Assembly: GCF_028748185.1 (NCBI RefSeq)
Contig: NZ_CP118164.1
Span: 2,170,001-2,234,000 of the forward strand
From: Bremerella sp. P1
GTDB taxonomy: Bacteria; Planctomycetota; Planctomycetia; Pirellulales; Pirellulaceae
Reading direction: 5' to 3'
DNA length: 64,000 nucleotides
In this document: in pieces, positions 1 through 64,000 of the stretch
Position numbering within the stretch: position 1 is the stretch's first letter
Layout: the number at the start of each line of letters is the position of its first letter
The notes under the pieces: generated by a model
The model's database searches: none
What the model was told of the DNA's origin: nothing
What the model saw: only the letters and a program-made list of their open reading frames with translations
Position numbers and translations under genes: made by a program

Positions 1-1765
1 GGTTGGCCTCTTCTGCCTTTTCACGAGCCTCGCGGAGATCAGCCTCGGCTTTGCGCTGGGCGGTGACATCACGCATCGCAGCCAACAAATATGGCCTTTT
101 GTATTCGAGCGTAGGATTCTCGAACACAACGGCGTGCAACTCGATTAGGCGATCGGTTCCGCGAAGTCCCGTCATTTGAAATTCAACGCAACACGGATGT
201 CCTGCCATGGCGTCACATAGACTTCGAATGACCTTGCTGTGCGATTGTTTGGGCAATTGCTCGAGGAGCGATATGCCTTGAATCTCTTCCTCGGCCTGAG
301 CTTCCCACAATCGGAGACCAGCCGGATTGGTTTCCACAACTAGTCCATCTTCATCCAGCACATTCACGCCCACCGGCACGTTCTCAAAAATGGTCGTAAA
401 CCGGCGAAAGCCTTCTTCGGCTTCCTCTTTTGCCGTCTTGAGATCGGCGGTCATTGACTCGGCCAACTGCATGGCTCGCAATCGCGATGTTCCCAGGTTC
501 CATACCATTGTCGCCAGGAGAACAGTCAGCGTCGCGCCGATCGCCGTCGTAATAAATGGCCGCATGAAAAGGCTACTGGTATCGAAGTTCGGGTTACTAC
601 TGATCTGCACGGTCCACTGCCGACCACCAAAAGTCATCGTGTAAGACTTGGAAAAGACCGGCTGGTAGCTGTGTTTCTCATCTTCGCTGCTGAATGGATA
701 ACCATGGTCGCAAAACAGCTTGTTGGAAGGGTCGATGGCCATTGTATCGTAAACCATGACATCTACCTTTCCGTCACCAGAAGTGAGGATGCCGTCCAAG
801 GCCAACTCCGAGGTAATCGGCATGTAGACCCAACCCAGGAAAGCGTCCTCGCGCTCTTGCACCGTTTCGAGCGGAACGCCGGTCTTGTAAACGGCCAGGT
901 AGTACAGAAAGCCGTTGTGATTCAGTTGATCCTGAACCAGGTTAATTTTCGCCGTCAACGTCGGTACGCCATTGGCCCGCGCTTTCTCCGCAGCCACACG
1001 ACGGTTAGTTTCTGACCCGACATCCAGCCCCCAGGCAGCTCGGTTGTCAGCAATCGGCTCGATGTGACAGATCACAAAATAGTCGTCGTACTGATCAAGA
1101 CTGCCTGCGGTCTTGATCTGAAAGTCTTCGCCGAGCTTCTTCTTGGCCCAAGACATGAACGGGCCAACGTTATCTTTGGGGACTCTTCGGATGAAGCCCT
1201 GCCCCATAGCTCCTTGAAAGCAGAGTTGGGGATCCACCACTTTGCAGTAGTCACGGAACTCAGCCAGCGTAAGTTCCTCGCTTACCTCATGCAGACCGCG
1301 GAGCGCCTTCAAGCCATCTTCGAACTCTTTCATTCGCCGAGCGACTTCGGTTTTTACCCGCTCACTCAACGCATCAAATGCTTCCTCGGACTGACGGTGT
1401 GATTCACGCGTCATCCAGTAGGCAGAAGCCCCTGTCAGGGTAACACCGCAAACAAGGACCAGGATCACCGGCCGCATGACGCCGGTCGAGACGTTCGGGT
1501 TTACTGGCGCAAACTTCATGCCCCAGATGGTCATCAAGCGGTAGATGATCAGCGGAGCAGCGATGAGCAGCGTAACGGCCATACCCAGCAGATGCGTAGC
1601 GAACGTCGGCAACTGGGGAATCACCAGCGGTAACAGAAGCGTCGAGACGACTTCTGCCAGCACAACCGTAGCAACAACTTCTGCGGTGCTTCGAAGGAGG
1701 TGTTTGTTTGCCTGCACGTTTGCCCCGCCCCGGACAACCATCAATTCGTTCCGCCGGGCACCCAT
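1..1765 (-). CDS. CHASE-PAS sensor protein, probable histidine kinase (3' end beyond window)
   Basis: An open frame of 588 codons reads leftward off the window edge without a stop; an in-frame stop lies at 1826-1828. The N-terminus has two or three hydrophobic segments (about residues 20-65 and 90-110). A periplasmic CHASE-type ligand domain follows, recognisable by the leader 'REDAFLGWVY' and the neighbouring 'SYTMTFGGRQWTV'. Another membrane helix (about 400-420) and a PAS domain ('GVNVLDEDGLVVETNPAG') come next. The last visible residues are a charged linker (REAREKAEEAN) of the type that precedes HisKA domains. The CHASE and PAS calls are from sequence; kinase activity is inferred because the catalytic part lies outside. 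ATG at 1765 and ATG at 1741 are both possible starts, neither with a clear Shine-Dalgarno. It follows tonB in the same direction with a 158 bp gap. Confidence 0.82.
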   Translation of the reverse strand, partial: MGARRNELMVVRGGANVQANKHLLRSTAEVVATVVLAEVVSTLLLPLVIPQLPTFATHLLGMAVTLLIAAPLIIYRLMTIWGMKFAPVNPNVSTGVMRPVILVLVCGVTLTGASAYWMTRESHRQSEEAFDALSERVKTEVARRMKEFEDGLKALRGLHEVSEELTLAEFRDYCKVVDPQLCFQGAMGQGFIRRVPKDNVGPFMSWAKKKLGEDFQIKTAGSLDQYDDYFVICHIEPIADNRAAWGLDVGSETNRRVAAEKARANGVPTLTAKINLVQDQLNHNGFLYYLAVYKTGVPLETVQEREDAFLGWVYMPITSELALDGILTSGDGKVDVMVYDTMAIDPSNKLFCDHGYPFSSEDEKHSYQPVFSKSYTMTFGGRQWTVQISSNPNFDTSSLFMRPFITTAIGATLTVLLATMVWNLGTSRLRAMQLAESMTADLKTAKEEAEEGFRRFTTIFENVPVGVNVLDEDGLVVETNPAGLRLWEAQAEEEIQGISLLEQLPKQSHSKVIRSLCDAMAGHPCCVEFQMTGLRGTDRLIELHAVVFENPTLEYKRPYLLAAMRDVTAQRKAEADLREAREKAEEAN

Positions 1766-1923
1766 TGCCCAGCCGCCGGAATCGTTATCGGTTACCCAGA
1801 AGGCACTTGGTGCCCAGAACGCAAATTATCTGCCAGCAATTCGCCTTAACGCAGTGCGCTTACAAGCGATGTATCGAATGTGTCGATTATCTCGGTGTAA
1901 TGAGAGATGGGGCCATGCCCGCC

Positions 1924-2709
1924 CTAGCGCAGGAACCGGACAGGCATCAGGCGAACAACCGCGACCGGCTGGCCAGCCTGGGTGGCAGGAACTCCCTTCC
2001 AAAGACGTACCGCTTTGAGTGCCGCCTGATCGAGAACTTCGTATCCGCTGCTTTTCTCGACGCTTACTCGGCTGACCTGTCCATCAGGGGCCACCGCAAT
2101 CCGCAACAGGACTTCCCCTTCCCAGCCATTGCGAACGGCTTCGGGCGGGTACCTGGGAGGCGAATTCATCGAGAAGTCGGGCGGCGTCTCTTCAGTCGTA
2201 CCCACCGGTACTGGAACAGACATCGCCATCGCCGCTACAGGAATCGGCCGCGAATGCCGAGGCAATGGTTTCACTTGTGGCTCGGCCTCTTTCAGCTGCC
2301 GTTTGAACTGCCGACGCTCGGCGACCTGAACCTTGGGTGTGGCCTGCACCGCTTCGACCAGTAGCTCAGCCGATTGCCGAGTTGGCATGATCCGCAGAGA
2401 TTCTTTTGCGATCGTATCATCCGGCTCAATGTCGACAGTCGACTCGCTGGCGTTCATCTCGCTTTGAAGTAGCTCGACAGGTTCCGGTTCGCTTAAAACA
2501 ACCGGAGGAGCAAACGTGGCCGAAAGGGCCACGGCCTCGCGTTGGCCTGCAAAGTCAACTGACTGAAACAACGACATGCTTTGCCATGCAAGAACCGTCA
2601 CCAAAGCCACGTGGCTCCAGACCGAGAAATGGATGGCAAACTGAGTCGTCGTGAGTCGTCGCATGAAATCAGCCGCAATACGGCTGACAACAACCGCAGG
2701 GGCAGGCAC
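1924..2709 (-). CDS. tonB: TonB-family energy transducer
   Basis: A 261-residue protein with the usual TonB layout. A short cytoplasmic N-terminus leads into one hydrophobic helix (about residues 27-47), then a Pro/Glu/Val-rich periplasmic stretch. The C-terminal TonB domain (about 180-261) carries 'PPRYPPEAVRNGWEG' and 'VLDQAALKAVRLWKG'. TonB couples the inner-membrane proton gradient, through ExbBD, to outer-membrane receptors for metals and heme; no exbBD or receptor gene is visible here. The GTG at 2709 is the longest start; ATG at 2664 would shorten the cytoplasmic tail by 15 residues. It sits 32 bp after the HemP-like gene, which supports a role in iron or heme uptake. Confidence 0.88.
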   Translation of the reverse strand: MPAPAVVVSRIAADFMRRLTTTQFAIHFSVWSHVALVTVLAWQSMSLFQSVDFAGQREAVALSATFAPPVVLSEPEPVELLQSEMNASESTVDIEPDDTIAKESLRIMPTRQSAELLVEAVQATPKVQVAERRQFKRQLKEAEPQVKPLPRHSRPIPVAAMAMSVPVPVGTTEETPPDFSMNSPPRYPPEAVRNGWEGEVLLRIAVAPDGQVSRVSVEKSSGYEVLDQAALKAVRLWKGVPATQAGQPVAVVRLMPVRFLR

Positions 2710-2741
2710 ATAAAAGCGAGCCCCTGAACCTCACGGAGCTC

Positions 2742-2942
2742 TTATTTCGTCAAATACAAGCGACCATTCGAGGTCGCTTTCAAACAATAGAGCGTCCCGT
2801 CATGATCAATCCATACCTGGCGACGGCCTTGAAGCAGATCGCCTGAGGCAATCGCCGATTGATGATGCTGGTCTACGTTTGGGCTAGTTTGGGGGCGGTC
2901 CGTTACCTGGGTACCGCCCATGTCATCATAGCTACGATGCAT
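2742..2942 (-). CDS. HemP-like small protein (hemin uptake family)
   Basis: A 66-residue protein whose last 35 residues match the HemP family: 'LLQGRRQVWIDHDGTLY' followed by 'SNGRLYLTK', close to the family pattern LLxGRxxVxIxHxGxxYxLRxTxxGKLxLTK. HemP proteins are small, poorly understood cytoplasmic proteins encoded in iron- or heme-regulated operons; in some bacteria they act as regulators of heme-receptor genes. The ATG at 2942 was chosen because it gives the normal family length. The frame stays open upstream to a TTG at 3236, but that extension (98 codons) looks like nothing I know. It lies between the COG0523 GTPase and tonB, all on one strand. Confidence 0.72.
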   Translation of the reverse strand: MHRSYDDMGGTQVTDRPQTSPNVDQHHQSAIASGDLLQGRRQVWIDHDGTLYCLKATSNGRLYLTK

Positions 2943-3242
2943 GGTGATGAACACTTCACTGCTAAGGGAATCGGATGAACGCCCTGACGAGCGTTCGGAT
3001 AACTTCTTTTTGTGAAAAACTTTCCTCACATTCGCGTGAAAAAAGTCCTCAACAGTAAATGCAACTACCGCGCCGATCGCTTTTCCTGCGGTTTTTGCCC
3101 ATTTAGGGAAAGATACTGTCGCGCCAGGTGACACGCATGTCGCGCTCGGCAACATACCAATCCACTGAGAAGCCCCTAGAAGCTCGATAAGTGCAAGCCG
3201 AGCAGCAGGGAAGACTTTGCGGGCATTCGCAAACAATGTCGC
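2943..3242. other. Intergenic region between the COG0523 GTPase and the HemP-like gene
   Basis: A 300 bp stretch that should hold the promoter of the HemP-TonB unit. The HemP reading frame runs open through it from a TTG six bases after the GTPase stop. The encoded residues are of low quality and Ser/Lys-rich near the HemP start, so I do not call them part of the gene. I saw no clear Fur-box palindrome. Confidence 0.5.
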
Positions 3243-4361
3243 TTAACCGTTTGGCTTGGCAAACCGGTGCGTTGGCACAGGACGACCAGGACGGAAGCTT
3301 TGGGTTTGATGAAGTGTGACCGTGACACCCAGCTGGCCGGCGACCTCCTGAACCACTTCTTCCACGTGGGTGCGAAGCAACTGCGGGTCGACGGCTACTC
3401 GGGCATTCACCACCACATGAGCCAGTTTCGTCTGGCAGTGCGAAGGCAACGAAAGCACGGCCGGCGTGTCACTGCTGACCAGGTTAGCGACTCCGTATGC
3501 TCCTTCCCACAAACCGATGGTCTTCAGGTGGGCGGTCTCGGCTTGGATAGCTGCCAGGCGTTCACGCAGTCGTTCCACGATTCCCAGCAGCAAATCATCC
3601 ATCACGAACGGCTCGTCGCAGGTCGCATCCAAGCTGCTGTTTAGCCAACCCAGTTCGGCTTCCCCTTCGGCGTAGAGCTCGTAGTCCAGCTCAAGAATCT
3701 TTTGCCCGAACGCACCGCGCTGATCAAGCATTTCGCTGAACGCTTCCATTCCTTCACCGGTCTTAGCCGACATCCGCAGAACGGGCGTTTCCGGAGCAAA
3801 ATCACTCAATAGTGTCGCGAGTTCCTCGACTTGTTCCGTACTCAACTCATCAATGCGGTTGATGATCAAGAAGTCGGCCTCTTCCAACTGCTTCTCGAAG
3901 ATGTACGCCGCCTTGGGCGAGAAGCCTGCCTGGGCTTCTTTGCGTAAGATCCGTAGCCCGTGCGAAGGCTTCAGAATCACGCCGTACGGCGCCACATCAA
4001 ACTGGGCATCAAATAGCTGTACCAGTGGCTGAACCACCGTAGCGACCAGATCGGTGCAGCTACCTACCGGTTCGGCGATGACCACGTCAGGACGCTCGTC
4101 GACGGCCAGCGTTTCGACCGTTGACGTCAGTTCGTTGAAGTTACAGCAGAAGCAAGCCCCGGCGACCTCGCCTACATTCAATCCTTGCGAACGAAGCAAG
4201 TTCGTATCGACCAAGTCGGCCGCTTGATCATTGGTGACGACACCAACCTTCAGCCCTTGATCCTGGTACTGCTTGGCCAAGCGGCCAATAGCTGTCGTCT
4301 TTCCTGCCCCCAGAAAGCCGCCCAACATCACGAAACGGATTTTGTGGGGTTCAGATGACAT
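3243..4361 (-). CDS. COG0523-family GTPase (CobW/HypB/UreG-like metallochaperone)
   Basis: A 372-residue P-loop GTPase. Walker A is GGFLGAGKT at residues 14-22. The metal-binding CxCC motif of COG0523 proteins is at residues 70-73 (C70, C72, C73), followed by an 'EPVGS' switch and a guanine-specificity motif 'NRID'. A C-terminal domain lies after about residue 240. Family members insert or traffic metals (Zn, Co, Ni, Fe) into client proteins using GTP hydrolysis. This planctomycete-type subgroup has no assigned client. It is followed by the HemP-like and tonB genes, so iron or another TonB-imported metal is a reasonable guess, but not shown. Confidence 0.9.
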
Positions 4362-4572
4362 AGGAGGGGATCTTTCAGGAAGGGGAGAACGTTCTTACCG
4401 AGTTGAGATTATCGCATTAGATGCCAGGCTTCAACATGGAGCCTATGGGGCATAAGCACAAGGCCTGCCCCCAAGAATCGGCGAAAGGGGCTACCGTTTT
4501 CTGGCAAGCCCCTGTCACCCAAGGCTGAATATTCCCTTGCATTCAGCCTCCCCATGTTTTTCGAGAAGCGAG

Positions 4573-6930
4573 TTACTCGCTCATGTCGAAGCTTTCGACC
4601 AGGTCCCGGAGCGACTTAGCTTGGGCACCGAGTTCTTCGGCACTGGCCGCCATTTCTTCGCTGGAAGCGGTCGACTGTTCGGTCACCGAGGCAACTTGCT
4701 GAACGGTACCGTAGACTTCTTGCGACATGCTCATCTGCTCGTCGGTGGCCGAAGCGATTTCGGCGATCTTGCCCGACGTGGCTTCGACCGCGGCAACGAT
4801 CTTTTCCAAGGCACTACCGGCCTGAGCACTCAGTTCGACACCGTTGGCAACACGAGCCGTCGATTCCTTGATCAGAGCCGAAACGTCCTTGGCGGCGTTG
4901 CTGGCACGTTCGGCCAACTTGCGAACTTCGTCGGCCACCACGGCGAACCCTAAACCATGTTCCCCGGCACGAGCCGCTTCGATGGCAGCGTTGAGTGCCA
5001 GGAGATTCGTCTGGCTGGCGATTTCGCTGATGACCTGAATGATTTCACTGATCTGTTCGGACGAAGCCTTGATCAGGTCCATCGCTTCACCACTCTTGGT
5101 GACAGCCTGGCCGCCTTCGACAGCGATCACGTTCGTTTCGTTGGCCAGCTTATCGGTTTCGTTGGCACGATCACGGACACCTTGGATGCTGCGAGTCAGC
5201 TCTTGAGCCGAAGCGCTGATCTGCTCGACAGCAGCACTTTGGGTTTGAGCCCCTTCAGCAACCGACTGCGACGCTTCGCTGACGGTCGCGGCACTTTCGG
5301 TGAACTGGTTGGCACTCTCGTTCACGTTGGCAATCAACTCGGCCATGGCCAAACGCATGTGGACTTGCTTGGTAATGTCCGTGGCATATTTGACGACCTT
5401 GAACGGCTTGCCATTGAGATCGAAGATCGGGTTGTAGGAAGCCTGAATCCAGATCTCGTTGCCGCCCTTGCCGAATCGCTTGTACTGACCGGCGTCGAAC
5501 TCACCCTGATTCAGCTTCTCCCAGAACACTTTGTACTCGCCGCTGGCAGCCAATTCCTTGTCGACAAAGATCTGGTGATGGCGTCCTTGGATTTCGCTCA
5601 GGCTATAACCGACCGCACCCAGGAAGTTTTCATTGGCCGTGATAATGGTGCCGTCCATGTTGAACTCGATCACCGCCTGCGATTTGCTGATCGCGTCCAT
5701 CTGCCCCGAGTAATTCGCCGTAGCCAATTTCTGCTCGGTAACGTTGGTCGCGTACTTCACCACTTTGTAAGGTTTGCCACTGGCGTCGAAAATCGGGTTA
5801 TAGGAAGCCTGAATCCAGATCTCCTTCCCTCCCTTGCCAAGACGCTTGTACTCAGCCGATTCGTATTCACCACGACGCAGCTTATCCCAAAACTTCTTAT
5901 ACTCGCCGCTACGAGCGTATTCCGGTTCGACGAACATCTGATGATGCTGTCCCTGAATCTCGCCGAGCGAATAGCCAACCGTGCTCAGGAAGTTTTCGTT
6001 GGCCGTGATAATGGTGCCGTCCAGGTTGAATTCGATGACGGCTTGGGCTTTGCTGATCGCTTCCAACTGACCCGAGAAGTCTGCGAACTGCAACTTTTGA
6101 TCGGTGATGTCGGTGGCGTACTTCACCACTTTGTAAGGCTTGCCACTGGCGTCGAAGATCGGATTGTACGAAGCCTGGATCCAGATCTCCTTACCATCTT
6201 TGCCAAAACGTTTGTACTCGGCGGCTTCATACTGACCACGATTCAGCTTGGCCCAGAACTCACGGTACTCAGCACTGTTGCCGTACTCGTTACCGACGAA
6301 CATCCGGTGGTGCTGCCCCTGGATTTCGCCCAGCGAGTAACCAACCGTGCTCAGGAAGTTTTCATTGGCCGTGATGATGGTGCCATCCATGTTGAACTCG
6401 ATGACGGCCTGAGCTTTGCTTACCGCGTTGATCTGACCTTGGAAGTCGGCATCCTGCATCTTTTGTGCGGTAATGTCGACGGCGTACTTGATCACTTTGA
6501 TCGTATTTCCGTCTTCGTCGAGAATCGGGTTATAGGAAGCCTGGATCCAGATTTCGCGGCCACCTTTGCCGACGCGTTTGTACTGGCCGGCGTCGAAGTT
6601 CCCTTGGCCAAGCTTGGTCCAAAAGTCACGGTACTCGATACTTTGGGCGTAGGCGGGATCTACGAACAAACGATGATGTTGTCCCTGAATCTCTTCCAGC
6701 GTATAGCCCACGGCACCCAGGAAATTGTCGTTGGCGGTCAGGATCGTTCCGTCGGGTTGGAACTCGATCACGGCTTGCGACTTATGGATCGCGGCGTTCT
6801 CGGCCTTCAGCAGCGCAATTTCGCTTCGAAGCTGAGCTTCCACCGATCGAGAGCGTGAGTTCGTCTTGGCTTTACGCGTGGAAGGTTTCGTCGATGGTTG
6901 AGTAGCCTCGAGTGTTGCACTGGTCGGCAT
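4573..6930 (-). CDS. Soluble methyl-accepting chemotaxis protein with four tandem PAS domains
   Basis: A 785-residue receptor with no signal peptide and no membrane helix, so it should act in the cytoplasm. A charged, Ser/Lys-rich N-terminus is followed by a short coiled coil (about residues 31-48). Four PAS domains then repeat every 122 residues (about 51-157, 171-279, 293-401, 415-523). Each carries 'NPI-D' and '[11 protein letters not shown]'-type cores and ends in a DIT-like linker. The C-terminal signalling domain (about 540-785) has the hairpin tip '[20 protein letters not shown]', which binds CheA/CheW. No C-terminal CheR-tethering pentapeptide is seen (it ends FDMSE). PAS domains of this class bind heme or flavin and sense oxygen or redox state; the ligand here is unknown. 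AGGAG lies seven bases before the ATG. It resembles BdlA/Aer2-type soluble receptors. No che genes are nearby. Confidence 0.95.
5326..6780 (-). repeat. Four in-frame tandem repeats of about 366 bp encoding PAS domains
   Basis: The PAS-coding part of the chemoreceptor consists of four copies of a 122-codon unit. Units two and three are the most alike: stretches such as the one encoding '[26 protein letters not shown]' recur almost unchanged at DNA level near 5970-6030 and 6330-6390. This points to recent internal duplication or gene conversion. Units one and four are more diverged at their edges. Confidence 0.85.
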
Positions 6931-7742
6931 CGTGATCTCCTGCCCTAGGAATTGCGGTTTTTAAAGCTTCAGACGTAAACTCGATCGCGGTTGCTGCCGC
7001 AGTGGATCGCATTTGGCGTCCAAGCTATCTACGTTTCAACCCACTGAAGTCAAATATCTCGTCCCCCAAATAAGCAGGGCATTTCCCCATACGATCGACT
7101 GATCACGATCGTACGTCGTGTCACTAGAACGACTTACGCTTACATCAGGGATATTCCTGGACAGGAACAAGGGTTCTTGAAGATTCTCGTGAATGAGCCC
7201 GGCGAGTTCTCGCACCGGAAGCCCTGAGGCTCCTTGAAGCATCCCCAACGCAGGCAAAAAGCCACGTGAGCCAACGCACCTCGCCAGGCAGCCTGCCTGA
7301 AAGGCAAAAATCCTCAATTGCATCGTTTAAAACATTAGAAACTCCACATCAACGGTGAAACATTATCGCCCCTAGCGAGGGATATATTGCGCAAGCTTCT
7401 CAGAGTCACCCATACTCCTTTCCCACGGAACCACCCGAAATAAGTATCACAATCCAGGTGGCAATTCTTTTACCACTCAAAGAGTTACGAAAGACCAGGC
7501 CCCACAAATCGCCGTCTAGGCAGGAGATCACCTCTCAAGCACTGCCAAACACGGATCCAATAGGCGTAATACTTCTCAAAAATTAAACGTCGCTTCTCAT
7601 TCACTTTCGGCAAAAAAGACTGAAAATAGTCTTTACCCGATGAGCCTCTCAGGTGGACTTATCTCATTGATTTCATCCACACACCAAACTCATCCTTACT
7701 CATCCCCTTGTTCTGCCGCTTGGCGGTGAAAGGTCATTACTC
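6931..7742. other. 812 bp non-coding region between the chemoreceptor and the first DUF1559 gene
   Basis: This divergent intergenic region should hold promoters for the chemoreceptor (minus) and the DUF1559 gene (plus). The only long frame (7036-7323, minus, 95 codons) resembles no family I know, and I leave it unannotated. The stretch 7440-7742 is AT-richer than its surroundings. I found no convincing -35/-10 pair, hairpin or RNA gene. Confidence 0.5.
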
Positions 7743-8702
7743 ATGAACTTGATTTCGTCATCTCCCGAATACTCTCGAGCAAAGCGCGGGTTTACCCTCG
7801 TCGAACTGCTTGTTGTGATCGCCATCATTGGCGTGTTGGTGGCTCTGCTTCTGCCTGCCGTGCAGCAAGCCCGTGAAGCCGCACGACGTGCCCAATGCGT
7901 CAATAACCTCAAGAACATTGGGTTAGCGATGCACAACTATCACGACACCTACCGCAACTTCCCATACCTCGGTTTCACCGGTTGGAATGGCGACACGATT
8001 TCAGTGTTTGGTCGCCTGCTTCCCTTCATTGAACAAACGGCCATGTACGAAACGTTGAACTTCAACGTGCGAGCCAACGACGGCAACAACAAACTGTATC
8101 GCACGACGCCGATCGACGTTTACTCGTGCCCTTCTGAAAACGTGACCTTGGGCGAATCGAATAGCGGAAACAATCATTGGTCGCATCAACGCTACAGCTA
8201 CGCGGTCTGCGTTGGTAACACGAACTACGATCAGCACAACGCCAACAATTGGGATGGTGTCTGGACCTACGACAACGGCGGTTCGGCCTTCAAGATGGGC
8301 GATCACATTCGCAGCATGGCCTCGATTACTGACGGAACCAGCAATACCGTGATGGTTTCGGAAGTTCCGATGAACCAGAACGATCAAGGCTGGCAAGGCA
8401 TGTACGCCGCTGGCATCTACGCTTCGGGTGCCGGTTTCACTGGTTACCTGACCCCGAACACCAAGGCCTCGATCGATGGTGGTCGTCGCTGCTGGAATCC
8501 AGATGACTATCTGCAGAAGATCCCTTGTCACAATGGTGGCGATAACTGGTGGGCCGCGACGTTCGCCGCGTTCAGTATGCACCCAGGCGGTGTCAACGCC
8601 TGTAACTTCGACGGTTCGGTAAGCTTCGTTCCAGAAACGATCGATATCTGGGCATGGCGTGCCCGGACGTCGACCCAAGGTGGCGAGGTCATCGGTCAGT
8701 AA
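7743..8702 (+). CDS. DUF1559 protein with prepilin-type N-terminus
   Basis: A 319-residue protein with a classical type IV prepilin leader. A basic N-terminus ends in KRG, followed by [20 protein letters not shown] and '[13 protein letters not shown]'; a PilD-type peptidase would cut between G and F. The remainder is the DUF1559 (SBP_bac_10-like) domain, ending in the family C-terminus with 'HPGGVNACNFDGSV' and 'GGEVIGQ'. DUF1559 proteins occur in tens to hundreds of copies in planctomycetes and are thought to be pseudopilin-like surface proteins; their function is unproven. A lipoprotein gene follows after 77 bp, a pairing seen again three times in this window. Confidence 0.93.
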   Translation: MNLISSSPEYSRAKRGFTLVELLVVIAIIGVLVALLLPAVQQAREAARRAQCVNNLKNIGLAMHNYHDTYRNFPYLGFTGWNGDTISVFGRLLPFIEQTAMYETLNFNVRANDGNNKLYRTTPIDVYSCPSENVTLGESNSGNNHWSHQRYSYAVCVGNTNYDQHNANNWDGVWTYDNGGSAFKMGDHIRSMASITDGTSNTVMVSEVPMNQNDQGWQGMYAAGIYASGAGFTGYLTPNTKASIDGGRRCWNPDDYLQKIPCHNGGDNWWAATFAAFSMHPGGVNACNFDGSVSFVPETIDIWAWRARTSTQGGEVIGQ

Positions 8703-8779
8703 CCAAATCTGGCAGGTGCCGGGAAGACTTGCTACGAAGGCAAGTCTTCCCCTGAACCTCCTGATGGAGCATTCATACC

Positions 8780-9232
8780 ATGAACAAAAAACACCTTATC
8801 TCCTTGAGCAGTTTCGTCGTCTTGTTGGCTTCGCTTAGCTTCCTGGCTGGTTGCGGCGCCGGTGACGGCATGATCACGATCTCTGGTAGCGTCACCCTCG
8901 ATGGCGAGCCGGTCGAAGATGGCTCGATCTCGCTGATGCCAATCAACGGTGGAAGCATGGGCGGAGGCCTGATCGAGAACGGGTACTACACGGCCAAGTC
9001 GTCCCCTGGCGAAATGGCGGTCCAGATCCACGCCCACAAGATGGTCACAAAGAAGAACCCTACGCGGGAAGAAGTCGAACGTGGACTGACCGAAGACAGC
9101 GTTTCGATCATTCCGAACGTGTACAACCGCCAGTCAAAGCTACGCATTACTGTGGCTCCCGATCAAAAGAACTTCGAGTTCAATTTGACGAAAGACGGCA
9201 AGATTCCTGACGGTATGGCGGCCAAGATGTAA
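8780..9232 (+). CDS. Small lipoprotein with carboxypeptidase-regulatory-like fold
   Basis: A 150-residue protein with a lipoprotein signal: a hydrophobic segment ends in the lipobox LAGC (Cys about residue 25). The mature part begins with a beta-rich stretch 'GSVTLDGEPVEDGSI'. This is typical of the small planctomycete lipoproteins annotated as carboxypeptidase-regulatory-like. It is expected to be anchored to a membrane and exposed outside the cytoplasm. It lies directly after a DUF1559 gene and before a strong terminator, so the two form a likely operon. No enzymatic motif is seen. Confidence 0.85.
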   Translation: MNKKHLISLSSFVVLLASLSFLAGCGAGDGMITISGSVTLDGEPVEDGSISLMPINGGSMGGGLIENGYYTAKSSPGEMAVQIHAHKMVTKKNPTREEVERGLTEDSVSIIPNVYNRQSKLRITVAPDQKNFEFNLTKDGKIPDGMAAKM

Positions 9233-9260
9233 CGTCTTGTGTTCGTTTCCCGAACGGAAC

Positions 9261-9296
9261 AGGTGGCTGACTTGGCAGGGTCAGCCACCTATTTTT
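9261..9296 (+). terminator. Rho-independent terminator of the DUF1559-lipoprotein operon
   Basis: A perfect 11-bp stem, AGGTGGCTGAC with GTCAGCCACCT, and an 8-nt loop, followed by ATTTTT. It lies 28 bp after the lipoprotein stop codon. Confidence 0.9.
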
Positions 9297-9419
9297 ATGC
9301 GCACTGTCTTGAAGAAGACGCCAGAAGCGCGGACTAAATTGCCGATAGCTCGACGTGCGCGGAGAAGCCTTCTACTATACGGCTACTCACTTGTTGTATC
9401 TCATCTCAATGTAGTGCCG

Positions 9420-9863
9420 ATGAAGCCGTTATTCTTTTTCGTTGTCGCCCTGAGTTGCCTCCTAGGGGCCGATGCTCTCGCCCAGGAACCGGCACATGAT
9501 GATGTCCCGTTGGATCTAGCGATGCGGCCCAGTGGCTATCCAGATCAGATCGACATCAAAGAGGCTGAGAAGTTCTTCCATACACTTGAGCTTGCCGGCC
9601 AAGGCTGCGGCCTTAGTTCTTGGTCGGGACAAAGCGTTGGCATGTTCCGCAACAGCTACCGAAAAGACGGTTCCCACGAAATAAAAACGAAGTGGACTCC
9701 GGGCAAGGTGACCGTTAGCGCAATGTACTTTCGCAGCAAAGAATTCAACGATCACAAGTGGTTCTTAAGCCGGATGACTTTGGGCGACCAAGGGTACGCT
9801 CGTGAAAGTCTCGACGAAGACCATCTGCGTTGGCGTCGTGATCTCAGTAAGTTAGAGCCTTAG
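9420..9863 (+). CDS. Exported protein of unknown function
   Basis: A 147-residue protein starting at the ATG at 9420, where a clear signal peptide begins (MKPLFFFVVALSCLLGADALA, likely cut after ALA). A longer frame extends upstream to 9237 but would run through the terminator of the previous operon. The mature part has an 'AEKFFHTLELAGQGCG' segment and several Trp and Arg residues; I recognise no family. It probably acts in the periplasm. Confidence 0.65.
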   Translation: MKPLFFFVVALSCLLGADALAQEPAHDDVPLDLAMRPSGYPDQIDIKEAEKFFHTLELAGQGCGLSSWSGQSVGMFRNSYRKDGSHEIKTKWTPGKVTVSAMYFRSKEFNDHKWFLSRMTLGDQGYARESLDEDHLRWRRDLSKLEP

Positions 9864-9945
9864 ATCTCGTTATAACAGTATCGAGAGTGACGGCTTTTGT
9901 AGGTGGGCGGCGGGGTGGGAAATCGGCGGGGAAAACGGTGAGAGC

Positions 9946-10176
9946 TTAGGCCTTGGAACCTACCATCTGGTGCCAGCAAATACTGATAACCATATCCATC
10001 GTGAAACCGATGAAGAAACCGCCAATCACCAACTTGGCTGGGTTTTCCAAAAGTTGACCGCCACCCATGTAAGTAGCAATCAAAAACAACGCAACTATGA
10101 AGGCAACCAGGTGCCCTCCTCTTCCCAATGCGGTTCGTACCGCTTCTTCCCATTGTAATACGTCGAACGTCATCAT
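9946..10176 (-). CDS. Small membrane protein of unknown function
   Basis: A 76-residue protein from the ATG at 10176 (a second ATG follows at once), with AAGG about ten bases upstream. It has two hydrophobic helices, about residues 20-42 and 47-68, separated by a GGGQLLENP turn. No known family. It lies about 200 bp after the FecR-type gene on the same strand. An overlapping frame at 9860-10153 has no protein-like features. Confidence 0.55.
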   Translation of the reverse strand: MMTFDVLQWEEAVRTALGRGGHLVAFIVALFLIATYMGGGQLLENPAKLVIGGFFIGFTMDMVISICWHQMVGSKA

Positions 10177-10378
10177 CGCTCGGAACCTTGTAAAGATGTG
10201 CTTTCTCGGAAGCACGCTTAAAACCAGGCCCTCATTGCCTTTAGTTTTGTTTCCCTCCAGACAATAAGATCATCGATCGACAACGCCAGAAGTTGCGTGA
10301 ATTCCCGAAAGTTAGCTAGAAAAGCTATCTCGGGGATGGGCGAGGCGAATCAACGACCACGCCCTATAGGAACCGGGC

Positions 10379-11734
10379 CTAGTCCTGACTGGCAACCGGC
10401 TGCGGAACGAATTCGAGTTGGTCGACAATCAGGTCGACGTCGCGTTCCTGGGTCGAGAGAACCACTTTGTAGATCACTTGCCCAAAGCGAGGTGCGCCGG
10501 CCGGGGCCTCTTCTGAGCCAACCTTCGAGTCCGCGGCCACCTTCTTGAATTTGGCAACAGGAATATCCAGCGTGTGCCAGTCGCTAGACTTCTTTGGATC
10601 GAAGTCATGGATCATATATTCATAGACACTATCGGAACCATGGAAATCGGCCCCGCGAGAAAGCAGCAAGACCTGTACATCATCCGAGCGATTCACACGG
10701 AAGGTGACTTTCATGTGCGTATCTTCGACAACCGTAAACAGGCCTTCACTCCAGCGGTTGTACGATTCGATCTGATACCAGGTCGTATGAGTCGGATCCA
10801 AGAATCCTGGTCGTGTCTCGGTCATCACCGCGCCGGCTGAACCAAGCGGGAGCTTCTCCTGGGCCCAAATACCTTTTCGCCAATCGGTGGGGAGTTCCTC
10901 TTCGAAATCAATCTTCCAGTGATTGGGGGTCGGCGAACGGAGCTGGCTCTTCAGAGGAAGATCACGCGCCACAGTAGCCTTTTCCCCTGCTGCGACATCG
11001 ACGGCACTCTCGTCGCCTGTACGATGAACGCGGACCTTGCCTTCGACGACATCCACATCGGTTCGCAGATGCGAAGCCTGAACGGAAAGCACAGTCCCAA
11101 GAACTTCGGTGACCGCCTGTGAAGTAATGATTTGCATCGGCTTGCCGGGTAGTTGTGGCTGAACGTCTGCCACGACGTTGCCGACAAACAGATCGACTTG
11201 CTTATGATCTTCTTCCCGAAAAGCAGCCTCAGTGGCTCCATGCAGGCTGACGCGTGTTTCATCGGGAAACTCGAGCGTTGCCGAGCTTCCGATCGCATCG
11301 GTCGTGATCTGCATTCCTACCGGAATATCGTCTCCGACGGCAAGCTCGCGTGCTTCACCGTCAGGCATGGTTACCGTTACTTTCCCCGTTACTTGCACTA
11401 ACTTGGCAACCGTCGGCAGCTGACCGGCTCGCAGGTCGAGAAAGACAGCGAACGCGACACTAGCGGCCAGTGCCATTGCGGCCGACCACCAGAAGATCGT
11501 TTGACGTGGAAATGGCGTCGGCTTGTTCCGCGGTGAGGTGACTTCGGCAATGGTCAGCGACTGCAGCGAGATACTGTGGAAAAGTTCCAGTGCGCGGTCA
11601 TCCCCTTCCAGCGCAGCCGAAAGTGCCGTCATTTCATATTCGTCGAGATCACCGTCGTTGTAGCGAACGATCAATTCGATCAAGTCGTCATCCGACATCG
11701 ACTGCTCATCATGTGTTGGCGTGTTATCGTTCAT
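10379..11734 (-). CDS. FecR-domain anti-sigma factor
   Basis: A 451-residue protein. The cytoplasmic N-terminus (residues 1-75) contains 'DDDLIELIVRYNDGDLDEYE', typical of anti-sigma domains in planctomycete FecR proteins. One membrane helix (79-99) precedes a FecR beta-domain (about 110-255, with 'VTGKVTVTMPDGE' and 'VLGTVLSVQASH'). A C-terminal 190-residue beta-rich domain containing many Trp and Asp residues resembles extracellular carbohydrate-binding folds. The adjacent ECF sigma factor ends 31 bp upstream, so the two should form a sigma/anti-sigma pair that senses an envelope or extracellular cue. The binding target of the C-terminal domain is unknown. Confidence 0.87.
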   Translation of the reverse strand: MNDNTPTHDEQSMSDDDLIELIVRYNDGDLDEYEMTALSAALEGDDRALELFHSISLQSLTIAEVTSPRNKPTPFPRQTIFWWSAAMALAASVAFAVFLDLRAGQLPTVAKLVQVTGKVTVTMPDGEARELAVGDDIPVGMQITTDAIGSSATLEFPDETRVSLHGATEAAFREEDHKQVDLFVGNVVADVQPQLPGKPMQIITSQAVTEVLGTVLSVQASHLRTDVDVVEGKVRVHRTGDESAVDVAAGEKATVARDLPLKSQLRSPTPNHWKIDFEEELPTDWRKGIWAQEKLPLGSAGAVMTETRPGFLDPTHTTWYQIESYNRWSEGLFTVVEDTHMKVTFRVNRSDDVQVLLLSRGADFHGSDSVYEYMIHDFDPKKSSDWHTLDIPVAKFKKVAADSKVGSEEAPAGAPRFGQVIYKVVLSTQERDVDLIVDQLEFVPQPVASQD

Positions 11735-11765
11735 GCCGTGATCCCCCGGCGGGCGCTCTCACCTG

Positions 11766-12278
11766 TCACTGCGTTACCTCCCCGTGCAGCGTTCCCTCGA
11801 CACAGCGACGAAGGTCCCGATGAGCACGCGACAGGCGTTTATAAACTGCGTCGAGTGAAGCTCCGATTTGCTTGGCCACTTCGATACAGCTCAACCCTTC
11901 TCCATACCGCAACTGAATCATCTCTCGATTGCGTTCTGGCATCTTCTTCAAGCACAACCGCAAGGCATCCTTCCGGTCGGACAAGCCCTTGGCCTGTTCG
12001 TCCGAGATCGACCAAATGCGGTCCATCGCTCCGCCATCCATTACTTGCGACTTGCCGCGCTGCCGCAGCCAGTCGACCGCCAGATTTTTGGCCGTGGTGC
12101 GAGACCAAGCCAAAAGGTGCCCTTCGTCGTTGATTTGTTCCCGCTGACGCAGTGCGCGCAGAACGACCTCCTGGAAGATGTCCTCAACGGCCTGAGACTC
12201 ACGGACGATTGACCAGATCGGAACGGTCAATCGAATGCGTGCCTCAAGCAAGACACGTACTACATCGCTCTCTTGCAT
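11766..12278 (-). CDS. ECF RNA polymerase sigma factor
   Basis: A 170-residue sigma-70 family protein from the ATG at 12278. Region 2 includes 'VEDIFQEVVLRALRQ' and 'AWSRTTAKNLAVDWLR'. Region 4 includes 'MPERNREMIQLRYGEGLS' and the helix-turn-helix 'ASLDAVYKRLSRAHRDLRR'. It belongs to the Rhodopirellula/Verrucomicrobium-type ECF group. The upstream start at 12341 would add 21 unrelated residues. AAGG lies 12 bases before the chosen start. It is co-transcribed with the FecR gene just downstream, its likely anti-sigma factor. Confidence 0.9.
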   Translation of the reverse strand: MQESDVVRVLLEARIRLTVPIWSIVRESQAVEDIFQEVVLRALRQREQINDEGHLLAWSRTTAKNLAVDWLRQRGKSQVMDGGAMDRIWSISDEQAKGLSDRKDALRLCLKKMPERNREMIQLRYGEGLSCIEVAKQIGASLDAVYKRLSRAHRDLRRCVEGTLHGEVTQ

Positions 12279-12661
12279 ATCTTTACTGCCTTGTGGCACG
12301 GCTGGAAATGTGTTTTGCCGCCAAACGTCGTCGACGAACACACTCCCCCCAAAGGGCCAAAAGCATTAACTCCATTCGTAGTACACCGGAAGTCTGCGTG
12401 CAACAGGGATAGGGTCTGCGTTCAGTCTTAGAAACGAACAGCGCCCCATAACCTGACAAAAAAGTATCAACAATAAAGGACCTCCAATGCGAAATGCCCG
12501 ATTTCTTCCTTTTTTTTCTTTCGGGCATGTCAGGAAACGAAAAGTCGTCCGTGAGAGTTGGGTGGAACGGCCTTTCGGCTTGGGAGAAGTCGGAGGGTGC
12601 CTGGTTCGCACTTATCTTTATTTCTCGTTTCGTTGTTGATCTAGTTAGAGGTGCCTCTTCT
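12279..12661. other. Divergent intergenic region between the sigma factor and a DUF1559 gene
   Basis: A 383 bp stretch between genes read outward in both directions, so it should contain promoters for the sigma/anti-sigma operon and the DUF1559 operon. Open frames are present on both strands but continue the neighbouring genes' frames without homology. I could not pick out a convincing promoter. Confidence 0.5.
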
Positions 12662-13579
12662 ATGAAAAATCTCCAGAGGCCGCGCGGCTTCACCCTCGTC
12701 GAATTGTTGGTTGTGATTGCTATTATTGGCGTCTTGATTGCTCTTTTGTTGCCAGCTGTCCAACAGGCCCGCGAAGCAGCTCGCCGAATGACGTGCAGTA
12801 ACAACTTCAAGCAGCTTGGCATTGCCCTGCACAACTATCACGATACCTTCGGCACACTTCCGCCGGGCATCGTGACCAGCAACCAGATTTGCTGGCTGAC
12901 CCAAATCCTACCGCAAATTGAACAGAACGCACTTTTCGACCAAATCGGGGCGGTGGGTGGCTTTGACGAGCCTTGGGAAGATGTCCCAGCCATGGTAAGC
13001 ACTGGCAGCACGCCGCTGGCCAAGACCATCATCGAAGGCTATATCTGCCCTTCCGATACAGGCGACGGTATCAACCAGCGTCTGGGGACTTCGCCTAATC
13101 GGTTCGGCAAATCGAACTACATCGGTGTCTACACGGCCTACTACAACCCAACCAACGCGACCGCGACCAACGGTAGCGGGGGCAGTGACCGAAATGCGAC
13201 TTTCTTCGACAACTCGTCGACCGAGTTCAGCGACATTACCGATGGCCTGAGCAACACGATCATCGTCGCCGAACGTGCTGAGAGAAAGGGTTCCGGCCCA
13301 ACCGGCTCGCTGTGGATTGGTTACCACAATGACTTTGGTGGTTCGATCTCGGGCGGTATCTCGCAGTTCCAAGTCCGTTTGCGAATGGAACGATCGTCGA
13401 ACGATACCGACTACAACATCAACGGCAACAGCAACTACAACCCCAGTAGCAATCACCCCGGTGGGGCTCAGTTCCTCCGCGGCGATGCCAGTGTCGTCTT
13501 CCTGCCGGAAACCATCAATCTGCGTACCCAGGCAGCTCTGGGAACGATTGATGGCGGCGAAGTGATTGGCGAGTACTAA
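12662..13579 (+). CDS. DUF1559 protein with prepilin-type N-terminus
   Basis: A 305-residue protein starting at the ATG at 12662; the frame is open 56 codons further upstream but the prepilin leader fixes the start (basic MKNLQRPRG, then [20 protein letters not shown]). The body carries '[20 protein letters not shown]', 'CPSDTGDG' and the terminal '[16 protein letters not shown]', 'GGEVIGEY'. It is very close in sequence to the DUF1559 protein at 14353-15276, with one lipoprotein gene between them, so the locus looks like a tandem duplication. Expected to be a processed, surface-located pseudopilin-like protein. Confidence 0.93.
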
Positions 13580-13595
13580 GTTCTTCAACAGCGAC

Positions 13596-13620
13596 AGCCC
13601 GCTTCGGGTGGAAGCGGGCT
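13596..13620 (+). terminator. Intergenic hairpin after a DUF1559 gene
   Basis: A perfect 10-bp stem, AGCCCGCTTC with GAAGCGGGCT, and a 5-nt loop. No T-run follows, so it may protect the upstream message or give partial termination rather than a full stop. The next gene starts 27 bp later. Confidence 0.6.
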
Positions 13621-13646
13621 GCTCGCTACCCATTCCCATTTATGTC

Positions 13647-14084
13647 ATGAGCGCTTCGATGAAACTCCCCTATGCATTATCTAGTCGCCTTGCAGCGACC
13701 ACCATGGCCGCGATCGCATTGATCGGGCTGGTTGGTTGCGGCTCCGGGTCAGGCGTCGTTCCTGTCTCCGGCACGGTGACGCTGGATGGAGAACCGTTGG
13801 CCGGCGCCTTGGTTTCTTTCTATCCGCAAGAAGAAGGAAAGCGATTCTCGACCGGCACGACCGATGCCAGCGGCCATTACGAATTGGTCTACACCAACGA
13901 CCAAAAAGGGGCGGCCACCGGCAAACACACCGTAAAAATCACCACGGCTACCGTTCAAGGTGAAGGTGGACCCGCTAGGGCTCCCAAAGAAAAGCTGCCT
14001 GCGAAGTACAACGACGCGTCCGAATTGACCGTCGACATAACCTCCAGCTCAAGCAGCACCAACTTCGACCTGCAATCGAAGTAG
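13647..14084 (+). CDS. Small lipoprotein with carboxypeptidase-regulatory-like fold
   Basis: A 145-residue protein with a lipoprotein signal ending in the lipobox LVGC (Cys about residue 31), then 'VPVSGTVTLDGEPLAGALVSFYP' and 'TTDASGHYELVYTNDQKG'. These are classic features of the CarboxypepD_reg-like planctomycete lipoproteins. ATG at 13659 is an alternative start; neither has a good ribosome site. It lies between two paralogous DUF1559 genes and is close in type to the lipoproteins at 8780 and 25300. Confidence 0.87.
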   Translation: MSASMKLPYALSSRLAATTMAAIALIGLVGCGSGSGVVPVSGTVTLDGEPLAGALVSFYPQEEGKRFSTGTTDASGHYELVYTNDQKGAATGKHTVKITTATVQGEGGPARAPKEKLPAKYNDASELTVDITSSSSSTNFDLQSK

Positions 14085-14109
14085 GAAATCCGGTAAGACG
14101 TTTGTTAGT

Positions 14110-14140
14110 CCCCAGTCGGTTTGCCCCAAATCGGCTGGGG
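14110..14140 (+). terminator. Intergenic hairpin after the lipoprotein gene
   Basis: A 13-bp stem, CCCCAGTCGGTTT with AAATCGGCTGGGG (two G-T pairs) and a 5-nt loop, 26 bp after the lipoprotein stop. No T-run is present. Confidence 0.6.
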
Positions 14141-14352
14141 GCTGATACGTTCTTGCCAGCTCGGTCGGCCCAGCCGACCGCAATCGAAATATTCGGAGAA
14201 CCGCGAAACTTTCCTACGCATTCCGGGTTTCTACAAGTTACCAATTGGCAGGAAACACAAGAACAGGTTTCTTTCTGAAGTTATCACTGCCTCCTAACGA
14301 CTTCCTTTCTACTTTCTCCCCATTTCCGGAACATTGTTTCCAAGGAGCCTCT

Positions 14353-15276
14353 ATGGTCCGTGCTGCGCAGTCCCGTTCGCCCCAACCTGGTTTCACCCTC
14401 GTGGAACTGCTGGTGGTAATTGCCATCATTGGCGTTTTGATTGCGTTACTTCTCCCTGCCGTTCAGCAAGCTCGCGAAGCGGCTCGTCGAATGTCCTGTA
14501 GCAACAAGATGCGTCAAGTCGGCATTGCACTTCACAACTATCACGACACCTACGGAAAACTGCCTCCGGGACGCGTGACGACCAACCAGATCAGCTGGCA
14601 GGTTCAGATTCTTCCGCAGTTGGAGCAAAACTCGCTGTTCGAAGCGATTGCCACCGTCGGAGCATTCAATCAGCCTTGGGAAGACGTCGCCGCGATGACT
14701 AATACCGGCACACCTCCGCTGGCAAAAACGGTTGTCGATGCCTACCTTTGCCCCTCGGACACCGGTGACGGCATCAACGAGCGACTGGGCACCTCGCCCA
14801 ACCAATTCGGCAAGTCGAACTACGTGGGTGTCTTCTCCGCATATCACAATCCGACCGATCCGACCGCCACCAACAATGCCGGTGGTACCGATCGCAACGC
14901 GACCTTCTACGACAACTCGAAGGTCAGGTTTGCGGACATTACCGACGGCTTGAGCAACACGGTGATCGTTGCTGAACGCCGCACCGGTCGATCGTCCGGC
15001 CCGGCTGGCTCGCTGTGGGTTGGCAACCACTATGACTTTGGTGGTGCGATCACCGTGTACGAATTTCAGATTCGTCTGCGAATGGAACGTGCTTCCAACG
15101 ACACCGACTACAACATCAACGGTAACTCGGTCTACAACCCCAGCAGCAACCACCCAGGCGGTGCTCAGTTCCTAAACGGCGACGCCAGTGTGGTCTTCCT
15201 GCCAGAGACCATCAACCTGCGTACCCAGGCCGCTTTGGGTACGATCGACGGTGGTGAAGTGATTCCCGAATATTAA
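14353..15276 (+). CDS. DUF1559 protein with prepilin-type N-terminus (paralogue of the gene at 12662)
   Basis: A 307-residue protein from the ATG at 14353. AAGGAG at 14342-14347 lies at ideal spacing before it, which settles the start against an in-frame codon 36 residues upstream. The leader is basic, ends in PG, and continues [20 protein letters not shown]. The body matches the 12662 protein nearly throughout ('[18 protein letters not shown]', '[20 protein letters not shown]', '[15 protein letters not shown]'). It is probably a pseudopilin-like surface protein. A terminator closes the cluster. Confidence 0.93.
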
Positions 15277-15309
15277 TGTTCGGTTCACATTCCTAATAGA
15301 AACAAAAAA

Positions 15310-15344
15310 GATCCGCCAACGGTTAGCCATTGGCGGACCTTTTC
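15310..15344. terminator. Bidirectional terminator between convergent genes
   Basis: Stem GATCCGCCAA with TTGGCGGACC (one mismatch) and a 10-nt loop. It is flanked by AAAAAA on the left and TTTT on the right, so it can serve both the plus-strand DUF1559 gene and the minus-strand Old Yellow Enzyme gene. Confidence 0.85.
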
Positions 15345-15358
15345 TATTGGAATATCGA

Positions 15359-16462
15359 CTAAACCGCGTCGAGCGTAGGGAAGTCGATGTACCCTTCTGC
15401 TCCCGTCGGCGAATACCAGGTGCTCATATCCGCTTCCGGGTTGAGCGGGGCCTCTTCGGCGAATCGCTGGACCAGATCGGGATTGCTGATGAAGGGGCGA
15501 CCGTAGGCGATCAAGTCAGCGTCACCTCGTTCAATCGTCTGCTCACCAGACTCGCGTGTATAACCCACGTTCCCCATCAATGGTCCGTCAAACACTTTGC
15601 GGAACTCAGAAAGCGTCATGGGTTCACCCAATCCGTGGAACCCAAAGCCCGTCCCATCCATCACATGCAAATAAGCCAATTGATATTGGTTCAATTGCTG
15701 GGCGACGTACGTGAACTGCTCGCGGTAATCAGGCGACCCCATCCCGTTGAACGCTCCGTTGGGTGCCAGCCGCAGACCAATTCTTTCTTGCGGCCAAACC
15801 TGGCTGATCGCTTGAACGACTTCGTCGAGGATGCGGTATCGATTCTCGATGCTTCCGCCATACTGATCGTTGCGGTGATTGGTCTTCGACTGCAAGAAGG
15901 TATCCAAGAGATAGCCATTTGCCGAATGGATTTCGACCCCATCGAAGCCTGCCTCTTTCGCGCCTGCCGCAGCTTTGGCGTAGTCGGAGACGATGCCCGG
16001 AATTTCGTCCGTCTCCAAGGCTCGCGGAACTTCACGGGGTTCCTTCCCGTTGGGAGTGTGCTGCAATTCGCCATCGTCGATCATGATCGCCGACGGAGCG
16101 ACGGCTGGCTCGCCGCCATGGAAGCTACTATGCGAAGCTCGACCGGTATGCCAAAGCTGCATAAAGATCTTGCCACCTTCTTCATGGACGGCGCCGGTGA
16201 CCTGCTTCCAACCATCGACCATTTCGCCGGTGTAGATCCCTGGGGACTGAACCCAGCCGTTGGCCTGAGGCGAGATCGTCGTTGCTTCGGTGATGATCAG
16301 CCCGGCGGAAGCCCGTTGCCGGTAGTACTCGGCCATCAACTGGTTGGCAATCCGATCCTTGCCTGCCCGTGCCCGGGTAAGTGGAGCCATGGTAATTCGG
16401 TTGCTAAGGGTCAGTCCTCGTAAGTCGTAAGACTGAAAGAGTGGCGAATCATATTGGCTCAT
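15359..16462 (-). CDS. Old Yellow Enzyme family NADH:flavin oxidoreductase (NemA-like)
   Basis: A 367-residue FMN-dependent TIM-barrel enzyme of normal family length. The substrate-binding pair and proton donor of the family are present as H179, N182 and Y184 in 'EIHSANGYLLDTF'. The phosphate/flavin region 'DQYGGSIENRYR' and 'PLTRARA' are also present. These cytoplasmic enzymes reduce activated alkenes, nitro compounds and N-ethylmaleimide with NAD(P)H, often as part of electrophile stress defence. The gene is alone on its strand and has a possible promoter about 100 bp upstream. The natural substrate cannot be told from sequence. Confidence 0.95.
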   Translation of the reverse strand: MSQYDSPLFQSYDLRGLTLSNRITMAPLTRARAGKDRIANQLMAEYYRQRASAGLIITEATTISPQANGWVQSPGIYTGEMVDGWKQVTGAVHEEGGKIFMQLWHTGRASHSSFHGGEPAVAPSAIMIDDGELQHTPNGKEPREVPRALETDEIPGIVSDYAKAAAGAKEAGFDGVEIHSANGYLLDTFLQSKTNHRNDQYGGSIENRYRILDEVVQAISQVWPQERIGLRLAPNGAFNGMGSPDYREQFTYVAQQLNQYQLAYLHVMDGTGFGFHGLGEPMTLSEFRKVFDGPLMGNVGYTRESGEQTIERGDADLIAYGRPFISNPDLVQRFAEEAPLNPEADMSTWYSPTGAEGYIDFPTLDAV

Positions 16463-16560
16463 GGTCGAGTCCTTGGGTTTGTCGGAAGAAAACGTGCCGC
16501 GGCGATCGCAAAGCGTCCCAATCTCCTTCGTAGATGCCGCCGAACACCTGGGCGTTTCAG

Positions 16561-16566
16561 ATTATA
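16561..16566 (-). promoter_or_regulatory. Candidate -10 element for the Old Yellow Enzyme gene
   Basis: On the minus strand this reads TATAAT, about 98 bp before the ATG, within an AT-rich stretch. The small palindrome GTTGAACAAC lies just upstream and could be an operator. No good -35 is seen at 16-18 bp. Confidence 0.35.
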
Positions 16567-16636
16567 TGTAAAAAGTTGTTCAACGGACTAAATTCTACCA
16601 TACACCAGCCAGAATCATACATAACCCATATACATA

Positions 16637-16909
16637 TCAAGACTTAGGGCGCACACACCTTCCCTTCGACCAGAGATACCCAGCGAAATCTCCTAGTCCG
16701 GCGAACTTGTAGCCTGGGTCGACATAGTGCTCGATCACGTAAAACGCGAAGTAATAGGCCCGGCAGAAAGCCCAGATCGCGAGCCCCAAAAGCAGCGCGA
16801 TCTGCCAATCACCAGCTCTCACCAGCAAGATCCCGGCGGCGAATACACCCAGCACGACAAACAGCACGCCCTTGAGATAGATGAGCGTGGGAGACTTGAG
16901 GTCGGCCAT
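16637..16909 (-). CDS. Small two-helix membrane protein of unknown function
   Basis: A 90-residue protein. Two hydrophobic segments (about residues 10-32 and 35-58) are followed by a soluble tail containing 'VIEHYVDPGYKFAGLGDF'. It resembles the small membrane proteins common in planctomycetes; no named family is recognised. It is divergent from the gene at 17028. Confidence 0.6.
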   Translation of the reverse strand: MADLKSPTLIYLKGVLFVVLGVFAAGILLVRAGDWQIALLLGLAIWAFCRAYYFAFYVIEHYVDPGYKFAGLGDFAGYLWSKGRCVRPKS

Positions 16910-17027
16910 CGGACATTTTCCTGACAGAAATTAGGACAAAGCGATCGCTGGCTGGCCGAATCAAGCTTAACAATTCGCTAGAATTATGTCCTGCGATTTG
17001 CTGAACAGCACCACTGGAGGACCCACC

Positions 17028-17378
17028 ATGCACGTTTACGGCCGCGATTCCATCGAAACGATTCTTGAAGAAGAAAGCTTCGTCTTCAAGCTACTGGTAA
17101 ACGACCATGGCGTGCTGCTCTTTTCCCGTGATATTGAACATGAACAGATCTCGGAACCTGAGATCCGCTACGAGCCAGACTCAGTCGGTAACGCTCTGGC
17201 CGGCGTGGTCAAACCAGGACACATCGAACTGCGGCATCACAATGGCTTTGGAGACGAGCGGGTACATCTTTTAATGGAGCGTGTGCTCGCCTTGCCTGAG
17301 ATGGAATTTGCCCGTGACTTTGAAGTCGTCTACCAGGGGCGAGTGCTCATCGAGAAACCACGCCAAGAGGACGACTAG
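17028..17378 (+). CDS. Conserved-looking protein of unknown function
   Basis: A 116-residue soluble acidic protein. The ATG at 17028 is preceded by GGAGG nine bases upstream, which favours it over an in-frame ATG at 16986. There is no signal peptide, helix or recognised motif; the sequence has a regular alternation typical of a compact alpha/beta fold. Nothing in the context suggests a role. Confidence 0.65.
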   Translation: MHVYGRDSIETILEEESFVFKLLVNDHGVLLFSRDIEHEQISEPEIRYEPDSVGNALAGVVKPGHIELRHHNGFGDERVHLLMERVLALPEMEFARDFEVVYQGRVLIEKPRQEDD

Positions 17379-17381
17379 CCT

Positions 17382-18188
17382 TCACTTTGAAAACCGCGAG
17401 TAAGAGTTACTCACGGCATCGGCCAGAATGCGGCCAGGGATGATCCGGCTCATCATCAAACCGGACTTATCTTCGCGGACATACCCCATGACCATGCCAA
17501 CGACCTGAACCGACTGCGGCGACTCCTCTTCTAAAAAGACGGGACTGCCGCTGATGCCGCCAGCTCCGGCGAGCTGAATTAGAAAGACCATTTCATTCCC
17601 CCACTTAGCCGGCACTGGCATCTCTCGGGAAGCAATCTTTCCGCAAATCACAATCGGCGAAACCTCTGGCTGAACTCCTAAACCCTTGACGCCCAACCCC
17701 ATGGGAAAGCCAGTCAGTTCGACGCCGGTGGTACGCATGGGCAAGGTGGTCTGAATGCTTTCCAGCGGAATGGCCAACTTCAAAAGGTCGGTGATCACTT
17801 CGCTGGGGTCTTTAGGAGACTCGATACGCATCACGGCGACATCCGCGTTGGCTTGGAACCGCCAAGGGTTCCCTTCTTCCGCATAGAGATCTCCCAGCAC
17901 CACCGAGCCTGATTCGCCGCCAGGTCGACGGAACACGACCGCCGTTTCGCGACTGGTCAGGCGGGCTCCGTGGGCCGTGGCAACCAGCGTGATATGCTCC
18001 CCGTCCGAGACCAGGAAGGCCGTCGACCAATCATGCTGCTGCTTGTTGTTTTCCTTATCGACTTGTCTCTCGACCAGGCAAACTGCCCGGTCCCAGCGTT
18101 CGATCGACGTTTCGCCTGCTTGCAGAAAGGCGACCCAAGAGCACGTGAGCAATACCGCGCAAACCGAGCGTGTATAGCAACGAAACAT
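17382..18188 (-). CDS. Exported trypsin-like serine protease
   Basis: A 268-residue protein from the ATG at 18188, chosen because GAGGAG lies eight bases upstream and a signal peptide starts there (hydrophobic to about residue 23). The chymotrypsin-fold triad is visible: H73 in 'TAHG', D116 in 'ADVAVM', and S213 in 'GISGSP'. No PDZ domain follows, unlike DegP/HtrA. It should act in the periplasm or outside the cell; substrates are unknown. The lipoprotein gene on the same strand ends at 18245, upstream of it, so the two may be co-transcribed. Confidence 0.83.
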   Translation of the reverse strand: MFRCYTRSVCAVLLTCSWVAFLQAGETSIERWDRAVCLVERQVDKENNKQQHDWSTAFLVSDGEHITLVATAHGARLTSRETAVVFRRPGGESGSVVLGDLYAEEGNPWRFQANADVAVMRIESPKDPSEVITDLLKLAIPLESIQTTLPMRTTGVELTGFPMGLGVKGLGVQPEVSPIVICGKIASREMPVPAKWGNEMVFLIQLAGAGGISGSPVFLEEESPQSVQVVGMVMGYVREDKSGLMMSRIIPGRILADAVSNSYSRFSK

Positions 18189-18244
18189 GGCGAGACTCCT
18201 CATCCCTGAAGTGGTCAACGCAAGATGGTGCTACCTTACGAGAT

Positions 18245-18874
18245 TCAGGTTTCGTCCGCCATATCCAGATCCAATGACTCGGCACGAAATAGCGGTGTCA
18301 GCTCTTTGTCAGACGGAAAAAGCTCCTCCATGTGCTTTTCCAACAAGTCCAGCATTTGCTGGCGAGTCCCGGTAAAGAGAACCGTCTGCTCTGTCTCGGC
18401 AACGGGAATCCCCGCGTCGATTGCCAAGCCTTTCAGCTTGTCGTCATTGGTGAACTGCATGTACAGCTTGTCGTCCTCGACCTTGTACGGGGCGAAATAG
18501 TAGAGTCGCAGAATCCCGGCGTTCTGCTCGTTGGTTTCAAACTTGGGGCGTTGAAGCTGCATGAACTTGCGCTGGCCTACCTGAAACGGGTAGACCGCGA
18601 ACTCGATCGTCGCGTCCATCTTCTTGTTCACCACCGACAACTTATACCCCGTGATACCGTACTTGCTGAAGGTTAGGTGGCTATCGGTGTTGGGCACCTT
18701 CTTCTTTTCGCCCGTCTGCGGGTCTTGAATGTCCTTCGTACCATACCACTGCCCTAACAGTTGGTCGTCGTAGACAGGGGCGTCTGGATCAGCCAGGGGA
18801 GATAGGGTTGCATACTGTTTGCAGCCCGAAACGAGAAATAGCACGGCAATAAGAAGGAGCGTGGCACGTCGCAT
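18245..18874 (-). CDS. Lipoprotein of unknown function
   Basis: A 209-residue protein from the ATG at 18874, with GGGAGA at good spacing. The signal ends in the lipobox VSGC (Cys about residue 18). The mature domain has 'DDQLLGQWYGTKD' near its start, typical of small beta-barrel 'lipocalin-like' or DUF4488-like lipoproteins, but I cannot assign a family. Likely membrane-anchored. It is upstream of and in the same direction as the serine protease. Confidence 0.72.
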   Translation of the reverse strand: MRRATLLLIAVLFLVSGCKQYATLSPLADPDAPVYDDQLLGQWYGTKDIQDPQTGEKKKVPNTDSHLTFSKYGITGYKLSVVNKKMDATIEFAVYPFQVGQRKFMQLQRPKFETNEQNAGILRLYYFAPYKVEDDKLYMQFTNDDKLKGLAIDAGIPVAETEQTVLFTGTRQQMLDLLEKHMEELFPSDKELTPLFRAESLDLDMADET

Positions 18875-18921
18875 GGCTGGTCTCCCGAATACGGATTGAG
18901 ACAAGATTCAAAGCCATTTTC

Positions 18922-18927
18922 ATTATA
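18922..18927 (-). promoter_or_regulatory. Candidate -10 element for the lipoprotein/protease genes
   Basis: The minus strand reads TGTCTATAATG, with a perfect TATAAT 47 bp before the lipoprotein ATG. A matching -35 hexamer is not obvious. Confidence 0.4.
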
Positions 18928-19202
18928 GACAATTTATGGGTTAATACTTGGAAATTCACGCGGGAACGCAGATGCTTTTCTTCATTCAATGCTTTCATGA
19001 ATTTCCTCTGAATTGCGTTGCATGCGTGCTTGGCATTTCCTAGATTCGAATGTCAGTTGCTTTTCGCTGACACGCTGTCACTCGACCTAACTTTTCCGTA
19101 CATGCTGAACGCTCTCGAGTCGAAAGGCAAATCTCCAACAGCCAGCAGACGCTCCATCGAACCTAGACCATGTTTCTTTCTTTGCCACGAAAGGCTGTCC
19201 CC

Positions 19203-20771
<1,569 letters not shown>

Positions 20772-20796
20772 TTTGACGTAGAGTTTCTTAGGAAGC

Positions 20797-20834
20797 CTCC
20801 GTCGTCACGAGCTACGTGGCGGCGGAGTTTTTTT
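20797..20834 (+). terminator. Terminator after the sulfatase gene, close to the next ribosome site
   Basis: Stem CTCCGTCGTCACG with CGTGGCGGCGGAG (two G-T pairs), loop AGCTA, then seven T residues. The T-run ends 11 bases before AAGGAG of the next gene, so it could act as an attenuator. Confidence 0.85.
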
Positions 20835-20859
20835 GTCTTATCGCCGAAGGAGCCCACTG

Positions 20860-21846
20860 ATGAAGTGGCTTTCGCTATTCTTAATCGCGCTTGTTCCCTC
20901 CCTGTCCCTGGCACAGGACGACCCGCTCCCATCGTGGAACGACGGCCCAGCCAAGCAGTCGATCCTAGACTTCGTGACCAAAGTCACGACCGAAGGAAGC
21001 GACGACTTCGTTCCCAAATACGATCGGATTGCTGTCTTCGACAACGATGGCACGTTGTGGTGCGAAGCCCCCTTCCCAATCCAAATCGACTATGTTCTCA
21101 GCGAACTGAAGCGACGTTCTGCCGAAAACCCGAAGCTGGCCGATAACGAGATGGTGAAGGCCGCATTGAAAGGCGACTTCGCCAAACTTTTGGCCGGCAA
21201 GCATCATGACGGCCTGATGGAGATCCTTGCGATTACCCATTCTGGCATGACGACCGATCAGTACGACCAGGATGTTCGCAACTGGATCAAAACGTTCAAG
21301 GACAAACGGTTCGGCTACAACTTGCCAGGCATGACCTATCAACCGATGCAGGAACTTCTCAAGTATCTGCGGGCCAATGGGTTCCAGACGTTCATCGTCT
21401 CAGGCGGAGGGGCCGATTTCATGCGTGTCTTTTCACACCGCGTGTATGGCATTCCACCAAATCAAGTCGTTGGCTCCAACTCGTTGACAAAGTTTGAAAT
21501 GATCGACGGCAAACCGACACTGACCAAGACAATGGAGCAGACTTTTGTCGACGACAAGGCCGGCAAGCCAGTGGGTATCTGGCAGTTTATAGGTCGCAAA
21601 CCAATTGCGTGCTTTGGCAACTCCGACGGCGACCAGGCCATGCTGGAGTACACCACGATCGACAACAAGCACCCCAGCTTTGGCCTAATCGTCCATCACA
21701 CCGATGCGAAGCGCGAGTACGCCTACGACAAGCACCCGCCAGCCAGCGGAACCCTTATCACGGCACTCGAAGCGGCCCCGAAGTACGGCTGGACCGTCGT
21801 CAGCATGAAGGATGACTGGAAGACCATCTTTGTCGGGGACAAATAA
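20860..21846 (+). CDS. Exported HAD-superfamily phosphatase
   Basis: A 328-residue protein from the ATG at 20860, preceded by GAAGGAG at ideal spacing and followed by a signal peptide (cut near SLAQ). HAD motif I is DNDGT (nucleophile D61, D63). Motif II lies in 'TFIVSGGGADF', and motif IV is 'GNSDGD'. This group is related to phosphoserine-phosphatase-like HAD enzymes. The export signal means it acts in the periplasm. The substrate is unknown; its place after a sulfatase suggests phosphorylated or degraded sugar compounds, but that is a guess. Confidence 0.87.
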   Translation: MKWLSLFLIALVPSLSLAQDDPLPSWNDGPAKQSILDFVTKVTTEGSDDFVPKYDRIAVFDNDGTLWCEAPFPIQIDYVLSELKRRSAENPKLADNEMVKAALKGDFAKLLAGKHHDGLMEILAITHSGMTTDQYDQDVRNWIKTFKDKRFGYNLPGMTYQPMQELLKYLRANGFQTFIVSGGGADFMRVFSHRVYGIPPNQVVGSNSLTKFEMIDGKPTLTKTMEQTFVDDKAGKPVGIWQFIGRKPIACFGNSDGDQAMLEYTTIDNKHPSFGLIVHHTDAKREYAYDKHPPASGTLITALEAAPKYGWTVVSMKDDWKTIFVGDK

Positions 21847-21898
21847 ATTTCCGCCGATGAAACTCGAACTCCTAAAAAAAAGTAAGTAGGATGACCTT

Positions 21899-21928
21899 GC
21901 CCATGGCGAATCGGCCGTGGGCTTTTTT
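21899..21928 (+). terminator. Terminator after the HAD phosphatase gene
   Basis: Stem GCCCATGGC with GCCGTGGGC (one wobble), loop GAATCG, then six T residues. It lies 29 bases before the GTG of the next gene. Confidence 0.85.
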
Positions 21929-21957
21929 GTCGACCCCTTCCATCGGAACTCCTCGCC

Positions 21958-23319
21958 GTGACATCACTTCGCTTACTGCCGATTATCGCCGCGCTTCTAC
22001 TAGTCACTCCGGCTCTCTCCATTGCTACTGCTCAAGAGCCCGCCCAGGCCTTGGCAGCCTATGTGCAGAAGCCAGACGACAGCTTTGCCTGGAAGGTCCG
22101 CCATCAGGAGAAGATCGGCACGTGCGATGTCACCGAACTGACGCTCACCTCGCAGACCTGGAAAGACATCGTGTGGAAGCATCGGCTGTTTGTCATCATG
22201 CCGGCCGGCGTGCCGGAAGAAACCGACGCTGTGCTCGTCGTCGCAGGCGGGTCATGGAAGGACCAGTACGAGCAACCACCAGCAGATGGCAAGTTGGGAC
22301 TGCCGAAAGAAGCCTCGCTGCTTTCGATCTATGCCCAGCAGATCGGCTGTCCGATCGCGGTGCTCTTGAACGTCCCCCAGCAGCCGATCTTCGACGGTAA
22401 GAAGGAAGACGCCATCATCGCGCTGACATTCCTCAAATATCTGGAGACAGGCGAAAGCGATTGGCCGCTGTTGCTTCCCATGGTCAAAAGTGCCACCAAG
22501 GCCATGGATGCCGTTCAGGCCTACGCCAGCGAACAGCTGAACACAAAGATCGATGGCTTCACCGTTACAGGTGCCTCGAAGCGGGGTTGGACCACTTGGC
22601 TCGTTTCCGCGATCGACCCGCGTGTGCACGGCTTGGCCCCCATGGTGATCGATACGCTGAAGATGGATGCTCAGCTCAAGCATCAACAGAAGTCTTACGG
22701 CACGTTGTCGCAGCGTATCGACGAGTACACCGACCTGAAACTTCCTCAGCGACTTGAAACCGAAGAAGGCCAGAACCTCCGCCGCATCGTCGATCCGTAC
22801 CATTACCTACCGCAGATCAAGCAGCCGAAACTCATCTTCCTGGGGACCAACGATTCCTTCTGGACGGTCGACTCGCTAAACCTCTATTGGGATGAGGTCG
22901 AAGGCGACAAGTACATCGTTTATGTGCCCAACGCCGACCACGACCTGGCCAAAGACTGGATCCGCGTCTTCGGCGGACTACGCGCACTGCGGCGGCATGT
23001 CGACGAACAGAAGCCAATGCCAAATCTCAAGTGGGACTACATCGCCGCCGGTGGTGATATCCCTTTGAAGCTGACCGTTTCGCCAGGAGAGAAAGCGGCC
23101 GTGGTTCACCTGTGGACGGCCCAGTCCGCTACACGTGACTTCCGCCAGGCCAAGTGGACCAGTCAGATTCTGCCGCGTGACCAGTACGGCACCGCCACCA
23201 CCAAACTCAACCCGCCTGCCGAAGGCTACCAGGCATCGTTCGCCGAAGTCGTGTACGCCCACGACAAAGTGCCGTTCTACCTGAGCACGACGATGCGAGT
23301 GCTGGGCGCGGAAGACTAG
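21958..23319 (+). CDS. PhoPQ-activated pathogenicity-related (PqaA-type) alpha/beta hydrolase
   Basis: A 453-residue protein starting at GTG 21958, with a signal peptide (about residues 1-25). The family hallmark GASKRGW is at 205-211, with S207 as likely nucleophile; 'PNADHD' near residue 326 offers the histidine. The length matches the PhoPQ_related family (PF10142), whose Salmonella member PqaA is PhoPQ-regulated; the reaction is not known. Expected to be exported. It is third in a row behind sulfatase and HAD phosphatase, each separated by a terminator, so the genes are neighbours rather than one simple operon. Confidence 0.9.
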   Translation: MTSLRLLPIIAALLLVTPALSIATAQEPAQALAAYVQKPDDSFAWKVRHQEKIGTCDVTELTLTSQTWKDIVWKHRLFVIMPAGVPEETDAVLVVAGGSWKDQYEQPPADGKLGLPKEASLLSIYAQQIGCPIAVLLNVPQQPIFDGKKEDAIIALTFLKYLETGESDWPLLLPMVKSATKAMDAVQAYASEQLNTKIDGFTVTGASKRGWTTWLVSAIDPRVHGLAPMVIDTLKMDAQLKHQQKSYGTLSQRIDEYTDLKLPQRLETEEGQNLRRIVDPYHYLPQIKQPKLIFLGTNDSFWTVDSLNLYWDEVEGDKYIVYVPNADHDLAKDWIRVFGGLRALRRHVDEQKPMPNLKWDYIAAGGDIPLKLTVSPGEKAAVVHLWTAQSATRDFRQAKWTSQILPRDQYGTATTKLNPPAEGYQASFAEVVYAHDKVPFYLSTTMRVLGAED

Positions 23320-23463
23320 TGCGGCAGAAGCCATTCTCTCGATCAAAAATGTCATGACGAGATTTGACTTGCCTATCTGACGACGTAACCTTCCAAGCCA
23401 TGTTCTACGGCACATGGCATCTTCGCTTTGTGTTTCGATGCCACTACCTGGGAAGGAAACGTC

Positions 23464-23697
23464 ATGTCCGTATGTCCCAACTGCGGTACCAAGCAGACCC
23501 AATCAAATACCAGCACCATCATTGCCTGGTGCGTGGGAATCGCCGCCATGTTCTTCGTCGGCATTCCGGTTTTCATCGTCGTTGCCCTGGCAGCCATCGC
23601 TTCGATTGGTGCCAATGCAAACGACGACTTTAGCACCGTCGCTGATCAACTCGATCAACATCCCGCTGTGGTTGTCGAACAGCATCCCGCCAATTAA
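23464..23697 (+). CDS. Small zinc-ribbon membrane protein
   Basis: A 77-residue protein from the ATG at 23464, with GGAAGGAAAC upstream. A single CPNCG knuckle at the N-terminus (half of a zinc ribbon) is followed by one strong membrane helix (about residues 22-48) and a short acidic tail. Two half-ribbons from a dimer might bind one metal. Function unknown. Confidence 0.62.
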   Translation: MSVCPNCGTKQTQSNTSTIIAWCVGIAAMFFVGIPVFIVVALAAIASIGANANDDFSTVADQLDQHPAVVVEQHPAN

Positions 23698-23750
23698 GCG
23701 ACCGGCGCTGCTTCGCTGATCAACCACACACGTGATACCGCGCGGAAGCG

Positions 23751-24590
23751 TTATTCTGGTTCATCTAAAGTCTGAAGCCATGGTACTTGGTATGACCAGC
23801 AAACGAAATGCATTGGGTAAATCATGAAGGCTGCCGCAAGGATGACTTGAAACGAAAGTGTCGCGAATTCAATCAGCTGACTATGAAGTAGACTTCCCAA
23901 CGCAAAGTAGAAAATAGGGGCTGCAAAGAAGAGGATGATGGCGTAATGCCGGGCCTTCTTTCGTAGTTCTTGCTCGTGAAACAGTAGCGGGCACCCAACA
24001 CAGGCAACGACGAGTCCCAGTGGAAAAACCCCCAGGGCTGCATATACATGCAAATGCCAATCGTTCCTCAGCATGCTTCTGACGGCCTCCTGCCAGCAAG
24101 CTGCGCATAGACCAACTGCCGCTGTGATCAACATCAGATTGATTAGATCGAAACGCGGTAGCCGAATCGGCGGCAAACGCCAAGCACAAAGTCGTGGGAC
24201 GAGATAGCTGAAGATTGCCGAACCCAAAACAATACAAGTAAGTGGTTCGAGGTCATCACCTAAAGTCCAAATGATGTTGCCCCCATAGCGTGTACCCGTT
24301 GGATCTAATATCCATGGCAGATACAGTGCCAACGCGGCAAACAAACCCAACCGCAGCCATAGTGGAACTCGGCCAATTCCTATCCAAAATCCGACGATGA
24401 TCATCTGCAGCCCAGCAGAAAACACATTCGTTGCTATCCCATTGATGGCATAGATTGCAAACGAACCATGAAAGATGATCAGAAAGAGAAGCAGCAAGAA
24501 AGAAGCCAATGTATCGCGACATACTATCTGCTGGGTTTCTGCTGCAGTTTTCCGAGTCGGCTCATCTTTTCGCTTGCTAGTGTCGTTCAT
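23751..24590 (-). CDS. Polytopic membrane protein of unknown function
   Basis: A 279-residue protein with a charged N-terminus and about seven hydrophobic helices spread over residues 28-265. Charged loops contain 'LLFHEQELRKKARHYAI'. There is no recognised family or catalytic motif. Such proteins are frequent, poorly conserved planctomycete membrane proteins. Confidence 0.65.
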   Translation of the reverse strand: MNDTSKRKDEPTRKTAAETQQIVCRDTLASFLLLLFLIIFHGSFAIYAINGIATNVFSAGLQMIIVGFWIGIGRVPLWLRLGLFAALALYLPWILDPTGTRYGGNIIWTLGDDLEPLTCIVLGSAIFSYLVPRLCAWRLPPIRLPRFDLINLMLITAAVGLCAACWQEAVRSMLRNDWHLHVYAALGVFPLGLVVACVGCPLLFHEQELRKKARHYAIILFFAAPIFYFALGSLLHSQLIEFATLSFQVILAAAFMIYPMHFVCWSYQVPWLQTLDEPE

Positions 24591-24661
24591 GTCGTACGTT
24601 GGACTATCTTGCTAGCCGTCGCGGATAGCCGCCGAGAAAGTACTACTGCAGAAGCACTAAA

Positions 24662-25144
24662 TCATATTTCTGCAAATGCATCCAGACTTTGGTAAAACAG
24701 CTCGGCTGTCATGCCGTCACGCACATAGATACTGGTCACTCCCAGGCGGCTCACCTCGTCAATGTTCCGCATCTCATCATCGAAGAAGAGCATCTCCTCG
24801 TAGGCAAAGCCGCTGGATTTCTTTAGGGCGGCGAAGTGTCGCAGCTTCGAGGACGGATAGATCTCGGCGAAGGCGAAACGATGGGTCACCTCCAGGTGCT
24901 CTAGAAGTTCGCGCGCCCAACTGGGCTGCTCAGTCCGGGAAGCCAGTCCGATCGAAATCGAGTGATCGTCGCAGTGATCCAAGATGTCGTGGATGTCATC
25001 GTAGAGCCGCACATGCCTGCCCGTACGATCTTCGACCCGCTGCCCATTCATACGAAACGGGGGATGCAGACAATCACACCACAACCCACCACAGTCCCAG
25101 AGGGTGAAGTCAAGATCGAACACAATGAGTCGAGGAACAGACAC
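24662..25144 (-). CDS. Magnesium-dependent phosphatase-1 (MDP-1) type HAD phosphatase
   Basis: A 160-residue protein matching the length of MDP-1. Motif I is 'VFDLDFTLW' with D10 as nucleophile and D12. Motif II is the Ser of 'GLASRT'. The metal-binding motif IV is 'FFDDE'. MDP-1 enzymes are cytoplasmic HAD phosphatases that act on protein phosphotyrosine or sugar phosphates. No signal peptide. The gene stands alone between unrelated genes. Confidence 0.9.
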   Translation of the reverse strand: MSVPRLIVFDLDFTLWDCGGLWCDCLHPPFRMNGQRVEDRTGRHVRLYDDIHDILDHCDDHSISIGLASRTEQPSWARELLEHLEVTHRFAFAEIYPSSKLRHFAALKKSSGFAYEEMLFFDDEMRNIDEVSRLGVTSIYVRDGMTAELFYQSLDAFAEI

Positions 25145-25230
25145 AGGTCAAAGGCTCCGAGAAGTTAAACACTCGTTGCCGTTGTACCAAACCGATTGCC
25201 TCACATTCCAGAGCCCCAGGCATAGAAATA

Positions 25231-25269
25231 GGACAGGGTCCCTCCCTCCAAGACGAAAGAACCCTGCCC
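25231..25269 (-). terminator. Probable terminator of the lipoprotein gene at 25300
   Basis: On the minus strand GGGCAGGGT pairs with ACCCTGTCC over a 21-nt loop, followed by TATTTCTAT. The stem is good but the T-tract weak. Confidence 0.5.
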
Positions 25270-25299
25270 CTAGTGCTGGAAAAACAAAAACTCAAACGA

Positions 25300-25752
25300 C
25301 TACTCCGGCGGAGGCGGATACTCCTCTTTGTCCGCTTGGATGTCAAAGTCGAAGGTGTTATCCCCCGACTTTACATCAACGGTCATTTCCTCTCCCAGGC
25401 TGTACTCTGGCGGAAAGCGTTCCGGGGTGGCCGGTGTCACCACGCTGTAGTCGTCATCCAATTCCGGAGCTGAGTAGGTCGAAATGCGAACCGCGTTGGT
25501 ACCTCGCTTGGCACCTTTGACGCCCGGCGTGTAATTCAATTCGTAAGATCCATCAGCCTGGGTCGTCGCGATCGCCGAACGTCCTCCACCTTCGGGCGAG
25601 AAGGTTACGGTGGCACCTTCCACGGGCGATCCATTGATCGTCACGACACCGGTCACGTGACCGTGATCGGAACCGGAACCTAGGCACCCCATGGTGGAGA
25701 CCAGTGCCGAGATGATCATTACGGCCATCCCATTGGAGTACCGTTTTCTCAT
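25300..25752 (-). CDS. Small lipoprotein with carboxypeptidase-regulatory-like fold
   Basis: A 150-residue protein with a lipoprotein signal ending in STMGC (Cys about residue 23), then 'TGVVTINGSPVEGATVTFSPEGGG' and 'TTQADGSYELNYTPGVKGA', the beta-sandwich pattern of this lipoprotein family. The C-terminus is acidic and ends in EYPPPPE. It follows the DUF1559 gene at 25869-26870 by 116 bp on the same strand, repeating the DUF1559-lipoprotein order seen elsewhere in this window. Confidence 0.87.
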   Translation of the reverse strand: MRKRYSNGMAVMIISALVSTMGCLGSGSDHGHVTGVVTINGSPVEGATVTFSPEGGGRSAIATTQADGSYELNYTPGVKGAKRGTNAVRISTYSAPELDDDYSVVTPATPERFPPEYSLGEEMTVDVKSGDNTFDFDIQADKEEYPPPPE

Positions 25753-25868
25753 GAGAAGTCCTTCCGTATTGGGCAGTCACAGTCGGGCAATGAAGGAAAG
25801 CACTCACGCGCGGCTCTCACGATTGCGCCGCGCGTTGTTCTCTTTGGGTCTCTTAGAATCAGCGACCC

Positions 25869-26870
25869 TTAGTAGTCGCCAACAGGTCGACCATCGTTAC
25901 GTTGAAGGAGATATTCAAACGTGCTGTTTGCCGCGTTGTTCGTGTTGTGGTCGATCGTTTCGGGGACGAAACGCACCGAACCATCACCTAACACGAAGTT
26001 GACGCCGCCTGGGTGATTCGAGGCAAAACCCTGACGATGATCGTTGTCGGAACCACCCGTGGTCGAATTGATCGGCAACAGTCCGCTGCCCGCAACATAG
26101 AAGAAGCCCGTAGTAACGGCCCCTGCACCGCCCCCTTCATTGTTACCGGCGTGACCATACACGACGCCACTACCAATCAGTTCGCCACCGAGCGTGTAGC
26201 ATCGCTCGCCCACGAAAAGGGTGTTGGACAGACCGTCGGTAATTCCAGCAAAGGTGAGTGGTGCGTCGTATCGCGTCCAAACAAATGGACCATCACAGTC
26301 GCGTCGATCGATGTTGTCGGCATCGTTGACGACAATGTAATCGGATCGCGCCAGGTACTTGTCGCCATTGCCGCTGTCGTAGGGGATCGGCTTCGACTCA
26401 TTCAAAACGGGACCAGCCGTCGATGGACACATGAATGCGTCAACTTCCTTCTGCATGATGGCCAACAAGTTCGCGTTGTTCACCGCATTGTGCAGGCGAT
26501 TCTTTCCACCACCGGGCTGGTAAGGCCAGAAGTCATTCTTATTGTTTCCATAGGTTGGATTCAGCGCGTCGTAGGTGTTGCCCAGTTCCAAGAACGGCAT
26601 CAGGTCAACTGCCCAGCCCCAGTTACCGTGGGTATTTTCGTTACCCCAGTCTTCGGTGCTCATCGGCACAAGCTTTCCATACGTGTCATGGAAGTTGTGC
26701 ATCGCGATGCCAATCTGCTTCAGATTGTTGGTGCACTGCATCCGTCGAGCAGCTTCACGTGCTTGCTGCACCGCAGGTAATAAGAGAGCAATCAGAACGC
26801 CGATGATGGCGATCACAACCAAGAGTTCGACTAGCGTAAAACCACGCTCGAACCGCGCACGAGGGACCAT
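25869..26870 (-). CDS. DUF1559 protein with prepilin-type N-terminus
   Basis: A 333-residue protein starting at the ATG at 26870, preceded by GGAGG at good spacing. An upstream open frame of 79 codons carries no prepilin features, so it is excluded. The leader is basic, ends in ERG, then [20 protein letters not shown] and '[13 protein letters not shown]'. The C-terminus shows 'SNHPGGVNFVLGDGSV' and 'GRPVGDY', standard for the family. It differs in its middle part from the pair at 12-15 kb. The lipoprotein gene follows. Confidence 0.93.
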   Translation of the reverse strand: MVPRARFERGFTLVELLVVIAIIGVLIALLLPAVQQAREAARRMQCTNNLKQIGIAMHNFHDTYGKLVPMSTEDWGNENTHGNWGWAVDLMPFLELGNTYDALNPTYGNNKNDFWPYQPGGGKNRLHNAVNNANLLAIMQKEVDAFMCPSTAGPVLNESKPIPYDSGNGDKYLARSDYIVVNDADNIDRRDCDGPFVWTRYDAPLTFAGITDGLSNTLFVGERCYTLGGELIGSGVVYGHAGNNEGGGAGAVTTGFFYVAGSGLLPINSTTGGSDNDHRQGFASNHPGGVNFVLGDGSVRFVPETIDHNTNNAANSTFEYLLQRNDGRPVGDY

Positions 26871-27434
26871 AAGAAGAGCCTCCAGCACAAATTGAAATGA
26901 GAAGAGATAGAAGAGTAGCGAAATTGGCGACTCGAAGCGGCAAACGCCCGAAGGACCAACTTCAGACGACAATGATTCTCTAATCTGCTGAGAAGAAAAA
27001 CCCCTCTTTTGAATCGTTTTCTCCATACACTTGAGATTTTCCGCGGATGGGCGAGAACCGCCGACTGCGCAAAACAGGGGTAAAACAGGTAACATAAGAC
27101 CAAGCACGGAGGGCCAACCAAGCCTTAACGTTCACATTGCACCCCTTAAGGCCACTATGTAGACGCATTCCTTTACGCTACACAATGCCCCCCGGTTGGC
27201 GTGCATTGAGTCTATTTTTTTACGTTTTCTTCTTTACACCCCGAAAGATTGCGCTAAATATCACAATCAACTTGGTCTGAAAGCGGCTGAGATCGCCGCG
27301 CTGCCCCCACCCCATTTCGCCTTGGGATACGTTTAAGCCCTGCTGATATCCCCAGCAAGCACTTCCAGAAACGGCCGGTGCGCATTCCTAGTCTTCGTCA
27401 CTCGATGAGTAACCATGCTATGGCTTATTGTGCT
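26871..27434. other. 564 bp intergenic region upstream of a DUF1559 gene
   Basis: This holds the untranslated leader and promoter of the DUF1559 gene on the minus strand and the 3' flank of the zinc-ribbon gene at 27435. The region 27170-27260 is AT-rich with short homopolymer runs. The overlapping frames 26831-27168 look spurious. No hairpin terminator or confident promoter found. Confidence 0.5.
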
Positions 27435-27959
27435 TTAGCCACGCTGAATCTGCCGTCGACGGCTTTCGTACCGACGTTTGGCCTTTTCGTAAGCATCTGC
27501 CCGATAATACCCCCAGACGGTCGCGCCGACACTCAGCAACACGGCAACGACGCCAAACAGGACAATGACCTGTCCGGGGCCGCTTTTCCCTGACATCCCG
27601 ACGCCCATGATCATGATGAATACTGCGATGCCAATCCCACCGACCCCCGACAGGACGCTGCCTGTCTTCGATGGCAAATAGGTCGACCCATCTTTTCGCC
27701 GAACCTTGAATCCTTCCTGCGCGTTATCCCATTCTCGATCCAGTGCCGCCAGCTTCTGCTGACGATGAAGTTCATCCAGCTTGTCTTCGATCTGCTCGGT
27801 GCGTTCGGATAGCTCTTCCAGCTTCTCGGTATACGCCGCGCCCCCTTCATGCACGATGGCAAGTTGCGTTCCGCAATGCATGCACGTGACATGCTTTAAG
27901 TCGTCCGGCACTTGGAGCGGAGCACCACAGTTTCGGCAGTTCAGTGCGATTAGGTTCAT
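27435..27959 (-). CDS. Zinc-ribbon, coiled-coil membrane protein
   Basis: A 174-residue protein. The N-terminal zinc ribbon has two knuckles, CRNCG (about residue 8) and CMHCG (about residue 26). A charged coiled coil (about 43-75, Glu/Lys/Leu heptads) follows, and two hydrophobic helices (about 100-122 and 127-150) end in a basic tail. The layout recalls planctomycete and other bacterial 'zinc-ribbon membrane' proteins of unknown role. Divergent from the TPR gene. Confidence 0.75.
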   Translation of the reverse strand: MNLIALNCRNCGAPLQVPDDLKHVTCMHCGTQLAIVHEGGAAYTEKLEELSERTEQIEDKLDELHRQQKLAALDREWDNAQEGFKVRRKDGSTYLPSKTGSVLSGVGGIGIAVFIMIMGVGMSGKSGPGQVIVLFGVVAVLLSVGATVWGYYRADAYEKAKRRYESRRRQIQRG

Positions 27960-28296
27960 GGTTGTCGGCTCAGTGGAAACTGGAGGTAATCAGCCGCGCA
28001 GGTATTCGTTGCCATGTCCAAAATCTTGCCTGTTGAAGGGAGCATTAAGGACAGACACACGCGAGCAAAAGTTCTGATAGACAACGGCCTATAAAGACAG
28101 GTTTCGATGAAATCATATCGACTGAGATCGCGGGAAGCGAACGAGCCCGTCTCGCCCATTGGCTGAAGCGTGAATTATCTTGCAGGGTTTTACTTGCAAT
28201 TGACATCCAGACCCCCTACCCTGGGATGCTCACACCCTCCTCTCTCATGCATGTTCACTCGAATTATCAGCCGCTATCAAACCGTTCTGGATAAAC
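27960..28296. other. Divergent intergenic region between the zinc-ribbon gene and the TPR gene
   Basis: 337 bp. A perfect TTGACA at 28200-28205 faces the TPR gene, but no -10 match stands at 16-18 bp. No other feature recognised. Confidence 0.45.
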
Positions 28297-30291
28297 ATGC
28301 GACTTGCTGCCATTCAACGTCTTTTCGGAATTGCCATTCTAAGCTTCAGCGTCACCCAACCCGCCTGGGGCGCTAACTGTGAACCAACCGACACCGAGAA
28401 TCGGAAATCGATCGAAGAGTTAGTTGGCCCACTCAAAGAGAAGCCGCGCGAGAAAACGCCTGAAGAAGACAAAGCTGAACAAGAGCAACGTCTGGCTGAG
28501 CGTCGAGCGAAGAAAGTACGCGAGATGCGCCAGGCCGAAATCGATCGACTAACGGCCAAGTTACAGACGGCGCTCGACGACCCGAATCTATGGCTTTCTC
28601 GAGCCAGAATCCGAGCAGAGATTGATTTACGAGAGGGAGCGATCAGCGATCTGACCCAGTTCATGAAACTGAAAGGGAAATCGGCTGAACTACTCGCGGA
28701 ACGTGGCAAGCTGTATTACAGCTTGCATCAGTTTGAAGCGGCGGAAGCGGACTTGAACGAGGCCGTACAACTGGAGCCCGACAATCCTGAAATCTTGTTC
28801 GCTCGCGGCAAACTATTCATCGAACAGTGGAAGACTGTCGAGGCGTACGGTGACTTCTCGAAGGTCATCGAAATGGAACCGCGCCACAAGCTGGCCCGCT
28901 ACAACCGAGCCTATTTGCTGATGAATGTAAAATCGACCTACGGAAACAATCGCCAAGCCGCCGAGGACTTGGAAATCGTGGTCGACCTTGATCCCGATTG
29001 GCTCTTGGCTCGTTATCACTTTGTGCGAGTACTGCGTGCGTTGGGCCGTTACGAGGAGGTCGTCCGCCATTCAACCTTCGTTATCTGGCACGACCCCGAT
29101 TCTGAGTGCATGTATCTGTATCGCGGTTCAGCCTATCGAAATCTCGACAAGTTTGACCTGGCCCTCCGCGACGCAACCAAGTACCTGGAATTCAATCCCC
29201 GAGATAAGTCGCGAATCCTGACCAGGGCGCTACTCTACTCGCGGATGGAAGAGCACGAAAAAGCGATCGAGGACTGGAACGTCTACCTGGAAATCATTCC
29301 TGACAACGCGGTCGGATACTACCAACTGGCCAAATCATACAAGGCCCTCAAACGTTATGAAGATGCGCTCGCGGCCCATGATAAATTGGTTGAGCTCGAG
29401 CCGGACGAATCCGACTGGCAACTTAGTCGCGCTAGGCTGAAAGCCGACATAGGCGACTTTCAAGGAGCCATCACCGACGTGACCACCTCGATCGACATGG
29501 GCGCCACCAACTACCATGATCGAGCCAATATCTATCGAGATATGGGAGAACACGCCAAAGCCTGGGCGGATGATGCCTACCAGCCGATCGCAGTAAAAGC
29601 GTTTGTCGGTAGGTCCGACGAGTACGAGCAGGAGTTGGCCGAAGAAGAAAAGGAACTCGTCGCGCACGTCAATCAGCACATCGACGCACTCAAAGGTGGC
29701 AAGCAATTGCATCGACAAAAGTCGTTCCAGCCACACCGCAAGCATCCATCCTGGGGGCGGCTATGGCTTCAGGGTCTGACCACGGTGATTTCCAGCGATG
29801 ACGTCGAGCAACAGAAGCTCGGCCTGCAAGGCTTTCGCAAGCTGGTCGAAAACATCGAGGCCTTTCCGATCTCGCCGGAAGACACCCAGGCCGCGGTCGA
29901 TGCCCTCACCAAGTTCGCTGCCGGCAATCACCCCGAGCCGCAAAAGAGAGAGGCCCGCATTCTGGCCAAGGACTTAAACGTTCTGCAAATTGCCAACGAC
30001 CCCAAAACAGAAGCCTGGCAACCAGGCAGCCTGCACTACACACAACTCACCATCGAGAAGGACGAAGAGGGCCGTCCTGGTGAGTTCAAGGACATCGGCC
30101 TGGAGTGGCTCGAATCGAAGAATGGCTACACCGTGAATCGCTTTCGCGAAATCCGCCACACGCCAGAGTTCATCGAGTTGTTCTGCCTGAAGCGAGCCCT
30201 GTGGGTCCGATTGGAAGCCGACGAGGCCTACTGGTCGTTCAATCGCGAGAATTGGCAATTGATTGGCAAGGGAACGATCACGCGACGGTAA
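28297..30291 (+). CDS. Exported tetratricopeptide-repeat protein
   Basis: A 664-residue protein with a signal peptide (residues 1-25, cut near WGA). A charged, probably helical stretch (about 40-95) follows, then about nine to ten TPR units spanning residues 105-430 ('AERGKLYYSLHQFEAAEADL', 'LYRGSAYRNLDKFDLALRDA', 'LAKSYKALKRYEDALAAHDK'). The C-terminal 230 residues hold Trp-rich beta-type sequence of no known family. It is likely a periplasmic scaffold for protein contacts. The next gene starts 48 bp downstream and may be co-transcribed. Confidence 0.83.
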   Translation: MRLAAIQRLFGIAILSFSVTQPAWGANCEPTDTENRKSIEELVGPLKEKPREKTPEEDKAEQEQRLAERRAKKVREMRQAEIDRLTAKLQTALDDPNLWLSRARIRAEIDLREGAISDLTQFMKLKGKSAELLAERGKLYYSLHQFEAAEADLNEAVQLEPDNPEILFARGKLFIEQWKTVEAYGDFSKVIEMEPRHKLARYNRAYLLMNVKSTYGNNRQAAEDLEIVVDLDPDWLLARYHFVRVLRALGRYEEVVRHSTFVIWHDPDSECMYLYRGSAYRNLDKFDLALRDATKYLEFNPRDKSRILTRALLYSRMEEHEKAIEDWNVYLEIIPDNAVGYYQLAKSYKALKRYEDALAAHDKLVELEPDESDWQLSRARLKADIGDFQGAITDVTTSIDMGATNYHDRANIYRDMGEHAKAWADDAYQPIAVKAFVGRSDEYEQELAEEEKELVAHVNQHIDALKGGKQLHRQKSFQPHRKHPSWGRLWLQGLTTVISSDDVEQQKLGLQGFRKLVENIEAFPISPEDTQAAVDALTKFAAGNHPEPQKREARILAKDLNVLQIANDPKTEAWQPGSLHYTQLTIEKDEEGRPGEFKDIGLEWLESKNGYTVNRFREIRHTPEFIELFCLKRALWVRLEADEAYWSFNRENWQLIGKGTITRR

Positions 30292-30339
30292 GTCGAAAGC
30301 TCTTGGGTTCACCTACCAAAAAACGGAAAGCACTACCGC

Positions 30340-30750
30340 GTGAAATTCTCGATCTCAGGCACCGCCTCCAACGGGCTGCCGATCAGCCGACTCGTGGAAC
30401 TTCCCGATGAAGCGGCAGTCCAGGCCTACGCCGACGAGCACCAGATTACCTTGACCCGCGTTCGACCGCTGACTGCCAAACAATCGCTGGTTCACCAGGT
30501 TCCGACGGCCGCTCCAGTAGAGACAGCTGCGGCAAGAGAACAGCGTAGAAAACGAGCGCTCGCCTGCTTCTTCGGCGGGTGGCTTTGCCTGGTGGGCGGA
30601 TCGGCCTGCCTGTTTGCTCCCCAGCCCTATCTGGGCATCCTCCAATTCTTTCCACTCGCGCTCTTTCTCTTCTTCCTCGGAGCGATTTACTATCCGTGGA
30701 GTGGCCCGCTGCCAGAAGCGGAAGACGAAGAACGGCAGCCGACACCATAA
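30340..30750 (+). CDS. Two-helix membrane protein of unknown function
   Basis: A 136-residue protein starting with GTG at 30340. The N-terminal 60 residues look like a small soluble alpha/beta domain ('VELPDEAAVQAYADEH'). A basic stretch follows, then two helices (about 75-92 and 97-116) and an acidic tail. No known family. It closely follows the TPR gene. Confidence 0.6.
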   Translation: MKFSISGTASNGLPISRLVELPDEAAVQAYADEHQITLTRVRPLTAKQSLVHQVPTAAPVETAAAREQRRKRALACFFGGWLCLVGGSACLFAPQPYLGILQFFPLALFLFFLGAIYYPWSGPLPEAEDEERQPTP

Positions 30751-30805
30751 GCACACTTCGCCATCGAATCAACGAAGCACCGATCGTTAGGCCAATGCGA
30801 ATTAA

Positions 30806-31027
30806 CTGACCTGCCCCGACTCCGACACCGTCCAGCTCTGGTCGCGGCAAGAGTCGATCTCCAGCGCCCACAAAGGAGGCGTCAACGCCTGCATGGCCGA
30901 TGCCTCGGTCCAGTTCAGCTCCGAAACGGTCGAATGGGCCTACGGCGGCGACGGCGACACGGTCAAGAACACCGTGATGGAACGCCTGGCCGCAATCAAC
31001 GATGGCCAGCCGGTAGGTGAGTACTAA
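30806..31027 (+). pseudogene. Decayed DUF1559 gene: only the C-terminus remains
   Basis: In one frame, after a TAA at 30803-30805, 73 codons match the DUF1559 C-terminus: 'SSAHKGGVNACMADASVQF', 'SSETVEWAYGGDG' and a terminal 'INDGQPVGEY' before the stop. The prepilin N-terminus and the whole middle domain are missing and not found in the other frames upstream. No start codon with a ribosome site precedes it. A hairpin still follows. This is best read as a deletion remnant of a fifth DUF1559 gene. Confidence 0.8.
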
Positions 31028-31049
31028 TCTGGGTGTACCGCCGTATCGT

Positions 31050-31080
31050 CAAGAAGGCCTAACGCTTCGGGGCCTTCTTG
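31050..31080 (+). terminator. Hairpin behind the DUF1559 remnant
   Basis: A perfect 10-bp stem, CAAGAAGGCC with GGCCTTCTTG, over an 11-nt loop, without a T-run. It is probably the old 3' end of the lost gene. Confidence 0.55.
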
Positions 31081-31102
31081 GCGGAGGCGGTAGCTGCAGA
31101 GA

Positions 31103-31531
31103 TCAACCATTCATCACGAACGTATAGATGAGCCCGGTGACCCATGTCAGTCGCCGTCCGAACACAATAAAACTTCCACCAACGGCCGCCAGGAGAAGGC
31201 ATGTTGCAGACATCACATCGAAACAGAGTTCTAGCGAGCCCAGGCCACTCAGTAAGAATATCACAGCGAGTACTAACCCCACGACACCGCCAAACGCCGC
31301 TCCGATCAGCGCGCCAACCGTTCGATAGCAAACGTGATAAATCAACGGTTCCATCTCCTGGCCGCCATTCTTATCAAGCCATTCAAACGTATCGATTACA
31401 GCTACGAACGATCCCACGAAGCAGAGGAGTCCGATCCCAATCAGCTCCATGTGCGGATACAGAAAGAACGTGATCAAGCACCCGGCTTGAAGCAAGAGAA
31501 CGTCGGTGATTGAGATCTGTCTGGCGTTCAC
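31103..31531 (-). CDS. Small polytopic membrane protein of unknown function
   Basis: A 142-residue protein with about four membrane helices (about residues 8-25, 29-46, 71-95, 105-130) and a Gly/Val-rich third helix. The only polar loop is 'DTFEWLDKNGGQEMEP'. No known family. Convergent with the DUF1559 remnant. Confidence 0.6.
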   Translation of the reverse strand: MNARQISITDVLLLQAGCLITFFLYPHMELIGIGLLCFVGSFVAVIDTFEWLDKNGGQEMEPLIYHVCYRTVGALIGAAFGGVVGLVLAVIFLLSGLGSLELCFDVMSATCLLLAAVGGSFIVFGRRLTWVTGLIYTFVMNG

Positions 31532-31732
31532 AGAATCTTACTCCGTTATCCAAGAGTTGCTCGCGAGGGGATCAATTTCATTCTCCGATCCTGTTATGGT
31601 GTTCGATTCACCTACTAATTCCTTGGTGTAGCGGTGGCCCTACCGCTCAACTCACCTACCCTCAATTGCCGATATCCCGTAAAAGAAACGCTTTTCCTCG
31701 ACCAACTCCACAAACCACCCCAGCTTCCACGG

Positions 31733-32422
31733 ATGGAAACCTCACTTCACAAAGCTCTGAAAGCCCATTACGCCGGGAAGAAGGCCGAGACGGAAGTTCG
31801 GCTGGGGCGGTATATCATCGATGCCGTTTCTCGCGGGCAGTTGATTGAGGTGCAGTGGTCGGGGCTGGCCGCGATTCGGGATAAGATTCGGACCCTGTGC
31901 GACGATCACAAGGTGCGGGTCGTGAAGCCAATTGTGGCTCGGAAGAAGGTCGTTCGCCGCGATAAAAAAGGGGGCGAGATCGTTTCGGCTCGCTACAGCC
32001 CCAAGCGGTGCGACCTGTACAGCGTGTTTGAGGAACTGGTCCACTTCACCAATGTCTTCCCGCACGAGAACCTCACGCTCGAGATTCCGCTGGTCGAGAT
32101 CGAAGAGATCCGCTACCCCGGGCACGGCAAGCGGCGGCGAAAGCGCGAGAACGATTTCGTCGTGGAAGATCAGATGCTGACCGAGATCGTCTCGGCCCAT
32201 CGCTTCAAAAAAGCGTCGGACCTGGCAAAGCTGCTGCCGGCCGGTCTACCCAAGCAGTTTCATACCGGCGACGTCGCGGAAGGGCTGCAGCGACCACGCT
32301 GGATCGCTCAGAAGATGCTCTATACGCTGCGAAAGACCGGCGCTTTGGGTGTGGTCGGCAAGGAAGGCAACGCGATTTTGTATCAGAAGCAGACGCGCCG
32401 GGCCCGCAAAAAAGCCGCCTAG
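31733..32422 (+). CDS. Unknown protein with PD-(D/E)XK-like core and possible winged helix
   Basis: A 229-residue protein starting at the ATG at 31733. Residues 18-41 read ETEVRLGRYIIDAV...LIEVQ, that is an acidic residue, then Asp30, then Glu39-x-Gln41 on consecutive beta-type segments. This spacing fits the PD-(D/E)XK nuclease core, with Gln in place of Lys as in some members. Central residues 85-150 include 'SPKRCDLYSVFEELVHFTNV' and 'RYPGHGKRRRKRENDF'. Residues 175-225 look like a winged helix. I recall similar uncharacterised proteins from planctomycetes (DUF8091-like). Nuclease activity is inference only. There is no strong ribosome site. Confidence 0.75.
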   Translation: METSLHKALKAHYAGKKAETEVRLGRYIIDAVSRGQLIEVQWSGLAAIRDKIRTLCDDHKVRVVKPIVARKKVVRRDKKGGEIVSARYSPKRCDLYSVFEELVHFTNVFPHENLTLEIPLVEIEEIRYPGHGKRRRKRENDFVVEDQMLTEIVSAHRFKKASDLAKLLPAGLPKQFHTGDVAEGLQRPRWIAQKMLYTLRKTGALGVVGKEGNAILYQKQTRRARKKAA

Positions 32423-32524
32423 AGCCGCTCTCAGAATTCCTGGCAGTTCTTTAAAACCGGACGCCTGGGAGATTCGTCTCACTGAAGAACAGGCTATGTA
32501 CTTCTTCGCTTGGGAGACTCCCCC

Positions 32525-34852
32525 ATGACCCGGACAGCACTTCTCGCAACTTCTTTTCTGACAGCACTTTGTCTCGCATTTTCGGCCAGCGTGGCAACGG
32601 CCCAGGGGGTGATCGTGATCCATCACCCGCACCCGCATCCCCTGCCCCGACCGATTCCACGGCCCCGACCGGCCCCTCAGCCGGAGCTTTCGTACAAGAT
32701 CTCGAAGCTGGAGGTGAACGCGAACATCAAAGACCAAGTCGCGCAAGCACAAGTAGCCCAAGAGTTTACCAATACCGGCAGCCGCCAGATGGAGGTCTCA
32801 TTCCTCTTTCCGCTGCCCTACGACGGGGCGATCGACAGCCTGACGCTGATGGTTGACGGCAAGGAATACCCAGCCAAGCTGCTGCCGAAGGATAAAGCCC
32901 GAGCGGTTTACGAATCGATCGTACGCTCGAACAAGGACCCGGCTCTGCTGGAATGGACCGGCACCGGCATGTTCCAGACAAGCGTCTTCCCGGTTCCCGC
33001 CGGGGCGAGCCGCGAGGTGAACATCACCTATTCGCAGCTGCTGAAGAAGGATGGCCGGCTGACCGACTTCCTCTTCCCGCTGTCGACGGCCAAGTACACC
33101 GACAAGCCCGTCGAGAAGGTCAAGGTTCGCCTGGCGATTGAAGCAAGCCAAAAGCTGAAGAGCATCTACAGCCCCACGCACGAGGTCGACATTAGCCGCA
33201 ACGGCAACAAGCGAGCCGTCGTCAAGTTCGAGAAAGAGAACTACATCCCCAGCAACGACTTCCGCCTGTTCTTCGAGAGCAACAACCAGAAGCTTTCGGC
33301 CAGCGTGCTCAGCTACCGGCCCAGCAAGCATGAAGAAGGCTTCTTCCTGATGCTCGCATCGCCACCTCCGCGTGACGAGAAGGCCGAGGCAGTGAAGAAG
33401 ACCGTCCTGTTCGTCGTCGATCGCTCTGGCAGTATGAGCGGCGAGAAGATGGACCAGGCTCGCGAAGCCGCCAAGTACGTGCTGAATCATCTGAACGAGA
33501 AAGACCTGTTCAACATCATCGCCTACGACAGCGATGTCGAAAGCTTCCGACCTGAACTTCAGAGCGCCGACAAGAAGAGCGTCACCGAGGCGATTGGCTT
33601 TGTCGATGGACTGTACGCCGGCGGAAGTACCAACATCAACGGCGCGCTCACGTCGGCCATGAAAATGGTGCAGGACGACGATCGCCCCTGCTACATCTTG
33701 TTCCTTTCCGACGGTCGCCCAACGCACGGCGAAACGAACGAGATGAAGATCGTCGAGAACGCCAAGAGCAACAACACCTACGATGCCCGGATGATCAACT
33801 TCGGAGTTGGCTTCGATGTGAACAGCCGCCTGATGGATCGACTGTCACGTGAGATCAAGGGACAAAGCCAGTACGTTCGTCCTGATGAAGACCTGGAAGA
33901 ACACGTGGCTCGCCTGTACCGCAAGATCAACGCCCCGGTCATGACCAACGTGAAGATCAAGTTCGACCTGGAAGATGGCGGACAGAACTTCGTCAATCGA
34001 TTGCTGCCTAAAGAAGTGGTCGACTTGTTTGACGGAGAACAGTTAGTCCAGGTGGGACGGTACAAGAAGGCAGGCAAAGCCAAAATTACGATCACCGGCA
34101 CGGTGAATGGCGAAAAGGAAAAGTTCGACTTCGGTGCTGACTTTGTCAAAGAGAGCAACGATCAGTCGAACGCGTTTGTTGAGAAGTTGTGGGCCATTCG
34201 CCGCATCGGTGAGATCATCGATCAAATGGACCTGCACGGCAAGAACGACGAGTTGATGACTGAACTGGTAAAGCTTTCCACCGATCACGGCATTTTGACG
34301 CCGTACACCAGCTTCCTGGCCGACGAGAACCAATCGGTTCGAGAACTGGCCGACGCTCGCTTCGGTGGCAGCATGAGCCTGAGTCGCTTGCGAGCCGAAA
34401 CCGAGAAGCTGGCCGAAACGTCAGGCCGATCAGCGTTCCTGCAACGTGGCTTCAAGCAGCGATATCAGAACGCCCAGAATGCACCAGCGGCTGAGTCTGC
34501 TCCGGCAGCGAAGGCCGGGGCTGATCGAGCCAGTGGGGTCAGTGGCATGGCAGCCGGTGGCTTTGGAATCGCCGTTGAGGATACGGAAACGGATGAGGTC
34601 AGGGTGGTCGAGTCGGTTCGCAACGTCGGCAACAAAACCCTCTTCTTCCGCGACAATATGTGGATCGACGAAGAGTCGGCCGAAAAGCTGATCAAGAACA
34701 AGACCGAGATCGTCGAAATCGAGCGATTCAGCAAGGAGTACTTCGAGCTGGTCGCCAAGAACTCCAAGGAGGAAAACCAGGTGCTATCACAGCAGCGAGC
34801 CGACGAGACACTGATGGTCTGGCTGCGTGGCAAGAACTACCTGATCAAGTAA
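32525..34852 (+). CDS. Exported VIT and von Willebrand A domain protein
   Basis: A 775-residue protein from the ATG at 32525, with GGGAGA upstream. A signal peptide (1-27) is followed by a His/Pro/Arg-rich linker (31-52). A VIT domain (about 55-185) precedes a vWA domain (about 290-470) with an intact MIDAS motif DRSGS at 299-303. The C-terminal part includes an Ala-rich segment (about 650-680). The VIT-vWA order is that of inter-alpha-trypsin-inhibitor heavy chains and is common in planctomycetes. It should bind metal-dependent protein partners outside the cytoplasm. A terminator follows. Confidence 0.93.
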   Translation: MTRTALLATSFLTALCLAFSASVATAQGVIVIHHPHPHPLPRPIPRPRPAPQPELSYKISKLEVNANIKDQVAQAQVAQEFTNTGSRQMEVSFLFPLPYDGAIDSLTLMVDGKEYPAKLLPKDKARAVYESIVRSNKDPALLEWTGTGMFQTSVFPVPAGASREVNITYSQLLKKDGRLTDFLFPLSTAKYTDKPVEKVKVRLAIEASQKLKSIYSPTHEVDISRNGNKRAVVKFEKENYIPSNDFRLFFESNNQKLSASVLSYRPSKHEEGFFLMLASPPPRDEKAEAVKKTVLFVVDRSGSMSGEKMDQAREAAKYVLNHLNEKDLFNIIAYDSDVESFRPELQSADKKSVTEAIGFVDGLYAGGSTNINGALTSAMKMVQDDDRPCYILFLSDGRPTHGETNEMKIVENAKSNNTYDARMINFGVGFDVNSRLMDRLSREIKGQSQYVRPDEDLEEHVARLYRKINAPVMTNVKIKFDLEDGGQNFVNRLLPKEVVDLFDGEQLVQVGRYKKAGKAKITITGTVNGEKEKFDFGADFVKESNDQSNAFVEKLWAIRRIGEIIDQMDLHGKNDELMTELVKLSTDHGILTPYTSFLADENQSVRELADARFGGSMSLSRLRAETEKLAETSGRSAFLQRGFKQRYQNAQNAPAAESAPAAKAGADRASGVSGMAAGGFGIAVEDTETDEVRVVESVRNVGNKTLFFRDNMWIDEESAEKLIKNKTEIVEIERFSKEYFELVAKNSKEENQVLSQQRADETLMVWLRGKNYLIK

Positions 34853-34884
34853 CTCCTTGTTAACAAACTCAGGAAAGTAGAGTG

Positions 34885-34920
34885 AGAGCCCCAGTTGGTG
34901 AACCGACTGGGGCTCTTTTC
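34885..34920 (+). terminator. Rho-independent terminator of the VIT/vWA gene
   Basis: A 15-bp stem, AGAGCCCCAGTTGGT with ACCGACTGGGGCTCT (one wobble), loop GA, followed by TTT and C. Confidence 0.9.
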
Positions 34921-34985
34921 GTAGGAAGCTTTCCTGCGGATTGCACATTGTTCGTTATTTTTTGTTCCCAAGAGATTTCCTCCAG

Positions 34986-35013
34986 TTGACGCCTACAAAA
35001 AACGATACATACT
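34986..35013 (+). promoter_or_regulatory. Candidate promoter of the pgs operon
   Basis: TTGACG at 34986-34991 and CATACT at 35008-35013 with a 16-bp spacer, the best sigma-70-like pair between the preceding terminator and pgsB. It would give a leader of about 200 nt. Confidence 0.35.
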
Positions 35014-35153
35014 TCCGAAATCGACAGCGGACCGTATTTCTAAGAGGGCCTCTTCCCTCCCCAAAATCGGTCTGGCTCAGACGCGTTTCAGGCGGAACGG
35101 GTCGATCGTTCTCGCGGTGATTTCCAGCACGCACCAGTGCTTAGTGGTAGGTC

Positions 35154-35220
35154 GGTCCTCGGGATGACCCTTGCCACGAACCGTGACTCTCCGAGGACCT
35201 TTAGGCGCTTCCGGCGCCTA
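35154..35220 (+). promoter_or_regulatory. Two stem-loops in the 5' leader of pgsB
   Basis: Stem one is GGTCCTCGG (35154-35162) with CCGAGGACC (35191-35199), nine perfect pairs over a 28-nt loop. Stem two is TAGGCGC (35202-35208) with GCGCCTA (35214-35220), seven pairs and loop TTCCG. It ends five bases before the pgsB ATG at 35226. No Shine-Dalgarno is free in this leader. It could control translation, or stem two could simply stand where a ribosome site is expected. Confidence 0.5.
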
Positions 35221-35225
35221 GGCCC

Positions 35226-36419
35226 ATGGCAACGATTGTTCTATTGATCACCACCGGTCTATTGATCGGGTACGGGATCTGGGAGCTGTACCGGCATCGG
35301 CTGCAACTCGCCAAAATTCCCATCCGCGTGCATGTAAACGGCACCCGCGGCAAATCGAGTGTGGCTCGGCTGATCGCGGCCGGCCTGCGTGCTTCCGGCA
35401 TGCGAACGTGCTGCAAAACAACCGGTACGCTTCCCCGGATGATTGTTCCCAGCGGAACCGAGTACCCGGTCTTTCGCCCGTCGAAGGCGAACGTGATCGA
35501 ACAGGTCCGCATTGTCGACATGGCCGTCGAGTTTGAAGCGGAAGCGCTGGTCATCGAGTGCATGGCCCTACGTCCGAACTTGCAGTGGCTGTGCGAAAAT
35601 AAACTGGTTCGCGCCACGCACGGCGTGATTACCAATGCCCGCGAAGATCACCTCGACGTGATGGGTCCGACCGAAAAGGACGTGGCCTGGGCGCTGGCTG
35701 GCATGGTGCCGGTGAAATCCAAACTGTTCACTGCCGAGCGCGACCATCTGGATGTTTTCGAGCATGCCAGCAATGACCGCTCAACCCAGCTGATCGCCAT
35801 CACCGAAGAAGACGTCGAGCAGATCACACCGCTCGACCTGGCTGGCTTTATGTACGTGGAACATGCCGAGAACGTGGCGTTGGCCTTACGTGTATGTGCC
35901 GACCTGGGCGTCGATCGCGCCACGGCACTGCGGGGCATGTGGGAAGCTAAACCCGACCCAGGTGCGATGACCGCTCACGAGATGGATTTCTTTGGCCGCA
36001 ACATTCACTTCGTTAACGGTTTCGCCGCCAACGATCCGGAATCGACCGAACGCATTTGGAAGATGGCCCTGGAAAGATATCCAGAAGTGGAACGCCGCGT
36101 GATGGTGGTCAACTGTCGGCAAGACCGGCCTGACCGCTCGCAGCAGTTGGGTCAGTCGGTCACCAATTGGCCGCCGGCGGACTACTACGTGCTGATCGGC
36201 ACCGGCACCTACATCTTCGCCAAGACCGCCACGGAAGCAGGTATCGATCCGCTGAAGCTGGTGTTCGCCGAAGACCTGCCGGCGCCTGACATCTTTGAGA
36301 CCCTCTTGGAGTACTCAGGCAAAACCTCGCTGATCATGGGGATCGCAAATATTGGTGGCGTCGGCCTCGACGTCGTTCGCTACTTCGCAAATCGCAGTAC
36401 ACAGAAGACTTTTAAATGA
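35226..36419 (+). CDS. pgsB: Poly-gamma-glutamate synthase subunit PgsB (CapB)
   Basis: A 397-residue ATP-dependent amide ligase of the Mur-ligase type. One N-terminal membrane helix is followed by a P-loop 'VNGTRGKSSVARL' (about 37-49), 'TGTLPRMI', 'NAREDHLDVMG' and 'NCRQDRPDRS'. It adds glutamate to the growing poly-gamma-glutamate chain at the inner membrane. The length and motifs match Bacillus PgsB. It overlaps pgsC by ATGA, which indicates coupled translation. A structured leader precedes it. Confidence 0.95.
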   Translation: MATIVLLITTGLLIGYGIWELYRHRLQLAKIPIRVHVNGTRGKSSVARLIAAGLRASGMRTCCKTTGTLPRMIVPSGTEYPVFRPSKANVIEQVRIVDMAVEFEAEALVIECMALRPNLQWLCENKLVRATHGVITNAREDHLDVMGPTEKDVAWALAGMVPVKSKLFTAERDHLDVFEHASNDRSTQLIAITEEDVEQITPLDLAGFMYVEHAENVALALRVCADLGVDRATALRGMWEAKPDPGAMTAHEMDFFGRNIHFVNGFAANDPESTERIWKMALERYPEVERRVMVVNCRQDRPDRSQQLGQSVTNWPPADYYVLIGTGTYIFAKTATEAGIDPLKLVFAEDLPAPDIFETLLEYSGKTSLIMGIANIGGVGLDVVRYFANRSTQKTFK

Positions 36420-36907
36420 CGGGAATTATTACAGTTGCCATTGGGGTTGGCCTGGCAGTCAGCCTCATATTTTCCGAACTCTTCGGACTGGCCGCCGGCG
36501 GTATGGTGGTGCCAGGTTACTTTGCGTTGTTCTTGGATCAGCCGATCAACATCAGCATGACGGTCGTGGCCTCGCTGCTGACGTTCTTTCTGATTCACCT
36601 ACTTTCCAACATCGTCATCGTGTACGGCAAACGCCGCACTGTGCTGATGATTCTGGCTGGTTTTCTCGTGCGTTCGCTGTTCGATGCCTTGCCGGTTTGG
36701 GCGCTCGCTCCACTGCAATCGCTGCAACTCCAGCAGCCGCTGGAAACGGCCGAGCCTGTCCAGGTAATCGGTTACATCATTCCCGGTTTGATCGCCATCT
36801 GGCTCGATCGCCAAGGGGTAGTGGAAACGCTGAGCGCTCTGTTTATCGCCTCGACCGCGATTCGTCTGATCCTTATTCTCGCTTTCGGTACGGAACTCCA
36901 TCTGTGA
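36416..36907 (+). CDS. pgsC: Poly-gamma-glutamate synthase subunit PgsC (CapC)
   Basis: A 163-residue integral membrane protein with about five helices, including 'GLAAGGMVVPGYFALFLDQP', which is typical of PgsC. Together with PgsB it forms the membrane-bound synthase core. It overlaps pgsB at its start and the PgsW gene at its end (GTGA). Confidence 0.93.
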   Translation: MTGIITVAIGVGLAVSLIFSELFGLAAGGMVVPGYFALFLDQPINISMTVVASLLTFFLIHLLSNIVIVYGKRRTVLMILAGFLVRSLFDALPVWALAPLQSLQLQQPLETAEPVQVIGYIIPGLIAIWLDRQGVVETLSALFIASTAIRLILILAFGTELHL

Positions 36908-38046
36908 AGAAGATTTATTGGCGTCCTAAAACAGTTTCACGCACGGCTCTCACGCTGATCGCCTCGGTCGCCGTGGCCGGGCTGGCAATCGTCGAGAATG
37001 TGCGTGTCGAGCGGAAGACTCGCTACTTCGAAGAAAAGCTGGCGGCTACCGAACTGGCGGCCCGCGGCATGGAACAGCTGTACCTGACCCGCGTCGAACT
37101 AGGTTACGCGATCGATCCTACGCTCGATCCCGGACGCAGTGGTATGGTCGGTCTGACCAATTCGCCGGTGACCAGCATGGTTGGTGACTTACCATCAAAG
37201 CTGGCGTCGGCCAACCCGAACTTCGCAGCGATCTTTGTCGACATGCTCAAAGAGACTGGCGTCCAAGACGGAGACGTCGTCGCGGTGGGCATCAGCGGTT
37301 CGTTCCCTGCATTGAACCTCTGCATGTTTTCGGCCTTGGAAACACTAGGCGCCAAACCGATCGTGATCGCTTCAGGCAGCAGTTCGCAGTGGGGTGCCAA
37401 CATTCCGGAACTGCTGTGGATCGACATGGAACGGATCCTCTACGACGAAGGGATCATTAAGACCCGCAGCATTGCGGCGTCGCTGGGTGGCGACAACGAC
37501 CGAGGTCTCGGCTTGCCGGATAACGGCATTGAGATCATCCGCAAGTCGATCGAGCGGAACAATCTGCCGCTGATCGAGAAACGTGTGAAAGACAGCGCGG
37601 ACGAGCGAATGAAGATTTATCGCCAGAATGCGGCCCAGAAACCGATCAAGTGCTACATCAACATTGGCGGCGGGGTCGTGTCGACCGGACGAGCGTTGGG
37701 GAAAGAATCGTTCAAGACCGGTGTCAATCTGCTGCCGCCACCGAACATCGACCAGATCGACGGCGGCGCCCCGCGATTCATCAAGGAAGGGATTCCGGTG
37801 ATCCACATCGTGAACGCCGCGATGATTGCCGAGCAAAACGGTTTGCCCGTGCCTCCTACCACCTATCCGGAGATCGGCGAAGGGCCGGTCTTTATCGTGA
37901 ACGACTATAACCGTGTTCTGACGGCGATCTTGCTGGTGCTGATCGTCGGCGGTCTGTACGGTTTCATTCGCTCCGACATTGGCTTCCGGCTCTTGCGGGT
38001 GGCTTCGCCGAAGAAGACCAGTGGCCCGCCAGAGCCAATGGTATAA
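36904..38046 (+). CDS. pgsW: Poly-gamma-glutamate system protein PgsW
   Basis: A 380-residue protein starting at GTG 36904, which overlaps the pgsC stop; the frame is open further upstream through pgsC but without homology. An N-terminal membrane helix (about 12-30), a large extracytoplasmic domain with 'VAVGISGSFPALNLCMFSALE', 'ASGSSSQWGAN' and 'INIGGGVVSTG', and a C-terminal helix (about 340-358) match the poly-gamma-glutamate system protein family described from non-Bacillus pgs loci. Its exact role is unknown; it stands where PgsA would be in Bacillus. Confidence 0.85.
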   Translation: MKKIYWRPKTVSRTALTLIASVAVAGLAIVENVRVERKTRYFEEKLAATELAARGMEQLYLTRVELGYAIDPTLDPGRSGMVGLTNSPVTSMVGDLPSKLASANPNFAAIFVDMLKETGVQDGDVVAVGISGSFPALNLCMFSALETLGAKPIVIASGSSSQWGANIPELLWIDMERILYDEGIIKTRSIAASLGGDNDRGLGLPDNGIEIIRKSIERNNLPLIEKRVKDSADERMKIYRQNAAQKPIKCYINIGGGVVSTGRALGKESFKTGVNLLPPPNIDQIDGGAPRFIKEGIPVIHIVNAAMIAEQNGLPVPPTTYPEIGEGPVFIVNDYNRVLTAILLVLIVGGLYGFIRSDIGFRLLRVASPKKTSGPPEPMV

Positions 38047-38065
38047 ACCAATAAGCGCAGCGAGG

Positions 38066-38119
38066 TTGACGCTGAAGGGGGTTGTTGCCGATACTTAGGG
38101 AATTCAAGTTTCCCTAAGT
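38066..38119 (+). promoter_or_regulatory. Candidate promoter with overlapping dyad
   Basis: TTGACG (38066-38071), an 18-bp spacer and GATACT (38090-38095). These are followed by a perfect 10-bp dyad, ACTTAGGGAA with TTCCCTAAGT (38093-38102 and 38110-38119), across the expected start of transcription. The dyad could be an operator for the gene at 38141 or a hairpin closing the pgs operon. Confidence 0.45.
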
Positions 38120-38140
38120 TGATAACCAAAGAGTCGCGGC

Positions 38141-38797
38141 ATGTCCCAGGCCTCTGAATCTCCTGCGAAGCAAACCCACCATCTACGCACCTGGTTGGTG
38201 GTGGGTGCCTGCTTGATCTACTGTGTCCTGCTTCGGGTGCTTCCCTACGTGCTGACGGCTATGGGAGCCCAGCACGACTGGTTTTCGCAAAACTTCCCCT
38301 GGTCGCTGACACCGATTCTGGCGGTCGGCATGTTCGCTGGGGCAATGTTCACTAATCGTTATGCTGCCGCTGGCCTGCTGCTTGCCGCACTGATCGTTAG
38401 CGATCTCGGCATCTGGCTGGCTTCCGGTCACATCGAATGGGCGTTCTACCCAGGCACTCCCTTCAACTATCTCTGCCTTCTCGCGACGATCTTGCTGGGT
38501 TACGTGCTGAGGAACGATCGCAGTTGGATCAAGCCGATCGGCATGGGTGTATTGGCCAGCGTGGCTTATTTTATCGTTTCCAATTTCGGAAGCTGGTTGA
38601 CACTCCAAGAGTACACTAAAGACGTCAGCGGCCTGATTCAATGCTATGTGAGTGCGTTGCCGTTCTATCGAAACCTTCTGGCCGGAACGTGCCTGGGTAG
38701 CGTTGTTCTATTTTGCCCACTGCTGCTCAACGCCCTCGCACCGATCCAAGAGCCAAGCAGCCAACTCGACCAGTCGGGCTCTTCTACCGCCAGGTAG
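38141..38797 (+). CDS. DUF6580-like membrane protein
   Basis: A 218-residue protein with about five to six helices. It carries 'NFPWSLTPILAVGMFAGAMF' and 'NRYAAAGLLLAALIVSDLG', the pattern of DUF6580 proteins, which resemble the substrate-binding (S) components of ECF transporters. No ECF ATPase is nearby. Substrate unknown. It lies between the pgs operon and trkH. Confidence 0.72.
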   Translation: MSQASESPAKQTHHLRTWLVVGACLIYCVLLRVLPYVLTAMGAQHDWFSQNFPWSLTPILAVGMFAGAMFTNRYAAAGLLLAALIVSDLGIWLASGHIEWAFYPGTPFNYLCLLATILLGYVLRNDRSWIKPIGMGVLASVAYFIVSNFGSWLTLQEYTKDVSGLIQCYVSALPFYRNLLAGTCLGSVVLFCPLLLNALAPIQEPSSQLDQSGSSTAR

Positions 38798-38897
38798 ATG
38801 TAGCCAGGCAAGTTGACGATTGGTGGGCGTTGCTTCATAAAGAGAACGCCCCTTTCCGCTTTGTCGCGCTGAACTGTACCTCCGAAGCACTGGTACC

Positions 38898-40274
38898 ATG
38901 GCTCAACTGACCGGCTCGATCGTCAAATACCCAGCGCGAAATCTGGTCGTATGGTACGTGGGGTTGATCGCGGCAGGAACGATCGTGCTGACGCTATCCG
39001 TCTCGCGTGGATCGGGCGCCGAAAGTATCAGCTTGATCGACGCCTTCTTCACGGCGACCAGTGCCAGTTGTGTAACCGGACTGGCAGTTCGCTCGACCCC
39101 GCACGACTTCAGCTTCATCGGGCAACTAGCCATTCTCTTTTTGATCCAGATCGGCGGGATCGGGATCATGACGATCACCACGTTCACGATGTTCAACCTG
39201 GGAAATAAGCCCAGCCTACGTGCCCGAGCGATCCTGACGGAAACGCTTGGAGCCGGTGACAACGCTGACCTGAGATGGATTCTTCAGCACGTCTTGGTCG
39301 TCACGGCGGTAAGCGAAGGGATCGGCTTTGTCATCTTGCTGGCGCGGAACCTGTTTATCTACGAGCCTGGCAAAGCTGCCTGGCATGCGTTGTTTCATTC
39401 CGTGTCGGCGTTCTGCAACGCGGGCTTTGCACTGCATGACGACAGCCTGACGAGCTTTCAAGGCGACGTCATCGTCAACGTGACCATTTCGGCGCTGATT
39501 ATCGTGGGTGGCATTGGTTTTCCAGTCTTGTTGGATCTCAACAAAAACTGGCGGAAAGGGCCGATTGAGGGATGGATCAACCTACACATCCACTCGAAGT
39601 TCATGCTCTTCGGTACCGCGTTCTTCCTGCTAGCCGGCTTTCTCGGCTTTCTGTTATTGGAGTGGGACGGCGTCCTCAACGAGATGCCACTGTGGAAGAA
39701 GGTGTTGGTCTCAGGCTTCCATTCGGTTACATGCCGAACGGCTGGCTTCAATACAATTGACCTTTCTGCGCTGACCAACGCGACACTCTTTATCTCGATG
39801 ATGCTGATGCTGATTGGCGCCGGTTCCTGTTCAACCGGAGGTGGTTTCAAGGTCTCGACCGTGATGGTAATGGCCCTGCATGCCTGGAAGACCTTTCATG
39901 GTGCCACGCGTCTCAACTTTGCCCGTCGCACAATACCTGGCGATGTGATTCAAGCCGCAACCGCGACTGCGTTGTTGTTCTCGGTTGTGGCGATCGGGGC
40001 GCTGACCATGCTGTTGGTGATCCAGCAGTCCAGTGCGCCCCATCCCAAGAGTCAGGGCCTGTTTCTGGATGCGGCCTTTGAAGTCGTATCCGCTCTAGGA
40101 ACCGTTGGCTTGTCGACCGGATTTACTGGAACGCTTTCCAACAGTGGCAAGCTGATCATCATCGCGTTGATGTTCCTGGGACGCATCGGGCCGATCTCCG
40201 TGTTCGCAGCTCTATCGCTGACCGAGCGGAAAACGCCGGTCGAATACCCGAAAGAAGAACCTTTGATAGGATAA
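38898..40274 (+). CDS. TrkH/KtrB-family potassium transporter, membrane subunit
   Basis: A 458-residue protein with eight-plus helices arranged as four M1-P-M2 units. The pore-loop signatures are 'ASCVTGLA', 'AFCNAGFAL', 'TCRTAGFNT' and 'ALGTVGLST', each with the conserved selectivity Gly. It brings K+ (possibly with Na+) into the cell under control of a TrkA/KtrA regulator, encoded 5 bp downstream. Its length (458) is close to KtrB. Confidence 0.95.
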   Translation: MAQLTGSIVKYPARNLVVWYVGLIAAGTIVLTLSVSRGSGAESISLIDAFFTATSASCVTGLAVRSTPHDFSFIGQLAILFLIQIGGIGIMTITTFTMFNLGNKPSLRARAILTETLGAGDNADLRWILQHVLVVTAVSEGIGFVILLARNLFIYEPGKAAWHALFHSVSAFCNAGFALHDDSLTSFQGDVIVNVTISALIIVGGIGFPVLLDLNKNWRKGPIEGWINLHIHSKFMLFGTAFFLLAGFLGFLLLEWDGVLNEMPLWKKVLVSGFHSVTCRTAGFNTIDLSALTNATLFISMMLMLIGAGSCSTGGGFKVSTVMVMALHAWKTFHGATRLNFARRTIPGDVIQAATATALLFSVVAIGALTMLLVIQQSSAPHPKSQGLFLDAAFEVVSALGTVGLSTGFTGTLSNSGKLIIIALMFLGRIGPISVFAALSLTERKTPVEYPKEEPLIG

Positions 40275-40279
40275 GCCGA

Positions 40280-40945
40280 ATGGCACCTGTAAAGCACTTT
40301 TATGTCTTGGGTCTCGGCTCGTTTGGTGGAGCACTGGCTCGGCAGTTGAATAAGAACGGCTGCCGCGTAACAGGTATCGATAGCGACCGTGAGCACGTCG
40401 AAGACATCAAAGACGAGCTCTACGAAGCGATCATCGCTGACGCGACCGATTTTGATACCCTTCAGCATCTCAACTTCAAGGATGCCAACGGCGTGTTCAT
40501 CAGCATGGGCGAAGACATCAGCCCATCGCTACTGGCAACGCTGCACGTCAAGGAACTGGGTGCCAAGCGGATCATCGTCAAAGGGGTCAGCCGCGATCAC
40601 GGCAAGCTGCTGAAGAGCCTGGGCGTCGAGCGGGTAATCTTCCCCGAAGCGGAAATCGCGGTCACACTTGCCGACCGCGTGACCTGGCCCAACATCATCG
40701 ACTTTCTGCCCATCGATCCTGAGTACAGCTTCATGGAAGTGGCGGTCCCCGACGACATGGTCGGCAAGTCGCTGATGCAGCTGAACCTTCGCCAGCAATT
40801 CGGCGTTTGGGTCGTGGGCATCAAGGACTCGATGACCGGCAAGCTCGAGATGTTTCCGGACGGTGCCTACTCGCTGGGTTGCGATCAGCTGATCCTTGTG
40901 GTCGGTAAACAATCTTCGCTCGAGCAGCTGCGCAATAAAACATAG
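40280..40945 (+). CDS. TrkA/KtrA-family potassium regulator
   Basis: A 221-residue cytoplasmic protein. The Rossmann RCK_N domain (about 5-130) starts with the nucleotide-binding 'GLGSFGG' and has the acidic 'GIDSD' strand end. The RCK_C (TrkA_C) domain follows (about 140-215, 'MEVAVPDDMVGKSLMQLNL'). It gates the TrkH-type channel in response to ATP/ADP or NADH. Operon with trkH (5 bp gap). Confidence 0.95.
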   Translation: MAPVKHFYVLGLGSFGGALARQLNKNGCRVTGIDSDREHVEDIKDELYEAIIADATDFDTLQHLNFKDANGVFISMGEDISPSLLATLHVKELGAKRIIVKGVSRDHGKLLKSLGVERVIFPEAEIAVTLADRVTWPNIIDFLPIDPEYSFMEVAVPDDMVGKSLMQLNLRQQFGVWVVGIKDSMTGKLEMFPDGAYSLGCDQLILVVGKQSSLEQLRNKT

Positions 40946-41353
40946 CTCGCTCATAGCAATCTGCGACAATTTGGCAAATTGCTGCCCTTGATTCTGCCAC
41001 TTAAAATGGAGTAGTCGAATCGCACGTAAGTAGTGCAATCACAACTACTAAACGTATATCTTTTTATGGACATTCGCTGGCCTTCCCCCCACTCGAATGG
41101 CCGAATCAGATGGCATTCGATTTCGTTCCCAAATTTTTTTTATTGACAGATCACCCAATTGTGGGAAAGCAAATTCCCGCAATGCGACTTAATAATGGAG
41201 CGTGCGCCCCAATCACCAAGAGGGCCTAATCGCCATAATCAACGAAAACCGCCTTTTTTCACAAGCCTATCCCTTTGGCTGTTTTCGTGTGTTATTATTT
41301 GACGCAACCTCGCTGTTTACCGGAAGATAGCCACGCATCGGAGCCGAGCCCCC
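40946..41353. other. 408 bp intergenic region before glgA, with a candidate operator dyad
   Basis: An A/T-rich segment near 41130-41160 ends in TTGACA (41153-41158). Directly behind it the dyad TTGTGGGAA...TTCCCGCAA (41159-41167 and 41174-41182, one mismatch) could be a repressor site. No -10 stands at the right distance. Another AT-rich TTATTAT is at about 41293. The region probably carries the glgA promoter. Confidence 0.4.
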
Positions 41354-42835
41354 TTGAACGTTCTTTTTGCCAGTAGCGAGGTCTATCCATTCGCCAAGAC
41401 CGGGGGACTGGCGGACGTAGGCGGTGCATTGCCAATCGCATTGCAAGGCATGGTCGACAACGTCACCGTGATCTTGCCCGCATTTCGGCATATCTATAAG
41501 TCCGGGCTACCCATTGAAGAGTTGCCGATCTACTTCGACGTCCCTGTCGGAGGTCAAATCGCCTCGGGCCAGCTCCTGAAATCGCATTTGCCCAATTCAG
41601 ATGTTCCGATCTACTTTGTCAAGAATGAAGAGTATTTCGATCGGCCTGAATTGTATCGCGAAGCGGGAACAGACTACCAAGACAACTGCGAACGATTCGT
41701 CTTCTTCTGCCGCAGCGTGCTCGAAGCGATTCGCTTGCTCGATCTGAAGATCGACCTGATTCACTGCAACGACTGGCAAACCGGTCTCATCCCGGCCTAC
41801 TTGAATATCGAGTACCGGGCTACGCATGGCTACGAAGACATCGCCAGTGTGCTGACCATTCACAACATGGCCTACCAGGGTAATTTCTGGCACTGGGACA
41901 TGCTGCTGACCGGGCTCGATTGGAAGTACTTCAACATGCATCAGATGGAGTTCTTCGGCCATCTGAACTTCCTGAAGACGGGGATCGTCTTCGCCGACGC
42001 GATCACCACGGTCAGCCCACGTTACGCGGAAGAAATTCAATCGCAGCCAATGGGCTGTGGCCTGGAAGGTGCCCTGCGAGAACGCCGATCGGTGCTCGAG
42101 GGGATCGTCAACGGGGTCGATTACACCCGCTGGAATCCAGCCACCGACACTGACATCGCCACACAGTATGACCTGCAGAACTGGCAGAAGAATAAGCCGC
42201 TTTGCAAAGAAGAACTGCAGAAAGAGTTCCACCTGCCGACCAATCCTAAAGTGCCGGTCATCGGCATGGTGGGTCGTATGGCCGATCAAAAAGGCTTTGA
42301 CCTGGTCGCCAAGGTGATTCGTGATCGTGCCAAGAATTGCGATTGCCAGTGGGTGATCCTGGGAACCGGCGAACCGCATCACGAAGCGACGCTGAAAGAG
42401 CTGAGTGCTCTGTACCCGAACAAGATCGGCGTGAAAGTCGAGTTTTGTGAAGGGAAAGCTCGTCGCGTGGAAGCCGGAGCGGACATGTTCCTCATGCCGA
42501 GCTTGTACGAACCATGCGGACTCAACCAGCTTTACAGCCTGAAATACGGTACCGTTCCAGTCGTCCGTGAAACAGGCGGTCTGGCCGACACGATTACCAA
42601 CATGTCGCCGGCCACGCTCGAATCAGGCACGGCCAATGGCTTCAGTTTCCGGGAGTACACGGCCGAGGCATTACAGGATATCCTGGAAATCGCCATCACC
42701 ACGTACCGAGAACAACCTGATACTTGGAAGCAGATTGTCGAGACCGGCATGGCACAAGACTGGTCTTGGGATCGCAGCGCCCAGCAGTACATTGAACTCT
42801 ATCAGAAAACGCTCGACGCACGCCGCAGTAGCTAA
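41354..42835 (+). CDS. glgA: Glycogen synthase (ADP-glucose)
   Basis: A 493-residue GT5 family enzyme of normal length. It starts at TTG 41354, the only start that keeps the conserved N-terminus MNVLFASSEVYPFAKTGGLAD with the ADP-glucose-binding KTGGLAD at residues 15-21. The C-terminal domain has 'MVGRMADQKGFDL' and the GT-B motif 'PSLYEPCGLNQLYSLKYG'. It elongates alpha-1,4-glucan in the cytoplasm. The adjacent galT and GH57 genes make a storage-glucan and sugar-phosphate module. Confidence 0.95.
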   Translation: MNVLFASSEVYPFAKTGGLADVGGALPIALQGMVDNVTVILPAFRHIYKSGLPIEELPIYFDVPVGGQIASGQLLKSHLPNSDVPIYFVKNEEYFDRPELYREAGTDYQDNCERFVFFCRSVLEAIRLLDLKIDLIHCNDWQTGLIPAYLNIEYRATHGYEDIASVLTIHNMAYQGNFWHWDMLLTGLDWKYFNMHQMEFFGHLNFLKTGIVFADAITTVSPRYAEEIQSQPMGCGLEGALRERRSVLEGIVNGVDYTRWNPATDTDIATQYDLQNWQKNKPLCKEELQKEFHLPTNPKVPVIGMVGRMADQKGFDLVAKVIRDRAKNCDCQWVILGTGEPHHEATLKELSALYPNKIGVKVEFCEGKARRVEAGADMFLMPSLYEPCGLNQLYSLKYGTVPVVRETGGLADTITNMSPATLESGTANGFSFREYTAEALQDILEIAITTYREQPDTWKQIVETGMAQDWSWDRSAQQYIELYQKTLDARRSS

Positions 42836-42864
42836 CGCAGGTCCCCGCCGACAAGGACGTCGCC

Positions 42865-43884
42865 GTGAGTCCTAGTTCTGGAAACGAGCTCCGCCGAGAC
42901 CCACTGCTTGGGTTTCAAGTTGTCGTCGCCGAAGGTCGCGAGAGCCGTCCCCAGCAGTGGAAATCGACCAGTCCGGCTCCCTCCGCGATGCGTTGCCCGT
43001 TCTGTGGTGGTCACGAAGATGCCACACCCCACGAACGGCTCGTTCTGCCGCAGGGTCTCAACCGCCAGAACGACCAAGAGCCGTGGGAAGTCCGGGTTCT
43101 GCCGAACATCTATCCTTCGTTGTCGCCCCACTTTCCGGACAGCGTTCCCCAAGCCGTAAGTCCCTTCTTCGAGTCCGTTGCGGCCAGTGGTATTCAGGAA
43201 GTCATCGTCGAGTCCCCTCAGCATGTTCGCTCGTTTGCCCAGTTGCCCGAGCAGAACGCGATTCTGACGTTTCAGGCCTATCAGATGCGGCTCAATGCGA
43301 TCCGCGAGGAAGGCCGTTGCCGCTACGTTCAGCTCTTCAAGAACAACGGCCCAGCCGCTGGTGCCTCGCTCGAACACTCGCACAGTCAGCTGATGGCTAC
43401 CCGCTACGTTCCTCCGATCATCGAGCAGGAACTGGCCGCCAGTAAGGCCTATTACGAGAAGACGAAACGGTCCTTCTGGAGCGATCTCATCGAAAGCGAA
43501 TTATCGGATGGGATACGCGTCATCCATGCCGACGATCAGCTCGTGGCCTTCTGTCCATATGCGTCTCGGATGCCATTTGAAGTCACCATTTTGCCGCGGT
43601 CCAGCCAGGCCGATTTTGGGGAGGCAAACTCAACGCTATTAGAGCAGCTTGCCTTGTTGTTACGCTCGATCCTGGTGCGATTAGAAAAGGCATTAAATTT
43701 CCCGGCATATAACTACCTGATTCACACGTTGCCGTTTGACACATTCTCGACAGATCACTATCACTGGCATGTAGAGGTTTTGCCGCGCGTGACGGTCAGA
43801 GCAGGTTTCGAGTGGGGGACGGGTCTTTATGTGAACCCACTCTCTCCTGAACGAGCCGCTAGAATCCTCCGAGAGTTGCTGTAA
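42865..43884 (+). CDS. galT: Galactose-1-phosphate uridylyltransferase
   Basis: A 339-residue HIT-superfamily enzyme starting at GTG 42865, with AGGACG upstream. A CPFCG zinc knuckle lies at residues 44-48. The catalytic HSHSQ motif is at 171-175 (H173 expected as the uridylylated residue). 'DHYHWHVEVLPR' near 310 supplies further ligands. It exchanges galactose-1-phosphate and UDP-glucose in the Leloir pathway; GlgA is 29 bp upstream, so the released glucose-1-phosphate may feed glycogen. Some homologues use ADP-sugars. Confidence 0.92.
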   Translation: MSPSSGNELRRDPLLGFQVVVAEGRESRPQQWKSTSPAPSAMRCPFCGGHEDATPHERLVLPQGLNRQNDQEPWEVRVLPNIYPSLSPHFPDSVPQAVSPFFESVAASGIQEVIVESPQHVRSFAQLPEQNAILTFQAYQMRLNAIREEGRCRYVQLFKNNGPAAGASLEHSHSQLMATRYVPPIIEQELAASKAYYEKTKRSFWSDLIESELSDGIRVIHADDQLVAFCPYASRMPFEVTILPRSSQADFGEANSTLLEQLALLLRSILVRLEKALNFPAYNYLIHTLPFDTFSTDHYHWHVEVLPRVTVRAGFEWGTGLYVNPLSPERAARILRELL

Positions 43885-44047
43885 CCGATAAGGTCAACAC
43901 AACCTGAAAGGTCACCGCAGGTCTTCCCTTAAACTCGATTGGAAAAGCTAGCAAAGGGTTATTGGTTCTGCCGATTCGTCCTGTATCTATCCAGACGAAC
44001 TCCGTCGCATAACCTCCCCAACTCCCAGGAACTCCCCCGAGAACAAC

Positions 44048-46222
44048 ATGAGCAACACGATCCGTCTTTGCTTGGTCCTGCACAATCATCAACCCATCGG
44101 CAACTTCGATGGTGTCTTCGAGCAGGCCTATCAGGACAGCTACCTCCCTTTCCTGGACGTGTTTGATTGCTATCCCGATATCAAGATCGGCCTGCATACC
44201 AGCGGCCCGCTGATGGAATGGCTGGACGAGCATCATCCTGAATACCTCGATCGCCTGGCCGCCCATGTCAAAAACGGCCGCATCGAAATCATCGGTGGTG
44301 TCTTCTACGAAGCCATTCTGCCGATGATCCCGCCACGGGATCGCGTTGGCCAGATCGAAACGTACACCAAGTGGCTCACCGACCGGCTCGGTGCCAAGAT
44401 CCAAGGCATGTGGATGCCAGAACGCGTGTGGGAACAACCTCTCACCGCTGACATCGCCGATGCCGGCATCCAGTACACCATCCTGGATGACTTCCACTTC
44501 AAGAATGCCGGTATCCCTCAGGAAGACCTCTACGGCTACTACGTGACCGAAGAGTGCGGCAAGCTGCTCAATGTCTTCCCCGGTAGCGAACGCCTTCGTT
44601 ACCTGCTGCCGTTCGCACCGGCTCAGGACACCATCGACTACATGCGTAGCATTGCCGATCAGTACCCAGGCTCGGTTCTGGTCTTCGGTGACGATGGCGA
44701 AAAGTTTGGAACCTGGCCCGATACAAAAGCCCACGTCTACGATCGTGGCTGGTTGGCCCAGTTCTTTGAACTGCTGACCGCCAACAAGGATTGGCTGCTA
44801 ACCACGACGCTCGCCGAAGCCTCGGAAGCATTGCTTCCCGTTGGCAAGACCTACATCCCCGAAGGCAGTTATCGCGAGATGACCGAATGGGCGATGCCGG
44901 CTCAGCAGCAAGTCGAGTTCGAGGACATGGTCCACGAACTGGAACATCAAGAACATTGGCCGCAGATCAAGAAGTATATCCGCGGTGGCTACTGGCGCAA
45001 CTTCAAGGTTCGCTATCCCGAAACTGACGAAATGTACTGCCGTGCCCTGGGCATCAGTAACCGGCTTCACGCTGCCGAGCAAAACGGTGGCGATGCCCAA
45101 CTGTTGGCTCAGGCCAAGAAGGAACTTTACCGCGGTCAGTGCAACTGCAGCTACTGGCACGGTGCGTTCGGTGGCACGTACCTGCCGCACCTTCGCAACG
45201 CCGTCTACAAGCACTTGATTGCCGCGGACAACCTGCTGGACAAGGCCGAGCACAAAGCTTCCAGCTTCATCGAAGCCGAAGTCGCCGACTTTAACTTCGA
45301 CGGGCGTAAAGAAGTTCGCCTGGAAGACGACAAGCTCGTCGCCATGATGGCTCCGGCCAGCGGTGGCACGATCTACGAACTCGACGTTCGTTCGATCTGC
45401 CACAACCTGTTGGCAACGTTGTCGCGTCGTCCCGAAGCATATCACCGCAAAGTGCTCGCTGGTCCTTCGGCTGGTGGCGGTGAAGTCGCATCGATTCACG
45501 ATCGCGTGGTCTTCAAACAAGAAGGCCTCGACAAGATGCTGCAGTACGACACCTACCAGCGCAAGGCATTGGTCGATCACTTCTTCGACAACAACGCTTC
45601 GCTGGAACAAGTGGCGCTGAACAACGCCATGGAACGCGGTGACTTCGTCGGCTCTCCCTTTGAAGCCAAAGTGCGACGCAACCCGGACCGTATTCAGGTT
45701 CAGATGTCGCGGATGGGCAACGCCTGGGGTATCCCGCTGAAGATCACCAAGGGCGTCACCATGAACGCCGGCAGCAGCAGCCTCGAGATTGCTTACATGC
45801 TGGAAGGTCTGCCGCAGGATCAGGTCCTGCACTTCGCCGTGGAAATGAATCTAGCCGGTCTTCCTTCGGGTGCCGACGATCGTTACTTCCACCAGGCCAA
45901 CGGCAACAAGCTGGGTCACCTCGGTACGCAGCTTGACCTGCACGAAGTTCAAGATCTCGGTGTGAAAGACGAGTGGCTCGGTATTGATTGCCGCTGGAGT
46001 GCCGATCGTCCGACCAGCCTGTGGACGTTCCCCATCTCGACGGTCAGCCAGTCGGAAGGCGGTTTCGAGATGGTGCACCAGAGTGTCTGCATGATGCCTC
46101 ATTGGTGGGTCCAAGGGGATGCCGAAGGCCGCTGGAGTGTCGTGATGCAGCTGGACATCGACACAACACTCGCGGAAAGCCGCATGCCGAAAGAAGTTCG
46201 CGAAAGCGTCAACGCAGGCTAG
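44048..46222 (+). CDS. GH57 4-alpha-glucanotransferase/amylase
   Basis: A 724-residue cytoplasmic enzyme. The GH57 catalytic domain covers about residues 1-310 with 'LHNHQP', catalytic Glu125 in 'GMWMPERVW', and the acid in 'FGDDGEKFGTWP' (D215/D216). Domains of DUF1925/DUF1926 type follow. The arrangement is that of Thermococcus 4-alpha-glucanotransferase. It transfers or shortens alpha-1,4-glucans, complementing GlgA. It is closed by a strong terminator. Confidence 0.93.
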   Translation: MSNTIRLCLVLHNHQPIGNFDGVFEQAYQDSYLPFLDVFDCYPDIKIGLHTSGPLMEWLDEHHPEYLDRLAAHVKNGRIEIIGGVFYEAILPMIPPRDRVGQIETYTKWLTDRLGAKIQGMWMPERVWEQPLTADIADAGIQYTILDDFHFKNAGIPQEDLYGYYVTEECGKLLNVFPGSERLRYLLPFAPAQDTIDYMRSIADQYPGSVLVFGDDGEKFGTWPDTKAHVYDRGWLAQFFELLTANKDWLLTTTLAEASEALLPVGKTYIPEGSYREMTEWAMPAQQQVEFEDMVHELEHQEHWPQIKKYIRGGYWRNFKVRYPETDEMYCRALGISNRLHAAEQNGGDAQLLAQAKKELYRGQCNCSYWHGAFGGTYLPHLRNAVYKHLIAADNLLDKAEHKASSFIEAEVADFNFDGRKEVRLEDDKLVAMMAPASGGTIYELDVRSICHNLLATLSRRPEAYHRKVLAGPSAGGGEVASIHDRVVFKQEGLDKMLQYDTYQRKALVDHFFDNNASLEQVALNNAMERGDFVGSPFEAKVRRNPDRIQVQMSRMGNAWGIPLKITKGVTMNAGSSSLEIAYMLEGLPQDQVLHFAVEMNLAGLPSGADDRYFHQANGNKLGHLGTQLDLHEVQDLGVKDEWLGIDCRWSADRPTSLWTFPISTVSQSEGGFEMVHQSVCMMPHWWVQGDAEGRWSVVMQLDIDTTLAESRMPKEVRESVNAG

Positions 46223-46272
46223 GCAATCTGCATGTGAGTGTAGTCGAACTCACATTCACCGATCGAAATGTA

Positions 46273-46310
46273 AGAGCTCTCCGTACTTAGCGATGGAGAG
46301 CTCTTTTTCT
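46273..46310 (+). terminator. Rho-independent terminator after the GH57 gene
   Basis: A 10-bp stem, AGAGCTCTCC with GGAGAGCTCT, over a 12-nt loop, then TTTTCT. Confidence 0.9.
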
Positions 46311-46459
46311 TTGCGCACCCAAAAGTGATCAAATTTGACCCAGCTTGGCCTTTTTGCGAAACAATTAGGTTCTTGCATGCGTACCCAATGCTTACAATAC
46401 GTATCAATTCGCGCGAGTTGGACCATTACCTAATCTAATAAAGACAGGGAGAGACAGTG

Positions 46460-47680
46460 ATGAAAATCGCTTGGAAATTTGCCCTAGCGGCACTGTTGGC
46501 AGGCGGCATGATGGTAACGAGCAGCAACGTGTTTGCTGACGATGATGCTGCCGCGGCAGAAGCCCCTGCCGCTGAGGAAACCGCAAAGGAAGCTGCCGAA
46601 GAAGCCAAAGAAGAAGAGGCGAAACCCAAGACCTTCCAAGAGGAACTGACTGCCGCGTTGAATGTCGCACGCACAGGCGGTGACGACCGGCTCCCAATTC
46701 CCAAGCGTTTCGAGAAAGCGGTTGAAATGATCGACCAGGCCTGGGACCTGGAACGCACCGCTGACGAAACCAAGCAAGCAATCAGCTTGAAGGTCTCGTT
46801 GCTGTCGGTTCAACAACGATTCGGTAACCCCAAGGCCGTGGAAGAAGCAATGGCCTTCCTCACGAACCTGACCAAGGACGAAAACCTTGAAATCGCCTCG
46901 TTCGCTGAGACCTCGCTGCTCAACCTGCGACTCAATCAATTGGCATCGCTCTCTCCCAAAGAGCAGCAAGCGGTGATTGATGAAGTGAAGGGACAAATCA
47001 TGGAAGCCGAGCCTTCCCCCAGCACGGCAGCTTTGGCGATGACCCTGGCGAGCTCGCTTTCCAAAAGCTTGGAAGCAGATCAGGCTGCCAAAGAAGTTGC
47101 CGACCTGGCCAATCACTTCAAATCTGTCGAAGACGAAAACGTCCAAAAGGCTGCGGCTCGCTTGGTGGGTCTCTCGAATCGCTTGAACCTGCCGGGCAAC
47201 CCGATCGAAATCACCGGTACGAAGCTTAACGGCGAAGACCTGGCGTTCGATTCCTCCTTCAAAGGCAAGACCGTCGTGGTCGACTTCTGGGCAACTTGGT
47301 GCGGTCCTTGTATCGCCGAATTCCCCAACATGAAGCGGCTCTACGAAATCTATCATCCGCACGGTTTTGAAATCGTCGGGATCAGTCTCGATGAAGAGAA
47401 AGAAACCGTCGAGAAGTTCGTCGAAGCCAAAGAACTTCCTTGGACCATCGTCTGGACCACTCGGGAAGAAGGCGAACGCGGTTGGGATGACAAGAACGCT
47501 CGCCGTTACGGCATCAGCGGAATTCCTACGATGATCTTCGTCGGCAAGGACGGCAACGTTCAATCGTTGACTGCCCGCGGTCACAATTTGGATCAACTGC
47601 TGGCCGAAGCCTATCCGGACGTCAAGGTTCCCTCCGAAGAAGAGGAAGCCAAGAAGGACGCAGAAAAGACGGAAGAGTAA
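46460..47680 (+). CDS. TlpA-like thioredoxin with long helical N-terminal domain
   Basis: A 406-residue exported protein from the ATG at 46460 (GGGAGA upstream). The signal peptide ends near VFADD. An Ala/Glu-rich acidic linker is followed by a helical domain (about 60-230) with no known family. The C-terminal TlpA/AhpC-TSA thioredoxin domain (about 240-390) has 'DFWATWCGPCIAEF' with the redox CGPC pair, and cis-Pro in 'SGIPTM'. The tail is charged (EEEEAKKDAEK). It is likely a periplasmic disulfide reductase. A similar gene follows. Confidence 0.88.
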   Translation: MKIAWKFALAALLAGGMMVTSSNVFADDDAAAAEAPAAEETAKEAAEEAKEEEAKPKTFQEELTAALNVARTGGDDRLPIPKRFEKAVEMIDQAWDLERTADETKQAISLKVSLLSVQQRFGNPKAVEEAMAFLTNLTKDENLEIASFAETSLLNLRLNQLASLSPKEQQAVIDEVKGQIMEAEPSPSTAALAMTLASSLSKSLEADQAAKEVADLANHFKSVEDENVQKAAARLVGLSNRLNLPGNPIEITGTKLNGEDLAFDSSFKGKTVVVDFWATWCGPCIAEFPNMKRLYEIYHPHGFEIVGISLDEEKETVEKFVEAKELPWTIVWTTREEGERGWDDKNARRYGISGIPTMIFVGKDGNVQSLTARGHNLDQLLAEAYPDVKVPSEEEEAKKDAEKTEE

Positions 47681-47735
47681 TCGCTTCCGCCTGGCATCAA
47701 CGCAAGTTGGTAGGTGCCACAATTTAATAATCACG

Positions 47736-47768
47736 ATGGCTGCTTATGAAAATAGGCAGCCATTTTTG
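47736..47768 (+). terminator. Rho-independent terminator between the two thioredoxin genes
   Basis: Stem ATGGCTGC with GCAGCCAT over a 12-nt loop, then TTTTT. Confidence 0.87.
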
Positions 47769-47854
47769 TTGACTTAGAATGGAGTGACAACGACCCAGGG
47801 GCACCAACAGACTCATCCGCCCCGGCACCCTGAACCATGATCGAGGAGTGGCAG

Positions 47855-49021
47855 ATGAAGCGTGCGTGGACCTATTATGGGCTTTCGTTCTTGTTGCTGG
47901 GACTTGCCGTTCCAACCGCGCCGCTGTTTGCCGAAGAGGCCTCGGTTGTCGAGTCGTCACCATCACTTCACACTCCTTTCGAGCCAAAGTCGGCCACCGA
48001 AGGCTTCACGCAGTTTGAAACCTTCATGCGTGATCCGAACAACCCGCTTCCGATTGCCGAGCGTTTGACGCAAGGGATCGCGATGCTGGATACCCTCTGG
48101 GCAATCGACTCCGACGAGGAATTCAAACGCAAGCTCATCTGGACGCGTTTCTCGCTACGAATGGCTCAAGCACGCACCGGCAGTGAGGCGAGCATCGAGA
48201 AGCTATTGAGCGAGCTGACCTCGTATTCTCAGCACGAGCAGCCCGAAATCTCGCTGGCAGCAAGAGATGCCAAGATGACGCTCCAATTGATGCTCATCCG
48301 TGACAAGTCCGCCGAAGAGAAACAGACCCTAGTTCAAAACATGCAGGAAGAGATCGAAGCGATGCCGGTCACTTCCGCTTCGGCCAAACTGGCGATGACC
48401 CTTGCCCGAAATCTTTCCGCGGTCGTTGATGAGAAGTCAGCCGCCAGCATCGCAGACGAACTCGCTTTGCACTTCGCAAATTCAGACGATTCAGAACTGC
48501 AGCGGGTATCGGAAGACCTGAAGGGCTTCTCGCGGATGATCAACCTGAACGGCAACTCGATTCAAATCGCCGGAAAGACGCTCGAAGGGAAAGAGTTGGC
48601 TTGGGAGTCGCTGCGTGGCAAGGTCGTGCTGGTCGACTTCTGGGCAACGTGGTGTGGTCCCTGCGTTGCCGAGTTCCCTCAACTGAAGCAGCTTTACGAG
48701 ATCTACCACAAGCATGGTTTTGAAGTCGTGGGCATCAGTCTTGACGACGTAAAGGCGGACGTTCAGCAGTTTGTCATCGATCGCGAGCTACCATGGATTA
48801 TCGTCTGCAATGCTGAAGGGGACGACTACCACGGCTTCTCGGATGCGAATGCCCGGTACTACGGAATCAACGCGATTCCCCAGATGATCTTGGTGGACAA
48901 AGACGGCATCGTGCAGGCCACCGATGCCCGTGGTGAGAAACTGGCCATGCTCCTCGCCCAAGCCTTTCCCGATGTGGAAGCCCCCGAATTAGAAAGCGAA
49001 GAAGCTGCAGCTGAGCAATAG
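47855..49021 (+). CDS. TlpA-like thioredoxin, paralogue of the preceding gene
   Basis: A 388-residue protein from the ATG at 47855, with GAGGAG six bases upstream; the ATG at 47837 lies before the signal peptide and is less likely. It has the same layout as the neighbour: signal peptide, helical domain with 'ASAKLAMTLARNLSA', and a thioredoxin domain with 'DFWATWCGPCVAEF' and 'NAIPQM'. Tandem duplication is evident. Periplasmic redox role inferred. Confidence 0.88.
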   Translation: MKRAWTYYGLSFLLLGLAVPTAPLFAEEASVVESSPSLHTPFEPKSATEGFTQFETFMRDPNNPLPIAERLTQGIAMLDTLWAIDSDEEFKRKLIWTRFSLRMAQARTGSEASIEKLLSELTSYSQHEQPEISLAARDAKMTLQLMLIRDKSAEEKQTLVQNMQEEIEAMPVTSASAKLAMTLARNLSAVVDEKSAASIADELALHFANSDDSELQRVSEDLKGFSRMINLNGNSIQIAGKTLEGKELAWESLRGKVVLVDFWATWCGPCVAEFPQLKQLYEIYHKHGFEVVGISLDDVKADVQQFVIDRELPWIIVCNAEGDDYHGFSDANARYYGINAIPQMILVDKDGIVQATDARGEKLAMLLAQAFPDVEAPELESEEAAAEQ

Positions 49022-49065
49022 TAATTCCCCCTACCCAATTACGTTGCTCTAGAGCAGAATCGAGA

Positions 49066-49094
49066 CGGGTCCGACTCAAGTGCGGACTCGTTTT
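49066..49094 (+). terminator. Terminator between convergent genes
   Basis: Stem CGGGTCCG with CGGACTCG (one wobble), 9-nt loop, then TTTT. It overlaps the 3' end of the opposing HNH gene. Confidence 0.7.
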
Positions 49095-49348
49095 CGTTTC
49101 CATTGCAGGTAGTTATCAAATTCGGGATGAGCCGTGAGTAGCTCGATCGTGTTGTAGCGGCGACCGAGTTCTTTCTCATCCGGAATGAAGTGATGGATCA
49201 TCTGATGACACATCTTGCACACATCGATTGTGTGCTGCATTTGCTGCTTGGAATAGCGGCTTTTGAACCATGCCTTGCGATGGCAATGGCGCGGGATCAG
49301 ATGATGCTCGTTAAAAGCTTCATCTCCGCATAGTTCACAGCGAGCCAT
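49076..49348 (-). CDS. Small HNH-type zinc protein
   Basis: A 90-residue protein with 'CELCGD' at the N-terminus, 'HHLIPR' at residues 15-20, and 'CKMCHQMIHH' about residue 44. These form a zinc-stabilised HNH fold with a possible catalytic His. Small stand-alone HNH proteins of this type are common; the target, if any, is unknown. No restriction or toxin genes are adjacent. Confidence 0.78.
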   Translation of the reverse strand: MARCELCGDEAFNEHHLIPRHCHRKAWFKSRYSKQQMQHTIDVCKMCHQMIHHFIPDEKELGRRYNTIELLTAHPEFDNYLQWKRKRVRT

Positions 49349-49414
49349 CGTGGTAGTCCTTCGGTTGAAACAGGCAACAATCCCCGTAAGACACCGATGC
49401 TCGCTTTCGGTTCA

Positions 49415-50884
49415 CTACGATAGCAACTGGTGAACCACGTTCCCGTGAACGTCCGTCAGACGGTAATCACGTCCGGCATAGCGATAGGTGAGCTTCTTAT
49501 GATCGAAGCCCAACGCGTGCAGCATGGTGGCATGCAGGTCATGAACATGAACCGGATTTTCGGCCGCCTTGAAACCGGTCTCATCGGTCGATCCGTAAAC
49601 CTGGCCACCCTTGATCCCACCGCCGGCCAACCAGCAGGTGAAACCGTAGTGATTGTGGTCACGTCCGTTGACCTTGCCTTGGTTGGAGCCAGGCTTAGGC
49701 AATTCGACCGTCGGCGTACGACCAAACTCTCCGCCCCACAAGATCAGGGTCTCTTCAAACAGGCCCAGTCGTTTCAGGTCGGCAATCAACGCGCTGATGG
49801 CTTTATCGCACTGCCCTGCCAGGCGGCGGTGTGACTTCTCGAGATCATCGTGGCTATCCCACGGCTGGCCTTTGTCGTGGAAGACTTGCACGAAGCGGAC
49901 ACCCCGTTCGACCAACCGACGAGCAATCAGAATCTGACGTGCCTGGATGCCGTCGCCGTAGGCTTCCAGCACGTTCTTCGGCTCGCGAGAAACGTCGAAG
50001 GCATCGGTCGCTTCCATCTGCATGCGATACGCCAACTCGAAGGACTGCACGCGAGACTCTAAGGCCGGATCGAAGCCGCGCTGCTCGCGGTGAGCCTGGT
50101 TCATCTGTTGCAGTAGATCGATCTGGTTGCGCTGTTCTTCCAGCGACAGCTTCGAGTTCTTGACGTTCTCGATCAGCTTCTCGACTTCAGTGTGCCGCGT
50201 ATCGACGTACGTTCCCTGATAGACGCCAGGCAAGAAGGCCGACTGCCAGTTCTGGGTTTGCTTGGTCGGGTAGCCATTGGGGCACATCACAATGTACCCA
50301 GGCAGGTTTTGGTTGTCGGTTCCCATGCCGTAGGTCAGCCAGCTACCAAACGCTGGACGAACGGCGACCGAAGCACCGCAGTTCATCAATCCCAGCGATG
50401 GCTCATGGTTGGGAACTTCGGCCTGCATCGAACGAATCACGGCGATGTCATCAATGTGCTTGGCCGTGTGCTGAAACAGCTCACTGACCTCGATGCCGCT
50501 CTCGCCGTACTTCTGAAACTTAAACGGCGATGCCATGGCGGCACCCGTCTTGCGCTCGGTACGGAGGTTCTCGCCGCCGGGCAGTGGCTTGCCGTCGTAC
50601 TTGGTCAAAAGGGGCTTCGGATCGAACGTATCGACATGCGAAGGACCACCAGTCATGAACAAGTGAATGACATGCTTTGCCTTGGCTGGAAAATGCGGAG
50701 CTTTAGGCGCCAGCGGGTTTTGATACGACGAGGCCTGGGCTGCCGATTGAGCATCGGCTGCCAGTAGTTTCTCGTCGCCCAGCAAACCGGCCAGGCCCAA
50801 CATACCAAGACCAGTTCCCATGCGAGAAAGCATGTCACGACGGTTCATGCAGGCTTCAGGGTGATGTGGGTATTGGCTATTCAT
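49415..50884 (-). CDS. DUF1501 protein
   Basis: A 489-residue protein. An N-terminal Tat-like leader ('NRRDMLSRMG' then a hydrophobic stretch) precedes the DUF1501 domain, with 'HVIHLFMTGGPSHVDTFDPK', 'RRLVERGVRFVQVFHDKG' and 'LILWGGEFGRTP'. The fold is related to alkaline phosphatase/sulfatase enzymes, but catalysis is not shown. It is the usual partner of the PSCyt1/DUF1549/DUF1553 gene that lies 57 bp upstream on the same strand. Confidence 0.92.
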   Translation of the reverse strand: MNSQYPHHPEACMNRRDMLSRMGTGLGMLGLAGLLGDEKLLAADAQSAAQASSYQNPLAPKAPHFPAKAKHVIHLFMTGGPSHVDTFDPKPLLTKYDGKPLPGGENLRTERKTGAAMASPFKFQKYGESGIEVSELFQHTAKHIDDIAVIRSMQAEVPNHEPSLGLMNCGASVAVRPAFGSWLTYGMGTDNQNLPGYIVMCPNGYPTKQTQNWQSAFLPGVYQGTYVDTRHTEVEKLIENVKNSKLSLEEQRNQIDLLQQMNQAHREQRGFDPALESRVQSFELAYRMQMEATDAFDVSREPKNVLEAYGDGIQARQILIARRLVERGVRFVQVFHDKGQPWDSHDDLEKSHRRLAGQCDKAISALIADLKRLGLFEETLILWGGEFGRTPTVELPKPGSNQGKVNGRDHNHYGFTCWLAGGGIKGGQVYGSTDETGFKAAENPVHVHDLHATMLHALGFDHKKLTYRYAGRDYRLTDVHGNVVHQLLS

Positions 50885-50941
50885 AATCTAGTTCCGGTTC
50901 TTATTTCGCGAAGTCGTTTGATCAGTGAGACAAGGAAAGGG

Positions 50942-53710
50942 TTAGTCCACGAACATGAAGTCATTCGAGACCATCACCACCTGGGCGACACTGTCCCACT
51001 TGTTCCACTTCTCTTCGTCGCTGGATGCTTCGACGTACTTCAAAAACATTTCCGACTCTTGCTTCGTAGGCGATCGCTGAAGCACCGTCTGGAAGAGTCG
51101 CTCAAGACGCTGTTGGTCCGAAAGCGACGTGTCATCTTTCCACTTTTCCGTCACCCACTGAGCCTGACGCTGCACGAACGGACTGTTCAGCAGGTACAAC
51201 GCCTGTTGAGGAACACTCGTCTTCGAGCGTTCCGGGCTCATCGCGTCGGGGCTGGGGTAATCGAATGCTCGATAGAGGTTCGGCAGATCTTGCCGATCCA
51301 CAAACCCGTACACGGTACGCCGCGGCGGATTGGGGACCTCCAGGATCTTCACGGCTCGTCCACCGAGGGAATCATCGAGCGAGCCGCTGACCTTCAGCAT
51401 ACCGTCACGCATTTCCTCGAAGCTCAGGCGACGTCGATTCATCCGCCAGAACAGACGGTTCTCGGGGTCTTTCTCGCGGGCATCGGGGCGGTCTTTGCTC
51501 GACTGCTGATAGGTCGAAGAAAGCATGATGTACTTATGCAGTTGCTTAAGCGACCAATCGTTGGTTCGCAGATAGGTCGATAGGTGATCCAACAGCAGCG
51601 GTAAGGCAGGCGGATCGCTGCGAATACCAAAGTCGCCCGGCGTAAGCACCAACGGCTGATCGAAGTGCCCCATCCACACGCGATTGACCATCACACGTGC
51701 GGTGAGTGGGTTATCGTCGGCGACGATGTCTTCGGCCAGCTCGAGACGTCCGCTGCCATTCTTGTAAACGGAATCCGACTCTTCATTCAAAACGCGAATG
51801 AACTGACGCGGTACGCGATCGCCACGTCGGCCTGGGTCACCTCGCAGGAAGATTTGTGGATCGTGAATGTTGTCGCGATCAACGACGGCCATCGCCCGCG
51901 GCGGGGAGCCAGCGGAATCGATCTCGTGTCCGCGAATGTTGCCTTCGAGCTTCTTCTGGTGATTCCGGTCGCTCGTGAAGTAGGCTCGACGCACGTCGTT
52001 CTCATTCAACACGACAGGCGAATTGCGTCCCAATAGCGACTTGGCAATCTGAGCCTGAGCACCTTCGAGCTTATCGGCCCCTTCCCGATTGAATTCGGCA
52101 TCTCGATAGAGCTTCCCGATCGGCTTCAACAACTCGTCGTATGTGTCGACCAACGCCGGCAGCGTCGTCGGCTTGGCACTATCGAGTGCACGTCGCACGA
52201 CTGGATTCAACTGGCTTTGCTCGCCGGTCCACTGGGCCAGCAGTGCTTCGGATTGCGATGCATAGGCGTCATCGCCCAACTCGCGTGCTTTGAACAAAGG
52301 TCCCCACACCGGATGATCTGGTTTCCATTCGCGATCGGCGAAGAGCTTCCACTTGCTGACCAGGTGCGGGCGAATGTTCTTGCTGTCGAGTTCGTTCTGC
52401 TCGAACTTGGCAATCTCGACATCTTGTTTCTTCGAGACAGCCCGGACGATGAAATCGAAGAAGTTGGTCGACGCTTCGAGTTGGATCGCACGATCGACCT
52501 TGGCGATATGCTGATTCAATGCGCCCTGCAGCTCATCCAGCTTCTTCTTGAATTCCGGATACTTCGGATCGGAATCGATGGGACCGACCAGCGGAGTGGT
52601 CTCTTCCAGCTGATCGAAAACACCGTATAGCCCGTAGTAGTCGGCCATGTTGATGGCGTCGTATTTGTGATCGTGACAACGGGCACACGTGACCGTCAAA
52701 CCGAGCACCCCTCGCGTGACAACGTCGATACGATCGTCGATGGTATCTTGCCGCTTGAGGAACTGGCGACCGATGCGAATCAACCCGAGACCCGCCAGGC
52801 GTCGGTCTCCTTCTTCGGCAAAGTAGTCCGCTGCGATCTGTTCCTTAAGAAACTCGTCGTATGGCGTGTCGAGGTTGAACGAATCAATCACGTAGTCGCG
52901 GTAGGCATGGGCGTATGGAAAGCGGCGATCCTGGCCATCGTTCAAGTAACCACGTGTATCGGAGTACCGGGCAACATCCAGCCAGATCCGGCCCCACTTC
53001 ACACCGTACTGATCGGAAGCCAACAGGTGATCGATTACCTTCTCGAACGCATTGGGGTCCTTATCGTTCACGAACGCTTCGACTTCTTCCGCCGTGGGAG
53101 GGAGCCCCGTCAGATCGAACGTCGCGCGACGGATCAAAGTCCGACGGTCGGTCTTCTCGCTCGGCGTGATGCCTGCTTCCGTAAGTCGGCTCTGCACGAA
53201 GTGGTCGATATCATTCGTCGCCCAATCACCTTCGACCTTGGGTGCCGCTGGATTCTGGATGGGCTGATAGGCCCAGTGATGCTGCTTATCGTCCACCAGG
53301 CGTTCGTCGAATGTGGCTGGCTGCAGCGGTTCAGACTCTTCGGGCCATGGCATGCCTAGCTTGACCCACTTCTCGAGAGCTGCGATCTCCTCAGCCGGCA
53401 TCTGACCGCTCGGAGGCATCTCGTACGTTTCGTAGCGTACGGCCTGGATCAGTTCGCTCTCGTCCGGCTTACCGGCGACAACGGCAGCTCCGGAGTCACC
53501 CCCTTTGACGACCGCCGATCGAGCGTCCAGACGAAGGCCATTTTCCTGCTTTTCAGGACCGTGACACTCGACACATCGTTTCATTAAGACCGGACGAACC
53601 GACTTCTCAAAGAATTCGATATGCTCGGGAGAGAACTTATTTTCCGCCGATGCCTGAGCCGTGAATGTGAACATCACGCACAAGGCGAGCGGCAATGCGA
53701 GGGTCCGCAT
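50942..53710 (-). CDS. PSCyt1-DUF1549-DUF1553 cytochrome protein
   Basis: A 922-residue exported protein with a signal peptide (1-22). A planctomycete cytochrome C (PSCyt1) domain (about 33-120) has the heme motif CVECHG (C46, C49, H50) and a Met-rich 'EMPPSGQMP'. DUF1549 (about 165-370) carries a second 'CARCHDHKYDAI' heme-type motif. DUF1553 (about 640-900) includes 'MVNRVWMGHFDQPLV'. Such proteins are near-restricted to planctomycetes and related groups, always with a DUF1501 partner; the reaction is unknown. Confidence 0.93.
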   Translation of the reverse strand: MRTLALPLALCVMFTFTAQASAENKFSPEHIEFFEKSVRPVLMKRCVECHGPEKQENGLRLDARSAVVKGGDSGAAVVAGKPDESELIQAVRYETYEMPPSGQMPAEEIAALEKWVKLGMPWPEESEPLQPATFDERLVDDKQHHWAYQPIQNPAAPKVEGDWATNDIDHFVQSRLTEAGITPSEKTDRRTLIRRATFDLTGLPPTAEEVEAFVNDKDPNAFEKVIDHLLASDQYGVKWGRIWLDVARYSDTRGYLNDGQDRRFPYAHAYRDYVIDSFNLDTPYDEFLKEQIAADYFAEEGDRRLAGLGLIRIGRQFLKRQDTIDDRIDVVTRGVLGLTVTCARCHDHKYDAINMADYYGLYGVFDQLEETTPLVGPIDSDPKYPEFKKKLDELQGALNQHIAKVDRAIQLEASTNFFDFIVRAVSKKQDVEIAKFEQNELDSKNIRPHLVSKWKLFADREWKPDHPVWGPLFKARELGDDAYASQSEALLAQWTGEQSQLNPVVRRALDSAKPTTLPALVDTYDELLKPIGKLYRDAEFNREGADKLEGAQAQIAKSLLGRNSPVVLNENDVRRAYFTSDRNHQKKLEGNIRGHEIDSAGSPPRAMAVVDRDNIHDPQIFLRGDPGRRGDRVPRQFIRVLNEESDSVYKNGSGRLELAEDIVADDNPLTARVMVNRVWMGHFDQPLVLTPGDFGIRSDPPALPLLLDHLSTYLRTNDWSLKQLHKYIMLSSTYQQSSKDRPDAREKDPENRLFWRMNRRRLSFEEMRDGMLKVSGSLDDSLGGRAVKILEVPNPPRRTVYGFVDRQDLPNLYRAFDYPSPDAMSPERSKTSVPQQALYLLNSPFVQRQAQWVTEKWKDDTSLSDQQRLERLFQTVLQRSPTKQESEMFLKYVEASSDEEKWNKWDSVAQVVMVSNDFMFVD

Positions 53711-53866
53711 AGAACTGAGCCACTGAGGTTGGGTGGGATTTGATCAAAGGGTGGGAACATGGGAAGACCATGCTCCACCTATTCTACCGCACCGCTTGGC
53801 ATCGGTCCAAGTCTAAATGCGTCCGCGAAGCGGCAAATCACCCCTCATTCGTGGGAAAAGATCGGG

Positions 53867-54697
53867 TTACGAGCCCTCTGCGGCTCGTGCCTGGGCTTCC
53901 TCTTCCAGCTCTTTCTCGATCGGCTTGCGCCCTTTCATACGAACCCGCATGTTGAGGAACTCGACGATCAAGGCAAAGGTCATCGCGAAGTAGATGTATC
54001 CCTTGTTGAAATGCGTGCCGGCCCCTTCGGCAACCAGCATCACGCCAATCAAAATCAGGAAGCTGAGGGCGAGCATCTTGAGGGTCGGATGACGTTCGAC
54101 GAATTCGGAAATCGGATTGGCGAACACGATCATCACACCCACCGAGATCAACACCGCCGTGACCATCAGCCAGATGCCGCTGACCTCCATACCGGCGATC
54201 ATCACCGTCTCTTGAACCATACCTACCGCGGTGATCACTGAGTCCAACGAGAAGATGATATCCAGCATCATCACTTGAAAGATGACACCAGAGAACGTCG
54301 CTGCAGCCGGCTTGGCTTCCCCGTCGGCATGCGGGTGGTGTTCGAGCTTCTCATGAATTTCGAAGACACTCTTCCAAATCAGGAACAATCCACCCACGAA
54401 CAAGATCAGGTCCTTCACCGAAACGCCTGCCAGCTCCTCGTGATGATGGAAAAACTCCAAGTCGCCGAAGAGCGAACTCCAGTAGAAGAACGGCTCGTCG
54501 GCTTTCATCACCCACGAGATCGTAAAGAGCAGCAAGATCCGCATGATCAATGCGGCCAGCAGCCCCATGCGGCGGGCATTGGGACGTTGCTCTTCTGGCA
54601 ACCGCGCCGAAACGATCGCGATAAAGACAATATTGTCGATGCCCAGAACGATTTCCATGGCGGCCAGAGCGATGACCGCGATCAGTGCTTCCCACAT
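53867..54697 (-). CDS. TerC-family membrane protein
   Basis: A 276-residue membrane protein with about seven helices and the two TerC motifs, 'EIVLGIDNIVFI' (about 15-26) and 'DIIFSLDSVITAVGM' (about 145-159), each with the conserved acidic residues. It has a His-rich loop in the middle (about 115-125). TerC proteins export manganese or other metal ions, often co-translationally loading exported enzymes. I looked for a yybP-ykoY riboswitch in the leader and did not find one I trust. Confidence 0.92.
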   Translation of the reverse strand: MWEALIAVIALAAMEIVLGIDNIVFIAIVSARLPEEQRPNARRMGLLAALIMRILLLFTISWVMKADEPFFYWSSLFGDLEFFHHHEELAGVSVKDLILFVGGLFLIWKSVFEIHEKLEHHPHADGEAKPAAATFSGVIFQVMMLDIIFSLDSVITAVGMVQETVMIAGMEVSGIWLMVTAVLISVGVMIVFANPISEFVERHPTLKMLALSFLILIGVMLVAEGAGTHFNKGYIYFAMTFALIVEFLNMRVRMKGRKPIEKELEEEAQARAAEGS

Positions 54698-54911
54698 AGA
54701 TGATTCTCTCAGCGTCCCCTACGGTGGCTGAAGTTGGCCACCAATCTCATTTCATCCCCACGATTTGGTCAGTCGCATCATAACGCACGCAGAAGTCGGT
54801 CACCATGCCGCTTTCTCGGCGAAGATACCCCTTTACGCCGTTGCATGTCGTGTGCCATCCAACCACAATAAAGCGACCTGCAAAGAAATTCCCACCTAAG
54901 GACACTGGCTC

Positions 54912-55865
54912 ATGAGCGCGCTATTGGATCGTCGTCAAATGCTTTCTCTCTCGGGTGCCGCGGCACTCGGCGGCGCCGGACTCACTTTGGGAACCTCCAC
55001 TACCGCACAGGCCGCTCCAAAGACCCCGCCGGCGATTCGCTACTGCTTTAACACCAGTACTATTCGTGGTCAGAAGCTGAATATTGAGCAGGAAGTCGAC
55101 ATTGCTGCAAAAGCAGGTTACGACGGCATCGAACCGTGGATCTCCAAGATTCAGGAATACAAAGACTCCGGCAAGAGCCTGCACGACCTGGGCAAGCGGA
55201 TTGCCGATTCCGGATTGAAGGTCGAAAGCGCGATCGGCTTTGCTCAGTGGATTGTGGACGACCAGGAGAAACGTACCGCTGGTTTGGAACACGCCAAACG
55301 CGACATGGACCTGCTCGCGCAAATTGGTGGCACACGCATCGCCGCACCCCCGGCCGGTGCTACCAACGGCCCGAAGCTCGACCTGCTGGAAGTTGCCAAG
55401 CGATACCATGCCCTTTTGGAAGTCGGTCGCCAGGCAGGCGTCGTTCCAGAGCTGGAGCTGTGGGGATTTTCGACAAACCTTAACCGCCTCGGCGAAGTGG
55501 CCATGGTCGTCGTCGAAGCCAATCATCCCGACGCGTGCATGATGCCGGACGTCTACCACATCTACAAAGGTGGTTCCGACTTCAGTGGACTCAAGGCGAT
55601 CAGCGGCAACGTGATTCCCGTGTTCCACATGAACGACTATCCCGCCGATCCGCCACGCGAGAAGATCAACGACAGTGCCCGGGTCTTCCCCGGTGATGGC
55701 GTTGCTCCGCTGAAGACGATGATCCAGACGCTGGTGGCCAACGAGTTCGCTGGCGTTTTCTCGCTGGAACTGTTCAACCCGGAATACTGGAAGCGTGATG
55801 CCTTGGAAGTCGCCAAAGAAGGGCTCGACAAGATGAAGGCCAGCGTCCAGCAGGCCATCGGCTAA
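54912..55865 (+). CDS. Exported sugar phosphate isomerase/epimerase-like protein
   Basis: A 317-residue protein with a Tat-type leader ('DRRQMLSLSGAAALGG') and a TIM barrel of the AP-endonuclease-2/xylose-isomerase-like family. 'GYDGIEPW', 'PELELWGF', 'VFHMNDYP' and 'VFSLELFN' carry the likely metal ligands. AAGGA lies 12 bases upstream. It is thought to act on sugars in the periplasm; the substrate is unknown. Common in planctomycetes. Confidence 0.88.
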   Translation: MSALLDRRQMLSLSGAAALGGAGLTLGTSTTAQAAPKTPPAIRYCFNTSTIRGQKLNIEQEVDIAAKAGYDGIEPWISKIQEYKDSGKSLHDLGKRIADSGLKVESAIGFAQWIVDDQEKRTAGLEHAKRDMDLLAQIGGTRIAAPPAGATNGPKLDLLEVAKRYHALLEVGRQAGVVPELELWGFSTNLNRLGEVAMVVVEANHPDACMMPDVYHIYKGGSDFSGLKAISGNVIPVFHMNDYPADPPREKINDSARVFPGDGVAPLKTMIQTLVANEFAGVFSLELFNPEYWKRDALEVAKEGLDKMKASVQQAIG

Positions 55866-55871
55866 GGCCGG

Positions 55872-56621
55872 TTATCGAGCGTCGGGGTAGGTCTTTCCCA
55901 ACGAAATGGAATCGGCGATCCAGAAGAATTCGTTCTGCTTTTCGCCGTAACCGCGTTCGCGCTTCATGAGCACTTCGACATCCCACAGCGGCTTGCCCGA
56001 CTCTTTGTCGATCACTTGAAACTCGTGACGTCCATAGTTCACGCCTTCGTAAAAACTGGACGAGATGTCGCGGACGAACTTCGCTTCGAGCGGGCCGCCT
56101 GCCCACCCTCGCAACACCTTCACGGCGTCGTGCGTTTCAAACGCCTCGAGATCTTCCTTGGTCAGATCGTCCTTCTGGTAATAGCCTTCCAGCGAGGTCG
56201 TTGCCGACTGACGACCATTGGGGCGGAGCGTCAGCTGGTGGGCTTCCATCGTCTTCTTTTCCAGCAGCAAGTCGAGCCAGCTCTTGGCCATCTCGCGCGA
56301 AGTGCTCATCATCACGCGATCGCGAACGCCCCCCTGCGTGACGCCAATGCCCAACCAGATGGCAGCCAGGCCCATACCGATCAGGGCCATTCCCTTCCCG
56401 GTCAGGACATCCGATTTTTGAATTTGGTAGTAGGCCACCAGCGATAGAATGATGGCCAGCACCGGGACGATCCAAAGGACCGATGTAAAAATCGCGAGAA
56501 CCGAAAACACCCCCAGCACCATGCCGCCAATGGCCAGCCGGCTTAGTTCTCGATATTCGAGCAGGTCTTCGTTTTCGGCGGAAAATCCAGCACCGGAAGC
56601 GTGGTTAGGCGTGTCAGTCAT
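55872..56621 (-). CDS. Membrane protein of unknown function (last gene of the PilT cluster)
   Basis: A 249-residue protein. After an acidic N-terminus, two hydrophobic hairpins (about residues 30-68) and a third helix (about 78-94) anchor it. The rest (about 100-249) is soluble, with 'REMAKSWLDLLLEKKTMEAHQ' and 'RERGYGEKQNEFFWIAD'. It resembles DUF4190-type membrane proteins in the N-terminal half. It follows the CvpA-like gene by 47 bp. Confidence 0.68.
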   Translation of the reverse strand: MTDTPNHASGAGFSAENEDLLEYRELSRLAIGGMVLGVFSVLAIFTSVLWIVPVLAIILSLVAYYQIQKSDVLTGKGMALIGMGLAAIWLGIGVTQGGVRDRVMMSTSREMAKSWLDLLLEKKTMEAHQLTLRPNGRQSATTSLEGYYQKDDLTKEDLEAFETHDAVKVLRGWAGGPLEAKFVRDISSSFYEGVNYGRHEFQVIDKESGKPLWDVEVLMKRERGYGEKQNEFFWIADSISLGKTYPDAR

Positions 56622-56668
56622 ACGTGACGAAGATTCAATTCAAAGGGGCGATAGGCGACGACAACGAT

Positions 56669-57232
56669 TTAGCGATCTGCTTCCGCTTGGGCACGCTCAA
56701 AGCGTGTTCTTGCGAACTCGACCATGTTGAACGGTTTGCCAGGCATCCCCAAATTCGATGGAAGTTGAAAGACAACGTAACCGTATGTACGTCCGGCAAA
56801 CGAAGGAACGCTGGGACCATTCATCATGTTGATGAAGTTTGGCTCTCCAACTGGCGAGGCAAACAGCGTAAAGCTAATCCAGCAGTACATCACGATGGTA
56901 ATCAAGCCTGTACCGATCCAGTCGAACGCGGGATCGAGCTTCTTGCCGAATCGGACCGGGTATTTCGACAGCCAGTTGACGTACTTCCGCAGCGAACCGT
57001 AGAAGCACCAAAACAGGAACCAGATGAAAATGAACTCGGTGAAACCGCTCCATTCGGGTGCCTTTTCGTTAATCTTGGCGGCTGACACGGGCGCGATATT
57101 GACGGCGATCACACTGCACAGAATCACCATTTGGCAGCTGAGAAAGTTCGTCCAGAAACACTGATTCCAGAAGACTGCGAACAACGCCAGCAGCAGGACG
57201 ACAGTAAAGACGAAAAAGTACAACACAGCCAA
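56669..57232 (-). CDS. Polytopic membrane protein, tentatively CvpA-like
   Basis: A 187-residue protein with four probable helices (about 5-23, 28-50, 64-82, 105-128) and a soluble tail ending in 'FARTRFERAQAEADR'. The order of helices and the linker 'LSKYPVRFGKKLDPAFDWIGTG' recall CvpA-type proteins, but the similarity is weak. It lies 71 bp after the GspE-like gene and belongs to the same transcription unit. Confidence 0.6.
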   Translation of the reverse strand: MAVLYFFVFTVVLLLALFAVFWNQCFWTNFLSCQMVILCSVIAVNIAPVSAAKINEKAPEWSGFTEFIFIWFLFWCFYGSLRKYVNWLSKYPVRFGKKLDPAFDWIGTGLITIVMYCWISFTLFASPVGEPNFINMMNGPSVPSFAGRTYGYVVFQLPSNLGMPGKPFNMVEFARTRFERAQAEADR

Positions 57233-57303
57233 AAGTCCTGGATACGAGTAACAACAACGGGGGCAATCAAACGACGAAGGAGCGGAAATACGAGAGTTGC
57301 AAT

Positions 57304-59130
57304 CTACTCTTTGAGGACACGACTGATTTCTTCCAACGAAGTCACCCCCGTTGCCACCAGTCGAATCGCTTCCTCCTGAAGCGTCTTGTTGCCTGCTTGC
57401 TTGGAAGCACCTCGAATCGCTTCGAGCTTGGGCGTTTTCACAATCGCGCGACGAATACCATCGTCGACTTTCATCAGTTCAAAGATGCCCACGCGGCCGT
57501 AGTAACCGATGCCACCACAATGCTCGCACGGCGGCTTCTTCGGATCATCCGGGCCGGGAGGCGTCGGTGTCTTGTAAAGCTTATCCACCTTATTTGGCGG
57601 GATTCCCATGCGTTTGAGCAGGGCCACGCTTGGCTGAAATTCTTCGCGACAACCCTTACACAGTCTGCGGCAAAGACGCGTGTACAAAACGCCATTTAAC
57701 GCGCTCGCGTACTCGTCCGCGGGGATCTTGAGAGAAAGAAGCCGCAGGATCGCCTCGGCACAATCCTCTTTGGCATTCACCGTCGTGAAGCACATGCGTT
57801 TCGAGTTGGCCTCGTTGAGCAGAATGCCAAACACTTCTGGGTTGTCGATTCGACGAACGAACAACGCATCAGGCTGATTTCGAATCACCGAGGTCAATGC
57901 GGCCTCAGGTGCTTCGCCGGCAGCCGGATCGTAGTACTTGAGCGAGATGTTCATCACCTCAGGCTCGCGACTATTCTTCACTTCGATCCCTGCGAAGTCA
58001 CGCATCAGACGATCGGTCGAAGACAGGCCGGTTTGCCACAATGTGGTAAAGCCTCCTTCAGGGCGGGCCGCGAAGACGAACAGACCGTTGGGGGCCCCCA
58101 TCAATCCCTTGACCTCTTGGATCATGGCATCCCGCATACCCAGGTCTTCTAAGGTCTCGAGCTTGGCGGTGACCGCAGGCACAGCGAGAATCGCTCGTTC
58201 GCCGGTCTGCGTCCCTTGTGTATTCAGCGAGCAGATCACCTTCTTCTTGATGTCGTACTTGATCTCAAACTCGCCTGCTTGCCGCGCGCGACGCTCGTTG
58301 GGATTCATGTTCGAGATGAGCTTCAAGACCACCAACATCTGATCGCTCGACTCTCGATCACGATTCTCACCGGCAAGCCAGACACCATCGATCAGGTACC
58401 GCATCGCGACGGTTTCCTTGGTGTAGTCCATCATCACCTTGGACGCGCGGCGGGTGATCATCTCGAAGATCAGCTCCTTCACCCAGACATAGGCATCGGG
58501 CATCTTGCGAGCGGTGTAGAGGTTCTCGGTGTTCTTGGCCGGATCGCTATTGCCCATGGCCGTGATCTGAATCTCAGGCCCTTCTTCCCAAGGCTCTTTC
58601 AGCTCGCGTTTCACCTTTCCGCCCGACCATGTTCCGATCAGGTAGCGGATGTGATCTTTGGTCATCACGCGTTCGTGCGGGTCGAGCATCGCGTTGCGGG
58701 TCTTGATGTACATAAACAGCGGCACGGCCCACGCCAAAATCGCCAACAGAAATCCGCCGAAATAAGGGATCGCCGCGCAGAACAGCCAGAAGGTCAAGCC
58801 GAACACCAGGACGTTCGGAATCACCCACGCTTCTGGCGAAAGCTTCCGCTGGGGACAGTCCTGGCCGATCCAGTCGGTCGAATAGGTCCACATGCAGAAC
58901 AAGATGATGACCGGCAACAGCAGAAACGGATTGACGAAGAAACCTTCGTCCGTCGGATCCGTCGCGGCAACCGGAGCCGGCGTACTTGCGGGAGCAGCTG
59001 CTGGGGCTGCTTCAGGCGCCGCAGCCGCTTCCCCACCCTCTTGGGCAAGCAAGGTCGACTCGAATCCAAATGAAGCAGTAGCCAGGCCGATCAACAGAAA
59101 GGCCAAAATCAAAAAAGCGATTCTTCGCAT
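57304..59130 (-). CDS. Membrane-anchored, catalytically degenerate GspE/PilB-like protein
   Basis: A 608-residue protein. A signal peptide or N-terminal helix (1-22) and an Ala/Pro-rich linker come first, then a membrane helix (about 67-82) and one or two more (about 105-140). A GspE-type fold follows from about residue 205. The Walker A site reads AARPEGGFTT (354-363), with Phe361 where Lys belongs. Walker B reads DALFVRRIDN (421-430), with Arg427 in place of the catalytic Glu. The His box has Asn452. The zinc-binding Cys residues survive (C491, C494, C535, C538), as does the C-terminal part. It cannot be a normal ATPase. It starts one base inside the pilT stop (TAATG), so translation is coupled. 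Confidence 0.87.
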   Translation of the reverse strand: MRRIAFLILAFLLIGLATASFGFESTLLAQEGGEAAAAPEAAPAAAPASTPAPVAATDPTDEGFFVNPFLLLPVIILFCMWTYSTDWIGQDCPQRKLSPEAWVIPNVLVFGLTFWLFCAAIPYFGGFLLAILAWAVPLFMYIKTRNAMLDPHERVMTKDHIRYLIGTWSGGKVKRELKEPWEEGPEIQITAMGNSDPAKNTENLYTARKMPDAYVWVKELIFEMITRRASKVMMDYTKETVAMRYLIDGVWLAGENRDRESSDQMLVVLKLISNMNPNERRARQAGEFEIKYDIKKKVICSLNTQGTQTGERAILAVPAVTAKLETLEDLGMRDAMIQEVKGLMGAPNGLFVFAARPEGGFTTLWQTGLSSTDRLMRDFAGIEVKNSREPEVMNISLKYYDPAAGEAPEAALTSVIRNQPDALFVRRIDNPEVFGILLNEANSKRMCFTTVNAKEDCAEAILRLLSLKIPADEYASALNGVLYTRLCRRLCKGCREEFQPSVALLKRMGIPPNKVDKLYKTPTPPGPDDPKKPPCEHCGGIGYYGRVGIFELMKVDDGIRRAIVKTPKLEAIRGASKQAGNKTLQEEAIRLVATGVTSLEEISRVLKE

Positions 59131-60278
59131 TAAACCATCCCAGGTTGTGCCACATTGATGCCTTTGAGTGCCATCTTCAACGCTTCGACGTTTGGTGCCA
59201 CGGCGAAAGCGGTTTCGCGATCGATTAGTTCTTTGTCGATCAACGACTTGAGGCTCATCGTGAAGTCTTGCATACCGTCGTCTTTACCGATACGAATCGC
59301 ATCGGGCAGCTTACTGTCCTTGCCTTCCAGAATCAGTTTCTGGACGGTTGGATTCATCGTCATGATCTCGACCGTCGGCACACGGCCGACGCCCGGCTTG
59401 ATCGACTTGAGGAGTTTCTGCGCGACGATCCCCTTCATATTGAAGGCGATAGCGCTGCGAATCGAGCCGTGCATTTCTTCGGGGAACAAGTCGAGAATAC
59501 GGCCGATCGTACTGGAGGCACTCGAAGCGTGGATCGTTCCGAACACCAAGTGCCCCGTTTCCGCCGCGTGGATAGCCGTGAGGAACGTTTCCTGATCACG
59601 CATTTCACCAATCAGGATGATGTCGGGGTCTTCACGCACGGCGTGCGCCATCGCAATCTCGAAGTCTTTCACGTCTTGCCCGATCTCGCGCTGATTGATC
59701 AGGCACTTATCTTCGGTGTAGACGAATTCAATCGGGTCTTCCAGCGTCAGGATGTGTTTCGAGTAGTGTCGGTTGATCCAGTTGAGCATCGACGCGATCG
59801 TCGTTGACTTACCAGAACCCGTCACCCCGGCCAGCAGGACCATCCCTTGATCGAACTTGCACAGTTCTTCCATCACCGGCGGAATGTTCAGCCCTTCGAA
59901 GTTGGGAATCCAGTTGTTAATACGACGAGCGACCAGACCGACGTTGCCCAGTTGGGTGAACATATTCACACGGAAACGCCACTTCTCGCCGTCGACGTCA
60001 ACGACGTGGGCAAAGTCGGCACCGCCGTTGTCTTGGAAGATTTTCGTATTGCGTTCATCCAGCAGAGGCCACAAGAGTCGCAGCATTTCTTCGGCATCGA
60101 TCGGCCCCCGGTTGAGGTTCTTCAGCGTACCGTTGACGCGCACGATCGGCGGGCGGCCCACCTTCATGTGCAAGTCGGAACCTTCCAGCTTCACCAGGGC
60201 GCGGAAGATCTTGTCGACTTCGTACTCTTTGTCCCCCGAGAGAAACTTCTCGGCTATCGCTTTATCGATCTCTGCCAT
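59130..60278 (-). CDS. PilT-family ATPase
   Basis: A 382-residue cytoplasmic retraction-type ATPase. An N-terminal PAS-like domain has 'GSDLHMKVGRPP'. Walker A is intact, GVTGSGKS at 151-158. The Asp box is 'TLEDPIEF'. Walker B is 'DIILIGEMRD' with Glu225 and the His box is 'GTIHASS'. Such ATPases depolymerise type IV pili; this one is not next to pilus structural genes but to a dead GspE-like partner. The stop codon overlaps the partner's start. Confidence 0.93.
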   Translation of the reverse strand: MAEIDKAIAEKFLSGDKEYEVDKIFRALVKLEGSDLHMKVGRPPIVRVNGTLKNLNRGPIDAEEMLRLLWPLLDERNTKIFQDNGGADFAHVVDVDGEKWRFRVNMFTQLGNVGLVARRINNWIPNFEGLNIPPVMEELCKFDQGMVLLAGVTGSGKSTTIASMLNWINRHYSKHILTLEDPIEFVYTEDKCLINQREIGQDVKDFEIAMAHAVREDPDIILIGEMRDQETFLTAIHAAETGHLVFGTIHASSASSTIGRILDLFPEEMHGSIRSAIAFNMKGIVAQKLLKSIKPGVGRVPTVEIMTMNPTVQKLILEGKDSKLPDAIRIGKDDGMQDFTMSLKSLIDKELIDRETAFAVAPNVEALKMALKGINVAQPGMV

Positions 60279-60347
60279 GACTCTTCTACCTCAGTTCCTG
60301 AACGTTCGAGGACAAGCGCCTCATTTTGATTCGCGACGGCCGTGAAA

Positions 60348-61115
60348 TCAAAGCCGGACACAAATTCCCCGGTCGCGCATCAATTCTTTGGTCTCATGAA
60401 TTGTAAACTGGCCGAAGTGAAAAATGCTCGCTGCCAGGGCAGCATCTGCCTTGCCTTCCAGAATCGCGTCGGCCAAATGCTCGGGGTGCCCTGCCCCACC
60501 GCTGGCCACCACGGGAATCGTTACCGCCTCGCTGACCGCTTTGGTGACTTCCAGATCGTAGCCATCCTTGGTTCCGTCACGATCCATACTCGTCAGTACG
60601 ATCTCGCCGGCACCCAGCTCTTCAACCCGCTTCGCCCAGCTGACCGCTTCGAGGCCGGTCGGCTTGCGACCGCCGTTGATGTGGACTTCCCACACTTCCT
60701 GGCCATCTTTCTGTACGCGTTTGGGGTCGATGTTCACCACAATGCACTGGCTACCAAATCGCTTGGCCGCCTGGCTGACGAACTCGGGATCTTTACAGGC
60801 CGCCGAATTGATCGAGACCTTATCGGCCCCCGCATTAAGCAGCGAGCGAATATCTTCCATCGTGCGAATGCCGCCCCCAACGGTCAGCGGCATGAACACC
60901 TCTTCCGCCGTTCGCCGCACCACATCGAGGATGATGTCGCGTTCTTCATGGCTGGCAGTAATGTCCAAAAACACCAACTCGTCGGCCCCTTCGCGCTCGT
61001 AGCGCGCAGCGACTTCGACCGGGTCACCGGCGTCGCGCAGCTGAACGAAATTCGTTCCTTTGACGACACGCCCTTGGTTGACGTCCAAACACGGTATGAC
61101 ACGGCTGGCCAACAT
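60348..61115 (-). CDS. hisF: Imidazole glycerol phosphate synthase subunit HisF
   Basis: A 255-residue TIM-barrel cyclase of the standard HisF length. Catalytic Asp11 lies in '[13 protein letters not shown]' and the second Asp in '[11 protein letters not shown]'. Phosphate-binding loops 'VGGGIRT' and 'ASGGAG' are present. With HisH it makes imidazole glycerol phosphate and AICAR in histidine synthesis. It is the first gene before the pilT-like gene (69 bp), with no other his gene nearby. Confidence 0.96.
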
Positions 61116-61320
61116 CGATGCTAACCGCAGCTTTCAGAAAGGGTTGCATTAACAAAACCGAACCCAGAAAAGGGCCCGTAGAAAGGCAAATCTACTGTAA
61201 GCGGGACAGGAGTCAGGGTCAACTAACCCCACTTGAGTATGGAGTGCTTTCCTGACACCTGAAATTAACGCAGGCACATGCCCAACAACGGGCAATGCAA
61301 AGCACAAAGCCCCCACGCCC

Positions 61321-61445
61321 TAAGGGCCGGAGGCCCGGCCGAATGTAGCCAGGGGTGATAACCCCTGGTACTCTGGGCCCGTCGTAAAGTAAGCCCTGGA
61401 AGGGCGACCGAATCCAACCATCGTATTTTCGGTCGGCCTTCCAGG
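61321..61445. repeat. Palindrome-rich intergenic element (REP-like)
   Basis: Three inverted repeats lie close together in a non-coding stretch. GGGCCGG...CCGGCC is near 61324-61340. CCAGGGGT-GATA-ACCCCTGG is at 61349-61368. A long hairpin pairs CCTGGAAGGGCGACCGAA (61395-61412) with TTCGGTCGGCCTTCCAGG (61428-61445), 17 of 18 positions. The wording of these palindromes is typical of dispersed intergenic repeats in planctomycetes and other bacteria; only one copy lies in this window, so repetition is inferred. Confidence 0.6.
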
Positions 61446-61501
61446 CCTAGGAGGCTATTGGTAAACGCAATGAACAATCCAGGAGATCTCCGCGTTCGAT
61501 C

Positions 61502-63526
61502 CTAGATATAGTCATCCCAAGTCGGCTTCGCCGAGCCAGCCTGGGCAAAGCTATCTTCCACCAGGTGACACTCCGGTAGCGCTTTTAGAAAGGCTCGTCC
61601 GTAGCCCTTCGTCTGCACGCGTGGGTCGAGGATGACCACGATGCCCTTGTCCGAGTGCCCTCGGATTAGCCGGCCGAAGCCTTGCCGCAGCTTGATGATC
61701 GCCTCGGGCAGTTGGTACTCCGAGAACGGCTGGCCGCCGCGTTCCTTGATTTGATTCAGCCGAGCCTGAAGCAGCGGATGGTCCGGCACGCTGAACGGGA
61801 GCTTGGTGATGATCACGTTCTGCAGGGCATCCCCCGGGACGTCGACACCTTGCCAGAAACTATCCGTTCCGAACAGCACCGAGCCCGGCGTCTCTTTAAA
61901 CTTCTGTACCATCTGCCCACGTGGCATGCCGTCGGACTGACTGAACAGCGTGTACCCGTTCTGGCTCATCCAGCGGCTCACGCGGGAAGCACAGTTGCGT
62001 AGCATGTCGTAACTGGTGAACAGCACGAACGCGTGCCCCTGGGTTTGCTCGACGTACCGCTTCACCATATCGGCCAGCGCCTGGTCGTAGTCGCGGCGAT
62101 TGCTGGGGTCTGGCATCCCTTTCACCAGGACCAGCTTGACGTTCTTCTTGTAGTCGAACGGACTGCCGGAGGTGACCTCGTCGTTTCGCGTGATGCCGAT
62201 GCGATCCTTGAAAAAGTCAAAGCCCTCGTTCGGCGAGGACGATAGCGTCGCGCTGGTCAGGATCACACTGTCCACCTTCTGGAACAGCTCTTCCCTGAGC
62301 ACTGGCCCCACTTCAATCGGCGTGGCGAACAGCTTCACTCGTCGGTAAGGTCCACGCTGCTGGCTGCTTTCGACCCAGTAGACGGTGTGTTCCATCTTCT
62401 GCATCCGCCAGGCTTCGATCGAGTCGGCCATCAGGAAGATGCGGTCCGACAGCGAATGAAAGTCTTGCCGCGTACCTTCCTCTTCAAAGCGATCCCCTTC
62501 CGACTTCACCATCTGGGCCAGCTTGGCCATCGCCGGCGAGAGGACATTCGGGATCAGCTCCGGCACGTTCACGCGGCCGTTTCCGCCCGGGTTCTCTTCC
62601 AGCCAGCTATCCAGCTCGTTGAAAAACTGCTGGGCTCGATAGCGGGTATGCACTACCTGGTTCATCGCGTCGCTGCACTCGTGATGGACCAGCAGGCCTT
62701 TCTGGGTGCGTTCGTTGAACAGCTTGTTCAGGGCGAAGTCGATCTGCGTCGACGTGACCGACATCCCCAGGTGATCGCCGGCGACCCCTTCCAGCGTGTG
62801 CGCTTCGTCGAAGATCACCGCGTCGTACGAAGGCAGCAAGCTGACGCCACTACGCCGCAGGGCCAGGTCGCTGAAGAACAACGCATGGTTCACGATCAGC
62901 AGCTGTGCGTTCTGCATCCGGCGGCGAGCCCGGTAGTAGAAACAGTCGTCGTACGAAGGACACTTGCGTCCCAGGCAGTTGCCGCTGTCGCTGGCGATTT
63001 CGTCCCACACTTTGATGGCTGGGCGAAAGTCGAGATCGCTTAGCGAGCCGTCCGCCGTCTTCTTCGACCACTCTTTGAGCGTGCGGAGCTGCGTCGTCTC
63101 TTCGTCTTTGTCGAACAGGCTGGCACTGCGAAGCGAGGCTGATCCCAGCCGACGCAGGCTCACGTAGTTGCCACGGCCCTTGGCCAGCACGGCCGTGAAT
63201 TCCAAGGGAATGGCCGCGTTGATCAGCGGAATATCCTTTTCCAGCAGCTGTTCCTGCAAGCTGATTGTATGGGTCGAGATGACCACGCGGCGGGACTTCT
63301 CACCATTTCCTTGCTGGCCACAAGCCCACAGGATCGACGGCACCAGGTAGGCAAAGCTCTTGCCGACGCCCGTCCCGGCCTCGACCACCAGGTGGCGGTT
63401 CTTGGCCAGGGCCTTGCCCACGGCCTGGGCCATGGCCATCTGCTCGGGGCGCTGTTCGTATTGTTGTAATCGACGAGCGATCAGCCCCTGGGGGCCGAGA
63501 ACGTCCTCGATTGACAGGTTATCCAT
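61502..63526 (-). CDS. dinG: DinG-family ATP-dependent helicase (XPD-like)
   Basis: A 674-residue superfamily-2 helicase. Walker A is GTGVGKS (51-57), the DEAH box is in 'VIFDEAHTLEGV', and motif VI is 'QGFGRLIRG'. Three of the four cysteines of the 4Fe-4S cluster are present (C184, C189, C195); the first, usually in a 'GRxNYxC' motif, is Ser123 here ('GRGNYVSLRR'). It probably unwinds DNA-DNA or DNA-RNA hybrids during repair. A palindrome-rich element lies behind it. Confidence 0.92.
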   Translation of the reverse strand: MDNLSIEDVLGPQGLIARRLQQYEQRPEQMAMAQAVGKALAKNRHLVVEAGTGVGKSFAYLVPSILWACGQQGNGEKSRRVVISTHTISLQEQLLEKDIPLINAAIPLEFTAVLAKGRGNYVSLRRLGSASLRSASLFDKDEETTQLRTLKEWSKKTADGSLSDLDFRPAIKVWDEIASDSGNCLGRKCPSYDDCFYYRARRRMQNAQLLIVNHALFFSDLALRRSGVSLLPSYDAVIFDEAHTLEGVAGDHLGMSVTSTQIDFALNKLFNERTQKGLLVHHECSDAMNQVVHTRYRAQQFFNELDSWLEENPGGNGRVNVPELIPNVLSPAMAKLAQMVKSEGDRFEEEGTRQDFHSLSDRIFLMADSIEAWRMQKMEHTVYWVESSQQRGPYRRVKLFATPIEVGPVLREELFQKVDSVILTSATLSSSPNEGFDFFKDRIGITRNDEVTSGSPFDYKKNVKLVLVKGMPDPSNRRDYDQALADMVKRYVEQTQGHAFVLFTSYDMLRNCASRVSRWMSQNGYTLFSQSDGMPRGQMVQKFKETPGSVLFGTDSFWQGVDVPGDALQNVIITKLPFSVPDHPLLQARLNQIKERGGQPFSEYQLPEAIIKLRQGFGRLIRGHSDKGIVVILDPRVQTKGYGRAFLKALPECHLVEDSFAQAGSAKPTWDDYI

Positions 63527-63728
63527 CCGTGAACTGCTTGACTGACTGGTATGGCTTTACAGGGTCGGTAACTGTTTACTCTATCGCGGATCGAGCCTAC
63601 TGCCCACCACGATGGGTAAAAGTCGCGTCGTAAGCTAGAGCAGGGACTCGATTTGGAATAGACTAGGATCCGGCCTTTTGGGGCCGACCTTTTCGTACTG
63701 TCCTTCTGCGTTGAGAAAGTCATCCACG

Positions 63729-64000
63729 ATGCCGATCGACTTCGATTGCGCCGTTTGCAAACATAGAATTCGCGTCCCGGATGGAACCGAGGGAAAGCGA
63801 ACCAAGTGCCCCAAGTGCAACGCCATCCAGCCGGTTCCGTCCGAAACGGACGAATTACAGCTGAAGGACTCGCCAGGCGAACCTGCCCCGACACGTCGAT
63901 CTGGCGTGGGGGATGCCTTCAAACCACGGGAATCCTCGCCGCCACCGCAAGAGAAGAGTCCTTTCGGCGACATGGACTCAGATAGCTCAACCAATCCTTA
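63729..64000 (+). CDS. Zinc-ribbon protein (3' end beyond window)
   Basis: An open frame of 90 codons from the ATG at 63729 runs off the right edge; GAGAAAG lies 11 bases upstream. It begins MPIDFDCAVCKHRIRVPDGT and continues with 'KCPKCNAIQPVP', a two-knuckle zinc ribbon typical of planctomycete envelope and kinase-like proteins. A Pro/Ser-rich low-complexity stretch follows. The function depends on the missing part. Confidence 0.78.
   Translation, partial: MPIDFDCAVCKHRIRVPDGTEGKRTKCPKCNAIQPVPSETDELQLKDSPGEPAPTRRSGVGDAFKPRESSPPPQEKSPFGDMDSDSSTNP

Follow-up and report, generated by a model that had tools for sequence, protein, structure and literature searches.

What does an intact PilT-type ATPase do beside a membrane-anchored GspE-like protein that has lost the residues for ATP hydrolysis, at a locus where no pilus structural gene adjoins the pair? 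The gene pair that raises this question lies in a 64,000-nucleotide stretch of DNA from Bremerella sp. P1 (hereafter the window), whose genome is a single contig of 6.96 Mb. We know of no conserved pair of a pseudo-ATPase and a working motor described in the PilB/PilT/GspE family. Here, we find that many planctomycetes carry a linked set of PilT, GspE and CvpA-like genes, and we propose a three-gene, single-motor machine in which PilT is the sole motor, pseudo-GspE is a dedicated scaffold, and an anchor module together with the CvpA-like protein normally ties the assembly to the membrane. We put the probability of this reading at roughly 45%.

A first-pass annotation of the window had described an intact PilT reading frame that overlaps the start of a GspE-fold reading frame, and both frames and their TAATG overlap were confirmed on the minus strand at the coordinates listed below. 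The pair that it treated as the unit is real, but the unit is larger and includes a CvpA-like third component that had been overlooked. The features of the locus are as follows.

59130..60278, minus strand: PilT-family ATPase, 382 aa, with all catalytic motifs intact (TIGR01420, 397 bits; cut-off 319)
59128..59132, minus strand: TAATG, overlap of the PilT stop and GspE start codons, one base being common to both
57304..59130, minus strand: membrane-anchored pseudo-GspE, 608 aa (T2SSE match, alignment, model and dN/dS)
59041..59130, minus strand: signal-peptide-like N-terminus of pseudo-GspE, aa 1-30, with Ala-Gln near 29-30 (helix 2-20 in the model; AQ in the alignment consensus)
58615..58944, minus strand: three-TM anchor module, aa 63-172 (model and its own sequence signature)
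58042..58068, minus strand: degenerate Walker A, ARPEGGFTT, aa 355-363 (alignment)
57841..57873, minus strand: degenerate Walker B, PDALFVRRIDN, aa 420-430 (alignment)
57769..57792, minus strand: degenerate His box, CFTTVNAK, aa 447-454 (alignment)
57517..57660, minus strand: zinc module CxxC...CxxC, Cys491, Cys494, Cys535 and Cys538 (cysteines in 54-55 of 55 Pirellulales copies)
56669..57232, minus strand: CvpA-like membrane protein, 187 aa, third gene of the cassette (synteny, PF02674 matches of relatives, model)
55872..56621, minus strand: DUF4190 membrane protein, a possible accessory (linkage in two genera)

The PilT protein is a full member of the PilT/PilU family of retraction ATPases by the curated cut-off (397.5 bits against TIGR01420), and its Walker A, Asp box, Walker B and His box are all intact. 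PilT is likewise intact in every locus read in three sets of relatives (70/70, 80/80 and 20/20, with some genomes in both of the first two sets). The cassette protein differs from studied PilT and PilU in lying outside a pilus operon and in having a GspE-fold protein as its partner, and the AIRNLIRE-type motif of that family is changed in it to (V/I)xKL(I/V)LE. A scan of genomes found orthologues in Blastopirellula marina (86%), Rhodopirellula baltica (75%), Stieleria, Roseimaritima and others, and a 95% match in a MAG; all records retrieved with the window's PilT came from planctomycetes or from bacteria without a name.

The partner retains the architecture of a secretion ATPase. Pseudo-GspE matches the T2SSE family (PF00437) with 129.1 bits (gathering cut-off 24.9; E 2e-37), its best matches among solved structures are PilB, PilF and GspE ATPases, and its predicted model (mean pLDDT 87) contains a complete N2D-CTD fold in which residues 210-608 superpose on PilB over 379 residues (Z 38.6, rmsd 2.2 A). 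It shares with PilB of type IVa pili and GspE of type II secretion both this fold and the CxxC...CxxC zinc module, but falls far under the equivalog cut-offs for either (PilB TIGR02538, 161 of 676 bits; GspE TIGR02533, 157 of 630 bits), has lost the catalytic residues, and carries its own signal sequence and three-TM anchor. Genes for a matching PilC/GspF, PilM/GspL or pilin do not adjoin it. The set of motifs required for ATP hydrolysis (Walker A and B, Asp box and His box) is not intact in the protein. By alignment, the Walker A lysine is Phe361, the Walker B glutamate is Arg427 and the His-box histidine is Asn452, as originally annotated, and the four zinc cysteines are kept.

Comparison across 55 Pirellulales copies shows that these three residues do not form a conserved set. 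Position 361 is Leu in 40 copies, Met in 6, Phe in 5, Tyr in 2, Thr in 1 and Lys in 1, so that the Walker A lysine is gone in 54/55 while Gly360 is kept in 55/55; the Walker B glycine at position 426 is replaced in 55/55 (Arg in 41, Pro in 14); and Arg is the commonest residue at the position of His452. From these counts, Phe361, Arg427 and Asn452 are genus-level choices, and the conserved trait is the loss of catalysis across the order. In dead proteins generally, the residues that are kept in active and canonical proteins but lost here cluster in the nucleotide-site motifs, while scaffold glycines and zinc cysteines persist.

Pseudo-GspE is under strong purifying selection. Against an 88%-identical congener, its dN/dS is 0.075 overall, 0.047 in the ATPase part and 0.13 in the N-terminal part; in the same comparison PilT gives 0.015 and the CvpA-like gene 0.049, the synonymous sites of the latter being near saturation. 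The protein is thus a genuine pseudo-ATPase under selection and paired with an active PilT. That the dead state reflects a sequencing error or a decaying pseudogene, an idea that no observation favored and to which we give practically no weight, is refuted by the same dead motifs in six congeners, by dN/dS of about 0.05-0.10, and by order-wide death.

Loss has also reached the N2 domain, where positions 231-236, 246, 301 and 316 belong to the lost set, and this bears on whether PilT and pseudo-GspE could alternate in one hexamer with the dead subunits as non-catalytic spacers. In EpsE, arginines of the N2 domain act across subunits. Because arginines 246, 301 and 316 have been lost along with the P-loop, contacts of this kind would not be available in trans from a dead subunit. 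The two proteins moreover belong to different subfamilies, and homo-hexamers are the form taken by family members such as PilT and PilU. A mixed ring would agree with the coupled translation of the two genes and with the N2D-CTD fold common to both proteins, but we regard it as very improbable.

The N-terminus of pseudo-GspE is predicted to comprise a helix at residues 2-20, a disordered Ala/Pro-rich linker at 24-64, and TM helices at 68-94, 99-120 and 123-148. We infer signal-peptide cleavage near residues 29-30; since a cleaved signal would be followed by three TM helices, the ATPase fold probably lies on the cytoplasmic side, and a basic stretch after the third TM helix agrees with this orientation. 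The anchor has a signature of its own, W..DW(V/I)..D...W...P...Y..RN..V..T..H, and usually occurs as one clear copy per genome, within reading frames of GspE length. The model thus bears out the annotated N-terminal signal/TM region, but not the proposal that the dead protein had gained it, as catalytically intact orthologues bear the same anchor. Nor is the anchor universal: some Rhodopirellula-like genomes of family f1 and those of f109 (family codes are arbitrary labels without taxon names) have a dead GspE of about 445 aa that lacks it.

Synteny over 38 related loci reveals a conserved co-directional gene downstream of GspE, which encodes a CvpA-like membrane protein; in the window it starts 71 bases downstream. 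Among aligned cassette members, 34/38 match PF02674 at E<=0.01 and several relatives score above the cut-off. Cassette members have in common with the CvpA (colicin V production) family a four-helix membrane core, but the window copy falls below detection by the PF02674 profile, and a link of this family to PilT/GspE was not found in the open-access literature. The model of the window copy (pLDDT 92.8) has four long helices followed by C-terminal helices and has no counterpart in the PDB at E<=0.001; in distant cassettes, CvpA-like proteins carry long C-terminal extensions (350-680 aa). Linkage of the DUF4190 gene to the cassette is confined to two genera, that of the window and a neighboring Blastopirellula-like one.

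The order PilT - membrane-GspE - CvpA recurs across Planctomycetota. In a phylum-wide set of 292 genomes, 73 have the anchor module and 71 a CvpA-like gene: 70 have both, 3 the anchor alone, 1 the CvpA-like gene alone and 218 neither, although the genomes are related and a Fisher value is therefore no proper probability. At least one of the three genomes scored as anchor-only (G198) proved on closer inspection to contain a CvpA-like gene. Among 46 whole genomes, with weak CvpA matches below 40 bits left out, 26 have anchor and CvpA, 18 neither, 2 the anchor without a clear CvpA (G506, G395) and none a clear CvpA alone. All 20 loci read from f7, f60, f67, f89 and f96 show PilT - anchored GspE - CvpA, with GspE dead in 20/20. 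A GspE match was found in 148/148 Pirellulales genomes searched, most top matches having the score and extent of cassette copies. The annotated linkage to PilT held in nearly all relatives: PilT adjoins GspE in nearly every locus, and some f4 genomes retain GspE-CvpA with PilT elsewhere.

Exceptions to this order suggest that the cassette has two parts. Anchor and CvpA have been lost jointly in Rhodopirellula-like f1 genomes and in f109, which keep PilT and dead GspE. A start-stop overlap of 1 or 4 bases between PilT and GspE occurs in 51/76 anchored pairs versus 3/72 anchor-less pairs (loci that are not independent, some genomes being counted twice). Mariniblastus-type genomes have the order PilT - anchored dead GspE - short dead GspE - CvpA, plausibly an intermediate arrangement. 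Joint loss, overlap counts and the Mariniblastus-type order together point to PilT and dead GspE as the core, with anchor and CvpA as a second, co-inherited unit. Two loci carry two tandem dead GspE copies between PilT and CvpA (L109:7120-11136 in G523 and L108:6933-10104 in G471).

We considered whether pseudo-GspE instead acts as a brake in trans, filling the PilC/GspF or PilM socket of an ordinary type IV pilus or type II secretion system, so as to block PilB and favor PilT-driven retraction. The genome contains several PilB/PilC systems, including a PilB-PilT-PilB locus at 4.98 Mb, the pseudo-GspE fold is still PilB-like, and protein regulators of PilB exist (PMC11656802, PMC8213720). A brake would nevertheless leave unexplained the co-inheritance of CvpA, the membrane anchor, and the intact orthologues that occupy the same cassette, and we consider it an unlikely account.

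The surroundings of the cassette bear on two further alternatives. As originally annotated, no pilus genes lie beside the pair: pilin, platform and secretin genes are absent from the window neighborhood, and neither these nor a gene for a prepilin peptidase turned up beside the cassettes examined in the window and in relatives' neighborhoods. Cassette gene content amounts to ATPase-fold and CvpA-like genes, short of a complete type IV pilus or type II secretion system, and neighbors include genes for TsaE (tsaE), AIR-synthase-like, amino-acid kinase, Ser/Thr kinase and alanine racemase proteins. Such neighbors of other kinds, and the standing of CvpA as the anchor's most faithful partner, would suit a role outside pili and secretion, with PilT powering an envelope process through CvpA and pseudo-GspE as the linker. 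To our knowledge, however, those PilT/GspE-family motors whose role has been studied serve pilins, pseudopilins or DNA transfer, and CvpA function is poorly defined; we think this reading, too, improbable.

The cassette could alternatively drive an ATPase-less pseudopilus locus in trans. One such locus in the same genome, at 3.211-3.215 Mb, encodes three T2SSF proteins together with short prepilin-like ones but no T2SSE, and an f4 genome (G024) holds a dead short GspE paralogue in a locus of similar order. Yet clear conservation of the platform protein tested stops at the genus, with no match at E<=1e-12 in G121, G274 or G167, whereas the cassette is phylum-wide, making this alternative a rather poor prospect. 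The cluster itself (L223:6422-12340 in G000:C1, about 3.2114-3.2173 Mb) comprises three consecutive T2SSF (GspF/PilC-like) genes, then genes for short prepilin-like proteins and for one with DUF1559, and a secretion ATPase is missing from its vicinity. In G024 (L065:6920-15215), the dead short GspE paralogue is followed by three GspF-like reading frames, judged by size and order, and then by prepilin-like ones; other f4 genomes (L069, L071) have the same paralogue with the GspF/prepilin-like cluster not adjacent.

How did the partner die? The first-pass annotation had reckoned that homologues retaining the Walker motifs would point to a sequence error. Distant relatives do retain them, but the cause is lineage-specific loss: GspE is intact in f4, f5, f35, f49 and f100, with Lys, Glu and His kept in 24/24 f4/f5 copies, whereas every Pirellulales copy sampled is dead, as are those of f94 and of eight families from another PilT clade, with catalytic residues gone in f51, f73, f78 and f94. 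A tree of GspE places all dead copies in one group (97*), a grouping open to long-branch attraction because the dead copies are long branches, and a tree in which Pirellulales and the active f4/f5 copies form a clade fits equally (lnL +2.9, p-AU 0.57). On the PilT tree, which is free of the GspE long-branch problem, partner state needs 3 changes and a single clade of actives is rejected (p-AU 3.8e-5); both trees come from quick searches. We therefore set aside a single origin of the dead state, for which the case was the grouping of long branches in the GspE tree. Since regain of a full catalytic site is unlikely, the simplest reading is about three independent losses of GspE catalysis, the third of which (f94) depends on a single long branch. 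Differential loss after an old duplication is another possibility, as one f107 locus (L110:5593-13239, G440) keeps an active anchored GspE and CvpA 1.3 kb upstream of PilT, a dead anchored GspE and CvpA.

Conserved gene order, a dead GspE accompanied by a PilT that is always intact, purifying selection, predicted fold and topology, and the fact that anchor and CvpA come and go together all support the single-motor model. In this model, PilT would be the only ATP-hydrolyzing part, and pseudo-GspE, presumably made together with PilT through translational coupling, would be a non-catalytic scaffold kept for its fold and zinc module. The three-TM module would pack with the CvpA-like protein to fix pseudo-GspE on the cytoplasmic face of the inner membrane, bringing PilT to one membrane site where its movement could be passed on, either to a pilus-type platform encoded elsewhere or to CvpA itself as the final substrate. 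The scaffold role is inferred, as are physical contact between PilT and pseudo-GspE and between the anchor and CvpA, the direction in which force acts, and the identity of the final substrate. The pair can do without membrane tethering, since two lineages keep PilT and dead GspE without anchor or CvpA. The term scaffold describes the derived state only, because the intact GspE of f4, f5, f35, f49 and f100 is presumably a second motor. More broadly, and tentatively, much of Planctomycetota may possess an undescribed envelope machine in which PilT works via an anchored pseudo-ATPase and a CvpA-like protein in place of a PilC-type platform, and in which a second motor has become structural about three times.

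The proposed role of pseudo-GspE in holding an ATPase at the membrane resembles that of GspL and PilM, the inner-membrane recruiters of GspE and PilB; those are separate actin-like proteins, whereas the cassette uses a GspE fold with its own TM module. Like the PilT-PilU and PilB-TfpB pairs, the cassette has two related motor proteins for one machine, but each member of those pairs is a natural ATPase, while the cassette partner is dead by descent and membrane-anchored. An inactivated PilT can still function with PilU (PMC11656802). Searches of open-access full text yielded no description of a PilT/pseudo-GspE/CvpA cassette and nothing on pseudo-ATPases of the PilB/PilT/GspE family; the same searches gave no paper that combines PilT, CvpA and Planctomycetes, and CvpA and PilT were mentioned together only in two plant-pathogen genome papers. 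Rhodopirellula expression data held nothing useful on the cassette.

Recurrent death of the partner, with PilT never dead, amounts to a natural experiment on the non-hydrolytic role of the GspE fold, and the faithful linkage of CvpA gives a concrete way into a membrane family whose function is poorly known. We know of no genes assigned to the pili-like fibers of planctomycete crateriform structures, for which the cassette is one testable candidate. Such fibers have been described on these structures in Planctomycetes (PMC5394234). Elsewhere in the Bremerella genome, at about 1.104 Mb (L225:5252-6896 in G000:C1), an orphan intact GspE-like protein without zinc cysteines adjoins a small look-alike of STAS-type anti-sigma antagonists.
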